DNA of 64,000 bases from Candidatus Kuenenia stuttgartensis (GTDB taxonomy: Bacteria > Planctomycetota > Planctomycetia > Planctomycetales > Planctomycetaceae): positions 1 to 64,000 of the forward strand of contig CAMDRI010000002.1 in assembly GCA_945906725.1 (NCBI GenBank), in the 5' to 3' direction. A model generated the notes under the pieces. That model worked only from the letters and a program-made list of their open reading frames with translations, did no database searches and was not told the origin of the DNA. Positions 1 to 64,000 of this stretch are shown in pieces. Position 1 is the stretch's first letter. Each line of letters opens with the position of its first letter. The position numbers and the translations under genes are program-made.

Positions 1-172
1 GATGGACTGGGCCGTTTTGGCAAAAGAGCGTGCAAGGCGTGATGCGGAATCGCGCGCTCGTGATGCCGCCGCTGAAGCGGAGTGGCTTGAGCAATGGCAA
101 CGTGCGGTGAGTCAGATCGAGCAAGTAACTGCTGAGGCCGAGTCAGCGGTTCGCGTGTTCGATTGGCTGTGA
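1..172 (+). CDS. 3' part of an unknown charged, coiled-coil-like protein
   Basis: An open frame starts at an ATG at position 2 and runs 56 codons to a TGA at 170-172. The window begins here, so the ATG may be internal and the gene may continue upstream. The visible protein is rich in Ala, Arg and Glu with regular spacing (for example AKERARRDAESRARD, then EWLEQWQRAV), which suggests a long amphipathic helix or coiled coil. I do not recognise a family and give no function. It is the only coding candidate in the first 1.3 kb that looks protein-like in composition. Confidence 0.45.
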   Translation, partial: MDWAVLAKERARRDAESRARDAAAEAEWLEQWQRAVSQIEQVTAEAESAVRVFDWL

Positions 173-1333
173 TTCCGTCTCAGCAAACACAACGAAATTC
201 ACTTAGCGGACTTCAAGGTTCGGCTCGCGTCGCGCCACAATACCCGGCTCTTTTCGCAGCCAATAGCGGATATCACATGGGATGGCTGCTTGAACCACGC
301 TCACAATTCCTTCTCGCGATTTTTTCATTGAGATTGTGGGAGCTAACCGTCGAGCGAGCCGGTACTGACAGGGTAGGGGGCTGGGCAAAAATCCGGCTCA
401 TCACCAACATCAGGCCGATGCTGTCCGCAGCCATGTTGCAGGCCGCTCAATTCGGTCATTCTGCGAGGAAATCAGTGCCAGCGACCCTCACACAAGACGT
501 GAGCTAACGGGTACTCGGCGTCCACCAGCGAGCCGGGGTCGGCTTCAAAAATCCCGGACAGCCGATTGCCAATGAGATCGACGCAAGTTCTCACGCCATC
601 AAACGCACGGGCTACGCACACACACGCTATCAACCCCTGCCAAGGGTCGTCTCGGCAGTAGTTCGTGCGCGCCGAACAGTGAGCACAACCCCTAAAATTG
701 AAAATGGAACAAATCGCGGGGCAGGCGGGGGCGAGCTAGTTCCAGCCCCCTTTGGTGAAGGGTAGGACATACCCATTGACTACCCTCAACAGCCCAAACA
801 CTACCCCGCTTTGCCCTATTCAGTACCCCGCTGGTCCGGCAACACGGCTTCATGGTCATGGCTGTTCGGCAAGGTATCGCGTCTCAAATGTCATGCTTTC
901 CACACAGACTCAACAAGCATCCGAATGGTCGCCCGAACATGCTCTGGCAACGTCGGCCATGCCGCCACCAACATCCTCAACGCGGGGTCCGTGATGTCAT
1001 CCACACACACCCGGCCGAGCGGTAAGACAGACTGAATTCCGGTCGATTCCGGTAAGCCAGCCGGTAAGACACTCGGCATGCTCGCCACAACTCGTGGCTC
1101 GTCAGCAGTTCGGGAATCATCGAACTGGGTTTGAAGCCCAGGGCGGTCACCAGAGCCGCGAACACTCCCGAAGAGGTGGCAGGCTATTTCGCGGCGTGCA
1201 GAACTGCCAGCAGTGTGACCCGGGATTTCGCAAAAGACACCGACGTCACACCCTCGGTTCGGCACCTTCGAGGCGCGTCCATCACGATAAAAGTCGATAC
1301 ACTGCGGCTTGTCATCAGCTTGTCTCTTTGGTC
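173..1333. other. Long stretch without a convincing gene
   Basis: No frame here gives a protein I recognise, and the open frames present have unlikely compositions. On the minus strand, about 891-1060 ends in a peptide containing AAWPTLPEHVRATIRMLVES, which resembles from memory the C-terminal tail of some planctomycete integrase-like proteins. It has no intact upstream part, so the region may hold decayed mobile DNA. That is only an inference. No tRNA, hairpin terminator or tandem repeat was seen. Confidence 0.4.
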
Positions 1334-1340
1334 GAGGAGA
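1334..1340 (+). promoter_or_regulatory. Ribosome binding site supporting a TTG start
   Basis: GAGGAGA lies 6 nt before a TTG at 1347. It decides the start of the following PSCyt1 gene, because translation from the TTG begins directly with a hydrophobic signal peptide. The upstream in-frame ATG at 1131 would add 72 residues of unlikely composition. Confidence 0.6.
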
Positions 1341-1346
1341 TCGCCG

Positions 1347-4874
<3,528 letters not shown>

Positions 4875-4887
4875 GAAAGAGGAAGCG

Positions 4888-6306
4888 ATGATCGACCGAC
4901 GATGCCTGACTCGCCGTGACGCTCTGCAATTGAGCGCGATGGGCTTCGGTGCGCTCGCATTGCGGGGACTCTTGGCCGATCACGCACAGGCCGATGCACC
5001 GAATTCCTCGTTCCGCTGCCCGCACTTCGCACCGAAGGCCAAACGTGTCGTGATGCTGTTCATGGATGGCGGCGTGTCACAGGTCGATTCGTTCGATCCG
5101 AAGCCTCGGCTGACGGCCGAACACGGCCAGCCGTTCAAAATCAAGATCGAGACAACGCAGTTCGAGAACAACGGCTCGACTTTCGGTTCGCCATTCACGT
5201 TCAAGCAGCACGGTGATTCGGGCATTCCGGTCAGCAGCCTGTTTCCGCACATCGCTCAGCATGTCGATGACCTGTGCGTGATCCGCTCGATGCGGACGCC
5301 GTTCGGCGAGCACGCACAGTCGTGTTATATGCTGCACACCGGGCATCCACTGACGGGACATCCCAGCATGGGAGCATGGGTCTCGTACGGACTCGGCAGC
5401 GAATCTGCGAACTTGCCAAGCTTCGTCGTCGTCAACGGCGGACAGTTACCGTTGGGCGGGATCGCAAACTATTCGAGCGGCTTCCTGCCAGCCGTTCACG
5501 AGGCGTCGCTGTTTCACGTCGGCTTGAACACGCCCATCGTCGATAACATCCAACCGGACGACCCAAAGCCGGGCCAGCAGCTCAATAAACTGCGATTCAT
5601 CGCCGACAACGACCGCGACTTCGCCAACCAAATCGGCAGCAGCGAGGAGCAAATCGAGTCGGCGATTCGCAATTACGAACTCGCCTTCGCGATGCAACGC
5701 TCGGTCCCCGAAGTCGCCGACTTTAAGGACGAGTCACCCGCGACGATCGAAGCGTACGGTCTCAATTCGTCGAATGCGTTCGAGGCTCGGTATGCTCGGC
5801 AGTGCCTACTGGCTCGGAGGCTGCTGGAACGCGGAGTTCGGTTTGTCGAGCTGACCTGCGTCGGCGGCATCCGCTTCGTGTCGCCGTGGGACTCGCACGA
5901 CAACATCAAAGGGGATCATCAGAAGAATGCCGAGATTGTCGATCGCCCGATCGCCGCGCTGCTGGCCGATCTCAAGCAGCGCGGATTGCTCGACGACACG
6001 ATCGTCGTTTGGACGGGCGAGTTCGGCCGCACTCCGTTCGCTCAAGGGAGTACCGGCCGCGATCACAATCCTCAAGGCTTCTCGCTGTGGCTTGCCGGCG
6101 GAGGCATTCGCGGCGGGATGACCTACGGAGCGACCGACGAGTACGGCTATCACGCCGTCGAAAACATTGTCACGCCGTATGACCTGCAGGCCACGCTGCT
6201 ACACCAACTCGGCATCGACCACGAACGCCTGACCTTCCGCTTCGGCGGCCGAGATTTTCGCCTGACCGACGTGCATGGCAACGTCGTCCGCGAGATACTA
6301 ACGTGA
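4888..6306 (+). CDS. DUF1501 Tat-exported protein
   Basis: The protein has 472 residues. It begins with a twin-arginine signal (TRRDALQLSAMGFGALAL), so it is probably exported folded. DUF1501 belongs to the alkaline-phosphatase/sulfatase-like fold. Visible family blocks are FMDGGVSQVDSFDPKP near the N terminus, LVVVNGGQLP-like central parts, the ARQCLLARRLLERGVRFVE block, and VVWTGEFGRTPFAQG followed by GRDHNPQGFSLWLAGGG near the C terminus. The start at 4888 has a purine-rich site (AAGAGGAAG) before it. It follows the PSCyt1 gene by 13 nt and is clearly co-transcribed with it. The biochemical role is unknown; partnership with DUF1549/DUF1553 proteins is the recurring pattern. Confidence 0.9.
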   Translation: MIDRRCLTRRDALQLSAMGFGALALRGLLADHAQADAPNSSFRCPHFAPKAKRVVMLFMDGGVSQVDSFDPKPRLTAEHGQPFKIKIETTQFENNGSTFGSPFTFKQHGDSGIPVSSLFPHIAQHVDDLCVIRSMRTPFGEHAQSCYMLHTGHPLTGHPSMGAWVSYGLGSESANLPSFVVVNGGQLPLGGIANYSSGFLPAVHEASLFHVGLNTPIVDNIQPDDPKPGQQLNKLRFIADNDRDFANQIGSSEEQIESAIRNYELAFAMQRSVPEVADFKDESPATIEAYGLNSSNAFEARYARQCLLARRLLERGVRFVELTCVGGIRFVSPWDSHDNIKGDHQKNAEIVDRPIAALLADLKQRGLLDDTIVVWTGEFGRTPFAQGSTGRDHNPQGFSLWLAGGGIRGGMTYGATDEYGYHAVENIVTPYDLQATLLHQLGIDHERLTFRFGGRDFRLTDVHGNVVREILT

Positions 6307-6325
6307 CCAACCCGAGGAGATTGCC

Positions 6326-6691
6326 ATGACCGTCCCGATTCAAACTTGCGACCAACTCCGCAGCAAAACATGCGTTCCCTGTGAAGGAGGCGTGCCCAAG
6401 CTGACTTTGGCCGAGGCCCAGGCTCAGATCAAACATCTGACCGGCTGGGAACTGACCGCGAACCACGAGCGCATCCGCAAATCGTGGGTCGTGAAGAACT
6501 ACATGGCCGCGATGAATTTCCTGAATCACGTCGCGTGCATGGCCGAGTGCGAGGGACATCATCCCGACGTCCACCTCGAGAGCTATCGCAACGTGACCAC
6601 CGAAATCTACACGCACGCGATCGGCGGCTTGTCGGAAAACGATTTCATCCTCGCTGCCAAGATCGACGCCCTACCGATCTCACTGAAATAG
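6326..6691 (+). CDS. phhB: Pterin-4a-carbinolamine dehydratase
   Basis: This 121-residue protein matches the PCD/DCoH family, which dehydrates 4a-hydroxytetrahydrobiopterin in pterin recycling. The signature EGHHPDVHLESYRNVTTEIYTHAIGGLSENDF carries the paired histidines of the active site, though I split it here as EGHHPDVHL and THAIGGLSENDF. The N-terminal CVPCEGGVPKL block is also common in bacterial members. GAGGAGATTGCC precedes the ATG. It lies 19 nt after the DUF1501 gene and may be read with it. No phenylalanine hydroxylase gene is nearby, so the substrate is unclear; a role in molybdopterin-like or other pterin chemistry cannot be excluded. Confidence 0.88.
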   Translation: MTVPIQTCDQLRSKTCVPCEGGVPKLTLAEAQAQIKHLTGWELTANHERIRKSWVVKNYMAAMNFLNHVACMAECEGHHPDVHLESYRNVTTEIYTHAIGGLSENDFILAAKIDALPISLK

Positions 6692-6746
6692 TAGCCCGGC
6701 TCAAAGCCGATGGCCGTTATCCCAACTCTTTCGTCGAAAGACACAC

Positions 6747-8129
6747 ATGCAAACTGTCCGTGACTACCTGCAAGCTCATCAGAACGACGCCCTCGAAACT
6801 CTGAAGTCACTGCTGCGAATCCCCAGCGTCAGCGCGATCACAGCTCACAAACCGGACGTGCGGCGCGCAGCGGAGTTCGTGCGCGATCAACTCGCGTCCG
6901 CGTCGCTGACCACGGAACTGGTCGAGACCGCCGGGCATCCGATCGTCTATGCCGAGTGGCTCAAAGCCGAGAAGCCGAACGCTCCGACCGTGCTGATCTA
7001 CGGCCACTACGACGTGCAACCGCCCGATCCGCTCGACAAGTGGGTCACGCCTGCCTTTGAGCCGGACGTACGAGACGGCTGCATCTGGGCTCGCGGAGCC
7101 ACCGACGACAAAGGCCAGATGCTGACACACGTCCTCTCGGTCGCCGCGTGGCTGAAGTCGACCGGCAAACTTCCGATCAACGTGAAGTTCGTCATCGAGG
7201 GCGAAGAAGAAGTCGGCAGCAACAATCTCGATGTCTTCCTCGCCGCCAATCGCGAGAAGTTGCGTTCCGACATCGCTGTCATCAGCGACACCAGCCAGTA
7301 CGCGCCGAACATCCCTGCGATCACTTACGGCCTGCGCGGTATCCTCGCCTGCGAAGTCCGTCTGATCGGCCCGAAGCAGGACTTGCACAGCGGCATCTTC
7401 GGTGGAGCGATCACGAATCCCGCCACCGCGCTGGCGCGACTGATCGCCTCACTGCACGACACGAATGGCCGAATCCAAATCCCCGGCTTCTACGACGACG
7501 TCAAATCGCTGACCGACACCGAACGCGGTGGCTTCGCCGCCCTGCCGTTCAACGAGCGCGACTTCCTGGCCCGCGTCGGCGTCGAGAACAGTTGGGGCGA
7601 GATCGGCTTCACCTCGACTGAACGTCGTTGGGCGAGACCGACTTGCGAGATCAACGGCCTCACCTCCGGTTATCAAGGCGAAGGACCGAAGACGATCATC
7701 CCGTCGTGGGCGTTAGCGAAGATCACCTGCCGACTGGTCCCCAACCAAGACCCGCACAAGCTGACCAAGTCGCTCGGCCAGTTCTTGCAGCAACAGTTGC
7801 TACCCGGTTGCCGTTTGGAATTCGTCGAATCCCACGGCTGTCCTGGCTTCGTCGCCGACGCGAACAGCCTGTTCATGGATGCCGCCAAGAGCGCGATCCA
7901 AGAAGCCTTCGGCACGAAGCCGGTGATGATCCGCGAAGGTGGTTCGATCCCGGTCGTCGGCACGCTGAAGGAACTGCTCGGCGCGGACACACTGCTGCTC
8001 GGCTGGGGCCAGAACACCGACAACCTGCACAGCCCCAACGAACATTTTGCGGTTGCCGACTTCCACCGCGGCACGCTGGCCAGCGCGCTGCTGTGGCAAC
8101 GGATCGCAGATCGCTGCGCGTCGCAATGA
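6747..8129 (+). CDS. M20-family dipeptidase
   Basis: This 460-residue cytosolic-type metallopeptidase resembles CNDP-like dipeptidases. It shows the metal-site motifs in order: IYGHYDVQP (His87, Asp89), RGATDDKGQ (bridging Asp about 120), EGEEEVGS (catalytic and metal Glu about 153-154) and ISDTSQ (Asp about 181). A dimerisation domain follows, then the C-terminal LLGWGQNTDNLHSPNE with the last metal His. No signal peptide is visible. The start at 6747 follows AAAGACACAC. It is on the same strand as phhB, 55 nt downstream. The substrate (dipeptide, acylated amino acid) is not defined by the sequence. Confidence 0.88.
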   Translation: MQTVRDYLQAHQNDALETLKSLLRIPSVSAITAHKPDVRRAAEFVRDQLASASLTTELVETAGHPIVYAEWLKAEKPNAPTVLIYGHYDVQPPDPLDKWVTPAFEPDVRDGCIWARGATDDKGQMLTHVLSVAAWLKSTGKLPINVKFVIEGEEEVGSNNLDVFLAANREKLRSDIAVISDTSQYAPNIPAITYGLRGILACEVRLIGPKQDLHSGIFGGAITNPATALARLIASLHDTNGRIQIPGFYDDVKSLTDTERGGFAALPFNERDFLARVGVENSWGEIGFTSTERRWARPTCEINGLTSGYQGEGPKTIIPSWALAKITCRLVPNQDPHKLTKSLGQFLQQQLLPGCRLEFVESHGCPGFVADANSLFMDAAKSAIQEAFGTKPVMIREGGSIPVVGTLKELLGADTLLLGWGQNTDNLHSPNEHFAVADFHRGTLASALLWQRIADRCASQ

Positions 8130-8133
8130 CGAA

Positions 8134-9495
8134 TCAGTGTTCTGAATGATTAAACCACTTCGGTTCGAATCCCTTGCGATACGGCTTCGTCAGCAGAGCG
8201 GTCGCTTTGTCGTTGTTCGCGAACTTCAACTCGGCGGTGTTCCAACGCAGAGTCTGAGCTGGCAGTCGAATCGCGATCGTGCCGAGCAAAACTGTCTCGG
8301 TCAGCGGGCCGGAGTAATCGAACAGCGACGTCGTGTAACCTTCGCCTCGGCAGGCGTCCGCCCACGAGACGTAGTGGTCGCGAGCGGGAACCTTTTCGAT
8401 CTTGAAGTCCGCGAACTTTTCTTCCGGGAAGAGTTTCGGGAACCCGACATGCGGGACCAGCAGCGAGCCTTTCTCGCCGACGATCACGGAACCGGAGCCG
8501 GGCAACTGGAAGCCCGCAGGCACACCGACGAGGTCGTTGGCCGGCTTGTGTCCATCGCCATCAAACCACGTCACGGTGATCGGCTTGCCGCCGGTGATCT
8601 CGGTGCCGGGGAACTCGTAGATGACCTTCGACCACTTGTGCCAGATTTCCTTGTTGAGCTTCGGAGCATCGGCAAACACGCTGGTCGGTGACGTCAGCTT
8701 CACTGCCATGAAGACCGGGTCGAGAATGTGACAGCCGAAGTCACCGAGTTGGCCGTTGGAAAATTCCTGCCACGCTCGCCAGTTGAATGAGTGATAGATT
8801 TTGTTCTTGAACGGCCGCGGCGGAGCAACTCCGAGCCACTCGTCCCAATGCACGGTCGCCGGCAGCGGGTCTTCGCCCGCTGGGCGGTCATCGGCGAGTA
8901 TCCAGCCCATCGCACCACTCTGCCACGAGTAGACTTCTTTGACTTTGCCGATCGCTCCGTCATGCACGAGTTTGACCGCTGTCCGATATTCCGAATACGA
9001 CTGAATTTGATTTCCCATCTGCGTGACAACGTTGTACGTCTTCGCCGCTAGCCGCATCTGCCGAGCCTCATGCACAGTGTGCGTCAGCGGCTTCTGGCAT
9101 TGGACGTGCTTGCCAAGCTGCATCGCCGGCAACGAAATCGGAGCGTGCATGTGATCCGGCGTCGAGACGATGACCGCGTCGAACGTCTTCGCGTTCACGT
9201 CGTCGAGCAGCTTGCGATAGTCGAAGAACTTTTTCGCCGTCGGGTACATCTCGGCGGCGCGGCCGAGATGATTGGTCGACTCGTCGATGTCGCACAATGC
9301 GACGACGTTGACATGCGGACTCTTCGCCGTCTCGATGAGGTCCGACCAGCCTTTGCCTCCCGGCCCGACCGACGCGATGTTGAGCTTGTCGTTCGCTCCG
9401 TAAACACGGCTCCAACTGGCAGCGGTGAATGCAGCCGAGGCTCCGGCAACAACGCTGTGCTTCAGAAAATCACGACGAGTGGGTCGAGCGGTCAT
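8134..9495 (-). CDS. Gfo/Idh/MocA-family oxidoreductase, Tat-exported
   Basis: From the ATG at 9495 this gives a 453-residue protein starting MTARPTRRDFLKHSVVAGA, a textbook Tat signal. AGGAG stands about 9 nt upstream, which is why I prefer this start to the longer frame to 9561. After the signal comes a Rossmann domain (LNIASVGPGGKGW), the DAVIVSTPDHMH block and KHVQCQKPLTHTVHEAR, where the Lys of the CxKP motif is the usual catalytic residue. Members with a Tat signal act on sugars or cyclitols outside the cytoplasm with tightly bound NAD(P). It is convergent with the M20 peptidase, only 4 nt apart. The substrate is unknown. Confidence 0.88.
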   Translation of the reverse strand: MTARPTRRDFLKHSVVAGASAAFTAASWSRVYGANDKLNIASVGPGGKGWSDLIETAKSPHVNVVALCDIDESTNHLGRAAEMYPTAKKFFDYRKLLDDVNAKTFDAVIVSTPDHMHAPISLPAMQLGKHVQCQKPLTHTVHEARQMRLAAKTYNVVTQMGNQIQSYSEYRTAVKLVHDGAIGKVKEVYSWQSGAMGWILADDRPAGEDPLPATVHWDEWLGVAPPRPFKNKIYHSFNWRAWQEFSNGQLGDFGCHILDPVFMAVKLTSPTSVFADAPKLNKEIWHKWSKVIYEFPGTEITGGKPITVTWFDGDGHKPANDLVGVPAGFQLPGSGSVIVGEKGSLLVPHVGFPKLFPEEKFADFKIEKVPARDHYVSWADACRGEGYTTSLFDYSGPLTETVLLGTIAIRLPAQTLRWNTAELKFANNDKATALLTKPYRKGFEPKWFNHSEH

Positions 9496-9585
9496 TGGAA
9501 GACTCCTGAATGAGAATACGGGATCGAACAATGGCGAAGTGGCTGGCGACAAATGAAGCAACTCGTTGTCTCCATTTTCCGCCCT

Positions 9586-10656
9586 TCATTTTCCGCCGCC
9601 TTTTTCCGGCTCCGCAGTCGTGGACGCCGGTTCAGACACTTTGAATTCACTCACAACGATCTTGTGATGGCCGACCGCGAATAACATATCGTGCGACTCG
9701 TTCAACGCCAACTGATGGACATGCATCGGCAACTTATCTTGATGAATCGGCTTGCCCGTTTCAACATTCGTGAACGTGACGAATCCGTCGCCAGCCCCTC
9801 CGGAACTTAGCAGCCATTGGCCTGACGGATCGAACGCGAGGTCTTCTACCAACGCCTTGAACTTGTCGTTGTTGAGCTCGTGCTTTCGTTCGCCCTTTTG
9901 CCAATCGAAGATCTCAATTCGAGCGGGCGCGTCGAGATGGTCGATGTTTCCGATCTGCCCGATGCCTCCGACAGCGATCAGCTTGCTGTCCGGTGAGAAC
10001 GCGAGTGCTCGGATGCCGCCGATCGAATGCCGCCGTTGCTTGGAATCCCAAGTGTAAAGTCCGGGAGCTTCGACCATTCCGACCTTCGAACCGCTGGTCG
10101 TTTCCCAGATCGCGACGTGTCCAACCTTGTCGCCAGTCGCGAGGAACTTGCCGTCGGCTGAAAACGTCACCGCGTGCAACATGCTGGGAAAATCATGCGG
10201 CGTGATCGGTTTGTGATCGCTGAACTGCCGCAGCATCTCGCCAGTGTCGGCATTCCACAACTTGCACTGCATGTCGTCGGCAACGCTGGCAATCGTCTTA
10301 CCGTCGGGGCTGATGACGAGCCGCCGAATCCACAACTCGTGAGCCTTCACCTTGCGAGTCGGCTCGCGGTTCTCGACATCCCACCAAATCAACTGGCCGT
10401 CATAACTGCCGGAGACCGCGATGTTCGGAGCGGTCAGCACAACGCCGGTGACGTAGCTTTGATGCCCTTCACCACCGAACGGCATCGGCTGCGGCTTTTC
10501 AGCGAAGACGTCGATTTCGTGCAGCTTGAAATCCGAACTGCCGAAGATCAGCCGCCCGGAGTTCGGCACTCGCGCGACGCACATCGCGATCGACGGGATG
10601 CCGATGTCTTTGGTCTTCTGCAACTTGGTTGGGTCGGAAGGCATGATGGATTCCAT
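9586..10656 (-). CDS. WD40-repeat beta-propeller protein
   Basis: This protein of about 356 residues contains successive WD40-type blades: VSGSYDGQLIWWDVENRE, RLVISPDGKTIASVADD, AVTFSADGKFLATGDKVGHVAIWE, ALAFSPDSKLIAVGG and DLAFDPSGQWLLSSGG. No signal peptide is seen, so it is probably cytoplasmic. The start could be Met1 (10656) or Met5 (10644). Upstream lies a DUF1501 gene, and before it a DUF1549/DUF1553 gene, all on the minus strand. Such WD40 proteins often accompany these sets in planctomycetes, perhaps as scaffolds. A nested palindrome fills the gap to the DUF1501 stop codon. Confidence 0.85.
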   Translation of the reverse strand: MESIMPSDPTKLQKTKDIGIPSIAMCVARVPNSGRLIFGSSDFKLHEIDVFAEKPQPMPFGGEGHQSYVTGVVLTAPNIAVSGSYDGQLIWWDVENREPTRKVKAHELWIRRLVISPDGKTIASVADDMQCKLWNADTGEMLRQFSDHKPITPHDFPSMLHAVTFSADGKFLATGDKVGHVAIWETTSGSKVGMVEAPGLYTWDSKQRRHSIGGIRALAFSPDSKLIAVGGIGQIGNIDHLDAPARIEIFDWQKGERKHELNNDKFKALVEDLAFDPSGQWLLSSGGAGDGFVTFTNVETGKPIHQDKLPMHVHQLALNESHDMLFAVGHHKIVVSEFKVSEPASTTAEPEKGGGK

Positions 10657-10660
10657 GATT

Positions 10661-10725
10661 CGTGGGGCAAGTTTTTAACCTGCCCGGCTAACCGATTGGC
10701 GGGCAGGTTGAAAACCTGCCCCACG
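10661..10725. repeat. Nested palindromic element (GGGGCAGGTTTTC family)
   Basis: The outer arms CGTGGGGCAAGTTTTT (10661-10676) and the complement at 10710-10725 match with two differences; the inner arms AACCTGCCC (10677-10685) and GGGCAGGTT (10701-10709) match exactly. It abuts the stop codon of the DUF1501 gene at 10726. A half copy (AGGTTGAAAACCTGCCCC) is present at about 27067-27086 between two other genes. Confidence 0.85.
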
Positions 10726-11997
10726 TCAAACCAAGACATCCTTGATCGGCTTGGCACCAAAGTCGGATAACGGAACCGGCCGGGCACCGACGTGGTATTC
10801 CTTGTTCGGGTCGATGCCGAGCGCGGTCAAAATCGTCGCGAACAGATCGCCCGCTCCGACTTCGCCGTCGGCAACCTTTTGGCCGTCCTCGTCGGTCTTG
10901 CCGAAGCACGCTCCGCCACGAATGCCGCATCCGGAGAGCGTTGCGCTCCAGGCGGCGGCAAAGTGATCGCGTCCGAGGCTCGCGTTGATGCTCGGAGTGC
11001 GGCCGAACTCGCCAAACGTCAGCACGAGCGTGTTTTCCAGCAGGCCGCGATCCTTCAGGTCATCGAGCAGCACCGACATCGAGTGATCGAGGTCCGCGCA
11101 CAGTTCGCGATGCGTCTCGAAATTCTCGCCGTGACTGTCCCACCACGCGCGAGCCACCTTCACAAACGGCACGCCCGCTTCGACCAGTCGCCGGGCAATC
11201 AAGCACTGCTGGCCGAATTGCGTCGGCCCGTACTTCGCTCGCGTCTCGGCCGGTTCTTGTTCGATGTCAAAGAGCTTCTCGCTGGCCATTAAGCCGCGCA
11301 CACGCTGATACGCCTGTGTCTGGCTGCCAAGCGAATCGCTGTATCGGTTCTGCGTGAACTTCTTCGCGAGCAAGTCGCGCAGAACCAATCGATCTTGATG
11401 ATCGATGTCGCTGATCGACTCCAGGCGACGAATATTCTCCGGCTGCATCGACTCGGACAGAAACATCGGAGCGTATCGCGAGCCGAGAAACCCGCTGGTC
11501 CCTTTGCGACGCCCTTCGGTCGACGTGTACATCGATACGTAATCGGGAACCGCGCTGTCGAGCCGGCCGAGTTCCTTCGCGCAAATCGCTCCGAGGTCGG
11601 GATACTCGATGCCGGGGTCTTTGATGCGGCCAGTCTCCATGATCGTCGCGCCGCCACCGTGGTCCGCGTTCTTCGTGTTGAGCGAGCGGACAATCGCCGT
11701 CGTCTGCTGAATCCGAGCGGCCATCTTCGGCAGCAACTCGCTGATGTGAACTCCGGTCGCCGACGTCGGGATCGCTCGATACGGCCCGCCAGTTGGGCGT
11801 CCAGGCTTGGGGTCGAATGTCTCCAACTGGCTCGCACCACCGGCCAGCCAGAGCAGGATGACTCGCTTTCCCTGCTGCTTGACCTCGTCCGCCCACGACG
11901 ACTGCCGCAGCACATCGAACCGAGTCATGTCGGCCGCGAATGTTCCAGCGGTACCAAGCGCCGCGGCGTTCAAAAATCCGCGTCGTGAAACGGTCAT
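10726..11997 (-). CDS. DUF1501 Tat-exported protein
   Basis: I place the start at 11997, giving 423 residues that begin MTVSRRGFLNAAALGTAG, a Tat signal. A longer frame reaches 12102, but its extra 35 residues are encoded by a 24-bp inverted repeat (12020-12095) that lies between the genes. Family blocks are ILLWLAGGASQLETFDPKP, NADHGGGATIMETG, QFGQQCLIARRLVEAGVPFVKV, LVLTFGEFGRTPSIN and GRDHFAAAWSATLSGCGI. The C terminus VGARPVPLSDFGAKPI matches other DUF1501 tails. It follows the DUF1549/DUF1553 gene and precedes the WD40 gene in one apparent operon. The enzymatic role is unknown. Confidence 0.9.
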   Translation of the reverse strand: MTVSRRGFLNAAALGTAGTFAADMTRFDVLRQSSWADEVKQQGKRVILLWLAGGASQLETFDPKPGRPTGGPYRAIPTSATGVHISELLPKMAARIQQTTAIVRSLNTKNADHGGGATIMETGRIKDPGIEYPDLGAICAKELGRLDSAVPDYVSMYTSTEGRRKGTSGFLGSRYAPMFLSESMQPENIRRLESISDIDHQDRLVLRDLLAKKFTQNRYSDSLGSQTQAYQRVRGLMASEKLFDIEQEPAETRAKYGPTQFGQQCLIARRLVEAGVPFVKVARAWWDSHGENFETHRELCADLDHSMSVLLDDLKDRGLLENTLVLTFGEFGRTPSINASLGRDHFAAAWSATLSGCGIRGGACFGKTDEDGQKVADGEVGAGDLFATILTALGIDPNKEYHVGARPVPLSDFGAKPIKDVLV

Positions 11998-12019
11998 GCG
12001 AGTTTCTCCCGAACTATCG

Positions 12020-12095
12020 TAGCCACGCTCGCCAGAGCGTGGGTCGTTGAAGTCGGCGGAGTCTTGGTCTCCCCACGCTCTGGCGAGCGTGGCTA
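12020..12095. repeat. 24-bp perfect inverted repeat
   Basis: Left arm 12020-12043 starts TAGCCACGCTCGCCAGAGCG and is the exact reverse complement of 12072-12095; the loop is 28 nt. It lies 3 nt beyond the stop codon of the DUF1549/DUF1553 gene (12099) and before the DUF1501 start at 11997. No T-run follows, so it is not a standard intrinsic terminator. Confidence 0.9.
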
Positions 12096-12098
12096 TGG

Positions 12099-13745
12099 TC
12101 AATAACTAAATCTCATCTCTGGCCCTGTCAGCAGCACCCAGACCAATTGTCGGAGGGCGATCATTCGGTCAGTACGGCTTTTCAAAAACTCGTCGAGCGT
12201 GGCTCGCTCGTCGTCGCGCGGCAGTCGCGAGCAGATTGCTTGGACCGCCGCGTCGATCACTTGTTGGTTGTCGCTGAGCGTCTTCAAGTGGCCAACCAGT
12301 CTGTCGCCGGAATCGCGCAGAAACTCGTCTTCAATCCGCTTGCTGTTGCTGAAGAGCAGAGCCTCATCGACCGCGACTTGGAAACTCTCGCCGGGCATCT
12401 CGAAGTGTCCCGCCCAGCCGTTGGCGGCGTTTTCCAACTGCTCGCGACGTTGCACCCATTGCTCGGCCTGATCGAGAGCCGGCCATTGCGTGGGGTTGTG
12501 AGCGGCGATCAACAGCGACAGAGAATACTGACGCGGCGTCAGCGGCTTGACCTTCACGACCGCGAACAGCGCGGCGTCCGGCGGTTGCGAGCCGGCCGAC
12601 CACTCGCTCGATCGCGAGTACGTCTGGCTGAGCACGATGCCGCGAATCAGCCGTTTGAGGTCGTAGTTGTGAGAGACGAGGTCACGCGTCAACCAATCGA
12701 GCAACTCCGGATGCGACGGCGCGTTCGCCGCGTGCAGTTGATCGACTGGATGAATCAATCCTCGACCGAAGAAGCGGTCCCAAACGCGATTGACGATGTT
12801 CCGAGCGAAGAAACGATTGTCCTCGGTTCGCAGAGCGACCTCGACCAGCTTTTCGCGCGGACTGAAAGCCGGCTTCTCCGGCGGCGGGGCGTCGTCCTTC
12901 TGCATCGCCGCTTTGATGACCTCTTCGATCTTCTTCTTATCTTCGTCCGTGCGTTCGACCGCTGGCTCGTCGATGACGGCTCCGGTGAGAAACTCGAACT
13001 TCGCGGTCTGCTCACCCTTGGTGTCGTCCTTGCGCTTCGATTTGAATTTCACCTCGCCGAACGGCCGTTCGCCCAGCAGGTTCTTTTTCGTAACGTAGGT
13101 CCGGCTAAAGAACGCCGCCATGCCGAAGTAGTGATGCTGCTTCCAATCGGGCGTCAGCGGGTGATCGTGACACTTCGCGCAGGTGACGTTGACTCCGAAG
13201 AAAATGATCGCCGTGTCGTTGAGCATGTCATCGAGTTCGCTCGCGCGCGACTTAGTAAACGTCAGCGCGTGCTTGCGGTTCTCGTCGGATTCATCACCGA
13301 CGAGCATGTCGCGAAACATGGCCTCCCACGAGCGGTTCTCTTTGACGGCCCACAGCAGGTACTTCCGAAAGTCGCCGTCGTTCGGCTTGTTCGGCAGCAA
13401 CATCCGGTCGAATTCGTTCCGCTGATGCCAGACAAAATCCGGGCTGGCCATCAGTCGATCAACAAGTTCCACGCGTTTCGTCGCCGAACCGTTTGCAACA
13501 AACCCCTTGGCTTCCTCGGAGGTCGGGATGCGTCCTGCGACGTCGAGCATCAGCCGCCGCAACAGATTCGCGTCATCTGCTTGCGGAACCGGTGAGATCT
13601 TCTCAGCCTCCAACCGCTGATGGATGAACTGGTCGACGACTTGCTCAATCGGCAAATCTGCCGAAGGCAAATCGGCACCGCCTGCCGAGACAATAGTCGT
13701 CAAGAGGCACAAGGCGGACAGATGGATGCGCAGCAAGAATCGCAT
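12099..13745 (-). CDS. DUF1549/DUF1553 protein without PSCyt1 domain
   Basis: This 548-residue protein has a signal peptide (MRFLLRIHLSALCLLTTIVSAGG) and then goes directly into DUF1549 (VVDQFIHQRLEAEKISP). The single CxxCH-type motif is CAKCHDHP near residue 190, consistent with one haem c. DUF1553 begins near VEVALRTEDNRFFARNIVNRVWDRFFG and ends in the family tail LRQLVWVLLTGPEMRFSY. It lacks the N-terminal PSCyt1 domain found in the protein at 1347. The DUF1501 partner is next downstream. The middle is lysine- and glutamate-rich (KKKIEEVIKAAMQKDD), probably a flexible linker. The family has no proven function. Confidence 0.88.
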   Translation of the reverse strand: MRFLLRIHLSALCLLTTIVSAGGADLPSADLPIEQVVDQFIHQRLEAEKISPVPQADDANLLRRLMLDVAGRIPTSEEAKGFVANGSATKRVELVDRLMASPDFVWHQRNEFDRMLLPNKPNDGDFRKYLLWAVKENRSWEAMFRDMLVGDESDENRKHALTFTKSRASELDDMLNDTAIIFFGVNVTCAKCHDHPLTPDWKQHHYFGMAAFFSRTYVTKKNLLGERPFGEVKFKSKRKDDTKGEQTAKFEFLTGAVIDEPAVERTDEDKKKIEEVIKAAMQKDDAPPPEKPAFSPREKLVEVALRTEDNRFFARNIVNRVWDRFFGRGLIHPVDQLHAANAPSHPELLDWLTRDLVSHNYDLKRLIRGIVLSQTYSRSSEWSAGSQPPDAALFAVVKVKPLTPRQYSLSLLIAAHNPTQWPALDQAEQWVQRREQLENAANGWAGHFEMPGESFQVAVDEALLFSNSKRIEDEFLRDSGDRLVGHLKTLSDNQQVIDAAVQAICSRLPRDDERATLDEFLKSRTDRMIALRQLVWVLLTGPEMRFSY

Positions 13746-13935
13746 CGACAGGTCTCGTCAGGAGGGCGGAATTCAGGCGGGAGTTGGCCGAGGTCTGTCG
13801 AATCCTTCCGGCCGGATCTTCGTTGGGGGGCAAGCTACCGTAACACCGAGGAGCCATCAAGCAGTTCCGATGTTATCGACCATGTCTTTGAGAGAACTCA
13901 GTGGGAATTGCCTGCCGGAACTTTCGCGCTGACCG

Positions 13936-16404
13936 TCACCGATTGAACAAGAATTCTTTACTGCTGAGCACGCTCCAATACAAATCTTCGACGGATTGTC
14001 GGCGTTCCTCGGGACTGACGACGCTGAGAATCTCTGACATCCTTTGACGCTCGCGATCCGTCGGGAAGCGACTGAGCGCGGAGAGGAACAGTTCGTCCGC
14101 GAGCTGCTCAGGCGGCAGGTTGGCGTCGAGTTGCTTGCTGAGCCGGTTGTCCTTGGCCTCGAGTTTCTGAATCAGTGTTTCGCCGTTCAGGATGTGCAGG
14201 ACTTGTGTCATGCTCGGTTCGTCCGAGCGTTCGCACTCACAAGTCAGGATGCGTTCGGGACGGCCGAACGTCTTGAGGAAGTCAGAGGCAATGTTGGCAT
14301 CGGGAAGCTGCATCGCTCGTGTGCCAGCGGGGAAATCCTTGAACGCCGTCGGCGACGCGGTCACCTGCGATATGATGTCCAGCAGCACCTCCGCCTTCAG
14401 CCGCTTGGGGTAGTACCGCGAGTAGAACCGCTCGTCCGGTTCGTTGCCTTTGGTCGCTTGGCTGCTGCGCTGATAACTCTGCGAGGTCAAAATCAGCCGC
14501 ATCAGTTTCTTGAGGTCGTAGGAGCGATCTCCACGAACCAAGAATTCCGCGAGCGACGACAGTAATTCCGGGTTGCTTGGCGGGTTCGTCAGCCGCAGGT
14601 CATCGACCTTTTCGACGAGGCCGACTCCGAAAAAGTTCGCCCAGACGCGGTTCACGATCGCACGACTGAAGTACGGGTTGTGCGGCGCGGTGAGCCACGA
14701 AGCGACCGCGATGCGGCGATCTTCGACGGACTCAAAGGTCAGCGGCTGTCCGTCCAGCGGCTTCGGCGGCTGCGGCTTGCCCGTGCGCGGTTGAAGAATC
14801 TCAGACTCGTCGTCCAAGAAGATGACGCGGTGGCCGTCGCCAGAACGGAAATCGCCGCCCCAGCCTTTGCCGCGCACGCGAGCGAACAGACTGGCGAAGC
14901 CGTAGTAGTCGTTGTTGGTCCATTTCTCCAACGGATGGTCGTGACAATGTGCGCATTGAATCGACATGCCGAGGAACGCCATAGAGGTCGTCTCGGCCAT
15001 ATCCAGTGGGTCTTGATGCAGCGAGTAAAAATTCGCGGCTCCGTTGTCGAACGTGCTCCCCTTCGCGAGCACGATCTGGCGGACGAACTCGTCCCACGGC
15101 GTGTTGTCGGCGACGTTCTGGCGGATGAAAGCATAGAACGACTTCAACGCTTGAGGCCGCAGTTTTTCGCCAGACAGCAGCAGCAAATCGGACCACTTGT
15201 AGGCCCAGTAATCGACGAACTCCGGACGAGTCAGCAGTTGATCGACGAGGCGATCACGTTTGTCGGGCGACTCATCGGTGAGAAATGCTCGGACTTCATC
15301 GGCCGTCGGCAGCACGCCGATCGTGTCGAGGAACACGCGGCGCAGGAACTCCGAATCGGAGCAACGCGGCGACGGTGGAATGTTCAAGCTCTTGAGTTTT
15401 CCGAGCACAGAATCGTCGATGAAATTCGACCGCTCGGAATTGGCGAAGAGCGCCGCATCGACCGGCGTTTCATGCGGCGAACTGACCGTCGCGATCACAT
15501 TCTGGCTGAGATACCACGCACTAATGGCCCCCTCGCCTGAGCCGATAATTGTCACCAAACCTCGGTCGTCAACGCTGGCGACGGTTGCATTCGCCGACGT
15601 GAATTTGCACCATCGGGTGACATCCTCGACACGCCCATCCGAGAAGTGCCCGCGCACCACCAGTTGTTGGCTCGCTCCTTTTTTCTGTTGCGAGGCGGTG
15701 GGCAGAATTTCGAGCTGCTTCAGCCGAGCGTCGTCATCGCTTGGCGCTGGGTGCCCAGCCGCGATCCATTCGGCGATGACACGGTATTCCATCGAATCCA
15801 CCTCGAACCGCAGTCCCCCCTTGTGAGGAATCGCGCCCGAGGGCTTTGTCAGCATCAGGCTCCGTCCCGGATCGCTCGGCACGATGCGCCGCCCGCGAGC
15901 TTGCCGAGTCAGCGTCTGGAAATCGGCATCCGGATCGTATCCTCGCAGCGACAATTTGAATCCACCTTTTCCGGCCAAAGCTCCGTGACACGATCCCATG
16001 TTGCAGCCCGATTTCGACAACACCGGCTGCACATGATTCCGAAAACTCCAAGACTGCGGCTGCTCGAATTTCTCAACCGTCACGGTTGCCGTGACTGTTT
16101 GATCGCCGACCTTCGCGGTAATCGTCACCTGGCCGTTGCCGATGGGTACAACGAAGCCGCCTTCGATCTTCACGACCTTCTCGTCAGAAGATGTCATCGT
16201 GACACCATCGGTGATTTGTCCAACCGCTCGCCCGTCAATCGTCGCTTGCACAAGAATCCGCTGACGAGCTTCCGGGCCACTCAACGTGAATTCCGTTGGC
16301 AAGACGACCAGAGACTCCGCCGCATTCAGCCCTTCGACAGCAGAAAGGAGAATGATCGCAACACACAGGACTGACTCTCGAAAGATTCGGAGCATCGTCG
16401 GCAT
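13936..16404 (-). CDS. BIG2-PSCyt-DUF1549-DUF1553 protein
   Basis: From the ATG at 16404 the product has 822 residues with a signal peptide (LRIFRESVLCVAIILLSAVEG). A first Ig-like BIG2 domain follows (about 30-110), then a PSCyt-type segment with GCNMGSCHG near residue 133, a CX4CH rather than CxxCH motif. A second BIG2 domain comes next (about 230-300), then DUF1549 with CAHCHDHP near 482, and DUF1553 to the C terminus (VLSSKEFLFNR). The CX4CH spacing is a feature I recall from this subfamily. A longer frame reaches 16470 but crosses a terminator hairpin, so I reject that start. The gene follows the DUF1501 gene at 16467-17846 but probably has its own promoter in the short gap. Confidence 0.87.
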   Translation of the reverse strand: MPTMLRIFRESVLCVAIILLSAVEGLNAAESLVVLPTEFTLSGPEARQRILVQATIDGRAVGQITDGVTMTSSDEKVVKIEGGFVVPIGNGQVTITAKVGDQTVTATVTVEKFEQPQSWSFRNHVQPVLSKSGCNMGSCHGALAGKGGFKLSLRGYDPDADFQTLTRQARGRRIVPSDPGRSLMLTKPSGAIPHKGGLRFEVDSMEYRVIAEWIAAGHPAPSDDDARLKQLEILPTASQQKKGASQQLVVRGHFSDGRVEDVTRWCKFTSANATVASVDDRGLVTIIGSGEGAISAWYLSQNVIATVSSPHETPVDAALFANSERSNFIDDSVLGKLKSLNIPPSPRCSDSEFLRRVFLDTIGVLPTADEVRAFLTDESPDKRDRLVDQLLTRPEFVDYWAYKWSDLLLLSGEKLRPQALKSFYAFIRQNVADNTPWDEFVRQIVLAKGSTFDNGAANFYSLHQDPLDMAETTSMAFLGMSIQCAHCHDHPLEKWTNNDYYGFASLFARVRGKGWGGDFRSGDGHRVIFLDDESEILQPRTGKPQPPKPLDGQPLTFESVEDRRIAVASWLTAPHNPYFSRAIVNRVWANFFGVGLVEKVDDLRLTNPPSNPELLSSLAEFLVRGDRSYDLKKLMRLILTSQSYQRSSQATKGNEPDERFYSRYYPKRLKAEVLLDIISQVTASPTAFKDFPAGTRAMQLPDANIASDFLKTFGRPERILTCECERSDEPSMTQVLHILNGETLIQKLEAKDNRLSKQLDANLPPEQLADELFLSALSRFPTDRERQRMSEILSVVSPEERRQSVEDLYWSVLSSKEFLFNR

Positions 16405-16414
16405 CTCGGTGTTT

Positions 16415-16447
16415 GAAAAACAAAAAGGGCAAGCACTCGGCTTGCCC
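16415..16447 (-). terminator. Intrinsic terminator of the DUF1501 gene
   Basis: On the minus strand GGGCAAG (16441-16447), a 7-nt loop and CTTGCCC (16427-16433) are followed by TTTTTGTTTTTC. It lies 19 nt past the DUF1501 stop at 16467 and separates that gene from the BIG2-PSCyt gene. Confidence 0.85.
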
Positions 16448-16466
16448 AGAAGAAGCGGCGAGTTGG

Positions 16467-17846
16467 TCAAGCGAATAACTCGGTGATCGGCTTCGTTCCG
16501 AAGTCAACCAGTGGGAACGGCCGGCCGGCGGGACCGGGAAGATGCGTTTCGAGGTTGAAACCAAGGCTGTGGAAGATAGTCGCCACAACTTCCGAAGGGT
16601 TGACCGGACGTTCGGCCGGATAGCCGCCGATCGGATCGCTCTTGCCGATGACTCGGCCCCCCTGCACGCCGCCTCCCGCAAAATACATCGACCAGCATTG
16701 CGGCCAGTGATCGCGACCTCCAGCCGGATTGACGCGCGGCGTGCGACCGAACTCGGCAAGATTACAGACCATCGTGTTGCCGAGCATCCCGCGCTCGTCG
16801 AGGTCTTCAATCAATGCGGCGTAGCCTTGGTCGTACATCGGAGCGACGATGTCGCGCATTCCCTCGATCGACGTGAACGGCTTCGTGCCGTGAATGTCCC
16901 AAGTGATCTCGTCGAAGACGGTCAAGAACGTGTTGACCGTGACAAACCGGACCCCGGCTTCGATCAAACGCCGAGACAACAGACAACTTTGCCCAAATCG
17001 GCTCATGCCGTATTTTTCGCGAACCGCTTTCGGCTCGCGAGTCAGATCGAACGCCGCACGAGCTTGCTCGCTGGTGACCATACGGAATGCAGCCTCGAAG
17101 CTGCTGTCCACGAGCTTTGCGTTTTCGCTCTTCTCGAAATTGTTGACGGTGGTATCGACAACTTCGCGCAGCTTACGGCGGCGATCGAGTCGTACTTCGC
17201 CAATCTGCTTCGGCGGGAGCAGGTCAGGCACGCGGAAGTCCTCCTTCGACGGATCGGCATTCAAAAAGAACGGCGCGTGAGCTTTGCCGAGGAATCCACT
17301 GTCTTGGCCGTGCGGCAAGCCTCCGCCGGTATTGCCCATCGTTTGTGGCATGACGACGTGGGCCGGCAAGTCGGTGCGGCGACCCATCAAGTAGCTCGCC
17401 ACACAACCCGCGTGTGGCGTAATGATGCCGCCGGAGAATAACCGCCCCGTCTGCATCATCTGATGCCCGGTGTCATGCACGGCGGCTCCGCTGTGAAAGC
17501 AGCTTCGGACGATGGAGAACTTGTCCGCGATGGCGGCGTGCTTCGGGAAGATCTCGCTGATCTGGATTTCGGGAGACTTCGTGGCAATCGGCTTGAACGG
17601 CCCGCGAATCTCGGCGGGAGCGTCTGGCTTCGGATCCCAGGTCTCAAACTGACTCGGCGCGCCGAGATTGAAAATCATGATGCAAGAGCGTTCCTCCTTG
17701 CCCTTCTCGACGGCACCGGCCTCTTTCGCTCGAACGGCGTCCGCCAGAGTTAGTCCTGTGGCACCGAGCGCTCCCGCTTGCAAGAAGTCGCGCCGTGTCA
17801 CTCCGTCGCAAGTGTGAGCCGTTCCTTTGCCGGTGAATTGCAGCAT
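16467..17846 (-). CDS. DUF1501 Tat-exported protein
   Basis: This 459-residue protein carries a Tat signal slightly inside the N terminus (VTRRDFLQAGALGATGLTLADAV). Family blocks are SCIMIFNLGAPSQFETWDPKP, VHDTGHQMMQTGRLFSGG, RFGQSCLLSRRLIEAGVRFVTV, MVCNLAEFGRTPRVN and GRDHWPQCWSMYFAGGG. The C-terminal PFPLVDFGTKPI matches the other two DUF1501 proteins. An intrinsic terminator ends its transcript before the BIG2-PSCyt gene, so here the usual partners are adjacent but may be transcribed separately. It has no closely linked gene upstream, where csrA lies beyond another terminator. Confidence 0.9.
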   Translation of the reverse strand: MLQFTGKGTAHTCDGVTRRDFLQAGALGATGLTLADAVRAKEAGAVEKGKEERSCIMIFNLGAPSQFETWDPKPDAPAEIRGPFKPIATKSPEIQISEIFPKHAAIADKFSIVRSCFHSGAAVHDTGHQMMQTGRLFSGGIITPHAGCVASYLMGRRTDLPAHVVMPQTMGNTGGGLPHGQDSGFLGKAHAPFFLNADPSKEDFRVPDLLPPKQIGEVRLDRRRKLREVVDTTVNNFEKSENAKLVDSSFEAAFRMVTSEQARAAFDLTREPKAVREKYGMSRFGQSCLLSRRLIEAGVRFVTVNTFLTVFDEITWDIHGTKPFTSIEGMRDIVAPMYDQGYAALIEDLDERGMLGNTMVCNLAEFGRTPRVNPAGGRDHWPQCWSMYFAGGGVQGGRVIGKSDPIGGYPAERPVNPSEVVATIFHSLGFNLETHLPGPAGRPFPLVDFGTKPITELFA

Positions 17847-17968
17847 GGTGAACTCCGATTGGGCGTGAGTCTGTCAGTTCGGCCGTTCCCTCGCGGTCGC
17901 GGCACGGAGGATTCTCGCATCAGTCGCGGCGGATTCTAACATCAGCCGGATTCGCTCACAGCCCGCGA

Positions 17969-18004
17969 ACAAAAAAAGCGAGCGCCGGTCGCCCGACGCT
18001 CGCT
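17969..18004 (-). terminator. Intrinsic terminator downstream of csrA
   Basis: On the minus strand the stem GCGAGCG (17998-18004) pairs with CGCTCGC (17978-17984), with extra pairing through the GC-rich inner part, and is followed by a run of seven T residues (A7 at 17971-17977 on the plus strand). It lies 43 nt after the csrA stop codon. Confidence 0.85.
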
Positions 18005-18047
18005 CGTCTCATTTAAAGCTCAGAGAACTCACTCCGAGCGACTCGGC

Positions 18048-18251
18048 CTACTCGGCCATACATAGCTCCGCGCGCGATACCCCTTCGATCACGATTCCGT
18101 TTGGACCGCACAGCTCTTCGCGGACGATGTTCATGTCCTTGGGAGCTTCAATTCCCAAACGTACCGCGTTGGGGCCAATCCGAACCACCGTGACGACCAC
18201 CTTGTCGCCAACCAGAACCCGCTCACCGACCTTCCTGGAAAGTACCAACAT
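18048..18251 (-). CDS. csrA: Carbon storage regulator CsrA
   Basis: This 67-residue protein matches CsrA, a homodimeric RNA-binding translational regulator that binds GGA motifs near start codons. It starts MLVLSRKVGERVLVGD and has VVRIGPNAVRLGIEAPKDMNIVREEL, the typical five-stranded core with the RNA-contact Leu/Arg residues at both ends. The C-terminal tail ends ELCMAE. AAGGAG stands about 7 nt before the ATG. A strong terminator follows, and the gene appears to be monocistronic. Its targets cannot be read from the window. Confidence 0.95.
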   Translation of the reverse strand: MLVLSRKVGERVLVGDKVVVTVVRIGPNAVRLGIEAPKDMNIVREELCGPNGIVIEGVSRAELCMAE

Positions 18252-18731
18252 GTCATGTCTCCTTCCTTAGAACCATCCTTGTTTGATCGAGTCGGCTTTG
18301 AAGATCGCCTGCCTAGTTCCACCTCGGACGGCACTTCTCGTTTCGCCCCGATCACGTCGCCAACCTGACAACGTCGGCGGAATGATAACACCCACAAAAC
18401 CAGACCGCCTAGAGCAACCGGCAAAATCCGCCTAGTCGCCCATTAGCCGCAATTCATTGCCGTGACTAGCAGCATGGCGCAAAAACTAGGCACAACAAAC
18501 GCAACGCAGCCCACCAATCCGGCAGTTTATGTGTCCATTCACCTGTGCTCCGGCTACAAATCGTCGTCGGCACCTCCGGCCACGCTCGGTATTGCCCAAC
18601 GTACAGGCGTTTCAACAAGTGCTACACGACTGTCGGCCCACCGCTTGAATCTTTGCGCGATGAGTCGGATGCTACGCACACCTTCGGATTGGCTCGACAG
18701 ATACCGCAAGACACGAAATTGGAGCAGCAGC
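18252..18731. other. Intergenic region between csrA and an oxidoreductase gene
   Basis: About 480 nt between two divergent genes. It should hold the csrA promoter next to 18251 and the promoter of the plus-strand Gfo/Idh gene. Open frames run through it, including an in-frame extension of the oxidoreductase to 18462, but their compositions do not look like real protein. I see no repeat or RNA gene. Confidence 0.5.
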
Positions 18732-19829
18732 ATGGTCCGCATCGGCCTGATTGGCATCGGTTTTATGGGGATGACGCACTTTGAGGCGTCCACAAAACTC
18801 GAGCCCGACGCAACATCTGGTCGGCGCAAAGCGTCCGGCTCTAAGTTGAACGGCGGAGCAATCGTCGCCGTCGCCACACGCGACGCCAAGAAACTGTCAG
18901 GCGACTGGACCTCGATCCAAGGCAACTTTGGGCCACGTGGCAGCCTCATGGACTTGTCGCACGTCTCTGGTTACGCCGACTACAAGAAATTATTGGCCGA
19001 TCCGAACGTCGATCTGGTCGATATCTGCCTGCCAACGGACCAACACGAGTCGGTTGTTCTCGAAGCACTTGCGGCTGGCAAGCACGTACTCGTCGAAAAG
19101 CCGATCGCCACCCAACTTCGCGCCGCGAACCGCATGGTTGGCGCCGCAAATACGGCGGGCAAGCAATTGCTGGTTGGCCAGGTGCTGCCGTTCTTTCCGG
19201 AGTTCGCGTTCGCGACCCAAACCGTTCGAGAGGGCGAGTACGGCAAGCTGCTGGCGGCTCACTTCCGCCGAGTCATCGCTCAGCCGAACTGGTCGAGCGA
19301 TATGAGCGACTTCCGCAAGCTCGGAGGCTGGGGAGTCGATTTACACATCCACGATAATCACTACATCGGCCTGCTGTGCGGAGTGCCGAAGCAGGTCTTT
19401 TCGCGAGGGCTGCTGCAAGAGGGGCTCGTCAATCACGTTCACACGAATTACTTGTTCGACAATCCGAACCTCGCGGTGACGGCCGTCAGCGGTGGCATCG
19501 CGGCGAAGGGACTGGCGTTCGGACACGGCTTTGAGATGTACCTCGAAAAAGCCACTATCGTTTACGACGCCGGGACGTATGCCGGCGAGTGGGTCGTGAA
19601 CCGGCCGCTGACGCTGATCACAAACGATGGCTCCGCCGCAAAGCCTGATCTTCCGAGTGGAACCGACTGGTGCGCTGCGTTCACTGCCGAACTCCAAGCC
19701 GCCGTCGACAGCATCGCGATCGGTCGCGAAGCTCCCGAACTTTCGGGAACGCTCGCGCTGAATGCCTTGCGACTCTGCGAAGCGGAACGACAGAGCATCG
19801 AGAGCGGCAAGATCGTGGATGTCGCCTAA
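18732..19829 (+). CDS. Gfo/Idh/MocA-family oxidoreductase, cytosolic
   Basis: The ATG at 18732 has GGAG 7 nt upstream and gives a 365-residue protein that opens directly with the Rossmann motif MVRIGLIGIGFMGMTHFEA. The longer frame to 18462 is rejected. Downstream are VDLVDICLPTDQHESVVLEAL, KHVLVEKPIATQLRAANRM (catalytic Lys in the EKP motif) and GGWGVDLHIHDNHYIGLLCG, where His residues are in the usual catalytic region. There is no signal peptide. Between helix A and strand 2 (about residues 20-41) sits an unusual stretch, LEPDATSGRRKASGSK, encoded by a palindrome (18797-18846) that related enzymes lack. The substrate is probably a sugar or cyclitol but is not defined. Confidence 0.86.
   Translation: MVRIGLIGIGFMGMTHFEASTKLEPDATSGRRKASGSKLNGGAIVAVATRDAKKLSGDWTSIQGNFGPRGSLMDLSHVSGYADYKKLLADPNVDLVDICLPTDQHESVVLEALAAGKHVLVEKPIATQLRAANRMVGAANTAGKQLLVGQVLPFFPEFAFATQTVREGEYGKLLAAHFRRVIAQPNWSSDMSDFRKLGGWGVDLHIHDNHYIGLLCGVPKQVFSRGLLQEGLVNHVHTNYLFDNPNLAVTAVSGGIAAKGLAFGHGFEMYLEKATIVYDAGTYAGEWVVNRPLTLITNDGSAAKPDLPSGTDWCAAFTAELQAAVDSIAIGREAPELSGTLALNALRLCEAERQSIESGKIVDVA
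18797..18846. repeat. Degenerate palindromic element in a Gfo/Idh gene
   Basis: ACTCGAGCCCGACGC (18797-18811) pairs imperfectly with GCGTCCGGCTCTAAGT (18831-18846) across a 19-nt loop. The right arm contains the CCGGACGC-like core seen inverted near the 3.9-kb element. It encodes an extra 16 to 18 residues in the Rossmann fold. Confidence 0.55.
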
Positions 19830-19836
19830 GTTGTGA

Positions 19837-19915
19837 AGTGCGGTGTGTCAGCACCGCTTTGGATTGACGCGATCGGAATCTCATTCGACCCACAGCGGTG
19901 CTGACACACCGCACT
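19837..19915. repeat. 22-bp perfect inverted repeat
   Basis: Arms 19837-19858 (starting AGTGCGGTGTGTCAGCACCG) and 19894-19915 are exact reverse complements with a 35-nt loop. The element starts 7 nt after the oxidoreductase stop codon and ends 12 nt before the start of the RNase Z-like gene. Confidence 0.9.
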
Positions 19916-19927
19916 CCAAAGCGACAC

Positions 19928-20767
19928 ATGGTTGAAAATCTTCCCGTCCGCACGCACAAGCACAAAGCGTTGACCATTGAAGGTTACTCGCGGGCGGCGG
20001 TGCAGAGTTATTGGCGAGTCCCCGAACTCCGAATCGGCTTCGATATCGGCGGGGCACCGTGGTCATTCACGGGAACGCCGACGGTTTTCATCACGCACGC
20101 CCACCTGGATCACATGGCTGCGCTGCCAGCGTTTGTCGCTCGGCGGCGGATGATGAAGATGGAACCACCGACAATCTATCTGCCGGAGTCGGTGGTCGAA
20201 TCCACCGAACTGCTGCTCAAAGTTTGGCAGCGGCTCGACCGAGGCCGGATGAACTGCAAGCTGGTTCCAGTCAAAGCGGGTGACACGATTGAACTTTCGC
20301 GAGAGCATCTCGTCACGGCCTTCGCGACGACGCACACCGTGCCGTCGCTCGGCTACCTCGTGTGGGAGCGTCGAAAAAAACTGCGTCCCGAATACTTCGG
20401 CATGACGCAGGATCAGATCCGCGACGTCCGACTCTCTGGCAAAGAGGTCTCGTGGGAAGTTCGTACCCCCCTGCTCTGCTACACCGGCGACACGTCACCG
20501 GCCGGGCTCGATGCCGAACCGGATTTATTCAACGCTCAAATCCTGATCACTGAGGTCACGTTCTTCCGGCCGGAGCATCGCAAGGAAAAGATCCACAAGT
20601 TTGGTCACATGCACCTCGACGACATTCTGGAGCGTGCCGCCAAGTTCAAGAACGAACTGCTAATCTTCGGCCACTTCAGCACACGCTACAACGAACGGCA
20701 GTTCGAGAAAGCGCTGCAGCAACGGCTGCCGGCGTCGCTGAAAGACCGTGTCGTCGCGTGGCTCTGA
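19928..20767 (+). CDS. RNase Z-like metallo-beta-lactamase-fold hydrolase
   Basis: From the ATG at 19928 the product has 279 residues. The metal-binding motif is [14 protein letters not shown] (HxHxDH), followed by a later [10 protein letters not shown] block, TGDTSPAG with the bridging Asp, and a final His region ([11 protein letters not shown]). The HTVPSLGY and GHFSxRY blocks match the tRNase Z branch (3' tRNA processing endonuclease), notably forms without an exosite arm. It is somewhat short for full tRNase Z, and the N terminus ([29 protein letters not shown]) resembles plant-like homologues. A general MBL-fold hydrolase is the alternative. The 22-bp palindrome lies just upstream. Confidence 0.8.
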
Positions 20768-20780
20768 GGGCAACCAACCA

Positions 20781-22067
20781 TCACGGACCTTTGAAGACCA
20801 CGCCCTCTTTCATCACGAAGACGACGTTCTTCATGAGGCTGATGTCGATCAGCGGGTCGCCTCTAACTGCCACGATGTCGGCCAGTTTCTTCTCTTCGAG
20901 CGTTCCCAGCCGATCTTCGATTTTGAGCAGTTGCGCACTCACGAGTGTCGCGGACTGAATCGCCTTCATCGGCGGCATTCCGCCAGCGACCATCATTTCA
21001 AACTCATGAGCGTTCTGACCGTGCGGCGATACGCCCGAGTCGGTACCGAACGCAATTTTCACTCCGGCGGCGTGGGCTTTTTTGAACGTGTCGCGGATCT
21101 GCGGACCGATGGCGGCGGCTTTCGGACGCACGATCTCGGGGAAGTAGCCCGGCTCTTTGGATTTCATCGCGACCCACTCGCCGGCCATGTTCGTGGGAAC
21201 CCAATAGGTGCCGTTCTTTTTCATCAGCTCCATAATCTCGTCGGTCATGTAGGTGCCGTGCTCGATGGAATCGACTCCGGCCAGCACCGCGCGTTTCATA
21301 CCTTCGGTGCCGTGGGCATGCACGGCTACGATCATGTTGTAGTCGTGGGCGGTCGAGACGATGGCCTGCAATTCCTCAGAAGTGAACTGCGGATTCTGTC
21401 CGCTGGCGGCAAGGCTGAGCACTCCGCCGGTGGCGGTCAATTTGATGAGGTCGGCTCCGTCTTTGTAGCGCTGTCGCACGGCCTTGCGAGCATCGTCGGG
21501 GCCGTTGATGACTCCTTCGAGCGGGCCAGCGTCACGTTTGTAATCGCCTCGCAAAGCGTTGGTCGGATCGGCGTGACCGCCGGTTGTCGCCAGCGACTTA
21601 CCGGAGGTGAAGATGCGCGGTCCAGGCACCCAGCCGTTCTCGATCGCCTTGCGGAGCGCAATCGAGTTGACGCCGTTGTCTCCCAAGTCGCGCACGGTCG
21701 TGAAGCCTGCGAGCAGCGTGACTCGCGCGTAGACCGTCGAGCGCAGTGCATAGTCGGCCTGCTCCATAAAGAACCGCTCGGTGTACGAGTCCTTCGAGTG
21801 CTGCGACTGCAAATGCGTGTGCATGTCCATCAGGCCGGGCATCACAGTGTGCTCGGTGAGCCGAATCACCTTGTCGTCTGAACCGGCCTCAATGTAGCCA
21901 GCCACCACGCGTGTTATGCGGCCATTTTCGATGACGATCGATACTTCTTTGCGAGGCTGGTCATTCCGCCCGTCGATCATCCGGCCCGCATGAATGATCG
22001 TTGCCGCTTCCGCAGCCGACGAGAGAGTCGAGAGAACGATGACGACGATAAAAGTTGTCCAACGCAT
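20781..22067 (-). CDS. Exported amidohydrolase (imidazolonepropionase-like)
   Basis: The ATG at 22067 has AGGAA about 8 nt upstream and gives a 428-residue protein with a signal peptide ([20 protein letters not shown]). I prefer it to the longer frame to 22166. The amidohydrolase metal motif is [14 protein letters not shown] (HxH); a Lys/His region follows ([31 protein letters not shown]), and [11 protein letters not shown] carries the conserved Asp. The family includes Xaa-Pro dipeptidases and related cyclic amide hydrolases, usually with two zinc ions. The substrate is not evident. It converges with the RNase Z-like gene. Confidence 0.87.
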
Positions 22068-22210
22068 CGACTGTTTCCTGCTGCTGTCTCCGCACATCGC
22101 CAGTGTGCGCACCATCGGGGAGAAACACCCGCATCGCGGCGAATGGGGTGACGTGCCGACATTCAATCGTGCTTCGCGCGAAACGTGAAGTGAACCGAAT
22201 CATCTCGCGA

Positions 22211-22857
22211 AAACTATTGGCCGTTGTCCAACGAGGCGCAGACCAGTTCTTTGCCGCTGCGGGCGACAATGTGACAGTTGGCGTAGGCCGGCGGGGACCA
22301 GGCGACCTTTCTCCCCGCGAACGGCATCGTCGGTTCCAAGACGGCGACGCGACTGAGTTCCTCGTAACTCTCGGCAGTGAATTGAGCGCGAATCAGCTTC
22401 CCTTTGTTCGTGTAGAGCAACACCGAATCGCCGTTTGGAGTCAGATGGATGCTCGCCCCGTTTCTCAGATCGGTATCGGGACGGGACCAATCTCCTGCGT
22501 CGGCTCGAAAGCCCAGTCCTCGTAGGCGACTTCGTAGATGTGACTCCAAGTCTCCTGGCCCGTCGTTTCGTCCCAACAGTGGAGACGCTTCTTACCCGGA
22601 TAGTCCGACAAGTCCGAGTCATGCAGGAAGACCCGCCCCTGAGCCGCTACCGGACTGACGAACTCCCAAACAACCGGGACTCGCCGGCGGACTTTCAATC
22701 CTTCGGCCGGGAACGATTGCAGCAAGCCGGTTTCACAGCACACCCCATCGCGGTTCGGCCCGCGCCACTGCGGCCAATCCTCGGCTCGCAGTTTCGCCAC
22801 CAGCAACAGCGGCAAGCCGAGCACGACCGCCACAAAGATCTTGGCGGACCGGAGCAT
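22211..22857 (-). pseudogene. PQQ-type beta-propeller pseudogene with internal deletion
   Basis: The 5' part (22857 to about 22465) encodes a signal peptide and the start of a propeller protein: DWPQWRGPNRDGV, QGRVFLHDSDLS, LHCWDETTGQETWSHIYEVAY and DWAFEPTQEIGPVP. It then stops at 22465. In another minus-strand frame, 22576-22214 continues with the C-terminal part of the same family: GASIHLTPNGDSVLLYTNKG, KLIRAQFTAESYEELSRV, AGRKVAWSPPAYANCHIV and KELVCASL. Full-length relatives, as I recall them, have about 400 residues, so roughly 200 residues of central blades are missing and the frame shifts at the junction. This is a decayed gene rather than two genes. Confidence 0.8.
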
Positions 22858-23051
22858 TGATAACCTCCTGCACGACTTCGCCGAAGACTCATATCGAGAC
22901 GGCAGAGCGGTTTATCCCGGTGCTTCGCGGGAGTCAAATCGCAGCACTCGGACGTTGTCGTTCCGATAGAGTGGCGTGGTCCTTTGCGTCTTCGCGGCTT
23001 CGCGTTCAAGATGCCTCGTATTCAACAACCTCTTTTCCCGAAAGGCATCAC

Positions 23052-23897
23052 ATGCGTAAGACGTTCATTCTGCTCGGCCTGTCGCTGGTTGTGGGCGCGG
23101 CTGTCGGTTTTCAAGCGGCCAAGTTTGGTCCCGTGAATCCTGACCCCAACGGCGTCCGTCCGATTGACGCTGCAGACACTCTTTTCATCGAGGACATGAC
23201 CTGGATGGAGGTTCGCGACGCGATGAAAGCCGGCAAGGACACCGTGCTGATCGCGACCGGAGGCATCGAGCAGAACGGACCGTATCTGGCCGCCAACAAA
23301 CACCAAGTCGTGCTGCGTGGGACGACCGACGCGATCGCTCGCAAGTTGGGAAACACGCTGGTCGCGCCGCTGATTGGCTTCGTCCCCGAGGGAGACATCG
23401 ACCCGCCGACGGTTCACATGAAGTATCCCTCGACCGTCAGCTTGACCGAGGACACTTACCGGCGACTACTGACCGATATTTGCTCGTGCTATCGGACGCA
23501 CGGCTTCAAACACGTTGTGTTGATCGGCGACAGCGGAGGCAACCAAAACGGCATGAAGGCGGTCGCGGAAGAACTCAACGCCAAGTGGAAGAACGGCAAG
23601 ACAAAATTCCATTTCATTCCGGAGTACTACAACTACGGTGACCTCACCAAGTGGCTAGAAGAGCACGACATCAAGCAGACCGACGAGGGCCTGCACGACG
23701 ACTTCGCGATGGAAGCGATGATGCTGAGCATCGACCCAGTCAGCATCCGCATGAAGCAACGCGTAAAGGCGGGCAAGTTCAAGATCAACGACGTTAACCT
23801 TGCGCCCATCGAGAAGACGATCGCAATCGGCAAGAAGATCATCGACTTTCGCGCCGAATTGACGGTCAAGCGGATCCGCCAGGCGACAGCCAAGTAG
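23052..23897 (+). CDS. Creatininase-family protein with altered metal ligands
   Basis: From the ATG at 23052 the product has 281 residues. A signal peptide or membrane anchor (RKTFILLGLSLVVGAAVGF) is followed by the creatininase fold. The family's GSxEQHGPHLP..TD motif reads ATGGIEQNGPYLAANKHQ here, so the second His ligand is Asn and the Asp ligand position is occupied by His or Lys. The NGHGGN motif reads IGDSGGNQNG, replacing His by Asp. EGDIDPPTVHMKYPSTVSL is the substrate-loop region. A related branch with such replacements is known to me, so the metal site may be rearranged rather than lost. The reaction is unknown. The export signal is unusual for creatininase itself. Confidence 0.8.
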   Translation: MRKTFILLGLSLVVGAAVGFQAAKFGPVNPDPNGVRPIDAADTLFIEDMTWMEVRDAMKAGKDTVLIATGGIEQNGPYLAANKHQVVLRGTTDAIARKLGNTLVAPLIGFVPEGDIDPPTVHMKYPSTVSLTEDTYRRLLTDICSCYRTHGFKHVVLIGDSGGNQNGMKAVAEELNAKWKNGKTKFHFIPEYYNYGDLTKWLEEHDIKQTDEGLHDDFAMEAMMLSIDPVSIRMKQRVKAGKFKINDVNLAPIEKTIAIGKKIIDFRAELTVKRIRQATAK

Positions 23898-23975
23898 CCG
23901 AGCTTCGCCTTCACAGGACGAGCGCCTGCCGACACAATCCGCCGCGACCTGAACGGACTCAGGGAGGAGCAAGAA

Positions 23976-24752
23976 ATGTCGCAGGAATTACGTCGGCTCG
24001 TCGAAGCAACGCTTGTGCTGGAGCGAGATGCCCAACATCGTTTGGCGAAGATTTTCGATTCCCTTTTGAACTCGTCGCCCTTCGTCGACCAGCCGAACTT
24101 CTCGGCATTGTGCGACGAGGATTTGGCGCACCTGTTCGATCAGTACGACCAGCGGTTTCTTCAGGGAACGTGCCGGCGCACGCTCGATGCGATGGGCAGT
24201 CCGATTGATTTTCGCGTCTCGCCGAGAATGACGCGCGCGGGGGGCAAAACAACACGGATCGTGCCGCGAGTCGCTCGCGGATTGTCCCCCGTGCCGCGAT
24301 TCGAGATCGCGGTCTCGTCGACGCTGCTGTTTCAAACGTTCGCCGACATCGAGCGGCCAATCAAAGTCACCGGCGTGCTCTGCCACAATCGGCTCGAAGC
24401 CTTGCAACGCATCTTCGAGCACGAACTAATTCACCTCGTCGAGATGCTGCTATGGCAGGCGTCCTGCTGCGGTGCTCCGAGATTCAAGGACATCGCCGGC
24501 CGCTTCTTCGGACACAAGGAATCGAATCATCAGCTCATCACGCCGGACGAGCGTGCTCGCGAGAAATTCGGCATCCGCCCCGGCGACCGTGTGAAATTCG
24601 AAATGGACGGCCTCCCCTACTCCGGCATCGTCAACCGCGTCACCAAACGAGCCACGATCCTCGTCGAGGATTCGCGCGGCCCGCGATACTCTGACGGCAA
24701 ACGCTACGCAAAGTTCTACATCCCGGTGGGAATGCTCGAACGTTGCGCCTAA
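23976..24752 (+). CDS. SprT-like zinc metalloprotease-domain protein
   Basis: This 258-residue protein carries the zinc signature FEHELIHLVEMLLW (HExxH form HELIH) with a downstream HKESNHQL that could supply further ligands and GRFFGHKES, as in SprT-like domains. The C-terminal portion (PGDRVKFEMDGLPYSGIVNRVTKRATILVE) looks like a small beta-barrel nucleic-acid or protein-binding extension. No signal peptide is visible. SprT-like proteins are often linked to DNA-protein crosslink proteolysis, but function is not proven here. The start is at 23976 with GGGAGGAGCAAGAA upstream. The next gene starts 62 nt downstream. Confidence 0.78.
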   Translation: MSQELRRLVEATLVLERDAQHRLAKIFDSLLNSSPFVDQPNFSALCDEDLAHLFDQYDQRFLQGTCRRTLDAMGSPIDFRVSPRMTRAGGKTTRIVPRVARGLSPVPRFEIAVSSTLLFQTFADIERPIKVTGVLCHNRLEALQRIFEHELIHLVEMLLWQASCCGAPRFKDIAGRFFGHKESNHQLITPDERAREKFGIRPGDRVKFEMDGLPYSGIVNRVTKRATILVEDSRGPRYSDGKRYAKFYIPVGMLERCA

Positions 24753-24814
24753 AGTGTTCGCGTGCCGAACGACCGTTCGATTCGGCAACCACTCCCGCGG
24801 GAGGATCATCGGAC

Positions 24815-27016
24815 ATGGCTGTGCGTTTTCGTGATGCTCTGCTGATGGCCGCTGGTTTCGTCGCATTGAGTATCTCAGTCTTTGGTGAAGAGCCGACCGA
24901 GTACGAGGTCACCGACGCCGATCGCGAGCACTGGTCGTTCCGCCCGATCGCTCGGCCGGCAGTGCCGACGGTGAAGAATCATAATTGGGTGCGCAATCCA
25001 ATTGATGCCTTCATCCTGGCGAAGTTGGAAGTGGCCGATTGGCAACCGAATCCGCCCGCAGCGAAACGCGACCTGCTGCGACGAACGTTGCTCGACCTGA
25101 CCGGCATGCCACCGACGATTGACGAACAGGATCAATTCCTCGCAAACGATTCACCGATCGCCTTCGAGCGATTGATCGACGATTTACTCGCGCGACCGAG
25201 CTACGGTGAACGTTGGGGTCGGCACTGGCTCGACCTCGTCCGCTACGCCGAGACGAACGGCTACGAACGGGACGGCGCGAAGCCGAGCGTCTGGCGATTT
25301 CGTGACTACGCCATCGACACCTTCAACGCCGACAAGCCGTATGACCGGTTCATCGTCGAGCAGTTCGCGGGCGATGAACTCACCGACGCCTCGACCGAAA
25401 CCGTCATCGCCACCGGATTTCATCGGCTCGGCCCGTTCGACGACGAACCGGCCGACTTCGAGCAAGACCGCTACGACCAACTCGACGACATTATTCGCAC
25501 GACGTCGCAAGCGTTTCTGGGGATCACGCTCGGCTGTGCTCGCTGCCACAACCACAAGTTCGATCCACTGACAAATCACGATTACTACCGCATCGCCGCC
25601 GTGCTTAATCCGCTCAAGCGACCGCTGAACGGTCGCACGGAACTCGACCTGCCCGCCGGCACGTTGCCGCAACGTGCCGCTCTGATGGAAAGGGACCGTC
25701 GCATCGACGAGTTCCACAAACAGATCGCCGAGATCCGCGATTCGATTCGCAGCGATTTCCTCACCTCCGGCAAGAGTGAATTGTCCGTCGAGGCCGCCGC
25801 CGCGTTCGGCATCCCGCCGGACAAACGAACGCCGCCCCAGAAGGAACTGGTCGCCAAACACACCCCGCAACTCGAAGCGGAGTTGCTCGCGGCGTTGCCG
25901 GCCGACCAGCGGCAACGAATCAACAACCTCGAACAACACATCGGCGCGCTGCGCGTCGCGACTCCCGATTTGCCACGCGGCTACTTCATGACCGAATCGA
26001 CGGAGCCGCCACCAAAATCGTTTCTACTGTTGCGCGGTCAAGCGTCAGCTCGTGGGCCGGAGGTGCAACCCGCAGTCCCGGTCGTACTGACGCACCAGCC
26101 GCTCGCGTTCGCCAATCGCCCGACCACGCACGGCACCAGCGGTCGCCGTCTCGAGTTCGCTCGCTGGATGGCGAGTGCCAACAACCCGCTCACCGCGCGA
26201 GTCATCGTCAATCGCGTCTGGCAGTATCACTTCGGCGAGGGACTCGTCCGCACCCCCAGTGATTTCGGAATCATCGGCGAAGCTCCCACGCATCCCGAAT
26301 TACTCGACTGGTTGGCTCATTGGTTTTCGCACGACGCCAACTGGTCGATCAAAAGGCTGCATCGGCTGATCCTGTCAAGCAGCACCTTCCAGATGAGCAA
26401 AGCCGATCATCCGGTCTACGGCGAACAAGACCCGCGCAACGTCAAGTTCTGGCGATTCCCGTATCGCCGGCTGGAAGTTGAAGCGATACGCGACTCGATG
26501 CTGTCGGCCAGCGGCGAGTTGCGGCGCACGATGGGCGGTCCGGGTGTGTATCTGGAAATCCCGCCGGAAGTGCTCGCTGGCAACAGCGATCCGAATGTCG
26601 TCTGGCCAAACTTCGACGAGGCTGCCTCGTCACGACGCACGGTCTACGCCTTCGTGAAACGAGCACTTGTCGTCCCGTTCCTCGAAGTGCTCGACGTCTG
26701 CGACACGACCCGCTCAACGGAACTGCGAAATCGGACCACAATCTCGACGCAAGCGCTGACGCTGTTCAACGGTAACTTCGCCAATCGACAGGCAAGACAC
26801 CTCGCCGAGCGTCTGCAACGCGAAGCGGGGGACAATCCCGTACGGCAGATCGAACTCGCCTATCGCCTGACGCTTTGCCGATCACCAATTCCCTCCGAAC
26901 TCGCCACGATGCGGCAATTCCTAACCAACGCGGAAAGTGCCGAGAACCACGGCCAGGCGCTCGAACAACTCTGCCGCGTGATCCTAAACCTCAACGAGTT
27001 CGTGTATTCGAACTGA
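24815..27016 (+). CDS. DUF1549/DUF1553 protein without PSCyt1 domain
   Basis: The ATG at 24815, preceded by GGGAGG about 11 nt upstream, gives a 733-residue protein with a signal peptide (VRFRDALLMAAGFVALSISVFG). It has DUF1549 (EHWSFRPIARPAVPTV, RNPIDAFILAKLE) with CARCHNHKFDPL near residue 240, and DUF1553 (ANNPLTARVIVNRVWQYHFGE onward). It lacks the N-terminal CxxCH module. No DUF1501 gene is adjacent, unlike the pairs earlier in the window, so it is a stand-alone member. It starts 62 nt after the SprT-like gene and is followed by a TPR protein gene. Confidence 0.87.
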   Translation: MAVRFRDALLMAAGFVALSISVFGEEPTEYEVTDADREHWSFRPIARPAVPTVKNHNWVRNPIDAFILAKLEVADWQPNPPAAKRDLLRRTLLDLTGMPPTIDEQDQFLANDSPIAFERLIDDLLARPSYGERWGRHWLDLVRYAETNGYERDGAKPSVWRFRDYAIDTFNADKPYDRFIVEQFAGDELTDASTETVIATGFHRLGPFDDEPADFEQDRYDQLDDIIRTTSQAFLGITLGCARCHNHKFDPLTNHDYYRIAAVLNPLKRPLNGRTELDLPAGTLPQRAALMERDRRIDEFHKQIAEIRDSIRSDFLTSGKSELSVEAAAAFGIPPDKRTPPQKELVAKHTPQLEAELLAALPADQRQRINNLEQHIGALRVATPDLPRGYFMTESTEPPPKSFLLLRGQASARGPEVQPAVPVVLTHQPLAFANRPTTHGTSGRRLEFARWMASANNPLTARVIVNRVWQYHFGEGLVRTPSDFGIIGEAPTHPELLDWLAHWFSHDANWSIKRLHRLILSSSTFQMSKADHPVYGEQDPRNVKFWRFPYRRLEVEAIRDSMLSASGELRRTMGGPGVYLEIPPEVLAGNSDPNVVWPNFDEAASSRRTVYAFVKRALVVPFLEVLDVCDTTRSTELRNRTTISTQALTLFNGNFANRQARHLAERLQREAGDNPVRQIELAYRLTLCRSPIPSELATMRQFLTNAESAENHGQALEQLCRVILNLNEFVYSN

Positions 27017-27137
27017 GCTTCTTGGGGCACGATTTCAAGGTGTCTCTTTTGGATTCTTTTCACGGATAGGTTGAAAACCTGCCCCTCGATTTGACATCAT
27101 CATCCGCCCACAACTTCCCACCGACAAAGGTGCCCAC

Positions 27138-28754
27138 ATGCCATCCCGCCTGATTTTTGGTGTCGCTCTCACCATCAGCCTGTTTGCCAACTCTGCGTTC
27201 GCGCAGAACAAGATCGACGAACTGTCGCTCGACCGCTGGAAGCTACTCCGGGAAGCCGAGCGGCACCAAATGAACGTCGCCGAGAAATACTACCGCGAAC
27301 GCCAGTACAAGGTCGCTCTGGGCGAGTATGAAAAGTTTGTGACGCTCTACGAGAAAAGCGAAGGCTCATCGTTCGCTCAGTTCAAATGGGCGATCTGCCA
27401 GATTCATTTGAAGAAGCTCAACACGGCGATCGGCGACGGCTTTCAGACGGTCATCGACTACTGGCCCGATTCGCAGGATGCTCCGAACGCGGCGTACTAC
27501 ATTGGCCGCTGTCAGAAGGAGATGGGAGAGCCGAAGAAGGCCAAGAAGTCGTACATGCAGGTGGTTTCCAAGTACGAGTCGTCGCTGGCAGCGGTGTATT
27601 CGCTGTCCGACATGATCGACATCGCAGATTTAGAAATGGACATTCCCGCCAAGGTCGCCACTTGGCGGAAACTCGTTTACGAGATCAAGCGGACTCCGGG
27701 GGACGCCAACAGCCTGTGCGTGCAAGCGTCGATTCAACTCGCGAACTATTACTTCTCCATCGGGCAACCGGTGGACGGCGTGGCTTCCATCGCCACCACC
27801 TACAATGACAACCAATTCCCGTATCACCTGTGGTACTACTGCCGGACTCCGATCGGCCAACTCGCCGCGGACGTGAAGACCAAAGACAAAGCGGACAAGT
27901 CGGCCGACGGATGCGTGGCCGCGATTCGCGAACGGATTCCAACCGACCTCACCAAAGAAGAGGACAAGAAGAACGCTCGCGAGTGGTCGTACTACATCGC
28001 TGACATCCACGCCTACTCTCGCCGCGACGACAAGGTGATCGAGGCATACCAAGCCATCATCAAGCAGTACGGAGTCGATGACCCGACGTTGCAACGCTTC
28101 GCCGATTGGTACAAGTCGGTGTTGAAATACGACGAAGCTCGGAAGCTCTACGGCCAGTTCGCGAACCGGCCTGAAGGGCTGAGCCAGATCGCTTGGAGTT
28201 TCGTCCAACAGCAGAAGTACGACGATGCGGTCGCTCATTACCGCCAAGCCGCCGGCCTGGACAGCCAGAATCAACCGAAGTGGAACGAAGCGATCGCCGT
28301 CGCGTTTCGCCACGGCAGCCGTTGGAAAGAGGCCATCGACGCCTTCACCGAGAACCTCAAAATCGACGCGACCAACACGGAGAAATGGTTGTGGTGGATC
28401 GCCATCACGCAGCGCGACGGCGGCATGTACAAGGAGGCGATCGGTACGTTCCGCCAATGCACCAACTTCCCAGAAAACACCAAGTGGATGGCGTGGTGTC
28501 ACCGTCAACTCAAGGAATGGAACGAGTCAATCATCCTTTACGGCCAAGTCACGGCGAGCGCTCCCGACGCTCCGTGGGCGCTGTACCAAATCGCGCAAGT
28601 CCGTGAGGCCGCCGGCGACAAGGAGGCCGCCATCAAGGCCTACCAAACCGTTTGCAAGAAGTTCCCAAAGGACGGCCACGCCGCACAGGCTCACGCACAT
28701 TTGCAGACGGTCTACAAGATCAACGTCACTCTCGGCGGTGCAGCCGAGGATTAG
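27138..28754 (+). CDS. Exported TPR-repeat protein
   Basis: This 538-residue protein has a signal peptide (MPSRLIFGVALTISLFANSAFAQ) and then tetratricopeptide-like repeats through most of its length, for example AEKYYRERQYKVALGEYEKFV, AAYYIGRCQKEMGEPKKAKKSY, VQQQKYDDAVAHYRQAAG, GMYKEAIGTFRQC and VREAAGDKEAAIKAYQTVC. TPR domains mediate protein interactions, and this one would act in the periplasm. It resembles the planctomycete tetratricopeptide proteins with no known partner. The gap to the preceding DUF1549/DUF1553 gene contains a half copy of the GGGGCAGGTTTTC palindrome. Confidence 0.82.
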   Translation: MPSRLIFGVALTISLFANSAFAQNKIDELSLDRWKLLREAERHQMNVAEKYYRERQYKVALGEYEKFVTLYEKSEGSSFAQFKWAICQIHLKKLNTAIGDGFQTVIDYWPDSQDAPNAAYYIGRCQKEMGEPKKAKKSYMQVVSKYESSLAAVYSLSDMIDIADLEMDIPAKVATWRKLVYEIKRTPGDANSLCVQASIQLANYYFSIGQPVDGVASIATTYNDNQFPYHLWYYCRTPIGQLAADVKTKDKADKSADGCVAAIRERIPTDLTKEEDKKNAREWSYYIADIHAYSRRDDKVIEAYQAIIKQYGVDDPTLQRFADWYKSVLKYDEARKLYGQFANRPEGLSQIAWSFVQQQKYDDAVAHYRQAAGLDSQNQPKWNEAIAVAFRHGSRWKEAIDAFTENLKIDATNTEKWLWWIAITQRDGGMYKEAIGTFRQCTNFPENTKWMAWCHRQLKEWNESIILYGQVTASAPDAPWALYQIAQVREAAGDKEAAIKAYQTVCKKFPKDGHAAQAHAHLQTVYKINVTLGGAAED

Positions 28755-29161
28755 TCTTGCCAACCAAGTGTGTAGTTTTGCCGACTGCGACTCCTCCGAT
28801 TTTTCCAGCGGCACCGATCGTAAGAGCCGCTCGGATCGTGGGAACGGGGTTGTGAGTCAGTGACTTGGCCGGTTCGGTAAGAAGCCAACGATTTTGTCGG
28901 TTTTGAAGTTGCGCAGAGCCTCGATCAAGTTTTCGCAGCCGGCAACTCCTTGACCGAAGGGGGGCGTTGGGTATGCTTCGCCCGTTCGTGGGAGACGCAG
29001 GGACGTGCCTCCAAGTCTGAACGCTTAAGGACTTGTCGAGTTCAGAAAACTGCTTTTCAAAGGTCGTTGCCTCACGGCCGAATAATCGCCCCAGCCGTTG
29101 TTTGCCCCAAGGTCGCTTTGCTCGGTTGCTTCGTTGCCAACGCGCCCACCAGGGAGAGATC
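28755..29161. other. Intergenic region upstream of dnaG
   Basis: About 400 nt between the TPR gene and dnaG. It should contain the promoter of the dnaG-rpoD operon, but I cannot point to a convincing -10/-35 pair. AGGGAGAG at 29150-29157 is the ribosome binding site for dnaG. I see no palindrome, RNA gene or rpsU gene here. Confidence 0.5.
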
Positions 29162-31177
29162 GTGTCCACAGAACTCGCCAACAACGACTTCAAGGAATTG
29201 GTTCGATCCCGAACCGATCTTGTCGCGCTGGTCGGTGAATCGGTGGCGCTGACACCCTCGCGAGGCGGGGCCGAGTTCAAGTGCCTCTGCCCCTTCCACG
29301 ACGACCATTCGCCGTCGCTCGTCGTGTATCCCGATCGACAGACGTTTCGCTGCTGGGCGTGCAGCACGGGCGGCGACTGTTTCACTTGGGCGATGGAGTT
29401 CGACAAAGTCGAGTTCCGCGAAGCTCTCGAATCGCTGGCCAAACGAGCTGGCTTGGAAATGCCGACCTTCTCCGGCCGTCGCCAGGAGAACGCCGTCGCA
29501 AAGACCGACGTGCTCGACGTACTGACTTGGGCGGAGAACGAGTTTCATCGCTGTCTACTCGATTCGCAGATGGCCGCGCCGGCTCGCGACTATTTGAAGG
29601 AACGCGGTTTCACCGCCGAGACGATTGCCAGGTTCAAGCTCGGATTCGCTCCGAATGACGGCCAGTGGATCATTGCTCGTGGACGCGGGAAGATTTCCCT
29701 CGAAGCAATGGAGACCGCGCGACTCATCAAAAAGAGTGACGAGGGGGATGGCTACTACCAGTTCTTCCGCAATCGCGTGCTGTTTCCGATTCGGAACGAC
29801 AAAGGCCGTTGCGTGTCGTTCGGCGGCCGAGTGCTACCGCAGTTCGCTCAACCGGGAGTCGGCAAGTACATCAACGGTCTCGAAAGTGACGTGTATTCGA
29901 AGAGCAACTTGCTGTTCGGCTTTGACGCCGCCCGCGAGGGGATTCGCAAAGCACAAACGGCGGTCATCGTCGAAGGCTACACCGACGTGTTGATCCCGCA
30001 TCAGTTCGGAGTGACCAACGTCGTCGGCGTCTGCGGAACAGCTTTGACACAGGCTCACGTTGATCGCCTCAAACGATTCGCACAACGGATCGTGCTGATG
30101 TTCGACGGTGACGAAGCGGGACGGAACGCGGCCGAAAAGGCTCTCGCTAACTTCCTGGGCGAGAACATCGACTTGCGGGTTCTGGTGCTGCCGAACGATC
30201 AAGACCCGGACGAATTCCTGTTCGCTCATGGGGCAGACGAGTTTCGCCGCCAGATCGACATCGCGGCCGAGGCTTGGGATTTCAAACTGCAAACGGAAAT
30301 CAATCGGCACGGCCTGGAATCGATCGACGCTCGGCATCGCGTGTTGACCAGCATGTTGGATTTGCTCGGTAAAGTGCCAAAACTGCGTGGGTCGGCAAAA
30401 GAGGATGTGATCCTTAATCGGCTGGCGAGTCGTACGTTGCTGTCCGAGCAAGTCGTCCGACAGCGATTAACCGAGGCGCGATCGGCCGCCGCGTCTCTGC
30501 CTTCGCGTACAACGCAGAACACCTCGTTGCCAAACGGCAACAGGAACGCTGCGGGAATGCCTCAGAGTGGCTCAGAGACAACGGCTCGGACAATGAGTGC
30601 GCCGACTGCATCATTTGGCCACAAATCATTGCGGGTGGACGGCGCATTGACCAATCGCGGTCTATGCTTCTTCGATCGGCCTCTCTCCAAAGGAGACCGA
30701 ATGGAATGTGAATTGTTGGAGATCATCTTCACTGACCCTTCCACGCTGGATGTGATCCGACGGGAGATCGGTGACGAGGACTTTGACAACGAACAGACTC
30801 GTGCGTTACTGCAAGTCTGTTTTGACCTGATGGACCACGACGAGATGCCGACGTTTGAACGGATCAGCTCGGCGATCGAAAACCCGGCTCTGATGCGACT
30901 GTTGGTGTGGATCGACGAACAAGCTCGATTGAAGGAGATCGCAGACAAGCTGAAAGACAATTTGATGGCTCCCAGCGGCACGTCCGTGCCGCCGTATTTG
31001 ACGCTCGCACTGCAACCAATCCGGTTCCGCCGCGCCGAGCAACAACATCAGCGAAACACTGGGCGACTCGCCCAACAACCGGATGCGCGTGCCGGTCTAA
31101 ATCCCAACGCGAAAGCCCTGCTCGAGCAGGCCACAGCGTTTCATCAGAAACGTGCCGCCAAGGCAACTTGGCAGTAA
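29162..31177 (+). CDS. dnaG: DNA primase DnaG
   Basis: The GTG at 29162, with AGGGAGAG 5 nt upstream, is preferred over a longer frame from 29033. The 671-residue primase makes RNA primers at the replication fork. The N-terminal CHC2 zinc finger shows Cys43, His46, Cys64 and Cys67. The catalytic core includes [18 protein letters not shown] and the TOPRIM motifs [29 protein letters not shown] and [10 protein letters not shown] variable Ser/Thr-rich linker (about residues 440-500) precedes the C-terminal helicase-binding domain. It is followed by rpoD, the conserved macromolecular-synthesis pair, with a palindrome at its stop codon. Confidence 0.95.
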
Positions 31178-31260
31178 GTCAGGCTTTCAGCCTGACTCCA
31201 AATGGCGTCCGACTTTCAAGCCGACACCCGCTGCGGTTCAAGCTGGAAAGCCTGACCTAC
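31174..31260. repeat. Palindromic element between dnaG and rpoD (GTCAGGCTTTC family)
   Basis: GTCAGGCTTTCAGCCTGACT (31178-31197) is itself near-palindromic, and the outer arms GTAAGTCAGGCTTT and AAAGCCTGACCTAC (31247-31260) also pair. The element includes the dnaG stop codon and ends 47 nt before the rpoD start. A relative with the same ends (GTAGGTCA, TGACCTAC) is at 37544-37623. Confidence 0.8.
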
Positions 31261-31307
31261 AGTTCCCACACCCTTGCCGATTCCTACCGAACGCGAAGGA
31301 ACTGCCT

Positions 31308-32939
31308 GTGCATAAGCTCGACGAAGCCCTGACAAAGTTGGTCGCCGAAGGTCGCAAACGCGGCTGCCTCACCTACACGCAAATCAACGCCTACCTTCCG
31401 GACGAAGCGGTCAATCCAGAAAAACTGGACGACCTGTTGATGCTGCTGGAGGAACACGGCTTGGACATCGTGCAGGACGACTATGTGCCGCCGATGACTC
31501 CAGCCGAGGTCAAGAAGCTCAAGCCGAAGATCAAAGAGGAAATTCGGGACCGCAAAGTCGATGATCCCGTCCGCATGTACTTGTCACAAATGGGTGAGAT
31601 CCCGCTGCTGACGCGGCATCAGGAAATCTCGCTGGCCAAGCAGATCGAAATCACGCGACGTCGATTCCGCCGAACTTTGCTGGACACAGAATTTGCGCTT
31701 GTGACGGCAATCGAGATTCTCACCAAGGTCAGCAAAAGCGAGATGCCATTCGATCGCACGATCAAGGTGTCGATGACCGAAGGTCTGGAGAAGAACCAAA
31801 TCCTCGGCCGCATGCCGTTCAATTTGCGAACTATCGAAGTGCTCCGCAAGCAATACCTCGTCGACGCTCAGAAGTGGCTGGCCCTCGACGCGATGTCCGA
31901 CAAACGGAAAGAAGCGGAGCGGACAATGACGGCCCGCCGTCGCAAGATTGTCACGCTCGTCGAGGAACTGTCGGTACGCACACAACGCCTGCAACCAGCT
32001 CTGAAAAAGCTGGAACAGATCTCGTCGCGGATGAGCCAACTCGAAAAGTACCTGCGCGACCCGCGCATGAAGAACTTGAAGGACGACCGCGCCAACTTGC
32101 AAAAGGAACTCAACGACCTGATGCAATTGACGCTCGAAACGCCGACGACGTTGCGAACGAAGCTGAAACTCATCGCCAACCGCTACGGCGAGTACGAGCA
32201 AGCCATGCGTGACCTGTCCGGCGGTAACTTACGGCTAGTTGTCAGCATTGCCAAGAAGTACCGCAACCGTGGACTGTCGTTCCTGGACCTGATCCAGGAG
32301 GGAAACACTGGCCTGATGCGAGCCGTCGACAAATACGAGTACCGACGCGGCTACAAGTTTTCGACCTACGCAACCTGGTGGATACGGCAGGCAATTACTC
32401 GAGCGATCGCTGACCAGGCCCGCACGATCCGTATTCCAGTCCACATGATCGAGACGATGTCCAAACTGCGACGTGTCAACAAGCGGTTGCTCCAGGAGAA
32501 CGGCTACGAGCCGACCATCGAAGAAACCGCCGACGCCGCCGGTGTCAGTTTGGAAGAAGCTCGCCGCGTGATGAAGATTTCGCGGCACCCAATCAGCCTC
32601 GATCGTCCCGTCGGCGAAAGTGAAGACAGTTTCTTCGGCGAGTTCATCGAGGATCAAAGCACCGACAGTCCGGTCAACACGGCAGCGTCCGAGATGCTCA
32701 AGGACAAGATCGACAACGTCTTGAAGACGCTGACGTATCGCGAACGCGAGATCATCAAGCTGCGTTACGGCTTGGGAGACGGCTACACCTACACACTCGA
32801 AGAGGTCGGTCGCATCTTCAAAGTGACTCGCGAGCGTGTCCGACAGATCGAAGCCAAGGCCGTCCGCAAACTGCAACATCCGGTTCGCAGCAAACAGCTC
32901 AATGGATTCCTCGAGGGCCTGATGCCGGCAATGTCGTGA
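31308..32939 (+). CDS. rpoD: Primary RNA polymerase sigma factor RpoD
   Basis: The GTG at 31308, with GAAGGA 7 nt upstream, is chosen over a frame beginning in the upstream palindrome. The 543-residue product has region 1.1-like [21 protein letters not shown], region 1.2 ([21 protein letters not shown]), a long charged non-conserved region, region 2 with [17 protein letters not shown] and [17 protein letters not shown] (-10 recognition and melting), region 3, and region 4 with [21 protein letters not shown] (-35 recognition helix-turn-helix). It is the housekeeping sigma factor. It lies downstream of dnaG in the same operon, though no rpsU is present. Confidence 0.96.
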
Positions 32940-32945
32940 TCGATC

Positions 32946-32996
32946 GTAGGACGGGCACTCTTGCCCGTCCGGGTCGGGCAAGAATGCCCAACCTAC
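32946..32996. repeat. Palindromic element (GTAGGACGGGCACTC family)
   Basis: The left arm 32946-32968 (GTAGGACGGGCACTCTTGCC...) pairs with 32973-32996 with a few mismatches. It lies between the convergent stop codons of rpoD and the Ldh2-type gene. A close copy with a 22-nt arm is inserted in frame in the PSCyt1 gene at 62450-62512. Confidence 0.88.
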
Positions 32997-33000
32997 AAAA

Positions 33001-34080
33001 CTATTCCCACGCGACTCCCGTTTGTTTCGCAACGAATCGCAGGTCTTCAACCACGGCGGGAACGAGTGGGATTCCCGTCACACGCCGTTCGACTTCGGCG
33101 AAGCGTTCGGGATCGCCGGGGATCAACGGCCCGTTCTTACCCGGCGCAGGGCGAGTCGCTCGGAACGTGCGAATCCAGTCATCGATCTGACGTTTGAATT
33201 CGAGCGGATCGATGAAGGCGTCGATCCGCATCGCTCCAAAAAAGTGACCGATCCCCTGCCCCACTCGGCGCGGCGGCTCGGCATGATCGAGCGTGAATGG
33301 CGGAGTGAACGGCCCCCAATTGGCACCGCTCAGCGGGCCACACAACAGATCGACCATCGCTCCCAGGCAATAGCCTTTGTGGCCACCGTGTTCGCGATCG
33401 GCTCCCAGAGGCAGCATCGCTCCGCCATCGACCATTGCTTGCGGGTTCGTGGTCGGATTGCCGTCGCAGTCGATGGCCCAGCCATCGGGGATCGGCTTAT
33501 CAGTCCGAATCGCCATCTCGACTTTTCCGAAGGCGGCGGCCGGCGTCGCCATGTCAATCACAACCGGAGGCTCTTCCAATCCAGGAAATGCGATCGCCAA
33601 CGGATTCGTACCGAGCATCTTCTCGGCTCCCCATAACGGCGCAACGATCTTCGTCGTGTTCGTCATCGCCCAGCCGATCATGTCGCGCTTCAATGCTTCG
33701 AGAACATACCAGCCGGCGATGCCGAAATGGTTCGTGTGTCGCGCCGCGACCCAGCCGGTGCCGACGCGATCGGCCTTGTCCATCGCGATCGCATTCGCCT
33801 GCGGCCCAACAACCAGTCCGAGACCGTTGTCACCGTCGACAGTTGCCGTGCTGTGGGACTCGCGCACGATCGTGATGTTCGGCCGGGGATTGATCCGCCC
33901 GATCGACAACATGCTGACGTACGACCTCAACCGCGCAATGCCATGCGAGTCGATACCACGCAAGTCGCTGAGCACCAGAATGTCCGCCGCCTGATTCGCG
34001 TCTGCGTGCGGCACGCCAAAATGCTGAAACACTCGTGACGCGAATTCGTGCAAACGATCGGACGCGAACAAGTCGGGCAT
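33001..34080 (-). CDS. Ldh2/malate-lactate dehydrogenase-family oxidoreductase
   Basis: From the ATG at 34080 the product has 359 residues. The frame extending to 34254 is rejected because it runs through a palindrome and pepA. The family blocks are DLRGIDSHGIARL, VDGDNGLGLVVGPQAN, RHTNHFGIAGWYVLEAL, TNTTKIVAPLWG and LGTNPLAIAFPG, with the catalytic His in DSHG and the nucleotide-binding region GHKGYCLGAMVDLLCG. These NAD(P)-dependent enzymes reduce 2-oxoacids (malate, lactate, ureidoglycolate or 2,3-diketogulonate in different members). The substrate cannot be read here. It is 34 nt downstream of pepA on the same strand. Confidence 0.87.
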   Translation of the reverse strand: MPDLFASDRLHEFASRVFQHFGVPHADANQAADILVLSDLRGIDSHGIARLRSYVSMLSIGRINPRPNITIVRESHSTATVDGDNGLGLVVGPQANAIAMDKADRVGTGWVAARHTNHFGIAGWYVLEALKRDMIGWAMTNTTKIVAPLWGAEKMLGTNPLAIAFPGLEEPPVVIDMATPAAAFGKVEMAIRTDKPIPDGWAIDCDGNPTTNPQAMVDGGAMLPLGADREHGGHKGYCLGAMVDLLCGPLSGANWGPFTPPFTLDHAEPPRRVGQGIGHFFGAMRIDAFIDPLEFKRQIDDWIRTFRATRPAPGKNGPLIPGDPERFAEVERRVTGIPLVPAVVEDLRFVAKQTGVAWE

Positions 34081-34095
34081 ACGCTGTTCCTGAAA

Positions 34096-34114
34096 GCCGG
34101 TTTGGAAAACCGGC
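34096..34114. repeat. Short palindrome GCCGGTTT/AAACCGGC
   Basis: GCCGGTTT (34096-34103) and AAACCGGC (34107-34114) are exact reverse complements with a 3-nt loop. It abuts the pepA stop codon at 34115 and lies 15 nt before the next gene's start. It is short enough to be a simple hairpin in the messenger. Confidence 0.7.
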
Positions 34115-35605
34115 CTACGATTGTCCCTTCTCGGCGACTTCGACGAGCGTGCGAACGAGGCAGCCGGTTGCGCCTCCTTCGCGATGTCCTTTGCTGGACG
34201 AGGCGAACGCGGGGCCGGCGATGTCGAGGTGGACCCACGGTTTGCCGCCGACAAATTTTTCGAGGAACTTCGCGGCGGTGATCGCTCCGCCCCAGCGGCC
34301 GCCGATGTTTTTGCAATCGGCGACCTCGCTTTTCAGGAGTTCGTTGTACGAGTCGAACATCGGCAATTGCCACAAGTCTTCGCCTTGCGACTTCGCGGCG
34401 GCGAGCAGTTGGTCGCACCAACCTTGATTGTTCGTGAAGGCTCCCGACACGTCCTCACCGAGCGCAACGACGCAGGCTCCGGTCAGCGTGGCCAGATCGA
34501 TCAACCGATCCGCTCCGTGATCGACGGCGTAGCTGAGCACGTCATTGATGACGAGTCGGCCTTCGGCATCGGTGTTGTGAACTTCGATCGTCACGCCGTT
34601 GCGGGCGGTCAGAATATCGCCGAGCTTGTACGCCTTTCCGCCGAGCATGTTCTCGACGAGTCCGCAGTACCCGATGACGTTCACCGGCAGCTTGAGCCGA
34701 GCGATCGCCGTCATAGCGCCCAGCACCGTCGCGGCTCCGGCCATGTCACACTTCATTGTCAACATTCCGTCGGTCGGTTTGATCGACAGACCGCCGCTGT
34801 CGAACGTAACTCCCTTGCCGACCAGAGCCAACGTCGGCGCGTTCGGTTCACCGCCGCGATGCTCCAGGACGACCATGCGTGCGGGACGGTCGCTGCCTTT
34901 CGCGACGGCCAACAGCGAGCCGAAGCGTTCGGCTTCGAGTCGATGCTCGTCGAAGACGTGACACATCAAGCCACACGGAATCGCCTCTTGCAGAGCACGA
35001 GCGGCGAAGGTCTCCGGATAGATTTCGTGCGGCGGTCGATTCACCAATTCGCGCGCCAAATTGATAGCGTCGCCCAAAATGCGACCTCGCGCACTGGCCG
35101 ACGAGGCGGTGCCGACATCGCTGCTCGGCGGCAGCACGATCTGCGCTGTTGCGAACGGGAACCGAGAATGCTCGGCCTTGAACAAGTCCTGTCCCTGCGA
35201 GCCGACAATCAACGCGGTGGCCAACACTTCGACGGCTCGGTCACGAGGCAGCAAGCCGAGTTGTTCGGGAACACAGACAGCGATTCGGAGATCTTTCTTG
35301 GACGACACCTGTCGTACGGCGGTCATCGCCGCCTTGTCCCAGCGCGCGACCGACAGTTCGCTCGGAGAGCCCAGCCCGACCAGCAGCAGACGGCGCGATT
35401 TCAGCGAGGGCGTGTCGGGAACCGTCAGCAACTCCGCCAACTTCCCGGTGAGATCACCCGCTTCACGCAACCGGCTAAGTTGTTCCTGTAACGCATCGTC
35501 CAGCGCTACCAGTTCATTGGACCACTCGCCCCCTTCGGGAACTCCGACGATCAGCCAGTCCACATCAACGTCTCGCGCCGCCGCGCTGACAACTCGTAAA
35601 TCCAT
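34115..35605 (-). CDS. pepA: Leucyl aminopeptidase (M17 family)
   Basis: The ATG at 35605, with GAGGAG about 7 nt upstream, gives a 496-residue protein. I prefer it to Met at 35623. The M17 signatures are all visible: LVGKGVTFDSGGLSIKP, MKCDMAGAATVLGAM with the metal and catalytic Lys/Asp, and NTDAEGRLVINDVL with the two-zinc ligands Asp and Glu and the catalytic Arg. The C-terminal portion (WGGAITAAKFLEKFV, WVHLDIAGPAF) matches the family end. PepA releases N-terminal amino acids in cytosolic peptide turnover and in some bacteria binds DNA. It is followed by an Ldh2-type gene in a likely operon. Confidence 0.95.
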   Translation of the reverse strand: MDLRVVSAAARDVDVDWLIVGVPEGGEWSNELVALDDALQEQLSRLREAGDLTGKLAELLTVPDTPSLKSRRLLLVGLGSPSELSVARWDKAAMTAVRQVSSKKDLRIAVCVPEQLGLLPRDRAVEVLATALIVGSQGQDLFKAEHSRFPFATAQIVLPPSSDVGTASSASARGRILGDAINLARELVNRPPHEIYPETFAARALQEAIPCGLMCHVFDEHRLEAERFGSLLAVAKGSDRPARMVVLEHRGGEPNAPTLALVGKGVTFDSGGLSIKPTDGMLTMKCDMAGAATVLGAMTAIARLKLPVNVIGYCGLVENMLGGKAYKLGDILTARNGVTIEVHNTDAEGRLVINDVLSYAVDHGADRLIDLATLTGACVVALGEDVSGAFTNNQGWCDQLLAAAKSQGEDLWQLPMFDSYNELLKSEVADCKNIGGRWGGAITAAKFLEKFVGGKPWVHLDIAGPAFASSSKGHREGGATGCLVRTLVEVAEKGQS

Positions 35606-35725
35606 GATGACTCCTCGACGCACTCGAACGCCAATCGCAGAACATTGCCGACGATCGTTGGCCCACGACAGTAGCCTGGCGCGTGGAGCAAGTCATTTCA
35701 AGCAAGGCAACACGGCCACCGTCAC

Positions 35726-36574
35726 TCAACGCATGCCGGCGGGAACAATTTCCGTGACTTCGTAGACCGGCTTGCCCAAACGGTCGCGTTGATTCGGATC
35801 AAACTGTCCTTCAACGCTCACGGCTTGGCCGCTGCGGAGCGTCTTGAAATGCTGAGGATTCTTGAGCGTGACCTCGCCGCCGAATTGATCGTTATCGTCG
35901 GGAGACTGGCTGTAAGTCAGATGCCAGACTTTGTATTTGGAGTCGAATTCGATGACTCCTTGCAGCCACGAGTAACCCTCGGAGTCGTATCCGAATTTGT
36001 CCGCGGTTGCACTCACAGGTGTGACAGCGTTCGCGCGAACTCGCGTTCGAAACTCCGCAGAACTGACGTTCGATCGAGGCAACTGCGGTTCGTCATCTAC
36101 GATGAGCGTCATGTCTGGATCCGCCAATTCCGGGTCCAATGAGTTAGGAGCGTTTGCGAACTCTTCGTCGACTAACGGCCTTGGACGAGAACGTTGGCTG
36201 ATCTTCACGCCTGTTCGTTCGAGCTTCGCATCATCGTTCAGCCCAAATGGCTCAGTGGACCCGGATGGCTGAGCATTGCCAGGATCAGTCGGCTCAGGCA
36301 CCGATTTTCCGGCCGCCGGTTCGTGATCCCCTTCAAACGTTGTCGGAGCGGAATTGCGAACCGGATTCGGAGCGGTCAACGTGTTCGCACCGGTTGGACT
36401 TGCCGGAATCCAAACCGCCCCTGGCGGAACTTGAGCGGTCCCGTAGGGCTGCGGTGCCATCGCCGTATTCGGCGGAGCAAAAGTCCCCGGATGACCGTAC
36501 GGGCCGTAGCTGAAACAACCCGTCGCGAACAAACACACCATCCCCAACAGCCCCAACTGGCGATCCTTGCCCAT
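35726..36574 (-). CDS. Unknown lipoprotein
   Basis: The ATG at 36574, with GAGGGG about 5 nt upstream, gives a 282-residue protein. MGKDRQLGLLGMVCLFATGC is a lipoprotein signal with the lipobox Cys at residue 20. After it comes a Pro- and Ala-rich disordered stretch (GTFAPPNTAMAPQPYGTAQVPP), an acidic middle section, and a folded C-terminal part (YSWLQGVIEFDSKYKVWHLTY, VSVEGQFDPNQRDRLGKPVYEV). The C-terminal half resembles planctomycete domains of about 90 residues with no assigned function. The mfnB gene lies divergently upstream. I cannot assign a role. Confidence 0.7.
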   Translation of the reverse strand: MGKDRQLGLLGMVCLFATGCFSYGPYGHPGTFAPPNTAMAPQPYGTAQVPPGAVWIPASPTGANTLTAPNPVRNSAPTTFEGDHEPAAGKSVPEPTDPGNAQPSGSTEPFGLNDDAKLERTGVKISQRSRPRPLVDEEFANAPNSLDPELADPDMTLIVDDEPQLPRSNVSSAEFRTRVRANAVTPVSATADKFGYDSEGYSWLQGVIEFDSKYKVWHLTYSQSPDDNDQFGGEVTLKNPQHFKTLRSGQAVSVEGQFDPNQRDRLGKPVYEVTEIVPAGMR

Positions 36575-36773
36575 AATTTCCCCTCTCCCTGGGAAGTAGT
36601 TGGGGGAGTGGTAGGTCTTTCGATGCGATCGTGTCCAGAGCGATTTTTGACGTTGGGTCGGCAAAAGGATTGAAGTCCGATCGCCTCAACCTTTGGTCGA
36701 GCAATTGCGGTGGTTGTCGCAGAGCCATACGATTTAGTTGGTCAAACAACTCTGGAAAGCGAAGCACGACACG

Positions 36774-37547
36774 ATGACGAAGGATACCCCAGTCGCGGCA
36801 GGCGACACTCCCTGGCTGCTGGTGAGTGTCCGCGATGTGAAGGAAGCTGAAGCCGCCTTGGCAGGTGGATGCGACATCCTGGACTTGAAAGAGCCGAAGA
36901 ACGGACCGCTCGGCATGGTTTCGGTGGCTGTGATCGGCAAAGTCGTGACGGCGATTCGCAAGAAATCCAAGACATTGCCAATCAGTGTTGCCGTAGGCGA
37001 ACTCTCGGATTGGGACAACCTCAAGAAAATCCCCAAGCTCCCGCCGGGCACGACTTATGTGAAAGTGGGAACAGCGAAAGTCGGCAAAGATCCGAATTGG
37101 CCCGACCGCTGGAAAGAAGTCCGCAAACAATTTGAGACGAATGCGAAATCGAAGTTTTTCTGGGTGGCAGTGGCTTATGCGGATTGGCGTGCAGCGGGTG
37201 CTCCGTCACCGACCGCGATCGTCGATGCCGTGCTGGAAGAGTCACTCTCGAAAAGCGGTGGTTGCGTCGGCGTGCTGTTCGATACCTGGGCGAAGCAAGG
37301 CCGCAGCCTGTGGGAATGGATCAGCCGAGCGGACCTCAAACGACACGCGGACGCACTGCATCAGGGTGGCCGATTGGTCGCGCTCGCGGGGGGGTTGGGC
37401 TGCGACAAGCTCTCTGGTCTACACTCGTTGGAGCCGGACATCGTCGGGATTCGTTCGGCCGCCTGCAAAGATGGATTGCGCAACGGAATCGTCACGAAAG
37501 ACGCGGTCAGTGCGTTTCGCACTTGCCTGAAGGCGTCGCGAAAGTAG
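36774..37547 (+). CDS. mfnB: (5-formylfuran-3-yl)methyl phosphate synthase
   Basis: This 257-residue protein matches MfnB (DUF556), a TIM-barrel enzyme that condenses two glyceraldehyde 3-phosphates to the furan precursor of methanofuran. LLVSVRDVKEAEAALAGGCDILDLKEPKNG carries the Schiff-base Lys39 (split: VRDVKEAEAALAGGCDI and LDLKEPKNG), and the rest follows the family: LPISVAVGEL, TYVKVGTAKV, GVLFDTWAKQGRSLWEW and LVALAGGLGCDKL. Planctomycetes use the methanofuran/tetrahydromethanopterin one-carbon route, so its presence is expected. No other gene of the route is next to it. The start could also be the ATG at 36738; neither has a strong ribosome site. Confidence 0.85.
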   Translation: MTKDTPVAAGDTPWLLVSVRDVKEAEAALAGGCDILDLKEPKNGPLGMVSVAVIGKVVTAIRKKSKTLPISVAVGELSDWDNLKKIPKLPPGTTYVKVGTAKVGKDPNWPDRWKEVRKQFETNAKSKFFWVAVAYADWRAAGAPSPTAIVDAVLEESLSKSGGCVGVLFDTWAKQGRSLWEWISRADLKRHADALHQGGRLVALAGGLGCDKLSGLHSLEPDIVGIRSAACKDGLRNGIVTKDAVSAFRTCLKASRK

Positions 37548-37623
37548 GTCAAGTTTTACAGTCTGACTCGAGCGGCAATTGGCGCCGAGCTTCAATCGAG
37601 TCAGCCTGGAAAGGATGACCTAC
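37544..37623. repeat. Palindromic element over the mfnB stop codon
   Basis: Arms of 28 nt at 37544-37571 (ending CTGACTCGA) and 37596-37623 (ending GATGACCTAC) pair with about 5 mismatches. The element includes the mfnB TAG codon and ends 2 nt before the stop codon of the convergent ferredoxin gene, so it could end or protect both transcripts. It is related to the element at 31174-31260. Confidence 0.82.
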
Positions 37624-37624
37624 T

Positions 37625-37984
37625 TCAGCCCCAGAAGCGTTCGCCGTGCCAGTTGCCACTCGGTGTGGTTTCGACTTCGATGTCGCCGTTTACTCGGCAC
37701 TGGCAGGAGAGCCGCAGTTTCTTCTCGTTGCCAATTCGCCAGAAGAACAGCAGCGGACCAGCCAGAATGCGGAAGCGTTCCCACAAGCCAGGCTTGCTGA
37801 CATTCTCTTCGCCTTTGGTGATCAGCACTTTGCAACTGCCGCAGTGGCCAAAGCCCATGCAGTTGAAAATCTTGTGCGGACCCCAATACAGCGGCACGCC
37901 GTTTTCGAGTGCGACCTTTCGCAAGTTGCTGCCCGGCTCGACGTCGATGCTCTTCTTCTCGTTGACGAATGTGATCTTGGCCAT
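37625..37984 (-). CDS. 2Fe-2S ferredoxin
   Basis: This 119-residue protein is a plant-type [2Fe-2S] ferredoxin, an electron carrier. The N-terminal strand is MAKITFVNEKKSIDVEPGSN. The cluster ligands appear as Cys42-x5-Cys48-x2-Cys51 in NCMGFGHCGSC and a fourth in LSCQCRV near residues 94-96. An insert containing a hydrophobic run (ILAGPLLFFWRI) separates the third and fourth ligands, longer than in simple ferredoxins and perhaps membrane-associated. The partner oxidoreductase is unknown. It converges with mfnB, but co-function is not implied. Confidence 0.86.
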   Translation of the reverse strand: MAKITFVNEKKSIDVEPGSNLRKVALENGVPLYWGPHKIFNCMGFGHCGSCKVLITKGEENVSKPGLWERFRILAGPLLFFWRIGNEKKLRLSCQCRVNGDIEVETTPSGNWHGERFWG

Positions 37985-38121
37985 GATGTGTTGCGGTTGA
38001 GTTCCTTGATGGTCGGCAATGACCGAGGATGATAGGAGTCGCCGCCGTTGGTGGCAAATGGCCGGCGTGATGGTATCGTCAAGGAAAATCGAAATTCGAA
38101 ACCCGATTTCCGAAAGGGCAC

Positions 38122-39363
38122 ATGATGACCGACCGACGCGAGTTTTTGGAATCCGTGGGAGCCACAGCCGCAGGAGTGCTCGCGGCCGGCTACACCGCGA
38201 CCGCGAAGGGCTTCGCTGCTAACGAGACGATCAACGTCGGCTGCATCGGGACCGGTGGCCGATGTCGACGCCTGATGGAATCTCTGCGGACAATTCCTGG
38301 GGTGAAGATTGTCGCCTTGTGCGACGTGTGGGATGCGGCACTCGAAGCGGGCAAGAAGCTGGCGGAGCCGGATGCCTTCGTGACGAAAGATCATCGCGCG
38401 TTGCTCGACCGAAAAGAGATCGATGCGGTGCTGATCGGCTCGCCGGATCACTGGCATGTGCCGCTGACGATTGACTCTTGCGCCGCGGGCAAGGATGTGT
38501 ACGTCGAGAAACCGCTGACGCACGAACTGTCCGAAGGAAACGCCGTCATCGCTGCTCAGAACATGCATCGCCGCATCGTGCAGGTGGGGACGCAGCAGCG
38601 GTCGATGCCGCACATTCAGAAGGCTAACGAGGTCATCAAATCCGGCCAGCTCGGCGAAATTGTGAAAGTGCATCTCACCTGGAATCGCAACTCGCCGCGA
38701 GCAACACGGCCCAATGATTCCATCGACCCAAAGAGTGTCGATTGGAAACGATTTCTCGGCACGGCGAAGAAGCAGCCCTTCGATGAGTACCGCATGCGGC
38801 AATGGCGTTGGTTCTGGGACTTCGGCGGCGGCATCTTCACCGACTTGATGGTGCATTGGATCGACGTCGTGCATTGGATTCTGGATCTCGACCATCCGCA
38901 GACCGCGGCCAGCGTCGGCGATTGGTTCATGGCTCCCGGTTTGTGGGAGACTCCGGACACCGTGCAGACGCTGCTGCGGTACTCACGCAAAGGCAATCGT
39001 GTCTTGCAGGTGTATTTCGAGGGAACGTTCAGCAACGCTCGCAACGGCTCGATGGTCGAGTTCATGGGAACCGAGGGGACGCTGTACATCGACCGCGGCG
39101 GCTACGTGATTACGCCGGATCGGAACAAGAAGCTCAAGCCCAGCGAATTGATCCTCGGCGAGGGTCCGCGCGGAGCCGACTTCTACAACTTGCCCGACGG
39201 CGAGACGCTGCATCTTGCAAATTGGATCAAGTGCATTCGCAGTCGTGAACGACCGAACGCTCCCGCCGAAGCCGGAGTCAGTTCGGCGTCTGCCGCACAC
39301 ATGGCGAACCATGCACTGCGCACCGAAGCGCTGACGAAGTGGGATAAAACTGCTGGCAACTAG
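38122..39363 (+). CDS. Gfo/Idh/MocA-family oxidoreductase, Tat-exported
   Basis: This 413-residue protein begins MMTDRREFLESVGATAAGVLAA, a Tat signal, with GAAAGGGCAC before the ATG. A Rossmann domain follows (INVGCIGTGGRCRRLMESL, ALCDVWDAALEAG), then AVLIGSPDHWHVPLTIDS and KDVYVEKPLTHELSEG, where the EKP Lys is the usual catalytic residue. The C-terminal substrate domain has WRWFWDFGGGIFTDLMVHWIDVVHW. It resembles the oxidoreductase at 8134 in organisation. The neighbouring D-2-hydroxyacid dehydrogenase starts 16 nt downstream and is likely co-transcribed. The substrate, probably a sugar derivative, is not defined. Confidence 0.88.
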   Translation: MMTDRREFLESVGATAAGVLAAGYTATAKGFAANETINVGCIGTGGRCRRLMESLRTIPGVKIVALCDVWDAALEAGKKLAEPDAFVTKDHRALLDRKEIDAVLIGSPDHWHVPLTIDSCAAGKDVYVEKPLTHELSEGNAVIAAQNMHRRIVQVGTQQRSMPHIQKANEVIKSGQLGEIVKVHLTWNRNSPRATRPNDSIDPKSVDWKRFLGTAKKQPFDEYRMRQWRWFWDFGGGIFTDLMVHWIDVVHWILDLDHPQTAASVGDWFMAPGLWETPDTVQTLLRYSRKGNRVLQVYFEGTFSNARNGSMVEFMGTEGTLYIDRGGYVITPDRNKKLKPSELILGEGPRGADFYNLPDGETLHLANWIKCIRSRERPNAPAEAGVSSASAAHMANHALRTEALTKWDKTAGN

Positions 39364-39379
39364 GCGGTGGGAGAATCCG

Positions 39380-40345
39380 ATGTCTTGGCGAGTACTGCTG
39401 ACCGACCGAGCATGGCCGGACGTTTCGATCGAGCAACGCGAATTGTCCACTGTCGGTGCCGAGCTGATCGAAGCGCCTGACGGATCGGAATCGACGCTGA
39501 CTCGGCTGGCTGTGGACGTCGATGCGATCATGACCTGCTGGGCACCCGTGACGGAAGCGGTCATTCGTGCGGCGGTCAAGTGCCGACACATCGCGCGGCT
39601 GGGGATTGGCTTGGACAACATCGCAGTTTCTGTCGCGACGGAGCGGCGGATTCGCGTGACGAACGTACCCGACTACTGCGTCGAGGAAGTGGCCGACCAT
39701 GCGATGGCGTTGCTGCTGGCATGTGCTCGCAAGGTGGCGTTTTTTCATCAGCGGACGAAAGCCGGCGAGTACCGTCTGCAAGCCGGAGAACCATTGCGGC
39801 GATTGCGCGGTTCCGTGTTGGGCATCGTCGGCCTGGGCCACATCGGACGAGCGGTCGCCGAGCGTGCTCGTGCGTTTGGCTTTGAGGTCGTCGCCTGGAC
39901 GCGATCCGGCAACGATCATGGCAGCGGCGTTCGTCTGGTCGGTCTGCCAGAGTTGCTGCGGCTCAGCGATTTCATTTCACTGCATGTGCCGCTGACGGCG
40001 GAAACGAGGCACTTGCTGAATCGGGAATCGCTGTCGTTGCTCAAGCCGACTGCGTTCGTCGTGAACACGTCGCGCGGTGGGCTGATCGACCACGCAGCTT
40101 TGTGGCAAACACTGCAAGCAGGACGAATTGCCGGAGCTGCGCTCGATGTCTTCGACCCGGAGCCGCCCGACCTTTCTGGGCCACTGTTTCGGGACGAACG
40201 AATCATCGTCACGCCGCACACAGCGTTCGTGTCCGTCGAGTCGTTACAGGAGTTACGTGTCCGATCCGCGCGGCAAGTCGCGGTGACGCTGACCGGCGGT
40301 CATCCTGAGAACGTGGTCAACCCGCGAGTTGACGACAATCGCTAG
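39380..40345 (+). CDS. D-2-hydroxyacid dehydrogenase family protein
   Basis: This 321-residue NAD-dependent enzyme is of the phosphoglycerate dehydrogenase-like type. The N-terminal catalytic part contains CRHIARLGIGLDNIAVSVA, the nucleotide-binding motif is LRGSVLGIVGLGHIGRAVAE, and the catalytic residues lie in VNTSRGGLIDHAAL (Arg) with the DPEPPDLSGPLFRDERII block (Glu) and TPHTAF (His). No ACT domain follows, so it is not a regulated serine-pathway enzyme on length alone. It starts 16 nt after the oxidoreductase gene. The two may process the same 2-oxo or 2-hydroxy acid. Confidence 0.88.
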   Translation: MSWRVLLTDRAWPDVSIEQRELSTVGAELIEAPDGSESTLTRLAVDVDAIMTCWAPVTEAVIRAAVKCRHIARLGIGLDNIAVSVATERRIRVTNVPDYCVEEVADHAMALLLACARKVAFFHQRTKAGEYRLQAGEPLRRLRGSVLGIVGLGHIGRAVAERARAFGFEVVAWTRSGNDHGSGVRLVGLPELLRLSDFISLHVPLTAETRHLLNRESLSLLKPTAFVVNTSRGGLIDHAALWQTLQAGRIAGAALDVFDPEPPDLSGPLFRDERIIVTPHTAFVSVESLQELRVRSARQVAVTLTGGHPENVVNPRVDDNR

Positions 40346-40476
40346 CACCGCCACGACTGGGCCGGCTTCGTGAGTCGTCGCGACCAACCGTGACCGTGCG
40401 CCGCTCATCTTTAACCTAGCTTTGCAGGTCGGATTGTTTCGCCCGGTCGCCGGTGACGGCGGCCAGCACCGACAGC

Positions 40477-41780
40477 ATGATCGCCGTCGAACCAAAAACG
40501 GCACTCCGAATTCCATCGGAAACAGAGTCCATGTCGATCCCCACTGACTCCGCTGCGCGTCCAGCGGTTCGTGATTCCGGTGCGGCTTCGGAGAACCCGA
40601 AGTCGACTGCCGCGTCACGTCCTATGTCGAACGCAGCGGGACCGAGCGCAGCCGGCATCGCCAAACCGAATCTGGCGAGTTCGATCCGGGCTTTTAAAGA
40701 CTTGACCACAAAAAGCGGAACAGACTTCGCGGCCCCCCCCGCGCCGACACGCTTGACTGGCGAACCACTATCCGTCGCCTACGAGAAGCGAATCCACACG
40801 CTCAAAGAGCGCGATCAAGCCGTGCAAATGCTGACCCAGCGTTTGGAGCAGGCAGCCGATCAGCTCGACCGCATGCAACGCACGGGATCTGGACGTGGCG
40901 GTTCCGCCGTCGCCGGCCTACCGCCGGAGTTGGTCGAGAATCAACAAACGCTGCTCGAACAATTGACGCGAGTGATCGGCGATTGGGAAGCGACCCAAGC
41001 GCGCCAATCACTGGCACGCATCGAATCGCAGATCACCGAGTTGCTTGACCTGGTCGCTTCCGGTGCCGGTCATCTCGCGGGCATCAGCGCGTTGGCTGCC
41101 TCATCGACCATCTCCGCAATCGAACCTGCTGGTCAACTTCCGAAGGGTTCAGCAAGAACATCGCCCCTCGCCGACATCCCCGTGACAAAACACGCAAAAA
41201 CCGGTTGGGAAGCGATCAAACCCGCGATGCTGGCCGAAGAGAGTTACGACCCGACGACCGCCAGTCCTTCGGTGTCCGCCCCAAAATCAGCCGCAATCGC
41301 GGAGTCCGCCACTGTAGAGAGCGATCCGAATGAATCCCGTTCGGTCGGCCAACGATCCGCACTGCCACCATTGCCCGGACCACCTCCGGCCATCGATTTC
41401 GACATCGCCGACCAATCGACACTCATCGAAGCCATTCGCAACCGCGATGAATTCATCGCAATCCTGTTGTGTCGGCTCAGCTCGCCTGACGCCAGCATCG
41501 AATTCCCCGATTGGGAAAAACTCAACTGTGTCCCAAGTGACTTGCAGGGCAAACTTCTGAACCAGCGCGATCGACTGCAAGAAAAGTGCGAGTCGCCGAG
41601 GTCGATCTGTCGTTGCAACGCGCCAAGTTGGCTCGCGAAGAGGCCAAGCTTTCGATCAAGGCTGAACATCTCGTCCGGCAGATGCGCCAACTCGGCCTCG
41701 CGCCAGATGATTCCGGCGCACCAACTGCCGGCTCACGCGTGCAGAACGAGGGATCGAATGCGACTCAAGGCCGTCGCTAA
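40477..41780 (+). pseudogene. Coiled-coil protein gene with a frameshift near its 3' end
   Basis: From Met at 40477 the frame encodes an Ala/Ser-rich N terminus and then a heptad-like stretch (AYEKRIHTLKERDQAVQML and TQRLEQAADQLDRMQ), an acidic middle, and AILLCRLSSPDASIEFPDW leading to QRDRLQEK. At 41583 the frame breaks: the same helix clearly continues one base earlier (VRVAEVDLSLQRAKLAREEAK, then EHLVRQMRQLGLAPDD) to a stop at 41778-41780. The original was probably GAA AAA GTG CGA, now with one A lost from the A run. The downstream frame to 42132 is junk. This could be a real mutation or a sequencing error. No function is known. Confidence 0.72.
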
Positions 41781-41899
41781 CTCCAGTTCTTGCAACGCTC
41801 CAACGGACCCAGCACGGACAGCAAATGAGAGAAGGCGGAATTTCGAGGTCGGAAGGGGGAATGAATTTCGTTCCGATTTCTTCGCTCCGAATTCCCGAT

Positions 41900-43546
41900 T
41901 CACTCCGGTTCCCCACCATCGCGAGTCTCCAACCGTTGCAGCACGCGGCGATCCGTCTTGTTCGAATAGAACTTCACCGAGCCATCCGCGTGCAAGAATG
42001 TCGCTCCGGAACCGTTGGCATTTCCGAAACCACGAAACTGCCGATTCAAGCCTTCGCCGATCGAGCGGACGTTCCCCGGTTCGCCCCACGGAGGCGGTGG
42101 TGGATCACGATCACGAATCTCGCCGACGATGATTGTCTGACTGAGTCCATCGGTGATCTGCTCACGTTTGACCGGCCCGCCGTCATTGAACAAACCGAGA
42201 TGCACCAACCCTACCGGCTCACGCACATCTTGCCCGCCGACTCCTGCGAAATGTGTCAGCGCGAATCCACGCGGTGATCGGGACGGCGTCCGGCGCGGAA
42301 GCGAGAATTCCGGAATCTGCTGCTGCATCACTGGAATATTGACCGCCGCATCGAATGGTTGTTTCAAATCAATCCGCCGATAGATCGCCTCCTGACCGAC
42401 AAACGGCAACAGCGGAGTCACCCAACCGTGCATCGGGACATTTTCGCCCTGCGAGTCACGGCCCTTAAGGGCCGCTTCTGGGAATTGACCCTGCTGAGCG
42501 TGAAACTGATCCAGCCCCGCTGCGATGCGTCGCAAGCGCCAGTGAATCTCTTCGCGTCCAGCATTCTCGCGCTGCCGCTCACCCAGCCGAGCAAACACGA
42601 GCGGCGCGAGGAACATGCCGAAGGCCCCCACGACCACGCTCGATCTCGCGACCACCACTCCCTTCAATCGTCCGCGAGATCGCCGAACATCCGCGGCCGC
42701 GACGAAACCGAGCAACACCGCCACCAACCCCATCACCAACGCCGGCCCACGCCACCACCACTCCGGACGAACACTTGCCGCCGCGGCCAGGACGGTCAAA
42801 ACCGCGCAAGCCAGCGCCGTCACCGCGCGGCGAGACCATTCTCGCTCATCCTCATCGAACGGTGCTTCGGCCGACTCAGGCTGCCACGACGCGACCAAAT
42901 GCGTCATCGAAGCCAAGCTCGCCGCCTGCGCGTACTTCTGCGCGGGAGTCAATTCAGTTGTTGCCGTCGATGTTTGCCGTTCGTGAGTTGGCCTTTCTCC
43001 CTCTCCCCTTGGGAGAGGGTCGGGGTGGGGGACGGACTGACGATCGGCTTCCATCGAAGTGCCGTTCGCCTGCGATCGTCGTCCGTCACGCAGTCCCTCA
43101 TCCGGCCTTCGGCCACCTTCTCCCAAAGGGAGAAGGGCTGGTGGCGAGCCGGGTGACTCAACGGGGGGCGTGCTTTGCATCACGTCCCACAGGCCCTTGG
43201 GTTTGACGGCGTCTCCCGTTGGTTCCGTGGTCGCCGGGGCCTCCGCTGCGGGCGTGACGTTCGAGCCGCGCATCACGTCCCACAAACTGCGACGTGGCTT
43301 GGTCGGCTCCGCTGCAACCGATTTTTCAACAGGCGGTGCAATGACTGGAGTCGCAGGAGGAATCGCGTCGACGACGTGCGATTGCCACAACTGCTGGAAC
43401 ATCCGCTTACCGGCCGGTACATGCGTCGCCAATGAGCGACCACAGGCCGGACAGGCCGCTTCGCCGACAACAGCCGCGTCGGCTGGCTGGTCTCGATCAG
43501 CCAGTTCGGTGACGTGTCCGCATTCGCATGTCACCGTGACGGGCAT
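41900..43546 (-). CDS. DUF1559 protein with N-terminal zinc ribbon
   Basis: This 548-residue protein opens with a zinc-ribbon-like CECGHVTEL ... CPACGRSL. A variable linker, two membrane segments (VTALACAVLTVLAAAASV and VVGAFGMFLAPLVFARL) and a DUF1559-type domain follow. The DUF1559 blocks are GWVTPLLPFVGQEAIYRRI, ITDGLSQTIIVGE and FLHADGSVKFYSNKTD. DUF1559 is common in planctomycetes and sits in pilin-like or secreted proteins; here the N-terminal pseudopilin helix is not obvious. Residues from about 140 to 195 are encoded by an interspersed repeat (42991-43141). It ends 4 nt after the ABC permease gene on the same strand and is likely co-transcribed with it. Confidence 0.85.
   Translation of the reverse strand: MPVTVTCECGHVTELADRDQPADAAVVGEAACPACGRSLATHVPAGKRMFQQLWQSHVVDAIPPATPVIAPPVEKSVAAEPTKPRRSLWDVMRGSNVTPAAEAPATTEPTGDAVKPKGLWDVMQSTPPVESPGSPPALLPLGEGGRRPDEGLRDGRRSQANGTSMEADRQSVPHPDPLPRGEGERPTHERQTSTATTELTPAQKYAQAASLASMTHLVASWQPESAEAPFDEDEREWSRRAVTALACAVLTVLAAAASVRPEWWWRGPALVMGLVAVLLGFVAAADVRRSRGRLKGVVVARSSVVVGAFGMFLAPLVFARLGERQRENAGREEIHWRLRRIAAGLDQFHAQQGQFPEAALKGRDSQGENVPMHGWVTPLLPFVGQEAIYRRIDLKQPFDAAVNIPVMQQQIPEFSLPRRTPSRSPRGFALTHFAGVGGQDVREPVGLVHLGLFNDGGPVKREQITDGLSQTIIVGEIRDRDPPPPPWGEPGNVRSIGEGLNRQFRGFGNANGSGATFLHADGSVKFYSNKTDRRVLQRLETRDGGEPE
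42991..43141. repeat. Interspersed palindromic element inside the DUF1559 gene
   Basis: The left arm has CTCTCCCCTTGGGAGAGGGT (43001-43020) and the right arm has CCACCTTCTCCCAAAGGGAG near 43113-43132. These ends match a repeat I recall from many bacteria (encoding peptides like PHPDPLPRGEGE and PLGEGGRRPDEG). The element is translated in the gene's frame without a stop codon. Confidence 0.85.
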
Positions 43547-43550
43547 CGGC

Positions 43551-45287
43551 CTAACCCTTGTCGAGCGTCGAGCGCCCGAGCGCCGTATCGAACTCGCTGA
43601 TCGCCGGAATCAGCATCGCGACGGTCGTGAAGCCGTAGGCCATGAGAATCGAAAAGCAAACTCCCAAGGTGCCGTGCAACAAGAACTCAGTGATCGCGTA
43701 GAAGGTCAGGAACGGCAACCCCCCCGCCGCCAGCGTCAGCGCTACCGATGGATTCCGGTGCGTCAGCGAGGCGTATAGCCCGATGCTTCCCACCAGGATG
43801 AAGACCAGGAAACTCTGGAACTGCAAGAAGAACGACGACCGAGCCTCCACCAGCAAGATCATAAAAATGATGATGCCGATGAAGAGAAAGAACATCGTTC
43901 CCAGGCTGTTGGCAATCGACGCTCGCGAGTTGTCGAAACTGAACCCCGCGTGAAGGCCCAGCATCGCCGCGAAGCCCACCAGCGCCAGAAAACTCAACAG
44001 CACATAGGCCGAGTTCTCCAGGCCGACGCCGCCAATCACTAACTGCCAACCGATCAACGCCAACGGAATTACGATCAATTCCTTCGTGTTGAACAACACG
44101 CCGCCGAGCTTGCCGAAGACGAACTCCTTGGCCGAGATGTCCGTCACCAACAGCAACTCCAGCGTCTTCGTGTCCTTTTCCGTCGTGATCGACGTCACCC
44201 CTTGAGCGTTCACCAGCAACAGGCTCAACAGGCCGAGCGCGACGAATCCGATTCCCGCAGGAGTCACCACGCCCAGCAGCATCTCGCCGCTGCCACTCGA
44301 CGACCACAACGTCGAGACGACGAACGCCGCGATCGCGTAGTACACCAGCTTGATGAGCACCATCCGCCGGCCATAAGCCCGCGTGCAGATTTCTCGCCAC
44401 AGGACCGGATTCGTCCAGATCGTCCGATGCCGTACGCGTGTCTCGCCAGCCACCTCGGTCTTCTCCGTCTTCGGCGGCGCGAATGACGCCTGATTCGGAT
44501 TCCAGACTCGCAATCGGATGATGCTCACACCGATCAGGGCAACGGCCAGAGCACTCAACACCACGACCGATCGCGCCGCCACCTGCGAGTACGCAAGCTC
44601 GCCGTGTGTCTCAAACGGATTCATCACCGCCAACAGCGCACGATACGGATTCAACAATCCCGCCACTCCGCCAATCACAGACGACGCACCCGCAATTGCC
44701 ACGATTGCCTCGACAGCACCGAGAAACAACACCAAGCCCAGCACGCAAATCGCCAACGTCTGAAACGTCTTCTCTCGCCAGAAGGCAACCAATCCACCCC
44801 AAGCCCCCGATGCGAACGTCGCCGCCGTGCAGAGGCCAATCACCCAAGCGACTTGATCCGGTGCGACTCCTCCCAACAACAGAGTCACGCAAAACACCGG
44901 GACCGAGGTCGCGACGAGCACCAGCGGCAGCAGCAAACTCGCCAGCAACTTGCCGAGCACCATCTCGTGTCGCCGCAGGTCAGTCATCAGCAGCAGAATC
45001 AACGTCTGCCGGTCCTTCTCCTGAGCGATGTTTCCCGCCGTGAACAGCATTCCGAAGAACAGCACCAGCGTCATTTGCAGCAGTGCGAAAATCTGAAAGA
45101 TCAACCCGCCAAAGTGCGCGACGTCTCCGAGACTGCGCACCTGCTGCCAGCCGAACGTCGCTTGCCCGGCTGTGTACATCAGCACGAATAAGCCGGCGAC
45201 GTAGCCCGATCGAATCAAAAAATGACGCAGCCGTCGCGGAGTCGTCAGAGCTTCTCGACTGAAAATAGGGCCGGCAAACAAGATCAA
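43551..45287 (-). CDS. ABC-2-type transporter permease
   Basis: This 578-residue membrane protein has roughly twelve hydrophobic segments, including LFVLMYTAGQATFGW, LLLPLVLVATSVPVFCVTLLLGG, AICVLGLVLFLGAVEAIVAI, FLALVGFAAMLGLHAGF and GTMFFLFIGIIIFMILLVEA. The cytoplasmic blocks TLILLLMTDLRRHEMVLGKLLASLL and TLELLLVTDISAKEFVFGKLGG repeat, so the protein looks like a tandem duplication of an ABC-2 permease half. No ATPase gene is adjacent. The DUF1559 gene follows 4 nt downstream. The substrate is unknown. Its start lies beside the short-period repeat after moaC. Confidence 0.83.
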   Translation of the reverse strand: MILFAGPIFSREALTTPRRLRHFLIRSGYVAGLFVLMYTAGQATFGWQQVRSLGDVAHFGGLIFQIFALLQMTLVLFFGMLFTAGNIAQEKDRQTLILLLMTDLRRHEMVLGKLLASLLLPLVLVATSVPVFCVTLLLGGVAPDQVAWVIGLCTAATFASGAWGGLVAFWREKTFQTLAICVLGLVLFLGAVEAIVAIAGASSVIGGVAGLLNPYRALLAVMNPFETHGELAYSQVAARSVVVLSALAVALIGVSIIRLRVWNPNQASFAPPKTEKTEVAGETRVRHRTIWTNPVLWREICTRAYGRRMVLIKLVYYAIAAFVVSTLWSSSGSGEMLLGVVTPAGIGFVALGLLSLLLVNAQGVTSITTEKDTKTLELLLVTDISAKEFVFGKLGGVLFNTKELIVIPLALIGWQLVIGGVGLENSAYVLLSFLALVGFAAMLGLHAGFSFDNSRASIANSLGTMFFLFIGIIIFMILLVEARSSFFLQFQSFLVFILVGSIGLYASLTHRNPSVALTLAAGGLPFLTFYAITEFLLHGTLGVCFSILMAYGFTTVAMLIPAISEFDTALGRSTLDKG

Positions 45288-45299
45288 CTCCTGACGAAG

Positions 45300-45430
45300 G
45301 AAGATTGCAAATTGCTAGTTGCAAATCTGAAATTGCAAATTGAAGACAAAGGACAATCCATCGGACGCAACTCAACCTTTCGGTGGTTCCAATTCGCAAT
45401 TTGCAATTTGCAATTTGCAATTTGCAATGC
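45300..45430. repeat. TGCAAAT short-period repeat pair around the moaC stop
   Basis: Copies of a 7-base unit (ATTGCAA) occur in one orientation at about 45304-45344, and GCAATTT units occur in the other at about 45392-45428. The two clusters form a long imperfect inverted repeat. The right cluster is read as the last codons of moaC. Confidence 0.82.
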
Positions 45431-45902
45431 CTTCCCGCACGAAGTGGCCGCTGCGTCCGCCGGTCTTCTCCAGCAGTTCGATGGGGCCAATCGACATGCC
45501 ACGATCGACCGCTTTGCACATGTCGTAAATCGTCAGCGCGGCGACGCTGACCGCCGTGAGAGCTTCCATCTCGACACCAGTCCGGCCATGCACTCGCACA
45601 GTTGCTTCAATACGAATGCTGTTCGCATCGACGATTTCGAAGGCAACGTCCGCACTGTCGAGGCCCAGCGAATGACACAGCGGAATTAACTCGGCCGTCC
45701 GTTTCGTGGCCATGATGCCGGCCAACCGAGCGACCTCGAAGACGTCTCCCTTCGCGACTTGCTTGTTGCGGATCAATTCCAGCGTCGCTGGCTGCATTCG
45801 CACGAAGCCAACCGCGCGAGCTTGCCGGAGCGTCACCTCTTTCGAGCTGACATCCACCATGCGACTCGCGCCGGTTTCGTCGAAGTGCGTCAGTTCGGGC
45901 AT
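45372..45902 (-). CDS. moaC: Cyclic pyranopterin monophosphate synthase MoaC
   Basis: This 176-residue protein matches MoaC, which with MoaA forms cPMP, the first intermediate of molybdenum cofactor synthesis. It has [18 protein letters not shown], the [15 protein letters not shown] active-site block, [30 protein letters not shown] and [15 protein letters not shown] at the conserved end. The last 19 residues ([19 protein letters not shown]) are encoded by a TGCAAAT-type repeat and are absent from usual MoaC. The gene is 6 nt downstream of the thioredoxin-NHL gene and probably shares its transcript. No other moa genes are in the window. Confidence 0.95.
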
Positions 45903-45908
45903 GGAGGA

Positions 45909-48140
45909 TTACTCGGCGACCGCTTCCAGTTTGATCGTGGCCGACTTGCCGTCCGCAGAAACCTTGATCGGGATATTCCACTTCGACGTCTTCAGCTTGC
46001 ACAGTCCGCCGACGCCGTCTCGGCAGTACGAGAACGACAGCGATAACGCCAATTTCGCCTCGCCCGTTTGAGCAGCTAGCGGGATTGAGGCAGTCGCAAC
46101 CTCGTCGTTGACCTCGGCCGGATGACGACCTTTGAGTTGTTCGGCAGCGATCAGCTTTTGATCGCCCGCGGCCTCCAGCTTGTAAGTCACCTTCGCCAGC
46201 TTGTTGAGTTTGTAGTCCTCTGGCAATTTGAAGCGGATCTCCAACTTCAGTGTCTCGCCGACCGCGATGTTCTGCACGGCAAGATCCATAACTTTCTTCG
46301 CATCGGCAGCGGACTCGTCGTCTTTCACCGGTGGTGGCGGTTGCAGACCGTTGATGTTTAGTTCGGTCATCTCATCCGATTTCAGATCGACTACGCAGAT
46401 GCGGTGATTGTTGGTGTCCGCGACAAACAACTTGCCCTTCGCAATCGACAGACCGGCCGGCTCAGAGAGTTGCGCGGGAGAGAGGCCGGCTCCCGCTTTG
46501 CCGTTGCCAATGAACGACGAGACCTCACGCTTCGCGGCATTGATCCGCTTGATCTTGTGGTTGTAGCTGTCTGCCACGAACAGGCTGCCGTCGTGGTAGA
46601 GCACATCCAGCGGATGCTGGAATCGAGCCTCTTTGCCGATGCCGTCCACATCACCGAACGCGAACAACGATTGAGCGCTCGGCAAGTCGGACGTTCCGGC
46701 GACGGTCGTAACTTCGCCTTTCGAGCCAATCGGCACTTTGCGAATCGACGAGCCTTCGCTGTCGGCAACGTACAAAAACTTGCCGTCGCTGCTGATGCCC
46801 GACGGCTGCGCGTACGCCGCTTCGGCGTGCGGGCCGTTCAAAATGTCTTCGCGACCGCTGCCGGAAAACACGCCGATCGAATCGGAACCGAGTTCGTGCG
46901 ACCAGAGCTGATGCGGCCCAGCCATCGCGATGTACAACGTGCCGTCCTGATGCGAGATCGCCCACGGACTATTGAGCGCTGTCTTTCGCAACGCTCCCCC
47001 GTTCGCTCGGAATTGAGCCTGCACGCCGGTCCCCGCCAGCGTCGTGACCTTCTTCGCCTTCAGATCAACGACACGCAGCAAATGATTCTCCGTGTCGGAG
47101 AGGTACAACTCGTCGCCGACGAGCGCTGCTCCTTGCGGACGGAAGAAGCTCGCCGTCTTGTAGTCGCCGTCCTCGGCACCGGCTATTCCGCTGCCGATCA
47201 CGTCGAGCAGCTTGCCGTCGAGCGACGTCACCACCAGCCGGTTGTGATTGCTGTCGCTGATGAACAGCCGATTGGACGCCTCATCAGCCAGAACCTTGCC
47301 GGGGAATCGCAACGCTCCCGGCTTCACGCGTTGCCGCTCCAGGTCAAACTTCACGGGAGTCTCGTCGAGCGTTCCCTTCGCTTTGTGGTACGCGATGACC
47401 TTGGCAATGATCGCGTCGAGCGGTTCGCGGTTCCCCTCGCCGGAGATAAAGCCGCAGTAGTAACCCTCCGGGTCGAGCAGTACGAGCGTCGGCCATGCTC
47501 GTACCCCGAAGCCACGCCAGATTTTCATCTCGGCATCGTTGACGATCGGATGTTCGATCTCGTACCGCAGCGCGGCCCGGCGGATGTTTTCCGTTTCTTT
47601 TTCGTTGTCGAACTTCGCCGAATGGACGCCGATGACAACCAGCTCTTTCGGGTACTTGTGCTCGAGGAATTTCAAGTCCGGCAAGATGTGCATGCAGTTG
47701 ATGCAGCAGTAGGTCCAGAAATCGACCAACACCACTTTGCCACGCAAATCCTTCAGCGTGATCTCGCCGGACGTGTTGAGCCACTCGACGCCGCCATCGA
47801 GTTCCGTACCCTCCATCTTGAACCGCCCCGGAAAAGGATTCTCAAGACCTCCCGGAGCATCGTCGTCAGCCTTGTCGTCCTTTTTCTCGGCCTCTTTCTT
47901 CGTCGTCTTGCTGGCCGCATTCTTGGCGGGCTTCTCAGACGGTTCGTCATTCTGCGGATCGGCCGCCAGCACCGTCGATGTCAGCGGCAACGAAGGAATC
48001 CGCGAACCATTCGTGAACCAGAACGTGACGATCGCCGCTGCGACCAGCAACAGCGAGCCAACGATCGTCGCTCGTGGCAACGGACGAAACGGAGACGGCG
48101 ACGACTCGGCGGGGGACGGTGCAGAAAGCTCGTAAGACAT
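45909..48140 (-). CDS. Thioredoxin-like domain plus NHL-repeat protein
   Basis: This 743-residue protein has an N-terminal membrane anchor (ATIVGSLLLVAAAIVTFW) and an acidic/Lys-rich linker. A TlpA/NHLRC2-like thioredoxin fold follows (TLKDLRGKVVLVDFWTYCC and INCMHILPDLKFLEHKY) with a CxxC in CCINC near residue 145. An NHL beta-propeller with blades such as RLFISDSNHNRLVVTSLDG, YLSDTENHLLRVVDLKAKK, YVADSEGSSIRKVP and FVADSYNHKIKRINAAKR comes next, and a C-terminal beta-sandwich ends the protein. It resembles NHLRC2-type proteins. It could act in thiol chemistry outside the cytoplasm, but this is inference. It is directly upstream of moaC. Confidence 0.85.
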   Translation of the reverse strand: MSYELSAPSPAESSPSPFRPLPRATIVGSLLLVAAAIVTFWFTNGSRIPSLPLTSTVLAADPQNDEPSEKPAKNAASKTTKKEAEKKDDKADDDAPGGLENPFPGRFKMEGTELDGGVEWLNTSGEITLKDLRGKVVLVDFWTYCCINCMHILPDLKFLEHKYPKELVVIGVHSAKFDNEKETENIRRAALRYEIEHPIVNDAEMKIWRGFGVRAWPTLVLLDPEGYYCGFISGEGNREPLDAIIAKVIAYHKAKGTLDETPVKFDLERQRVKPGALRFPGKVLADEASNRLFISDSNHNRLVVTSLDGKLLDVIGSGIAGAEDGDYKTASFFRPQGAALVGDELYLSDTENHLLRVVDLKAKKVTTLAGTGVQAQFRANGGALRKTALNSPWAISHQDGTLYIAMAGPHQLWSHELGSDSIGVFSGSGREDILNGPHAEAAYAQPSGISSDGKFLYVADSEGSSIRKVPIGSKGEVTTVAGTSDLPSAQSLFAFGDVDGIGKEARFQHPLDVLYHDGSLFVADSYNHKIKRINAAKREVSSFIGNGKAGAGLSPAQLSEPAGLSIAKGKLFVADTNNHRICVVDLKSDEMTELNINGLQPPPPVKDDESAADAKKVMDLAVQNIAVGETLKLEIRFKLPEDYKLNKLAKVTYKLEAAGDQKLIAAEQLKGRHPAEVNDEVATASIPLAAQTGEAKLALSLSFSYCRDGVGGLCKLKTSKWNIPIKVSADGKSATIKLEAVAE

Positions 48141-48493
48141 CGGTAATTCCTCACGATCAGGGGCGGGAGACGGCAGGTATCGCGTCGGTCCAAACCGTGC
48201 GACGTGCGGACAGCATCTAGCTCGCCCCGCACGACGTCAAGCGGTCGAAGAGTCTGCTCGGCGAAGTCGCAACACAGTATTAAGTGAAGAGTGCAAACTG
48301 AAAAGTGCATAATTGAGGGGATCGAAATACTAGTTTGCAGGACATTTTTCACTTTGCACTCTGCACTCTGCACTTTGCAATTAATCAGGAATGTCGGCCT
48401 GTGACAAATTGATTGATTGCTCGGCAGTCGGTCGACTGGCAGAATGCCACGCCAATCACGTCCCGCCCGGAGTTTCTGCACGAGGAATCTTTC
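48141..48493. other. Divergent intergenic region holding a short-period inverted repeat
   Basis: About 350 nt between two divergent starts. The middle (48280-48388) has AAGTGAAGAGTGCAAACTG on one side and CACTTTGCACTCTGCACTC on the other, forming an imperfect inverted repeat made of 7-base TGCACT/TTTGCAC units. Promoters for both flanking genes must lie here, but none is certain. GAGGAATC near 48482 is the ribosome site of the next gene. Confidence 0.6.
48280..48388. repeat. TGCACTT short-period inverted repeat
   Basis: Units such as TTTGCAC, CTCTGCA and AGTGCAA alternate in arms at about 48285-48317 and 48352-48387, giving TTTGCACTCTGCACTCTGCA on the right side. It has the same design as the loci at 45300-45430 and 59739-59806. 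Confidence 0.75.
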
Positions 48494-49420
48494 ATGCCAA
48501 GAACCGTTCTGAGTCGCTGTCTGCCAGGAGTGCTGTCGATCGTCTTCGGCCTCGCGCTGTCCGCCGGAGCCGCCGCTTCCGACGAGAAATTGTTCGTCGC
48601 CGAACCGCTCACCCTGCCGAAGGAATTCACCGGCGGCATCGAAGGCCCGCAGTGCGACGGAGCCGGCAACATCTACGCCGTCAACTTCAAAGCGGAAGGC
48701 ATCATCGGCAAGGTGACGCCGCAGGGCAAAGCGGAGGTCTTCGTCGAACTGCCGAACAAGAGCGTCGGCAACGGCATCGTCTTCGACCTTTCGGGAGCCA
48801 TGTTCATCGCCGACTACGTCAATCACAACGTGCTCAAAGTGGACATGGCCACGAAGAAGATTTCGGTCGTCACCCACAACGAAGGCATGAACCAGCCCAA
48901 TGATCTGGCCATCGGCCCAGACGACGTGCTGTGGGCCAGCGACCCGAACTGGGGCAACAGCACTGGTCAACTTTGGCGGATCGATCGACAGGGCAAGGTC
49001 ACGAAAGTCGCCAGTAAGATGGGAACCACCAACGGCATCGAGGTCAGCCCGGATGGCAAAACGCTGTTCGTCAACGAAAGCGTTCAACGCGGCATCTGGG
49101 CCTTCACGATCACTGCCGACGGACTCAAAGACAAACGATTGCTGAAGCAATTCCCCGATCACGGTTTCGACGGCATGCGCTGCGATGTTGACGGCAACTT
49201 GTACGTCACTCGGCACGGCAAGGGGACAGTCGCCGTCGTATCGCCCCAGGGGGAGGTACTGCGTGAAATCGACGTGCTGGGCAAGATGCCCAGCAACCTG
49301 TGCTTCGGCGGTCCCGATGGCCGAACCGTCTACGTCACCGAAGTCGAGCACACGCGACTGGTGAAGTTCCGAGTCGATCGTCCCGGCCAAGCGTGGCAGC
49401 GATGGCAGAAGAAAAAGTGA
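48494..49420 (+). CDS. SMP-30/gluconolactonase-like exported protein
   Basis: The ATG at 48494, with GAGGAA about 8 nt upstream, gives a 308-residue protein with a signal peptide (LSRCLPGVLSIVFGLALSAGAAA). It shows a six-bladed propeller typical of the SMP-30/LRE group: GGIEGPQCDGAGNIYAVNF, GNGIVFDLSGAMFIADY, QPNDLAIGPDDVLWASDPNW, TNGIEVSPDGKTLFVNE and FDGMRCDVDGNLYVTRHG. Conserved Glu, Asn and Asp residues in these blocks form the divalent metal site of lactonases. The substrate, perhaps a sugar lactone, is unknown. The longer frame from 48413 is rejected. The next gene begins close behind. Confidence 0.87.
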   Translation: MPRTVLSRCLPGVLSIVFGLALSAGAAASDEKLFVAEPLTLPKEFTGGIEGPQCDGAGNIYAVNFKAEGIIGKVTPQGKAEVFVELPNKSVGNGIVFDLSGAMFIADYVNHNVLKVDMATKKISVVTHNEGMNQPNDLAIGPDDVLWASDPNWGNSTGQLWRIDRQGKVTKVASKMGTTNGIEVSPDGKTLFVNESVQRGIWAFTITADGLKDKRLLKQFPDHGFDGMRCDVDGNLYVTRHGKGTVAVVSPQGEVLREIDVLGKMPSNLCFGGPDGRTVYVTEVEHTRLVKFRVDRPGQAWQRWQKKK

Positions 49421-49428
49421 GCGGCTCA

Positions 49429-49839
49429 ATGTCTCGAAGCAACATCACCGACGAAGACTTGCGGGCGTATCTCGCCGAACACTTGCCAGCCACGCGAATG
49501 GCGATGATCGAGCAGTCGCTGCGAGATTCCGATCTGCTGCGCCGTCAGTTGGCGCTGCTCGCGCGAGACAACGATCATGGGGGCTACTCCGTTGGCGAAG
49601 TCTGGCGACGGGGCCGATTGAGCTGTCCGACTCGGGGCCAACTCGGGGCCTATTTGCTGCAAGCGCTCGATGACGCTCCGCGCGAATACATCGATTTCCA
49701 TCTGCAAATCGTCGGCTGCCGAGTCTGCAATGCGAACCTGGCCGACCTGCAACAAGCGAGCGCATCGGCCCCAGAGAAACAACGCCGACGTCGCAAGTAC
49801 TTCGAGTCTTCGGCCGGTTATTTGCGACGAGATGGATGA
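49429..49839 (+). CDS. Small anti-sigma-factor-like protein
   Basis: The product has 136 residues from the ATG at 49429. Another in-frame ATG at 49402 overlaps the previous gene and is less likely. It begins with a helical region (DEDLRAYLAEHLPATRMAMIEQSLRDSD). Later come LGAYLLQALDDAPREYIDFH and a zinc-anti-sigma-like HLQIVGCRVCNANL (HxxxCxxC-like: His, Cys, Cys). Such proteins hold ECF sigma factors inactive, but no sigma gene is next to it. The alternative is an unrelated small zinc-binding protein. It converges with the PAP2 gene. Confidence 0.65.
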   Translation: MSRSNITDEDLRAYLAEHLPATRMAMIEQSLRDSDLLRRQLALLARDNDHGGYSVGEVWRRGRLSCPTRGQLGAYLLQALDDAPREYIDFHLQIVGCRVCNANLADLQQASASAPEKQRRRRKYFESSAGYLRRDG

Positions 49840-49850
49840 ACGTAGCCTCC

Positions 49851-50948
49851 TCAAAACTTCACTTCGCCACCGACACCGGGTGAGCCGTCCGTCGGATGGA
49901 AGTACGGCACGAGCTGAATCTTCGAGTTGCCACACAGATGACGACCCGCTACCGCCTTGCCGACGACGAAGCCGAGTGCTCCTCCAAAGAAGACGTCAGA
50001 CATGTCATGGGCTTGCTGGTCAATCCGGCTGAACCCGACGGCTCCGGCTAACAAATAGGCCGGCAAGCCGACCTTGTAACCGTAGTACTCGTCCAAAACC
50101 GCCGCGATCGCGAAAGTGCTCGCCGTGTGATACGAGGGAAAGCCGTAGTGACCGTTCTCCCAATTCGTCGAAGGTCGATCGGTGTTTGTCGCGAGTTTCA
50201 ACGCCGTCACACTGACACCCGTGATGGTAACCGCGCTGATCATCGACCCCATCACCTCGTGAAGATCCTCGTCCTGTGACCAAAGCGAGTAGCCGTAAAC
50301 TCCCAGCAAGATGGGACCCTGATATTCCGCCGCTCCAAGCTTGCCGAGGAATTGGCTGCCGTTCCCCCAGCGATTCGGATGATTGGCGACCCACTCACGC
50401 ACATCTTGATCGACGCCTCCTTCTCGCATCGCGTACGCAGCGCCTCCCGCTGCTGTCAGAATCAAGGCGTTGTTCCAATTCGGAACCCCTTTCGCATCGG
50501 ACCACAGTGTCGGCAGAGCGTTGTTGAGGTCGCAGCGAAAACACAACTTCTTGCAATGGTCGTTTTCAAACGTTTCGCGATCGGGGAGAGAACCCTCGGA
50601 GTCCGATTTGGTTTCTTGTGAAACGAGCGGGGGCAGATCCTCGCTCTGCCACAATTTGGGCTCGAGCGACGCACACCTCACAGATCCATTGAATTCCGAT
50701 TCCACAGCCGCCGGAATCACTCCCTGGTCGCGCTGATTCTTTTGCAACGGCCAGGCTTCAGGCTTTTTGACAGCTTCGCGGGTCCGCACCATCTCGGAGA
50801 CCAATGTGCTCGGCACTTCTCGTTTAGCCGTTGAGGAATGGCCTGCCTCTCGCAACGTCGCGGACTGACAGCCCACCATCGCAATACCGAGCAACCCAGC
50901 AGCCAGCCACGGAATTGCCGTACACTGCTGCTGCGGTCGCGCTGACAT
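49851..50948 (-). CDS. PAP2-family phosphatase lipoprotein
   Basis: This 365-residue protein has a lipoprotein signal, WLAAGLLGIAMVGCQSATLRE, with the lipobox Cys in MVGC. The C-terminal half is a PAP2 acid phosphatase: KLATNTDRP (first motif K..RP), GFPSYHTAST (PSxH motif) and SRIDQQAHDMSDV (SR...HD motif) hold the catalytic histidines. Between them are hydrophobic helices (AIAAVLDEYYGYKVGLPAYLLAGAVGF). Family members remove phosphate from lipid phosphates or undecaprenyl pyrophosphate. It acts outside the cytoplasm. The start at 50948 gives the lipobox at a normal position. Confidence 0.87.
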   Translation of the reverse strand: MSARPQQQCTAIPWLAAGLLGIAMVGCQSATLREAGHSSTAKREVPSTLVSEMVRTREAVKKPEAWPLQKNQRDQGVIPAAVESEFNGSVRCASLEPKLWQSEDLPPLVSQETKSDSEGSLPDRETFENDHCKKLCFRCDLNNALPTLWSDAKGVPNWNNALILTAAGGAAYAMREGGVDQDVREWVANHPNRWGNGSQFLGKLGAAEYQGPILLGVYGYSLWSQDEDLHEVMGSMISAVTITGVSVTALKLATNTDRPSTNWENGHYGFPSYHTASTFAIAAVLDEYYGYKVGLPAYLLAGAVGFSRIDQQAHDMSDVFFGGALGFVVGKAVAGRHLCGNSKIQLVPYFHPTDGSPGVGGEVKF

Positions 50949-51191
50949 CTGCGGGCTCCGTCCCGGAAATTCGGTCCACTCCTGAAGATCGGCCCGTCAG
51001 CTTCGTGCGGCCGATGGAATTGGCTTGGTGACGGCAGGTTTTCCGAGACTACGTCAACCTTTTTTGTTTTGCCGAGACCGCAAAACTCCCAGTCTTCCTC
51101 GGCCAACCGACGACAATCTCGTCCGTCCGGGTTCCCAACCTGCTCCCCTAACCGACGACGGCTACAATCCCGACCTCAACCAGGAGGCGAT

Positions 51192-51938
51192 ATGCGAGTC
51201 GGTCTGTTTATTCCTTGCTACGTCGATCAGTTCTTTCCGCAGGTCGCAATGGCGACCGTGTCCGTGCTAGAACGATTTGGCGTCGAAGTGGATTTCCCAG
51301 AGGCGCAGACCTGCTGTGGCCAGCCAATGGCGAACACCGGGTTGTGCGAGCAGACCCGCCCGCTGGCCGAGCGGTTTTTCGACATCTTCTCGCCGTACGA
51401 ATACGTCGTCTGTCCGTCGGGAAGTTGCACCGCGATGGTGCGGCACCACTATGAGGATTACCTCTCCGGCCGCTCCGGTTTCGAGCAACTCAAACTCAAG
51501 ACGTTCGAGCTGACCGAATTCCTGACCGACATGCTGAAGGTTGATCGACCGCGTGGGAACTTTCCGCACAAGGTCGGCCTGCATCAAAGCTGTCACGGCT
51601 TGCGCGAACTGCGACTCGGCAGTTGCAGCGAACGAGTCGGGCCGGCATTCAACAAGGCCAAGCAATTGTTGGAAGGACTCGACGGCATCACGTTCTCCGA
51701 GCTGACTCGCCCAGACGAATGCTGCGGCTTCGGCGGCACGTTCGCGGTCGCCGAGGAAGCCGTCTCGACGATGATGGGACTCGACCGCCTGCACGATCAT
51801 GAGCAAGCCGGCACCGAAGTGCTGACCGCCAACGACATGTCTTGTCTGATGCACCTCGACGGCCTGATCCGCCGCCAGAAGAAACCAATCCGCGTGCTGC
51901 ACATCGCCGAGATTCTGGATCAAAGCGGAGCGTCGTAA
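51192..51938 (+). CDS. LutA-like (Fe-S)-binding CCG-domain protein
   Basis: AGGAGG lies 4 nt before the ATG at 51192, which gives 248 residues; the longer frame from 51069 is rejected. There are two CCG domains: VDFPEAQTCCGQPMANTGL and ELTRPDECCGFGGTFAVAE, each with paired cysteines, and HQSCHGLREL between them. The protein matches the LutA/GlpC-like family that passes electrons with LutB and LutC in L-lactate oxidation. No lutB or lutC is adjacent, so its pathway is open. The gene is monocistronic, convergent with the macrodomain gene. Confidence 0.88.
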   Translation: MRVGLFIPCYVDQFFPQVAMATVSVLERFGVEVDFPEAQTCCGQPMANTGLCEQTRPLAERFFDIFSPYEYVVCPSGSCTAMVRHHYEDYLSGRSGFEQLKLKTFELTEFLTDMLKVDRPRGNFPHKVGLHQSCHGLRELRLGSCSERVGPAFNKAKQLLEGLDGITFSELTRPDECCGFGGTFAVAEEAVSTMMGLDRLHDHEQAGTEVLTANDMSCLMHLDGLIRRQKKPIRVLHIAEILDQSGAS

Positions 51939-52478
51939 TTACTCCGCCATCGCCTCCAGCGCGCGAGCAAACGCTCCGAAGCTGCCGCCGTCGAAGAGGA
52001 CGAAACGGACGAGTTCCGGTTGCTGGTGCTCCAGCAAGAATTCTCGCACCGTTGCCAGCGATCGTTCGGCGGCGAGATCCATCGGATAGCCGTAGACTCC
52101 CGTGCTGAGCGCGGGAAAGGCGATGCGGTTGCAGGAGTGCTCGACTGCCAACTCCAAGCAGCGGCGATAAGCCGAAGCCAACAAGTCTGCCTCACCACCG
52201 ACTCCACCACGCCAAATTGGGCCAACAGCGTGAAAAACGAATTTCGCTCGCAATCGACCGGCCGAGGTCACGACCGCTGATCCCGTTGGACAGCCGTCGG
52301 GAAACTTCACGCGTGTCTCTTCCATCAGCGACGGCCCCGCCGCGCGATGAATCGCGCCATCCACTCCGCCGCCAACCATCAAGACATGGTTGGCCGCATT
52401 GACGATCGCGTCGACTTGCTGCCGAGTGATGTCGCCTTGTGCAAGTTCGATGCGACACGAACCGAATTGAACGATCAT
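51939..52478 (-). CDS. Macrodomain protein (O-acetyl-ADP-ribose deacetylase-like)
   Basis: This 179-residue single macrodomain starts IVQFGSCRIELAQGDITRQQV, then VDAIVNAANHVLMVGGGVDGAIH with the ADP-ribose binding Asp/Asn residues, and ALSTGVYGYPMDLAAERSLA with the catalytic loop. It probably hydrolyses ADP-ribose adducts from proteins or metabolites. No ADP-ribosyltransferase gene is in the window. The start at 52478 gives the usual family length. Upstream lies a palindrome related to the 3.9-kb element. It converges with the LutA-like gene, with coding ends only one base apart. Confidence 0.9.
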   Translation of the reverse strand: MIVQFGSCRIELAQGDITRQQVDAIVNAANHVLMVGGGVDGAIHRAAGPSLMEETRVKFPDGCPTGSAVVTSAGRLRAKFVFHAVGPIWRGGVGGEADLLASAYRRCLELAVEHSCNRIAFPALSTGVYGYPMDLAAERSLATVREFLLEHQQPELVRFVLFDGGSFGAFARALEAMAE

Positions 52479-52491
52479 CGAAGAAGCTCCG

Positions 52492-52566
52492 TCAGCCGCA
52501 GGGCGCTAGCCCCGGTTCGGACGTGTGACCCAATCGAGAACCGTCCGCTAGCGCGTTCCGGCTCAT
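52492..52566. repeat. Imperfect palindrome related to the 3.9-kb element
   Basis: CGCTAGCGCGTTCCGG (52546-52561) differs at one base from CGCTAGTGCGTTCCGG of the element in the first PSCyt1 gene. The left arm around 52492-52514 (GGGCGCTAGCCCC) pairs only in part. It lies upstream of both the macrodomain and pyrophosphatase genes, unlike most copies, which lie after stop codons. Confidence 0.75.
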
Positions 52567-52671
52567 GCCACCAAGGCACAATCGGCGGTACTTTCGCCGC
52601 GCTGTGGCAGGCACTACAAGTCGCTTCTAGCTGGGTCACCAGCGGATCACGAGATTTCTTGGAGGAACGAC

Positions 52672-53211
52672 ATGCACTGTTGGCACGACGTGACACCAGG
52701 CGAACGCTTGCCGCGCGAATTCATCACCCTCATCGAATTCCCGATGGGTTCGAGCGTCAAATACGAGCTCGACAAAGTCACTGAGTTGCTTAAGCTCGAC
52801 CGAATTCTGTACTCGGTCGTGTACTACCCGGCGAGTTATGGCTTCGTCCCGCAGACGTTGGCCGAAGACGACGACCCGCTCGACGTGCTGGTGCTTTGCC
52901 AAGAGCCGGTCGCGCCGCTGACCTTGGTCCGCTCGCGAGCGATCGGGCTGATGACGATGGTCGACAGCGGCAAGAGGGATCACAAAGTCATCGACGTCGC
53001 GATGGACGATCCCAAATACGCCAGCTTCCAAGAAGCGGATGAACTACCGGTGCACCAGTTGTCGATGGTCCGCCGCTTCTTCCAGGACTACAAGCAGCTC
53101 GAAGGCAAGTCGGTCGAGGTCGATCAATTCCAACCGGCGGAAGCGTCGTCCAAGGTCATCATCGAGGCGTTGGAGCGATACACGAACAAACGCCGCCGCG
53201 GTTTCAAATAG
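52672..53211 (+). CDS. ppa: Inorganic pyrophosphatase
   Basis: This 179-residue family I pyrophosphatase hydrolyses pyrophosphate to phosphate with Mg2+. It has [27 protein letters not shown], the DDDPLDVLV metal motif (about residues 66-74) and DDPKYASF. The end KRRRGFK is basic. GGAGGAACG precedes the ATG, supporting the start at 52672. It is a cytosolic housekeeping enzyme and appears monocistronic; a palindrome follows the stop codon and then an MFS transporter gene. Confidence 0.95.
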
Positions 53212-53224
53212 GTTTTTGTGGCAA

Positions 53225-53261
53225 CACGCGGCTCGCGTGTCGCCGGAACGCGAGTCGCGTG
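53225..53261. repeat. 14-bp inverted repeat after ppa
   Basis: CACGCGGCTCGCGT (53225-53238) and ACGCGAGTCGCGTG (53248-53261) pair with one mismatch, and flanking GTGGCAA / CTCCAC extend the match loosely. It begins 13 nt after the ppa stop codon. There is no T-run. Confidence 0.8.
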
Positions 53262-53341
53262 CTCCACCCAAGGTTTTGAATCGACGAACGCCGCGATAGA
53301 ATCCTGCCCAGCTTTGACGTCTCCAGCCTCAAGGAACCCTC

Positions 53342-54859
53342 ATGTCGGATCCCTCCGCCCCGCCCGCCTCGTTCAAACTCACCTCGACCCAATGGCTGAT
53401 CTGCGTGATCGCGTCGATCGGCTTCGCGTTCGACATTTACGAATTGTTGATGCTGCCACTGGTGGTGCGTCCCGCGTTGGAACAATTGGTCGGAGCTGCA
53501 CCGGGAACCCCGATTTTTCAAATGTGGGTCGGGCGGTTGTTCTACATTCCGGCGATCGCTGGCGGAATCTTCGGACTCGTCGGCGGATATCTGACCGACC
53601 GGTTGGGCCGTCGCCGAGTGCTCACTTGGTCGATCTTGATTTATGCCTTCGCGGCCTTTACCGCAGGATTCTCGACCAGCATCTGGATGTTGCTGATCTG
53701 TCGTTGTTTTGTCTTTGTCGGCGTCTGCGTTGAGTTCGTGGCCGCCGTCGCCTGGCTGGCGGAGTTGTTTCCGAATCCGCATCAACGTGAGAAGGTGCTG
53801 GGATACACGCAGGCGTTCTCCTCGGTCGGTGGCTTGTTGGTCGCGGTGGCGAATGGACTCGCAGTGAGTTACGGATCGAGCTTTCCAGCCATTCAATCCA
53901 TTTTCGGTGGGGCAATTTCCGATCCTCACGCCGCTTGGCGATACACCCTCATGTCGGGCGTGATCCCCGCAATTCCATTGATTTTGATCCGCCCATTCCT
54001 GCCGGAGTCGCCTGTGTGGGCTCAAAAGAAAGAATCTGGAACGCTCAAGCGGCCGAGCATCGCCCAATTGTTTGCTCCTGATCTTTGTCGCACGACGGTC
54101 GTCACGACGTTGATGTTCGCGTGCAGTTTTGGCGCGGCCTTCGGAGCCATCCAGCAAATTCCTCAAATCATTCCGGGACTTCCGGAAGTCAAAGAGCAAG
54201 TGAAAGCGGCTCTCTCTGAAAAGTCGGTGATCGACAAAGTGACGAAACGGCTGGAGTCCGACGAATTCAAGAGTCTGCTGGAAGGGAAGTCCGAAGCCGA
54301 GCAGAAAAAATTAACCGCGATCGAACGGGGCAAAATCGAAGGTCCGATTCGTGGCAAGATTACTCAGGGAGTCGCGGCGAACGTCACCAAAGTCCAGGAG
54401 ATCGGCGGCTTGTTCGGCCGGTTTGCACTCGCGGTGTTGGCCGTGATGATTGTCGGCCGCCGGAAGCTCTTGAGAATCTTCCAGATTCCGGGACTGATCA
54501 TAATGCCGATCATCTTCGCGTACTGCGCGACGACCAGTTTGTCACTGACTTATGTCGGCTTATTTCTCGCCGGATTCGTGACCGTGGCTCAATTCAGCTT
54601 CTGGGGAAACTACCTGCCGCGGGTGTACCCACTGCACTTGCGTGGCACTGGCGAAAGTTTTGCTGCGAATATCGGCGGCCGCTTGATCGGGACTTCGTTC
54701 GCGTGGGTGACCGCCACGTTGGCGGCGACCGATGATCTCGCGAACGCCCCACTGAAGCTGGCATACACGGCGGCAGCTGTCGGGTTTGGCGTTTATTTGG
54801 TCGGGCTCATCGCTTCATTCTGGTTGCCGGAGCCGCCCAAAGAGGACATGGCCGACTGA
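53342..54859 (+). CDS. MFS transporter with a large internal loop
   Basis: This 505-residue membrane protein fits the major facilitator superfamily. Early helices are LICVIASIGFAFDIYELLML and YIPAIAGGIFGLVGGYLTD, followed by the motif A loop DRLGRRRVLTW. A loop of about 85 residues between the middle helices is unusual: PEVKEQVKAALSEKSVIDKV, KRLESDEFKSLLEGKSEAEQ and KKLTAIERGKIEGPIRGKIT, charged and helical. The later helices then resume (FALAVLAVMIVGRRKLL, LSLTYVGLFLAGFVTVAQFSF). Family members of this type carry sugars or organic acids, but the substrate is unknown. GGAACCCTC precedes the ATG. Confidence 0.85.
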   Translation: MSDPSAPPASFKLTSTQWLICVIASIGFAFDIYELLMLPLVVRPALEQLVGAAPGTPIFQMWVGRLFYIPAIAGGIFGLVGGYLTDRLGRRRVLTWSILIYAFAAFTAGFSTSIWMLLICRCFVFVGVCVEFVAAVAWLAELFPNPHQREKVLGYTQAFSSVGGLLVAVANGLAVSYGSSFPAIQSIFGGAISDPHAAWRYTLMSGVIPAIPLILIRPFLPESPVWAQKKESGTLKRPSIAQLFAPDLCRTTVVTTLMFACSFGAAFGAIQQIPQIIPGLPEVKEQVKAALSEKSVIDKVTKRLESDEFKSLLEGKSEAEQKKLTAIERGKIEGPIRGKITQGVAANVTKVQEIGGLFGRFALAVLAVMIVGRRKLLRIFQIPGLIIMPIIFAYCATTSLSLTYVGLFLAGFVTVAQFSFWGNYLPRVYPLHLRGTGESFAANIGGRLIGTSFAWVTATLAATDDLANAPLKLAYTAAAVGFGVYLVGLIASFWLPEPPKEDMAD

Positions 54860-54996
54860 CCGCCGTTTTCGGCTGTCCGCAATCGTATGACGATTCGTAA
54901 GATCGCGGTCGTTTCATTCCAGCCCGACGCGCCAGCGAGGGGTGTTGCGTTTGACCTTTCAGTGGCGCGTCGGACTAGTTGGCAAGGAGCAACCAC

Positions 54997-57900
54997 ATGC
55001 GACAGTCCTCTTCAGGCCGGATTCCGAGCTTGATCGGATTCGTTGCGGCGTTGAGTCTGGCCATCGCGGTGCTGGCTCAGGTACCTGTGCCTTCCGCGAA
55101 CGATCCCGACAGTGCTGGGCCGGTTCGTGAACGGCGGTTGGTCCAACGATTGGAGCAAGCTCGACAGATGCTGGCTCCGCGTGAGCCCAACGAAAAGTCG
55201 GAAGAATCACAGGCTCTGCGACTGCTGCAAACGTTGTTGGAGGACAGTTCCGAGACCGATGACGGTCCCTCAGCGGACGACGTATTGCTGGACCCGGCTC
55301 CCGAAGGTGATCGGCGGGTCGCGACCCGCAGCTTGAAGTCGGAGGCTCGGCGGCTGATTGGCGGGCTGTCGGCTCAAGGCCGGCAAGCCTACGAGTTGCT
55401 GGTCGGCAAAGTGGGGCGAGTGAAACTCGATGCCGCGCTGGCGGACGGCGACTGGCCAGCGGTCGAAGTGGTCGCTCGGCAATCGTTGCACACGTCGGCC
55501 GGTTACGACGCCACGGTCGCGTTGGGTTTGCGAGAACTTGACCTTGGCGAACCGCTGGCCGCAGCACAACGGTTCGAGGAGGTTCGCGAATGGCCGCAAG
55601 CTCGCGCATCGCGCGAGCCACTGTTGTCGTTGCGATTGGCTTTGGCGTGGCGACTCGCGGGGCGGGATGAGCGTTGTCGAGAAGTGCTTGTCGAATTGAA
55701 GAAGGCGTTCGGAGACAAACCGATCACTCGCAACGGTGGCGGCGAACTGCCGTGGTTCTCGGAGGATGCCGAAGCCCTCCAATGGCAGGATCGTTGGGCC
55801 GGTGTCCAATTGCGCCCATTGCGAATGACGGGCGAGCGCCACGCGGAATGGCCGCTGCAAGCGGGCAATGTGGCTCGAAACGCCGTTGCCGCCGCGGCCG
55901 TTCCAACGGAACACGTCGCTTGGTCACACTCGTTGCTCGACGATGACGACGCGGAGCCGCCGCCCGATGCGCCTGCGGACGCACCGGAGTCCGCAGGCAA
56001 CGAGCATTCGGATCGCTCACCGACCGTGCTGCGCGGCACTTGGGGTCGTGTGCGGGTCGAAGTGAAATCACATCTCGAACAGCGCCGGCAGACCGATCGA
56101 CCGGCGGTGATCGCCGCGCAGCCAATCGTCGTCGGAGATGCGGTCGTCATCCGCACGTTGTCGCAGTTGCAAGCGTTTCGACTCTCGGATGGCCAGCCGT
56201 TGTGGCATTCGGCGATGGTCGATCCGCAATTGGCCGAGATGCTGGGAGACGTGCGTCGCGGTCGCCGGCCGACTCGTCTGTCGCCGGAACTGGATGGCTG
56301 GTTGCAACAGCGCATCTGGGAGGATGTGACTCACGGATCACTCAGCAGCGACGGCGAGTTGGTCTTCTCGCTGCAAGATCGCGAGGGGAATCTACGATCG
56401 CCGCAGATCGCCTGGCGGCAGATGCTCGTCTCGCGCGAGTTCAACAAGCTGGTCGCCATCGAAGCGGCAACCGGACGGCTGCGTTGGGAATTGGGTGGCC
56501 CGCGCGGCGAATACGAACTGTCGGGAGCGGGAGCGTATTTTCTCGGCCCACCGTTGCCGTGGCGCGGACAGCTCTTCGCGTTGACGGATGACGGAATTGA
56601 TTTGCGGCTGGTGGTCCTCGATCCGCATGACGGCAAGCTGCTGTGGACACAGACGCTCGCGCCGTGCGATCCGATTTGGTCTGGCATGGTGCGGGACACA
56701 GGATTGAGTCCGACAGTCATCGGTGAGTGCATCGTCTGTCCGACGGGTGCCGGATCAATTGTGGCGGTCGATCCCATGCGACGCGAATTGCGTTGGCAAC
56801 ACGCCTACCGTGAGCCAACGGATCGAATGCCGGTGCGTCGGTTTGACTTTCATCCTCCCAATTCCAGTTTCGAAGCGTCATGGCGACAGAGTGTGCTGAT
56901 CGCCGCTCGCGATCGTCTGCTGGTGGCACCGCCGGACCTCGGCGAACTGCTCTGCCTCGACGCACGCGATGGGCGGCTCTTGTGGAAACAGCCTCGCGAC
57001 GAGGGACTCTTTTTGGCGGGGCTCACCGAAGATGCCAACGCGCTGGTTGTCACCACCAACGAGGTCCGCGCGATTCAGTTGTCGGATGGAAAACCAGCCT
57101 GGTCGCGACCCGTGTCGATCGCGCCGCTGGGCGGACACGGAGTCTTGTCGGACGGTGTCCTGCACTTGCCACTGATCTCCGGCGAAGTTGTGAGTATCGA
57201 GACTCGTTCGGGACGGGTGCTGGCTCGAACGATGGTCGCGGCCAAAGAACTGCTCGGCAATCTGATTGCGGCGGACGGACGACTGGTGTCGCAATCGGCC
57301 TCGCACATTGCGGCGTTTCCGAAATTGCGTGAGCACCAGCAGGCCATCGCCGATGCCTTGCAGCAGAACGCCGACAACCCGCGAGCCTTGGAAGATCGCG
57401 GCCGAATGAATTTGCATTTGGGACGTCGCGAACAAGGCCTCAAAGATCTGCGGCGCGCGATCTCGTTGCGACCGACGGCGGAAGCCAAGCAACTGCTGGC
57501 CGGACTGCTGCTCGATGAGGTGCGACTGGGACAATCGACCGACCTCGAAGCGACGATTCGCGAACTCGAGACGTTGTTGGACGATCCGAAGCAGCGGTTG
57601 CTGTTCGCTCGGCTGCGAGCGGCCAGTTGGCAACGTCGCGGCGAGTCGCTAGCAGCGGCTCGCGAACTGCTGAAGTTGGCGGATGCCTGGGAGCCATCGA
57701 CCGAATTGGAAATCGTGACCGGCCCCACCGCCGCGAGGCAGGATCGCTGGATCGCCGCGGAGTTGCTCGAATTGCATTCGGCGATGTCGGCCGAAGATCG
57801 CCGCGTCCTGGACGACGAAGTCGCGATGCGATTGCGCACGGCAATCGAAGGATCGAAACCAGCTCGACTGCGAGATTTTCTGGCGTTGTTCGGTTGGAGC

Positions 57901-59613
57901 AATTCAGCCAGCTCCGCTCGTCGCACGCTGATCGAACAGCTCGATTCACGCAAACAGCGGCATGAATTCGAGTCGCAACTGCTGGCCGAAGGTGGGGCAT
58001 TCGCGGCGGTGCGGCTGGCTCAACAATGGTTGTCGCTGGGACAAGTCGAACTCGCTCGGCCACTGGTCGACGATCTGGCCACTCGATTCGCCGACGAGCA
58101 ATGCCTCGAAGGCAAGACGGGCCGCGAGTGGGCCGCTCGCTGGCGAGAAGAATTTTCCGAACCGTTGAAGGCCAGTTGGCCCACTTCCGCCGAAGGTGGA
58201 CTCAAGTCCGAACGGGTCAGCAACAGCGAGCCGTTGAATGCGTGGTATCACCTCGATTGGTCCGCTCCACCCGATGTGTTTCACGAGAACTGGCAATTGT
58301 GGCGTGACACCGGTGGCCGAGCCATCGTGGCTCGCGACAGCTTCGGCCGCGAGCAGTGGCGGACGAAGGTGCCGTTCGAGAATTACTCGATGCAGCACGT
58401 CGTGGGACTGTCTGCAACCTGGCACGCACGCTGGCTGGTGCTAAATCTGGGTGACCGATTTCTGGTGCTCGACACGTTGCCACCTTCTCCGCCGAAAGCG
58501 GAGAGCGAGGACAAGACCGACGCAAAACCCGAACCGAACGCCAGCCCGGAACCGCGGCTGATGTGGCAGAGTGTTCTCTTCGATCGGCGACAGGAGCCGC
58601 AAGTCACGCCGCTGCCGGCCCGAATTCAGAACGCCATCACCGGGACGCCCGACCGGTTTGTGATGTCCGATTCCTCCGGCCGCCGATTAGGCCAAGTCGC
58701 CGTCGTCGGCCACGACGTCATTTGCCATCAAGCCGGACATCGCTTGATCGCATCCACGTTGGCCACCGGTGAGCCGCTGTGGATCTTCGACGGCTTGCCG
58801 ATCGGCTGCGAACTCTCCGGTGACCAGCGATTCGTCGTCGTGACCAGCGCGGATGGTCGTGAACGATTCGTGCTCAGCACGCTCGACGGACGGTTGTTGA
58901 ACCGAGCGGAGTTCGGGGCCGCGACTCGCCTGGCAACGCTCGGCCGCAACGTGTTGACGTGGTCGGAATCCGAACTGCGGCTGTTCGACGCCGCGACAAA
59001 CACCGATCTGCTGCGCGAACAATTTCCCCTCGGCACGTTGCCGTGCGTCTCGCTGGGAGACTCGGTCGCGATGCTGGAGCCGACCGGACGATTCACGATC
59101 TGGTCGCTGCGCGACGGACAACGATTGCTCGAACAAAAACTCCCGCCGATCGAACACGTCACCCATTTCGTCGTGCTGCGTGATCGCGAACGCTGGGTGC
59201 TGCTGACGAATATCGAAGAGCCGGTTGCCGCCGACAAGCCACGCACGCGAATCAGCCTGTTGAACTTCGACCACTGGCGCGTGCATGGTCCCGCCTTCGG
59301 ATTCGATCGTGCGACGGGACGACAGCAGTGGTCCGCGTCGGTGGACTGGGACGGCCTGCAAACCGCTCAGCCTGCCGACTCGCCAGTGCTGCTGCTGGCA
59401 ACGCGATTTCAAATTGTTGGCGGACCGCAGCCGCCAAGCCTCCCCACGTTTCGCGTCTCGGTGTTGGACAAGCGCAACGGCCGACTCTTGCCGCTGTCCG
59501 CCGACCTGCGTGCCGACCAACGAAACTTCACCGACCTCCGCCCGAACCTTGCCGACAGAACCATCGACGTCCAAATCGAACGTGAGCTGCACCGACTGTC
59601 GTTCGAGAAGTAG
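54997..59613 (+). CDS. Giant exported PQQ-propeller and TPR protein
   Basis: The ATG at 54997, with AAGGAGC about 7 nt upstream, gives 1538 residues. A signal peptide (IPSLIGFVAALSLAIAVLAQV) is followed by an acidic helical region and a PQQ-like beta-propeller (about 360-780) with blades such as VVIRTLSQLQAFRLSDGQPLW, NKLVAIEAATGRLRWELGG and CLDARDGRLLWKQPRD. A TPR-like segment follows (DNPRALEDRGRMNLHLGRREQ), and a second propeller from about 1100 to the end includes RLIASTLATGEPLWIFDG. It is very long for the family. The role is unknown, but the layout suggests a periplasmic scaffold or binding protein. The disordered linker near 55971-55998 has a 10-bp palindrome. Confidence 0.82.
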   Translation: MRQSSSGRIPSLIGFVAALSLAIAVLAQVPVPSANDPDSAGPVRERRLVQRLEQARQMLAPREPNEKSEESQALRLLQTLLEDSSETDDGPSADDVLLDPAPEGDRRVATRSLKSEARRLIGGLSAQGRQAYELLVGKVGRVKLDAALADGDWPAVEVVARQSLHTSAGYDATVALGLRELDLGEPLAAAQRFEEVREWPQARASREPLLSLRLALAWRLAGRDERCREVLVELKKAFGDKPITRNGGGELPWFSEDAEALQWQDRWAGVQLRPLRMTGERHAEWPLQAGNVARNAVAAAAVPTEHVAWSHSLLDDDDAEPPPDAPADAPESAGNEHSDRSPTVLRGTWGRVRVEVKSHLEQRRQTDRPAVIAAQPIVVGDAVVIRTLSQLQAFRLSDGQPLWHSAMVDPQLAEMLGDVRRGRRPTRLSPELDGWLQQRIWEDVTHGSLSSDGELVFSLQDREGNLRSPQIAWRQMLVSREFNKLVAIEAATGRLRWELGGPRGEYELSGAGAYFLGPPLPWRGQLFALTDDGIDLRLVVLDPHDGKLLWTQTLAPCDPIWSGMVRDTGLSPTVIGECIVCPTGAGSIVAVDPMRRELRWQHAYREPTDRMPVRRFDFHPPNSSFEASWRQSVLIAARDRLLVAPPDLGELLCLDARDGRLLWKQPRDEGLFLAGLTEDANALVVTTNEVRAIQLSDGKPAWSRPVSIAPLGGHGVLSDGVLHLPLISGEVVSIETRSGRVLARTMVAAKELLGNLIAADGRLVSQSASHIAAFPKLREHQQAIADALQQNADNPRALEDRGRMNLHLGRREQGLKDLRRAISLRPTAEAKQLLAGLLLDEVRLGQSTDLEATIRELETLLDDPKQRLLFARLRAASWQRRGESLAAARELLKLADAWEPSTELEIVTGPTAARQDRWIAAELLELHSAMSAEDRRVLDDEVAMRLRTAIEGSKPARLRDFLALFGWSNSASSARRTLIEQLDSRKQRHEFESQLLAEGGAFAAVRLAQQWLSLGQVELARPLVDDLATRFADEQCLEGKTGREWAARWREEFSEPLKASWPTSAEGGLKSERVSNSEPLNAWYHLDWSAPPDVFHENWQLWRDTGGRAIVARDSFGREQWRTKVPFENYSMQHVVGLSATWHARWLVLNLGDRFLVLDTLPPSPPKAESEDKTDAKPEPNASPEPRLMWQSVLFDRRQEPQVTPLPARIQNAITGTPDRFVMSDSSGRRLGQVAVVGHDVICHQAGHRLIASTLATGEPLWIFDGLPIGCELSGDQRFVVVTSADGRERFVLSTLDGRLLNRAEFGAATRLATLGRNVLTWSESELRLFDAATNTDLLREQFPLGTLPCVSLGDSVAMLEPTGRFTIWSLRDGQRLLEQKLPPIEHVTHFVVLRDRERWVLLTNIEEPVAADKPRTRISLLNFDHWRVHGPAFGFDRATGRQQWSASVDWDGLQTAQPADSPVLLLATRFQIVGGPQPPSLPTFRVSVLDKRNGRLLPLSADLRADQRNFTDLRPNLADRTIDVQIERELHRLSFEK

Positions 59614-59998
59614 GCGCGACTTTGGGTCGGAGATGGCCACCAAGGAGGCTCAGCCTCGTAACCCGAGGCATTAGCGAGGGCGGGCGCTGCAGACCGTGAG
59701 GATTCCTGGTCCTACAGAGCCACAACCAAAACAAACGACGAGTACAAAGTGCAAAATGGTTGCCGCCGGACACTTTGCAATTTGCACTCTTCACTTTGCA
59801 CTTCGTCACGAAACTTCTCGCCAGAACGAATCTCTTACTGATTGCAGAGCAGGCGTCGGTGAAGCGTTGGCCCTCACTGACACTTCGGATTACAAGACGC
59901 ACACTGAAAACCTAGCTAGCAGTGGGAAGTCTTGCGACTTCCGCGACTGGGTTTGAAATTGGCTCGAACGACTCTCCCACTTGCCCACCGATACCATC
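59614..59998. other. Intergenic region with a short-period repeat
   Basis: About 385 nt between two same-strand genes. It holds a TGCAAAG-type repeat at 59739-59806, also GAGGCTCAGCCTC (59648-59660), and the promoter of the next gene, which I cannot pinpoint. Open frames across it look non-coding. Confidence 0.55.
59739..59806. repeat. TTTGCAC short-period repeat
   Basis: ACAAAGTGCAAA on the left pairs with TTTGCAATTTGCACTCTTCA and CACTTTGCACTTC on the right in an imperfect way. The design is the same as at 45300-45430 and 48280-48388. Confidence 0.7.
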
Positions 59999-62900
59999 AT
60001 GCCGCAGACATTTCTTCGCCGTGGTTTGCTCGCCTTCACGGCCGTTGTCGTGATGACTCCGCTTCTTTCGGCTGCCGAGCTGCCGAACTTTTCGCGAGAC
60101 ATCCTGCCAATATTGTCCGACAACTGTTTCTCTTGCCACGGCCCAGACGCGAAAACGCGCGAGGCCGACTTGCGGCTCGATCAACAGGAAAGTGCGCTGC
60201 GGACTGAAAAGCCAATCGTCGTGCCCGGCAAGAGCGGCGACAGCGAACTGATGAAACGTATCCTCTCGGCGGACGCGGACGCCGTCATGCCGCCGCCAAA
60301 ATCGGGACGCAAACTCACCGCCGCACAGATTGAGTTACTCAAAACCTGGATCGACGCTGGAGCGAAATGGGGCAAGCATTGGGCGTTCGAGTCAATCCGC
60401 CGACCGCCGGTGCCGAGTTTCAAATCTGAAATCTCAGATCTGAAATCTCAAATCCGAAATCCGATCGACGCCTTCGTCCGCGCGAGATTGGAACGCGAAG
60501 GACTCTCCCCGTCGCCGGAAGCACCCAAGCACTCGTTGATCCGCCGTGTCACACTCGACCTGACCGGCCTGCCGCCGTCACTGGAAGAACTCGATGGCTT
60601 CCTCGCGGATCAATCGCCGGACGCCTACGAAACGGTCGTCGATCGGTTGCTCAAGTCGCCGCGCTTCGGCGAGCGAATGGTCTGGGAATGGCTCGACGCG
60701 GCGCGCTACGCCGACACGAATGGCTATCAGGGCGACCCGACCCGCACGATGTATTTTTGGCGCGACTGGGTCATTGATGCGCTCAACAACAACCTGCCGT
60801 TCGATCAATTCACCATCGAGCAACTTGCCGGCGATCAATTGCCGAACCCAACGCAACAACAGCTTATCGCGACTGGCTTTCATCGCAACCACATGATCAA
60901 CGGTGAAGGAGGCCGCATCGCCGAAGAGTCGCGGGTCGATTACGTGCAGGACCGCGTCGAGACAACCGGCACCGTCTGGATGGGACTAACCTTTAACTGC
61001 TGCCGCTGTCACGATCACAAATTCGACCCGCTCGCCCAGAAGGAGTACTATCAACTTTCGGCGTTCTTCAACTCGATCGACGAAAGCGGCGCGAACGACG
61101 CCGGAGGACTCGCGAATCCGATCATCACGTTCGCCGACCCCGAACAGCAAAAGAAGATCGACGAACTTCGTGCTGTCGAAACGACCGCGAACAAGTCTCG
61201 CGAAGAACTCAACCGCAAGTTGTGTGACTCGCAAGTCGAGTGGGAGAAGTCACTCGTCGCCTCCGGCAGCGCGGCCGAGCCACAATGGTCGGTGCTGGCC
61301 CTTGAGAGCCTGAAATCGGAAGCAGGTGCAACGCTGAAGAAGCTCGATGACCACAGCGTGCTCGCCAGCGGCGATAACCCGGCGAAGGATTCGTTCGAGT
61401 TGGTATTGAAGACAAAACTCAGTGGACTGACCGGCATTCAACTCGAAGCGCTGCCAGACGACTCGCTGGTCAACAAAGGTCCCGGCCGAGCCGACAACGG
61501 CAATTTCGTTTTGTCCGAGTTGAAGTTGTTCCTCAACGACAAGCCGGTGGAGTTGACCGCGATCCAAGCGGACTACGAACAACCATCATTCCCACCCGCC
61601 AACGCCGTCGACGGCCGCAACGATACCGGTTGGGCAATCGCCAACGAATTCGGCAAACCTCACGTCGCCCTCTTCGAGCCGCGCGCTCCACTCGCGATCT
61701 CGGATGGTGAGACAACGGTTCGTGTCCGGCTGGAATTTCAAACGATCCACGTCGCGCACGTTCTCGGTCGCTTCCGGTTGTCACTGACGAACTCGCCTGT
61801 CGCTTCGCTCCGTCCGATACCGACGACGGTACGCGAAGCTCTCGCGATCGCCGCCGACAAACGCAACGACGCGCAGAAGAAAGCGGTCACCGAACACTTC
61901 CTCAACAACGAACCGACGCTGCTGACGGCTCGTCGCGCTGCGGACGACGCAAAGAAAGCTCGCGAGGGCTTAGAGAAATCGCTGCCACGCACGATGGTGA
62001 TGCGCGAGCGCCCGCAGCCTCGCGACACGTTCATTCTCGTCCGCGGCGCGTACGACAAATACGCCGAAAAAGTTTCACACGGCTTGCCCGCCGTCTTGCC
62101 GCAGCCCGCTGAACCGGCCATGAATCGCTTGGCCCTCGCTCGCTGGCTGATGTCGCCCGAACACCCACTGACCGCGCGAGTCGCTGTCAATCGCTACTGG
62201 CAAACGTTTTTCGGTACGGGACTCGTGAAGACCACCGAAGACTTCGGTGTGCAAGGCGAGAAGCCATCACGCCCCGAATTGCTCGATTGGCTCGCCGCCG
62301 AATTCATGGAAAGTGCGGAGGAGCGAGGGCCGAGGGGTGAGGGACGAGACTCGGACCAGAAGCTTGCCGCTCAGTTGGCGAACTCGCGCTGGAACGTCAA
62401 ACGACTGATCCGCTTGATCGTCACCAGTGCGACGTATCGGCAGGCAAGTAGGATGGGCACTCTTGCACGTCGGTCCGTCGAGGAACAAGGGACGGGCAAG
62501 AGTGCCCATCCTCCAAGTGCCTCGGACGTCGATCCCGACAACCGACTGCTCGCACGCGGCCCGCGATACCGGTTGCCGAGCTGGATGATTCGCGATCAAG
62601 CACTCGCGCTCAGTGGCCTGCTGGTCGAGAAACAAGGCGGCCCGCCAGTTAAGGGCTATCAGCCTCCCGGTATCTGGGAGGAAGCGACGTTCGGGCGGAT
62701 CGACTATCAGCCAGATAGCGGCGAGGCGTTGTATCGCCGCAGCCTGTACCAGTTCTGGCGACGCATCGTCGGCCCGACAATCTTTTTCGATGTGGCCACT
62801 CGGCAGACGTGCCAAGTCAAAGTCGCACGCACCAACACGCCGCTGCACGCGCTGGTCACGCTCAACGATGTCACATTCGTCGAAGCTGCCCGCAGTCTGG

Positions 62901-63184
62901 CTCAACGCGTGCTGCTCGGCCCAGCCACCGACGACGCCTCGCGATTGACCGATGCCTTCCGCCGCTGCACGTCGCGGTCGCCAAAGCCCAACGAACTCAC
63001 GGTGCTCTTAAAGCGTTTGCAAACCCTGCGAGAAGCCTTCTCCAAGGACGAAGCATCTGCAAAGAAGCTGATCGCCGTCGGCGAATCGAAGGCCAGCGAC
63101 AAACTCAATCCGGCGGACCTCGCCGCGTTCACCAGCGTCGTGTCATTGCTGCTGAATTTGGACGAGACGATCTCGAAGGAGTGA
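59999..63184 (+). CDS. PSCyt1/DUF1549/DUF1553 protein with three in-frame insertions
   Basis: This 1061-residue protein has a signal peptide ([19 protein letters not shown]), PSCyt1 with CFSCHGPD near residue 43, DUF1549 ([16 protein letters not shown]) with [13 protein letters not shown] near 335, a middle carbohydrate-binding-like region ([20 protein letters not shown]), and DUF1553 ([16 protein letters not shown] onward). Three stretches are absent from relatives at their positions: a 7-base-unit repeat at 60422-60461, a GAGGGGTGAGG-rich stretch at 62312-62360, and a palindrome at 62450-62512. All are translated without stops. No DUF1501 gene is adjacent in the window. The start at 59999 is preferred to TTG at 59981. 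The family reaction is unknown. Confidence 0.88.
60422..60461 (+). repeat. Short-period repeat AAATCTG/AAATCTC in a PSCyt1 gene
   Basis: AAATCTGAAATCTCAGATCT followed by GAAATCTCAAATCCGAAATC makes five to six copies of a 7-base unit. It encodes [12 protein letters not shown] in the linker just before DUF1549, where the other DUF1549 proteins of the window have shorter sequence (for example KNHNWVRNPID). Confidence 0.75.
62312..62360 (+). repeat. GAGGGGTGAGGG-type low-complexity stretch in a PSCyt1 gene
   Basis: AGCGAGGGCCGAGGGGTGAG and following GGACGAGAC are purine-rich near-repeats. The peptide [18 protein letters not shown] interrupts the usual DUF1553 block (F.ESGWSVKRL), which resumes as [13 protein letters not shown]. 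Confidence 0.6.
62450..62512. repeat. Palindromic element (GTAGGACGGGCACTC family) in a PSCyt1 gene
   Basis: AGGATGGGCACTCTTGC (from 62450) pairs with 62491-62512 over 22 nt with one mismatch; the loop is 19 nt. It encodes [20 protein letters not shown] between ATYRQAS and [14 protein letters not shown], two blocks that are normally close together. The same family occurs between genes at 32946-32996. Confidence 0.9.
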
Positions 63185-63194
63185 GCGGGACGAA

Positions 63195-64000
63195 TTACGC
63201 CGTTCTCCAACGGAACGGTTCGCTGCTGACTTCATAACCGGGACGCATCCCAACATTCAGCAGCAGGCCGATGCCGACTGCGGTCATCAGCAAGCTCGAT
63301 CCGCCATAGCTGGCCAGCGGCAGCGTGATACCCGTGACCGGCATCAAGCCGCAGGTCATGCCCGTGTTGATGATCGTCTGCGAGGCCAACAACGTGACGA
63401 TGCCGACTGCCAGCAGTCGGCCGAACGGCTCGCGCGTGGCGTTGGCGATCATCAGACCGCGACCGACCAGCAGCACATACAGCAGCAAGGTCAGCCCACA
63501 GCCCACGAAGCCCCAGCGTTCGCCGATCAGACAGAAAATGAAATCCGTGCGTGACTCCGGCAGCGAGATCTCCGAGTGCTCGGGCAGCGGCGAGACCTTC
63601 TCGCAGCGCGGACAGGTCGCTGAGTGGCCGAAGCCGAGATCACTCTTCACGCCGAAGCGTCCGGCACAGTTTGGGCAGGTCACAATCTCGAACGTTTCGC
63701 CGGTCAGTTCGGTTCCCCAGATGCCGCCGCGTGCGAGCACTCGCTTGGCTTGATGCTGCTGGTAGGCGTCGCCGCGCGGAGCCTCGCCGCTGTCTCGCTG
63801 CTGGAACAGCGACACGATTCGCGACTTCTGTTCGGAGTTCATCGCGATCCACAACACCGGCGACGCGAGCATTCCCATCACGGCGATCATCGCCAGATGC
63901 CGAGGCCGCGCTCCGGCCGCGAAGAGCATTGCAAAGAGTGTCGGAATGAAAAGGAGCGCCGTTCCCAAATCCGGCTCACGCAGAATCAACACAACGGGAA
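63195..64000 (-). CDS. rodA: RodA/FtsW-type SEDS protein with zinc-ribbon-like insert, 5' part missing
   Basis: The gene runs off the window at 64000; 268 C-terminal residues are visible. They include [95 protein letters not shown] and [10 protein letters not shown]. These match RodA, the SEDS glycosyltransferase of cell elongation. The Asp in TDFIF is the expected catalytic residue of the outer loop. Just before it, an insert with CPNC and, 20 residues on, CPRC forms a zinc-ribbon-like motif not found in ordinary RodA. The final stop codon is at 63195. The missing N-terminal half leaves exact type (RodA or FtsW) slightly open. Confidence 0.9.

Follow-up and report, generated by a model that had tools for sequence, protein, structure and literature searches.

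A boxC/TMECO-like repeat pair read in frame in a planctomycete DUF1559 gene and in other conserved genes

The TM/TMECO repeat (boxC, PIT) has been described in E. coli and in more than 260 bacterial genomes (Holder et al. 2015, PMC4666352). In E. coli the repeat is always intergenic, a TM sequence has been shown to form a triplex in vitro, and no general regulatory role was found for it; its type B consists of a hairpin followed by CCG, TCG or CTG and then GGGTGAGGG (Table 1 in PMC4666352). In Rickettsia, the RPEs of Ogata et al. (2000, 2002), as related in reviews, are palindromes of 100-150 bp that lie in frame in many unrelated conserved genes and are translated (PMC2229807, PMC10969869). 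The GTAG and CGTC super-families of REPs occur as inverted dimers, some of them in DNA replication and repair genes, and are also present in the PVC superphylum (PMC3733652). In Enterobacter sp. 638, about 100 copies of the repeat CCCTCTCCCXX(X)GGGAGAGGG are located at the 3' ends of genes and have been proposed as terminators (PMC2869309). Protein-coding palindromes of Rickettsia, intragenic REPs elsewhere and the triplex motif itself are already known (PMC2229807, PMC10969869, PMC3733652, PMC4666352). In the literature searched, which takes in few subscription papers, no report was found of the motif as a translated, frame-locked insert or within planctomycete genes.

The window, which is the whole 64,000-nucleotide stretch of DNA analysed here, comes from a planctomycete MAG (G000; 5.45 Mb, 92% complete, 3.5% contamination) and contains a gene for a DUF1559 protein, in which PF07596 (DUF1559) covers residues 326-481 (Pfam, E 9e-21). 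Ten other orthologues of the gene are present within the genus, and the named relatives carrying it are Planctomycetota MAGs, many of whose names suggest lakes. A sequence-only reading had proposed that a repeat of a widespread, usually intergenic type is translated without a stop in this protein, adding about 50 codons to the linker between the zinc ribbon and the membrane helices. The predicted minus-strand ORF is indeed open across both hairpins, the site in the linker is confirmed, the element accounts for 47 codons, and the peptides LPLGEGGRRPDEG and PHPDPLPRGEGE, which had been regarded as recognisable, are both found in the translation. We consider it very probable that a paired, inverted C/G-rich repeat of the boxC/TM type entered the DUF1559 linker, in frame, in a common ancestor of at least five species, and that it is translated as a tolerated, probably disordered segment. 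The structure prediction for the host protein, with a mean pLDDT of 37, was not used as evidence for the disorder of the insert. The features of the locus are given in Table 1.

Table 1. Features of the DUF1559 gene and of the repeat pair within it (positions are those of the window)
Feature	Position	Strand	Details
Host gene ORF	41900..43546	minus	548 residues; ORF list, Pfam PF07596, orthologues
Host protein layout			zinc ribbon 1-60, then linker, membrane helices about 236-320, DUF1559/SBP_bac_10 domain
Element-derived codons, residues 138-184 (LLPLGEGGRRPDEG...PHPDPLPRGEGE)	42995..43135	minus	in 5 congeners, not in 6
A half	42999..43031	plus	hairpin 42999-43019, reading CCCTCTCCC CTT GGGAGAGGG; second loop TCG; third strand GGGTGGGGG
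Variable spacer between halves	43032..43094	no strand	neutral divergence, p 0.278
B half	43095..43136	minus	inverted hairpin 43116-43136, reading CCTTCTCCC AAA GGGAGAAGG; second loop TGGCCGAAGGCC 43104-43115; third strand GGATGAGGG 43095-43103

The element (42995-43136) is composed of two inverted hairpin-plus-third-strand motifs, each of the C/G-rich intrastrand triplex kind known from E. coli boxC/TMECO. The sequence CTCTCCCCTTGGGAGAGG is located at 43001-43018, and the window holds three matches of this type at up to 3 mismatches, compared with 0.05 expected. For a comparison with MITEs, which have terminal inverted repeats and a target-site duplication, the two halves are inverted relative to each other over 22 nt (86%), and the empty sites of relatives are too diverged for a target-site duplication to be called. 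The B half has the same hairpin, followed by a 12-nt second loop and then GGRTGAGGG, with CCCTCTCCCNNNGGGAGAGGGTGGCCGAAGGCCGGGTGAGGG as its consensus; as judged from its bases, it is a hairpin and then a G-rich third strand that is predicted to be able to form class II triads, as in TM/boxC. Class II triads (C-G.G, T-A.A or T-A.T) are possible at all nine positions in almost all B halves of G000 and of a related genome, G007. At triad 3 the three bases change together, being C-G.G in one of two B-half sub-families and T-A.A in the other. One triad of the A half in the window is mismatched; the table of A-half triads was set aside, since the hairpin, being palindromic, matches in both orientations.

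The element resembles TMECO in its arrangement CCCTCTCCC-loop-GGGAGAGGG-loop-GGGTGAGGG, in the inverted pairing of two unlike motifs and in its conserved stems with varying loops (PMC4666352). The A half of the window matches TMECO type B except for the loop and one third-strand base, and an A-half query matches 3297 of 5426 E. coli genomes; no annotated feature underlies the eight E. coli matches listed. The element differs from TMECO in that the second loop of the B half has 12 nt, whereas 1-6 nt were allowed in the published survey (PMC4666352), and in that many planctomycete copies lie inside genes in one reading frame, whereas the E. coli copies are always intergenic. With the RPEs, as these are described in reviews, it shares in-frame palindromic inserts in unrelated conserved genes that are largely neutral for the protein, but Rickettsia belongs to another phylum, the build here is that of a triplex motif, and no sequence relation is apparent. 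Synonymous-site freezing, described below, was not found reported for RPEs in the literature searched, in which Ogata et al. (2002) is represented by reviews. The GTAG/CGTC REPs are likewise palindromic repeats that form inverted dimers and are partly intragenic; neither tag, however, stands beside the stem in the B consensus, which places the element outside these super-families. The Enterobacter sp. 638 repeat has an identical hairpin core, but there is no report of it as translated.

Across G000, 68 hairpins were found at up to 1 mismatch, compared with 1 for a reversed control pattern. They form about 44 clusters, of which 17 or more lie in frame inside genes; since the counts come from pattern and BLAST searches and BLAST scored 40 of the 68 candidates, the numbers of copies and of intragenic copies are lower bounds. 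This count, which the sequence-only reading had proposed as a check, shows a clear departure of G000 from the intergenic location seen in E. coli. All 17 intragenic clusters have coding-like flanks on both sides or, in the DUF1559 gene, homology on both sides, with genes called by our own codon score rather than by a gene finder; the copies were found in MAGs, to which limits of assembly and contamination apply. The hosts identified by Pfam include EutB, NadE, a DUF3418 (HrpA-type) helicase, a YgiQ-type radical SAM protein (twice), PSCyt2/PSD1, a GlpD-like FAD oxidoreductase, PolA, an Lhr-type helicase, a CusA-like pump of the AcrB family and a MerR/TPR protein. As in Rickettsia, a palindromic repeat is inserted in frame in several unrelated genes. 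The two YgiQ-type genes of G000 (L027 on C32 and L088 on C79) are near-identical, one carrying a full element and the other a solo hairpin that matches the genome G011, and the second of them may come from a related strain contaminating the MAG. In one genome of the same class (G039), 531 exact hairpins were found, many of them in tandem arrays with a 33-nt period that end in a full triplex motif.

The DUF1559 insertion lies at the same place, and is read in the same frame, in all of the congeners that carry it. In two of the genomes, G003 and G011, a common 12-nt in-frame gap removes one hairpin arm of the DUF1559 element, so that the frame is kept and the palindrome is lost. In the other host genes, congeners either lack the element and are read straight through or carry a decayed copy or a solo hairpin. 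The solo hairpins of G011, in YgiQ, HrpA and CusA, are consistent with the in-frame loss of the stretch between the two hairpins of an element that was once complete; comparable deletions within motif pairs, leaving a hairpin, are known from E. coli (Holder et al. 2015, PMC4666352).

An artefact, either an assembly error or a non-coding region upstream of the element with only a shorter protein made, is highly improbable. The source genome is a MAG, and in G006, a further related genome, the EutB gene and the gene at C4:19.6k are split over two contigs, the matched flank starting within about 50-140 bases of the contig end at the insertion; but the same in-frame insertion is present in five species with separate assemblies, and each of the 17 host genes shows homology or is flanked on both sides by coding sequence. 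A product starting downstream of the element, which the sequence-only reading had named as the finding that would speak against it, is unsupported, as the orthologues keep the zinc ribbon and the motifs that precede the element, and the residues there are under purifying selection (pN/pS 0.37-0.38). The B halves inside genes are all in sense orientation and in the frame PLPxGEGGRRPGEG (13/13 in G000 and 13/13 in G007), and the B half is free of stops in five of its six frames. With equal use of frames, the probability of a single frame by chance in about 20 distinct genes is about 5e-14, a value that assumes independent insertions and counts genes common to G000 and G007 once according to our own matching. 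For the second hairpin all three frames are used, and the lock therefore concerns the entry (B) side. It may plausibly come about because a single peptide survives: mainly insertions read as PLPxGEGG in loops and linkers would persist, and the element would be translated with the host protein as a tolerated linker or loop segment. Simple tolerance leaves the lock partly unexplained, because another open frame of the element scores as more disordered than the frame used. That the lock results from where or how the element inserts, rather than from selection on the peptide, is unlikely in our view; its limitation to the entry side would suit such a bias, but the 5' junctions inspected show no apparent conserved target sequence. 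We know of no codon-phase-specific insertion mechanism.

The pN/pS of the element in the DUF1559 protein is 0.89-0.96, with a wide bootstrap range (0.58-1.68), compared with 0.13-0.49 elsewhere in the protein (0.13 in the DUF1559 domain, 0.20 in the membrane region). The spacer divergence in Table 1, obtained from seven paired insertions, equals that of flanking 4-fold sites, and all spacer length differences are multiples of 3. The near-neutral pN/pS of the element, together with spacer changes in multiples of 3, indicates that the peptide drifts while the frame is kept. The nucleotides of the B half are frozen: among G000, G006 and G007, 4-fold differences amount to 0/52, 1/50 and 0/31 (1/133 in total), whereas the corresponding values are 0.30, 0.25 and 0.28 for 4-fold sites in the flanks and 0.24-0.42 for the 3-nt loop (B half versus flanks, Fisher p 5e-8, 3e-5 and 9e-5). 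The compared genes were picked for the element in G000, and the comparison of G006 with G007, picked on neither genome's conservation, gave the same outcome. Selection on the peptide as the sole cause of this conservation is ruled out, since synonymous sites are frozen too. The freezing occurs where copy number is high (G000, G006 and G007), and decay occurs where it is low (G003 and G011), with B halves in the latter two genomes at a mean of 3-5 mismatches to the consensus. In the reading that we prefer, the nucleotide sequence of the B half would be preserved for as long as the family is active, either by selection on the folded DNA or RNA motif or by gene conversion within the active family. 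That conversion among copies keeps the B halves identical without any selection is possible, though we give this account less than even weight: the relation between freezing and copy number agrees with it, but the sub-families stay put at each compared orthologous site, none of which has switched, and conversion from random donors, which would mix them, is therefore disfavoured; the lower conservation of the A half also argues against conversion. Doubtful as well is the co-option of the element, in which the B half would be selected because its hairpin or triplex acts gene by gene on mRNA stability, translation pausing or DNA topology. The freezing of B-half 4-fold sites while loop, spacer and flanks drift points in this direction, as do the class II triads at all nine positions and the change of triad 3 as a unit; that three-way change, however, may represent a single old event, the B halves decay in G003 and G011 in the same genes, which are still functional, other species do without the element, and no general regulatory role was found in E. 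coli (Holder et al., PMC4666352). A further reading, which we put forward tentatively and think rather unlikely, is that the triplex-type family has become a frame-specific coding element entering conserved genes in sense orientation as PLPxGEGG, its fold being actively maintained inside them while peptide and spacer drift, so that in element-rich species it would be the DNA or RNA motif, and not the peptide, that has a function or is served by a dedicated maintenance system.

The concept of the protein-coding palindrome, known from Rickettsia, is extended by these data to planctomycetes and to a class of repeats described as strictly intergenic in E. coli. As congeners offer filled, empty and solo-hairpin sites for the same genes, selection on peptide, frame and nucleotide fold can be told apart; the data suggest a drifting peptide under a conserved frame and fold. 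Conserved enzymes can hold tens of repeat-derived residues in their linkers and loops.

By some route, an RPE-like, non-autonomous small palindromic element would have spread to these genes. Like REPINs (PMC3116915), the element has two inverted hairpin units with a variable middle, but no RAYT-type (Y1_Tnp) gene flanked by it was found among 31 loci examined. A Y1 transposase of the RAYT type was rejected as the mobiliser among the loci examined, as none of the 31 Y1_Tnp loci contains a good element hairpin and no clade tracks copy number in a Y1 tree from which 13 of 45 Y1 loci were left out. A phage origin was also rejected, with only four short partial matches, all on unannotated faecal contigs, and an Rfam search returned nothing meaningful.

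Other translated repeats were observed near the element and in its host genes. A second repeat family, made of GCAATTT units, is located at 45300-45427 of the window (22 + 17 genome matches, 0 in the control) and is predicted to form part of the translated C-terminal end of a MoaC-like ORF (45372-45902, minus strand). The HrpA-type helicase of G000 carries a further repeat-like translated insert, EDEAPAEPVRDATPRPNRGSVGASPSRNEG, besides the triplex element. In the Lhr-type helicase (two loci), the YgiQ-type protein and the PSCyt/PSD1 protein, congeners carry other repeat-like translated inserts (...DERRGQETRAERV) exactly where G000 has the triplex element, and the same loops thus seem to collect different repeats.
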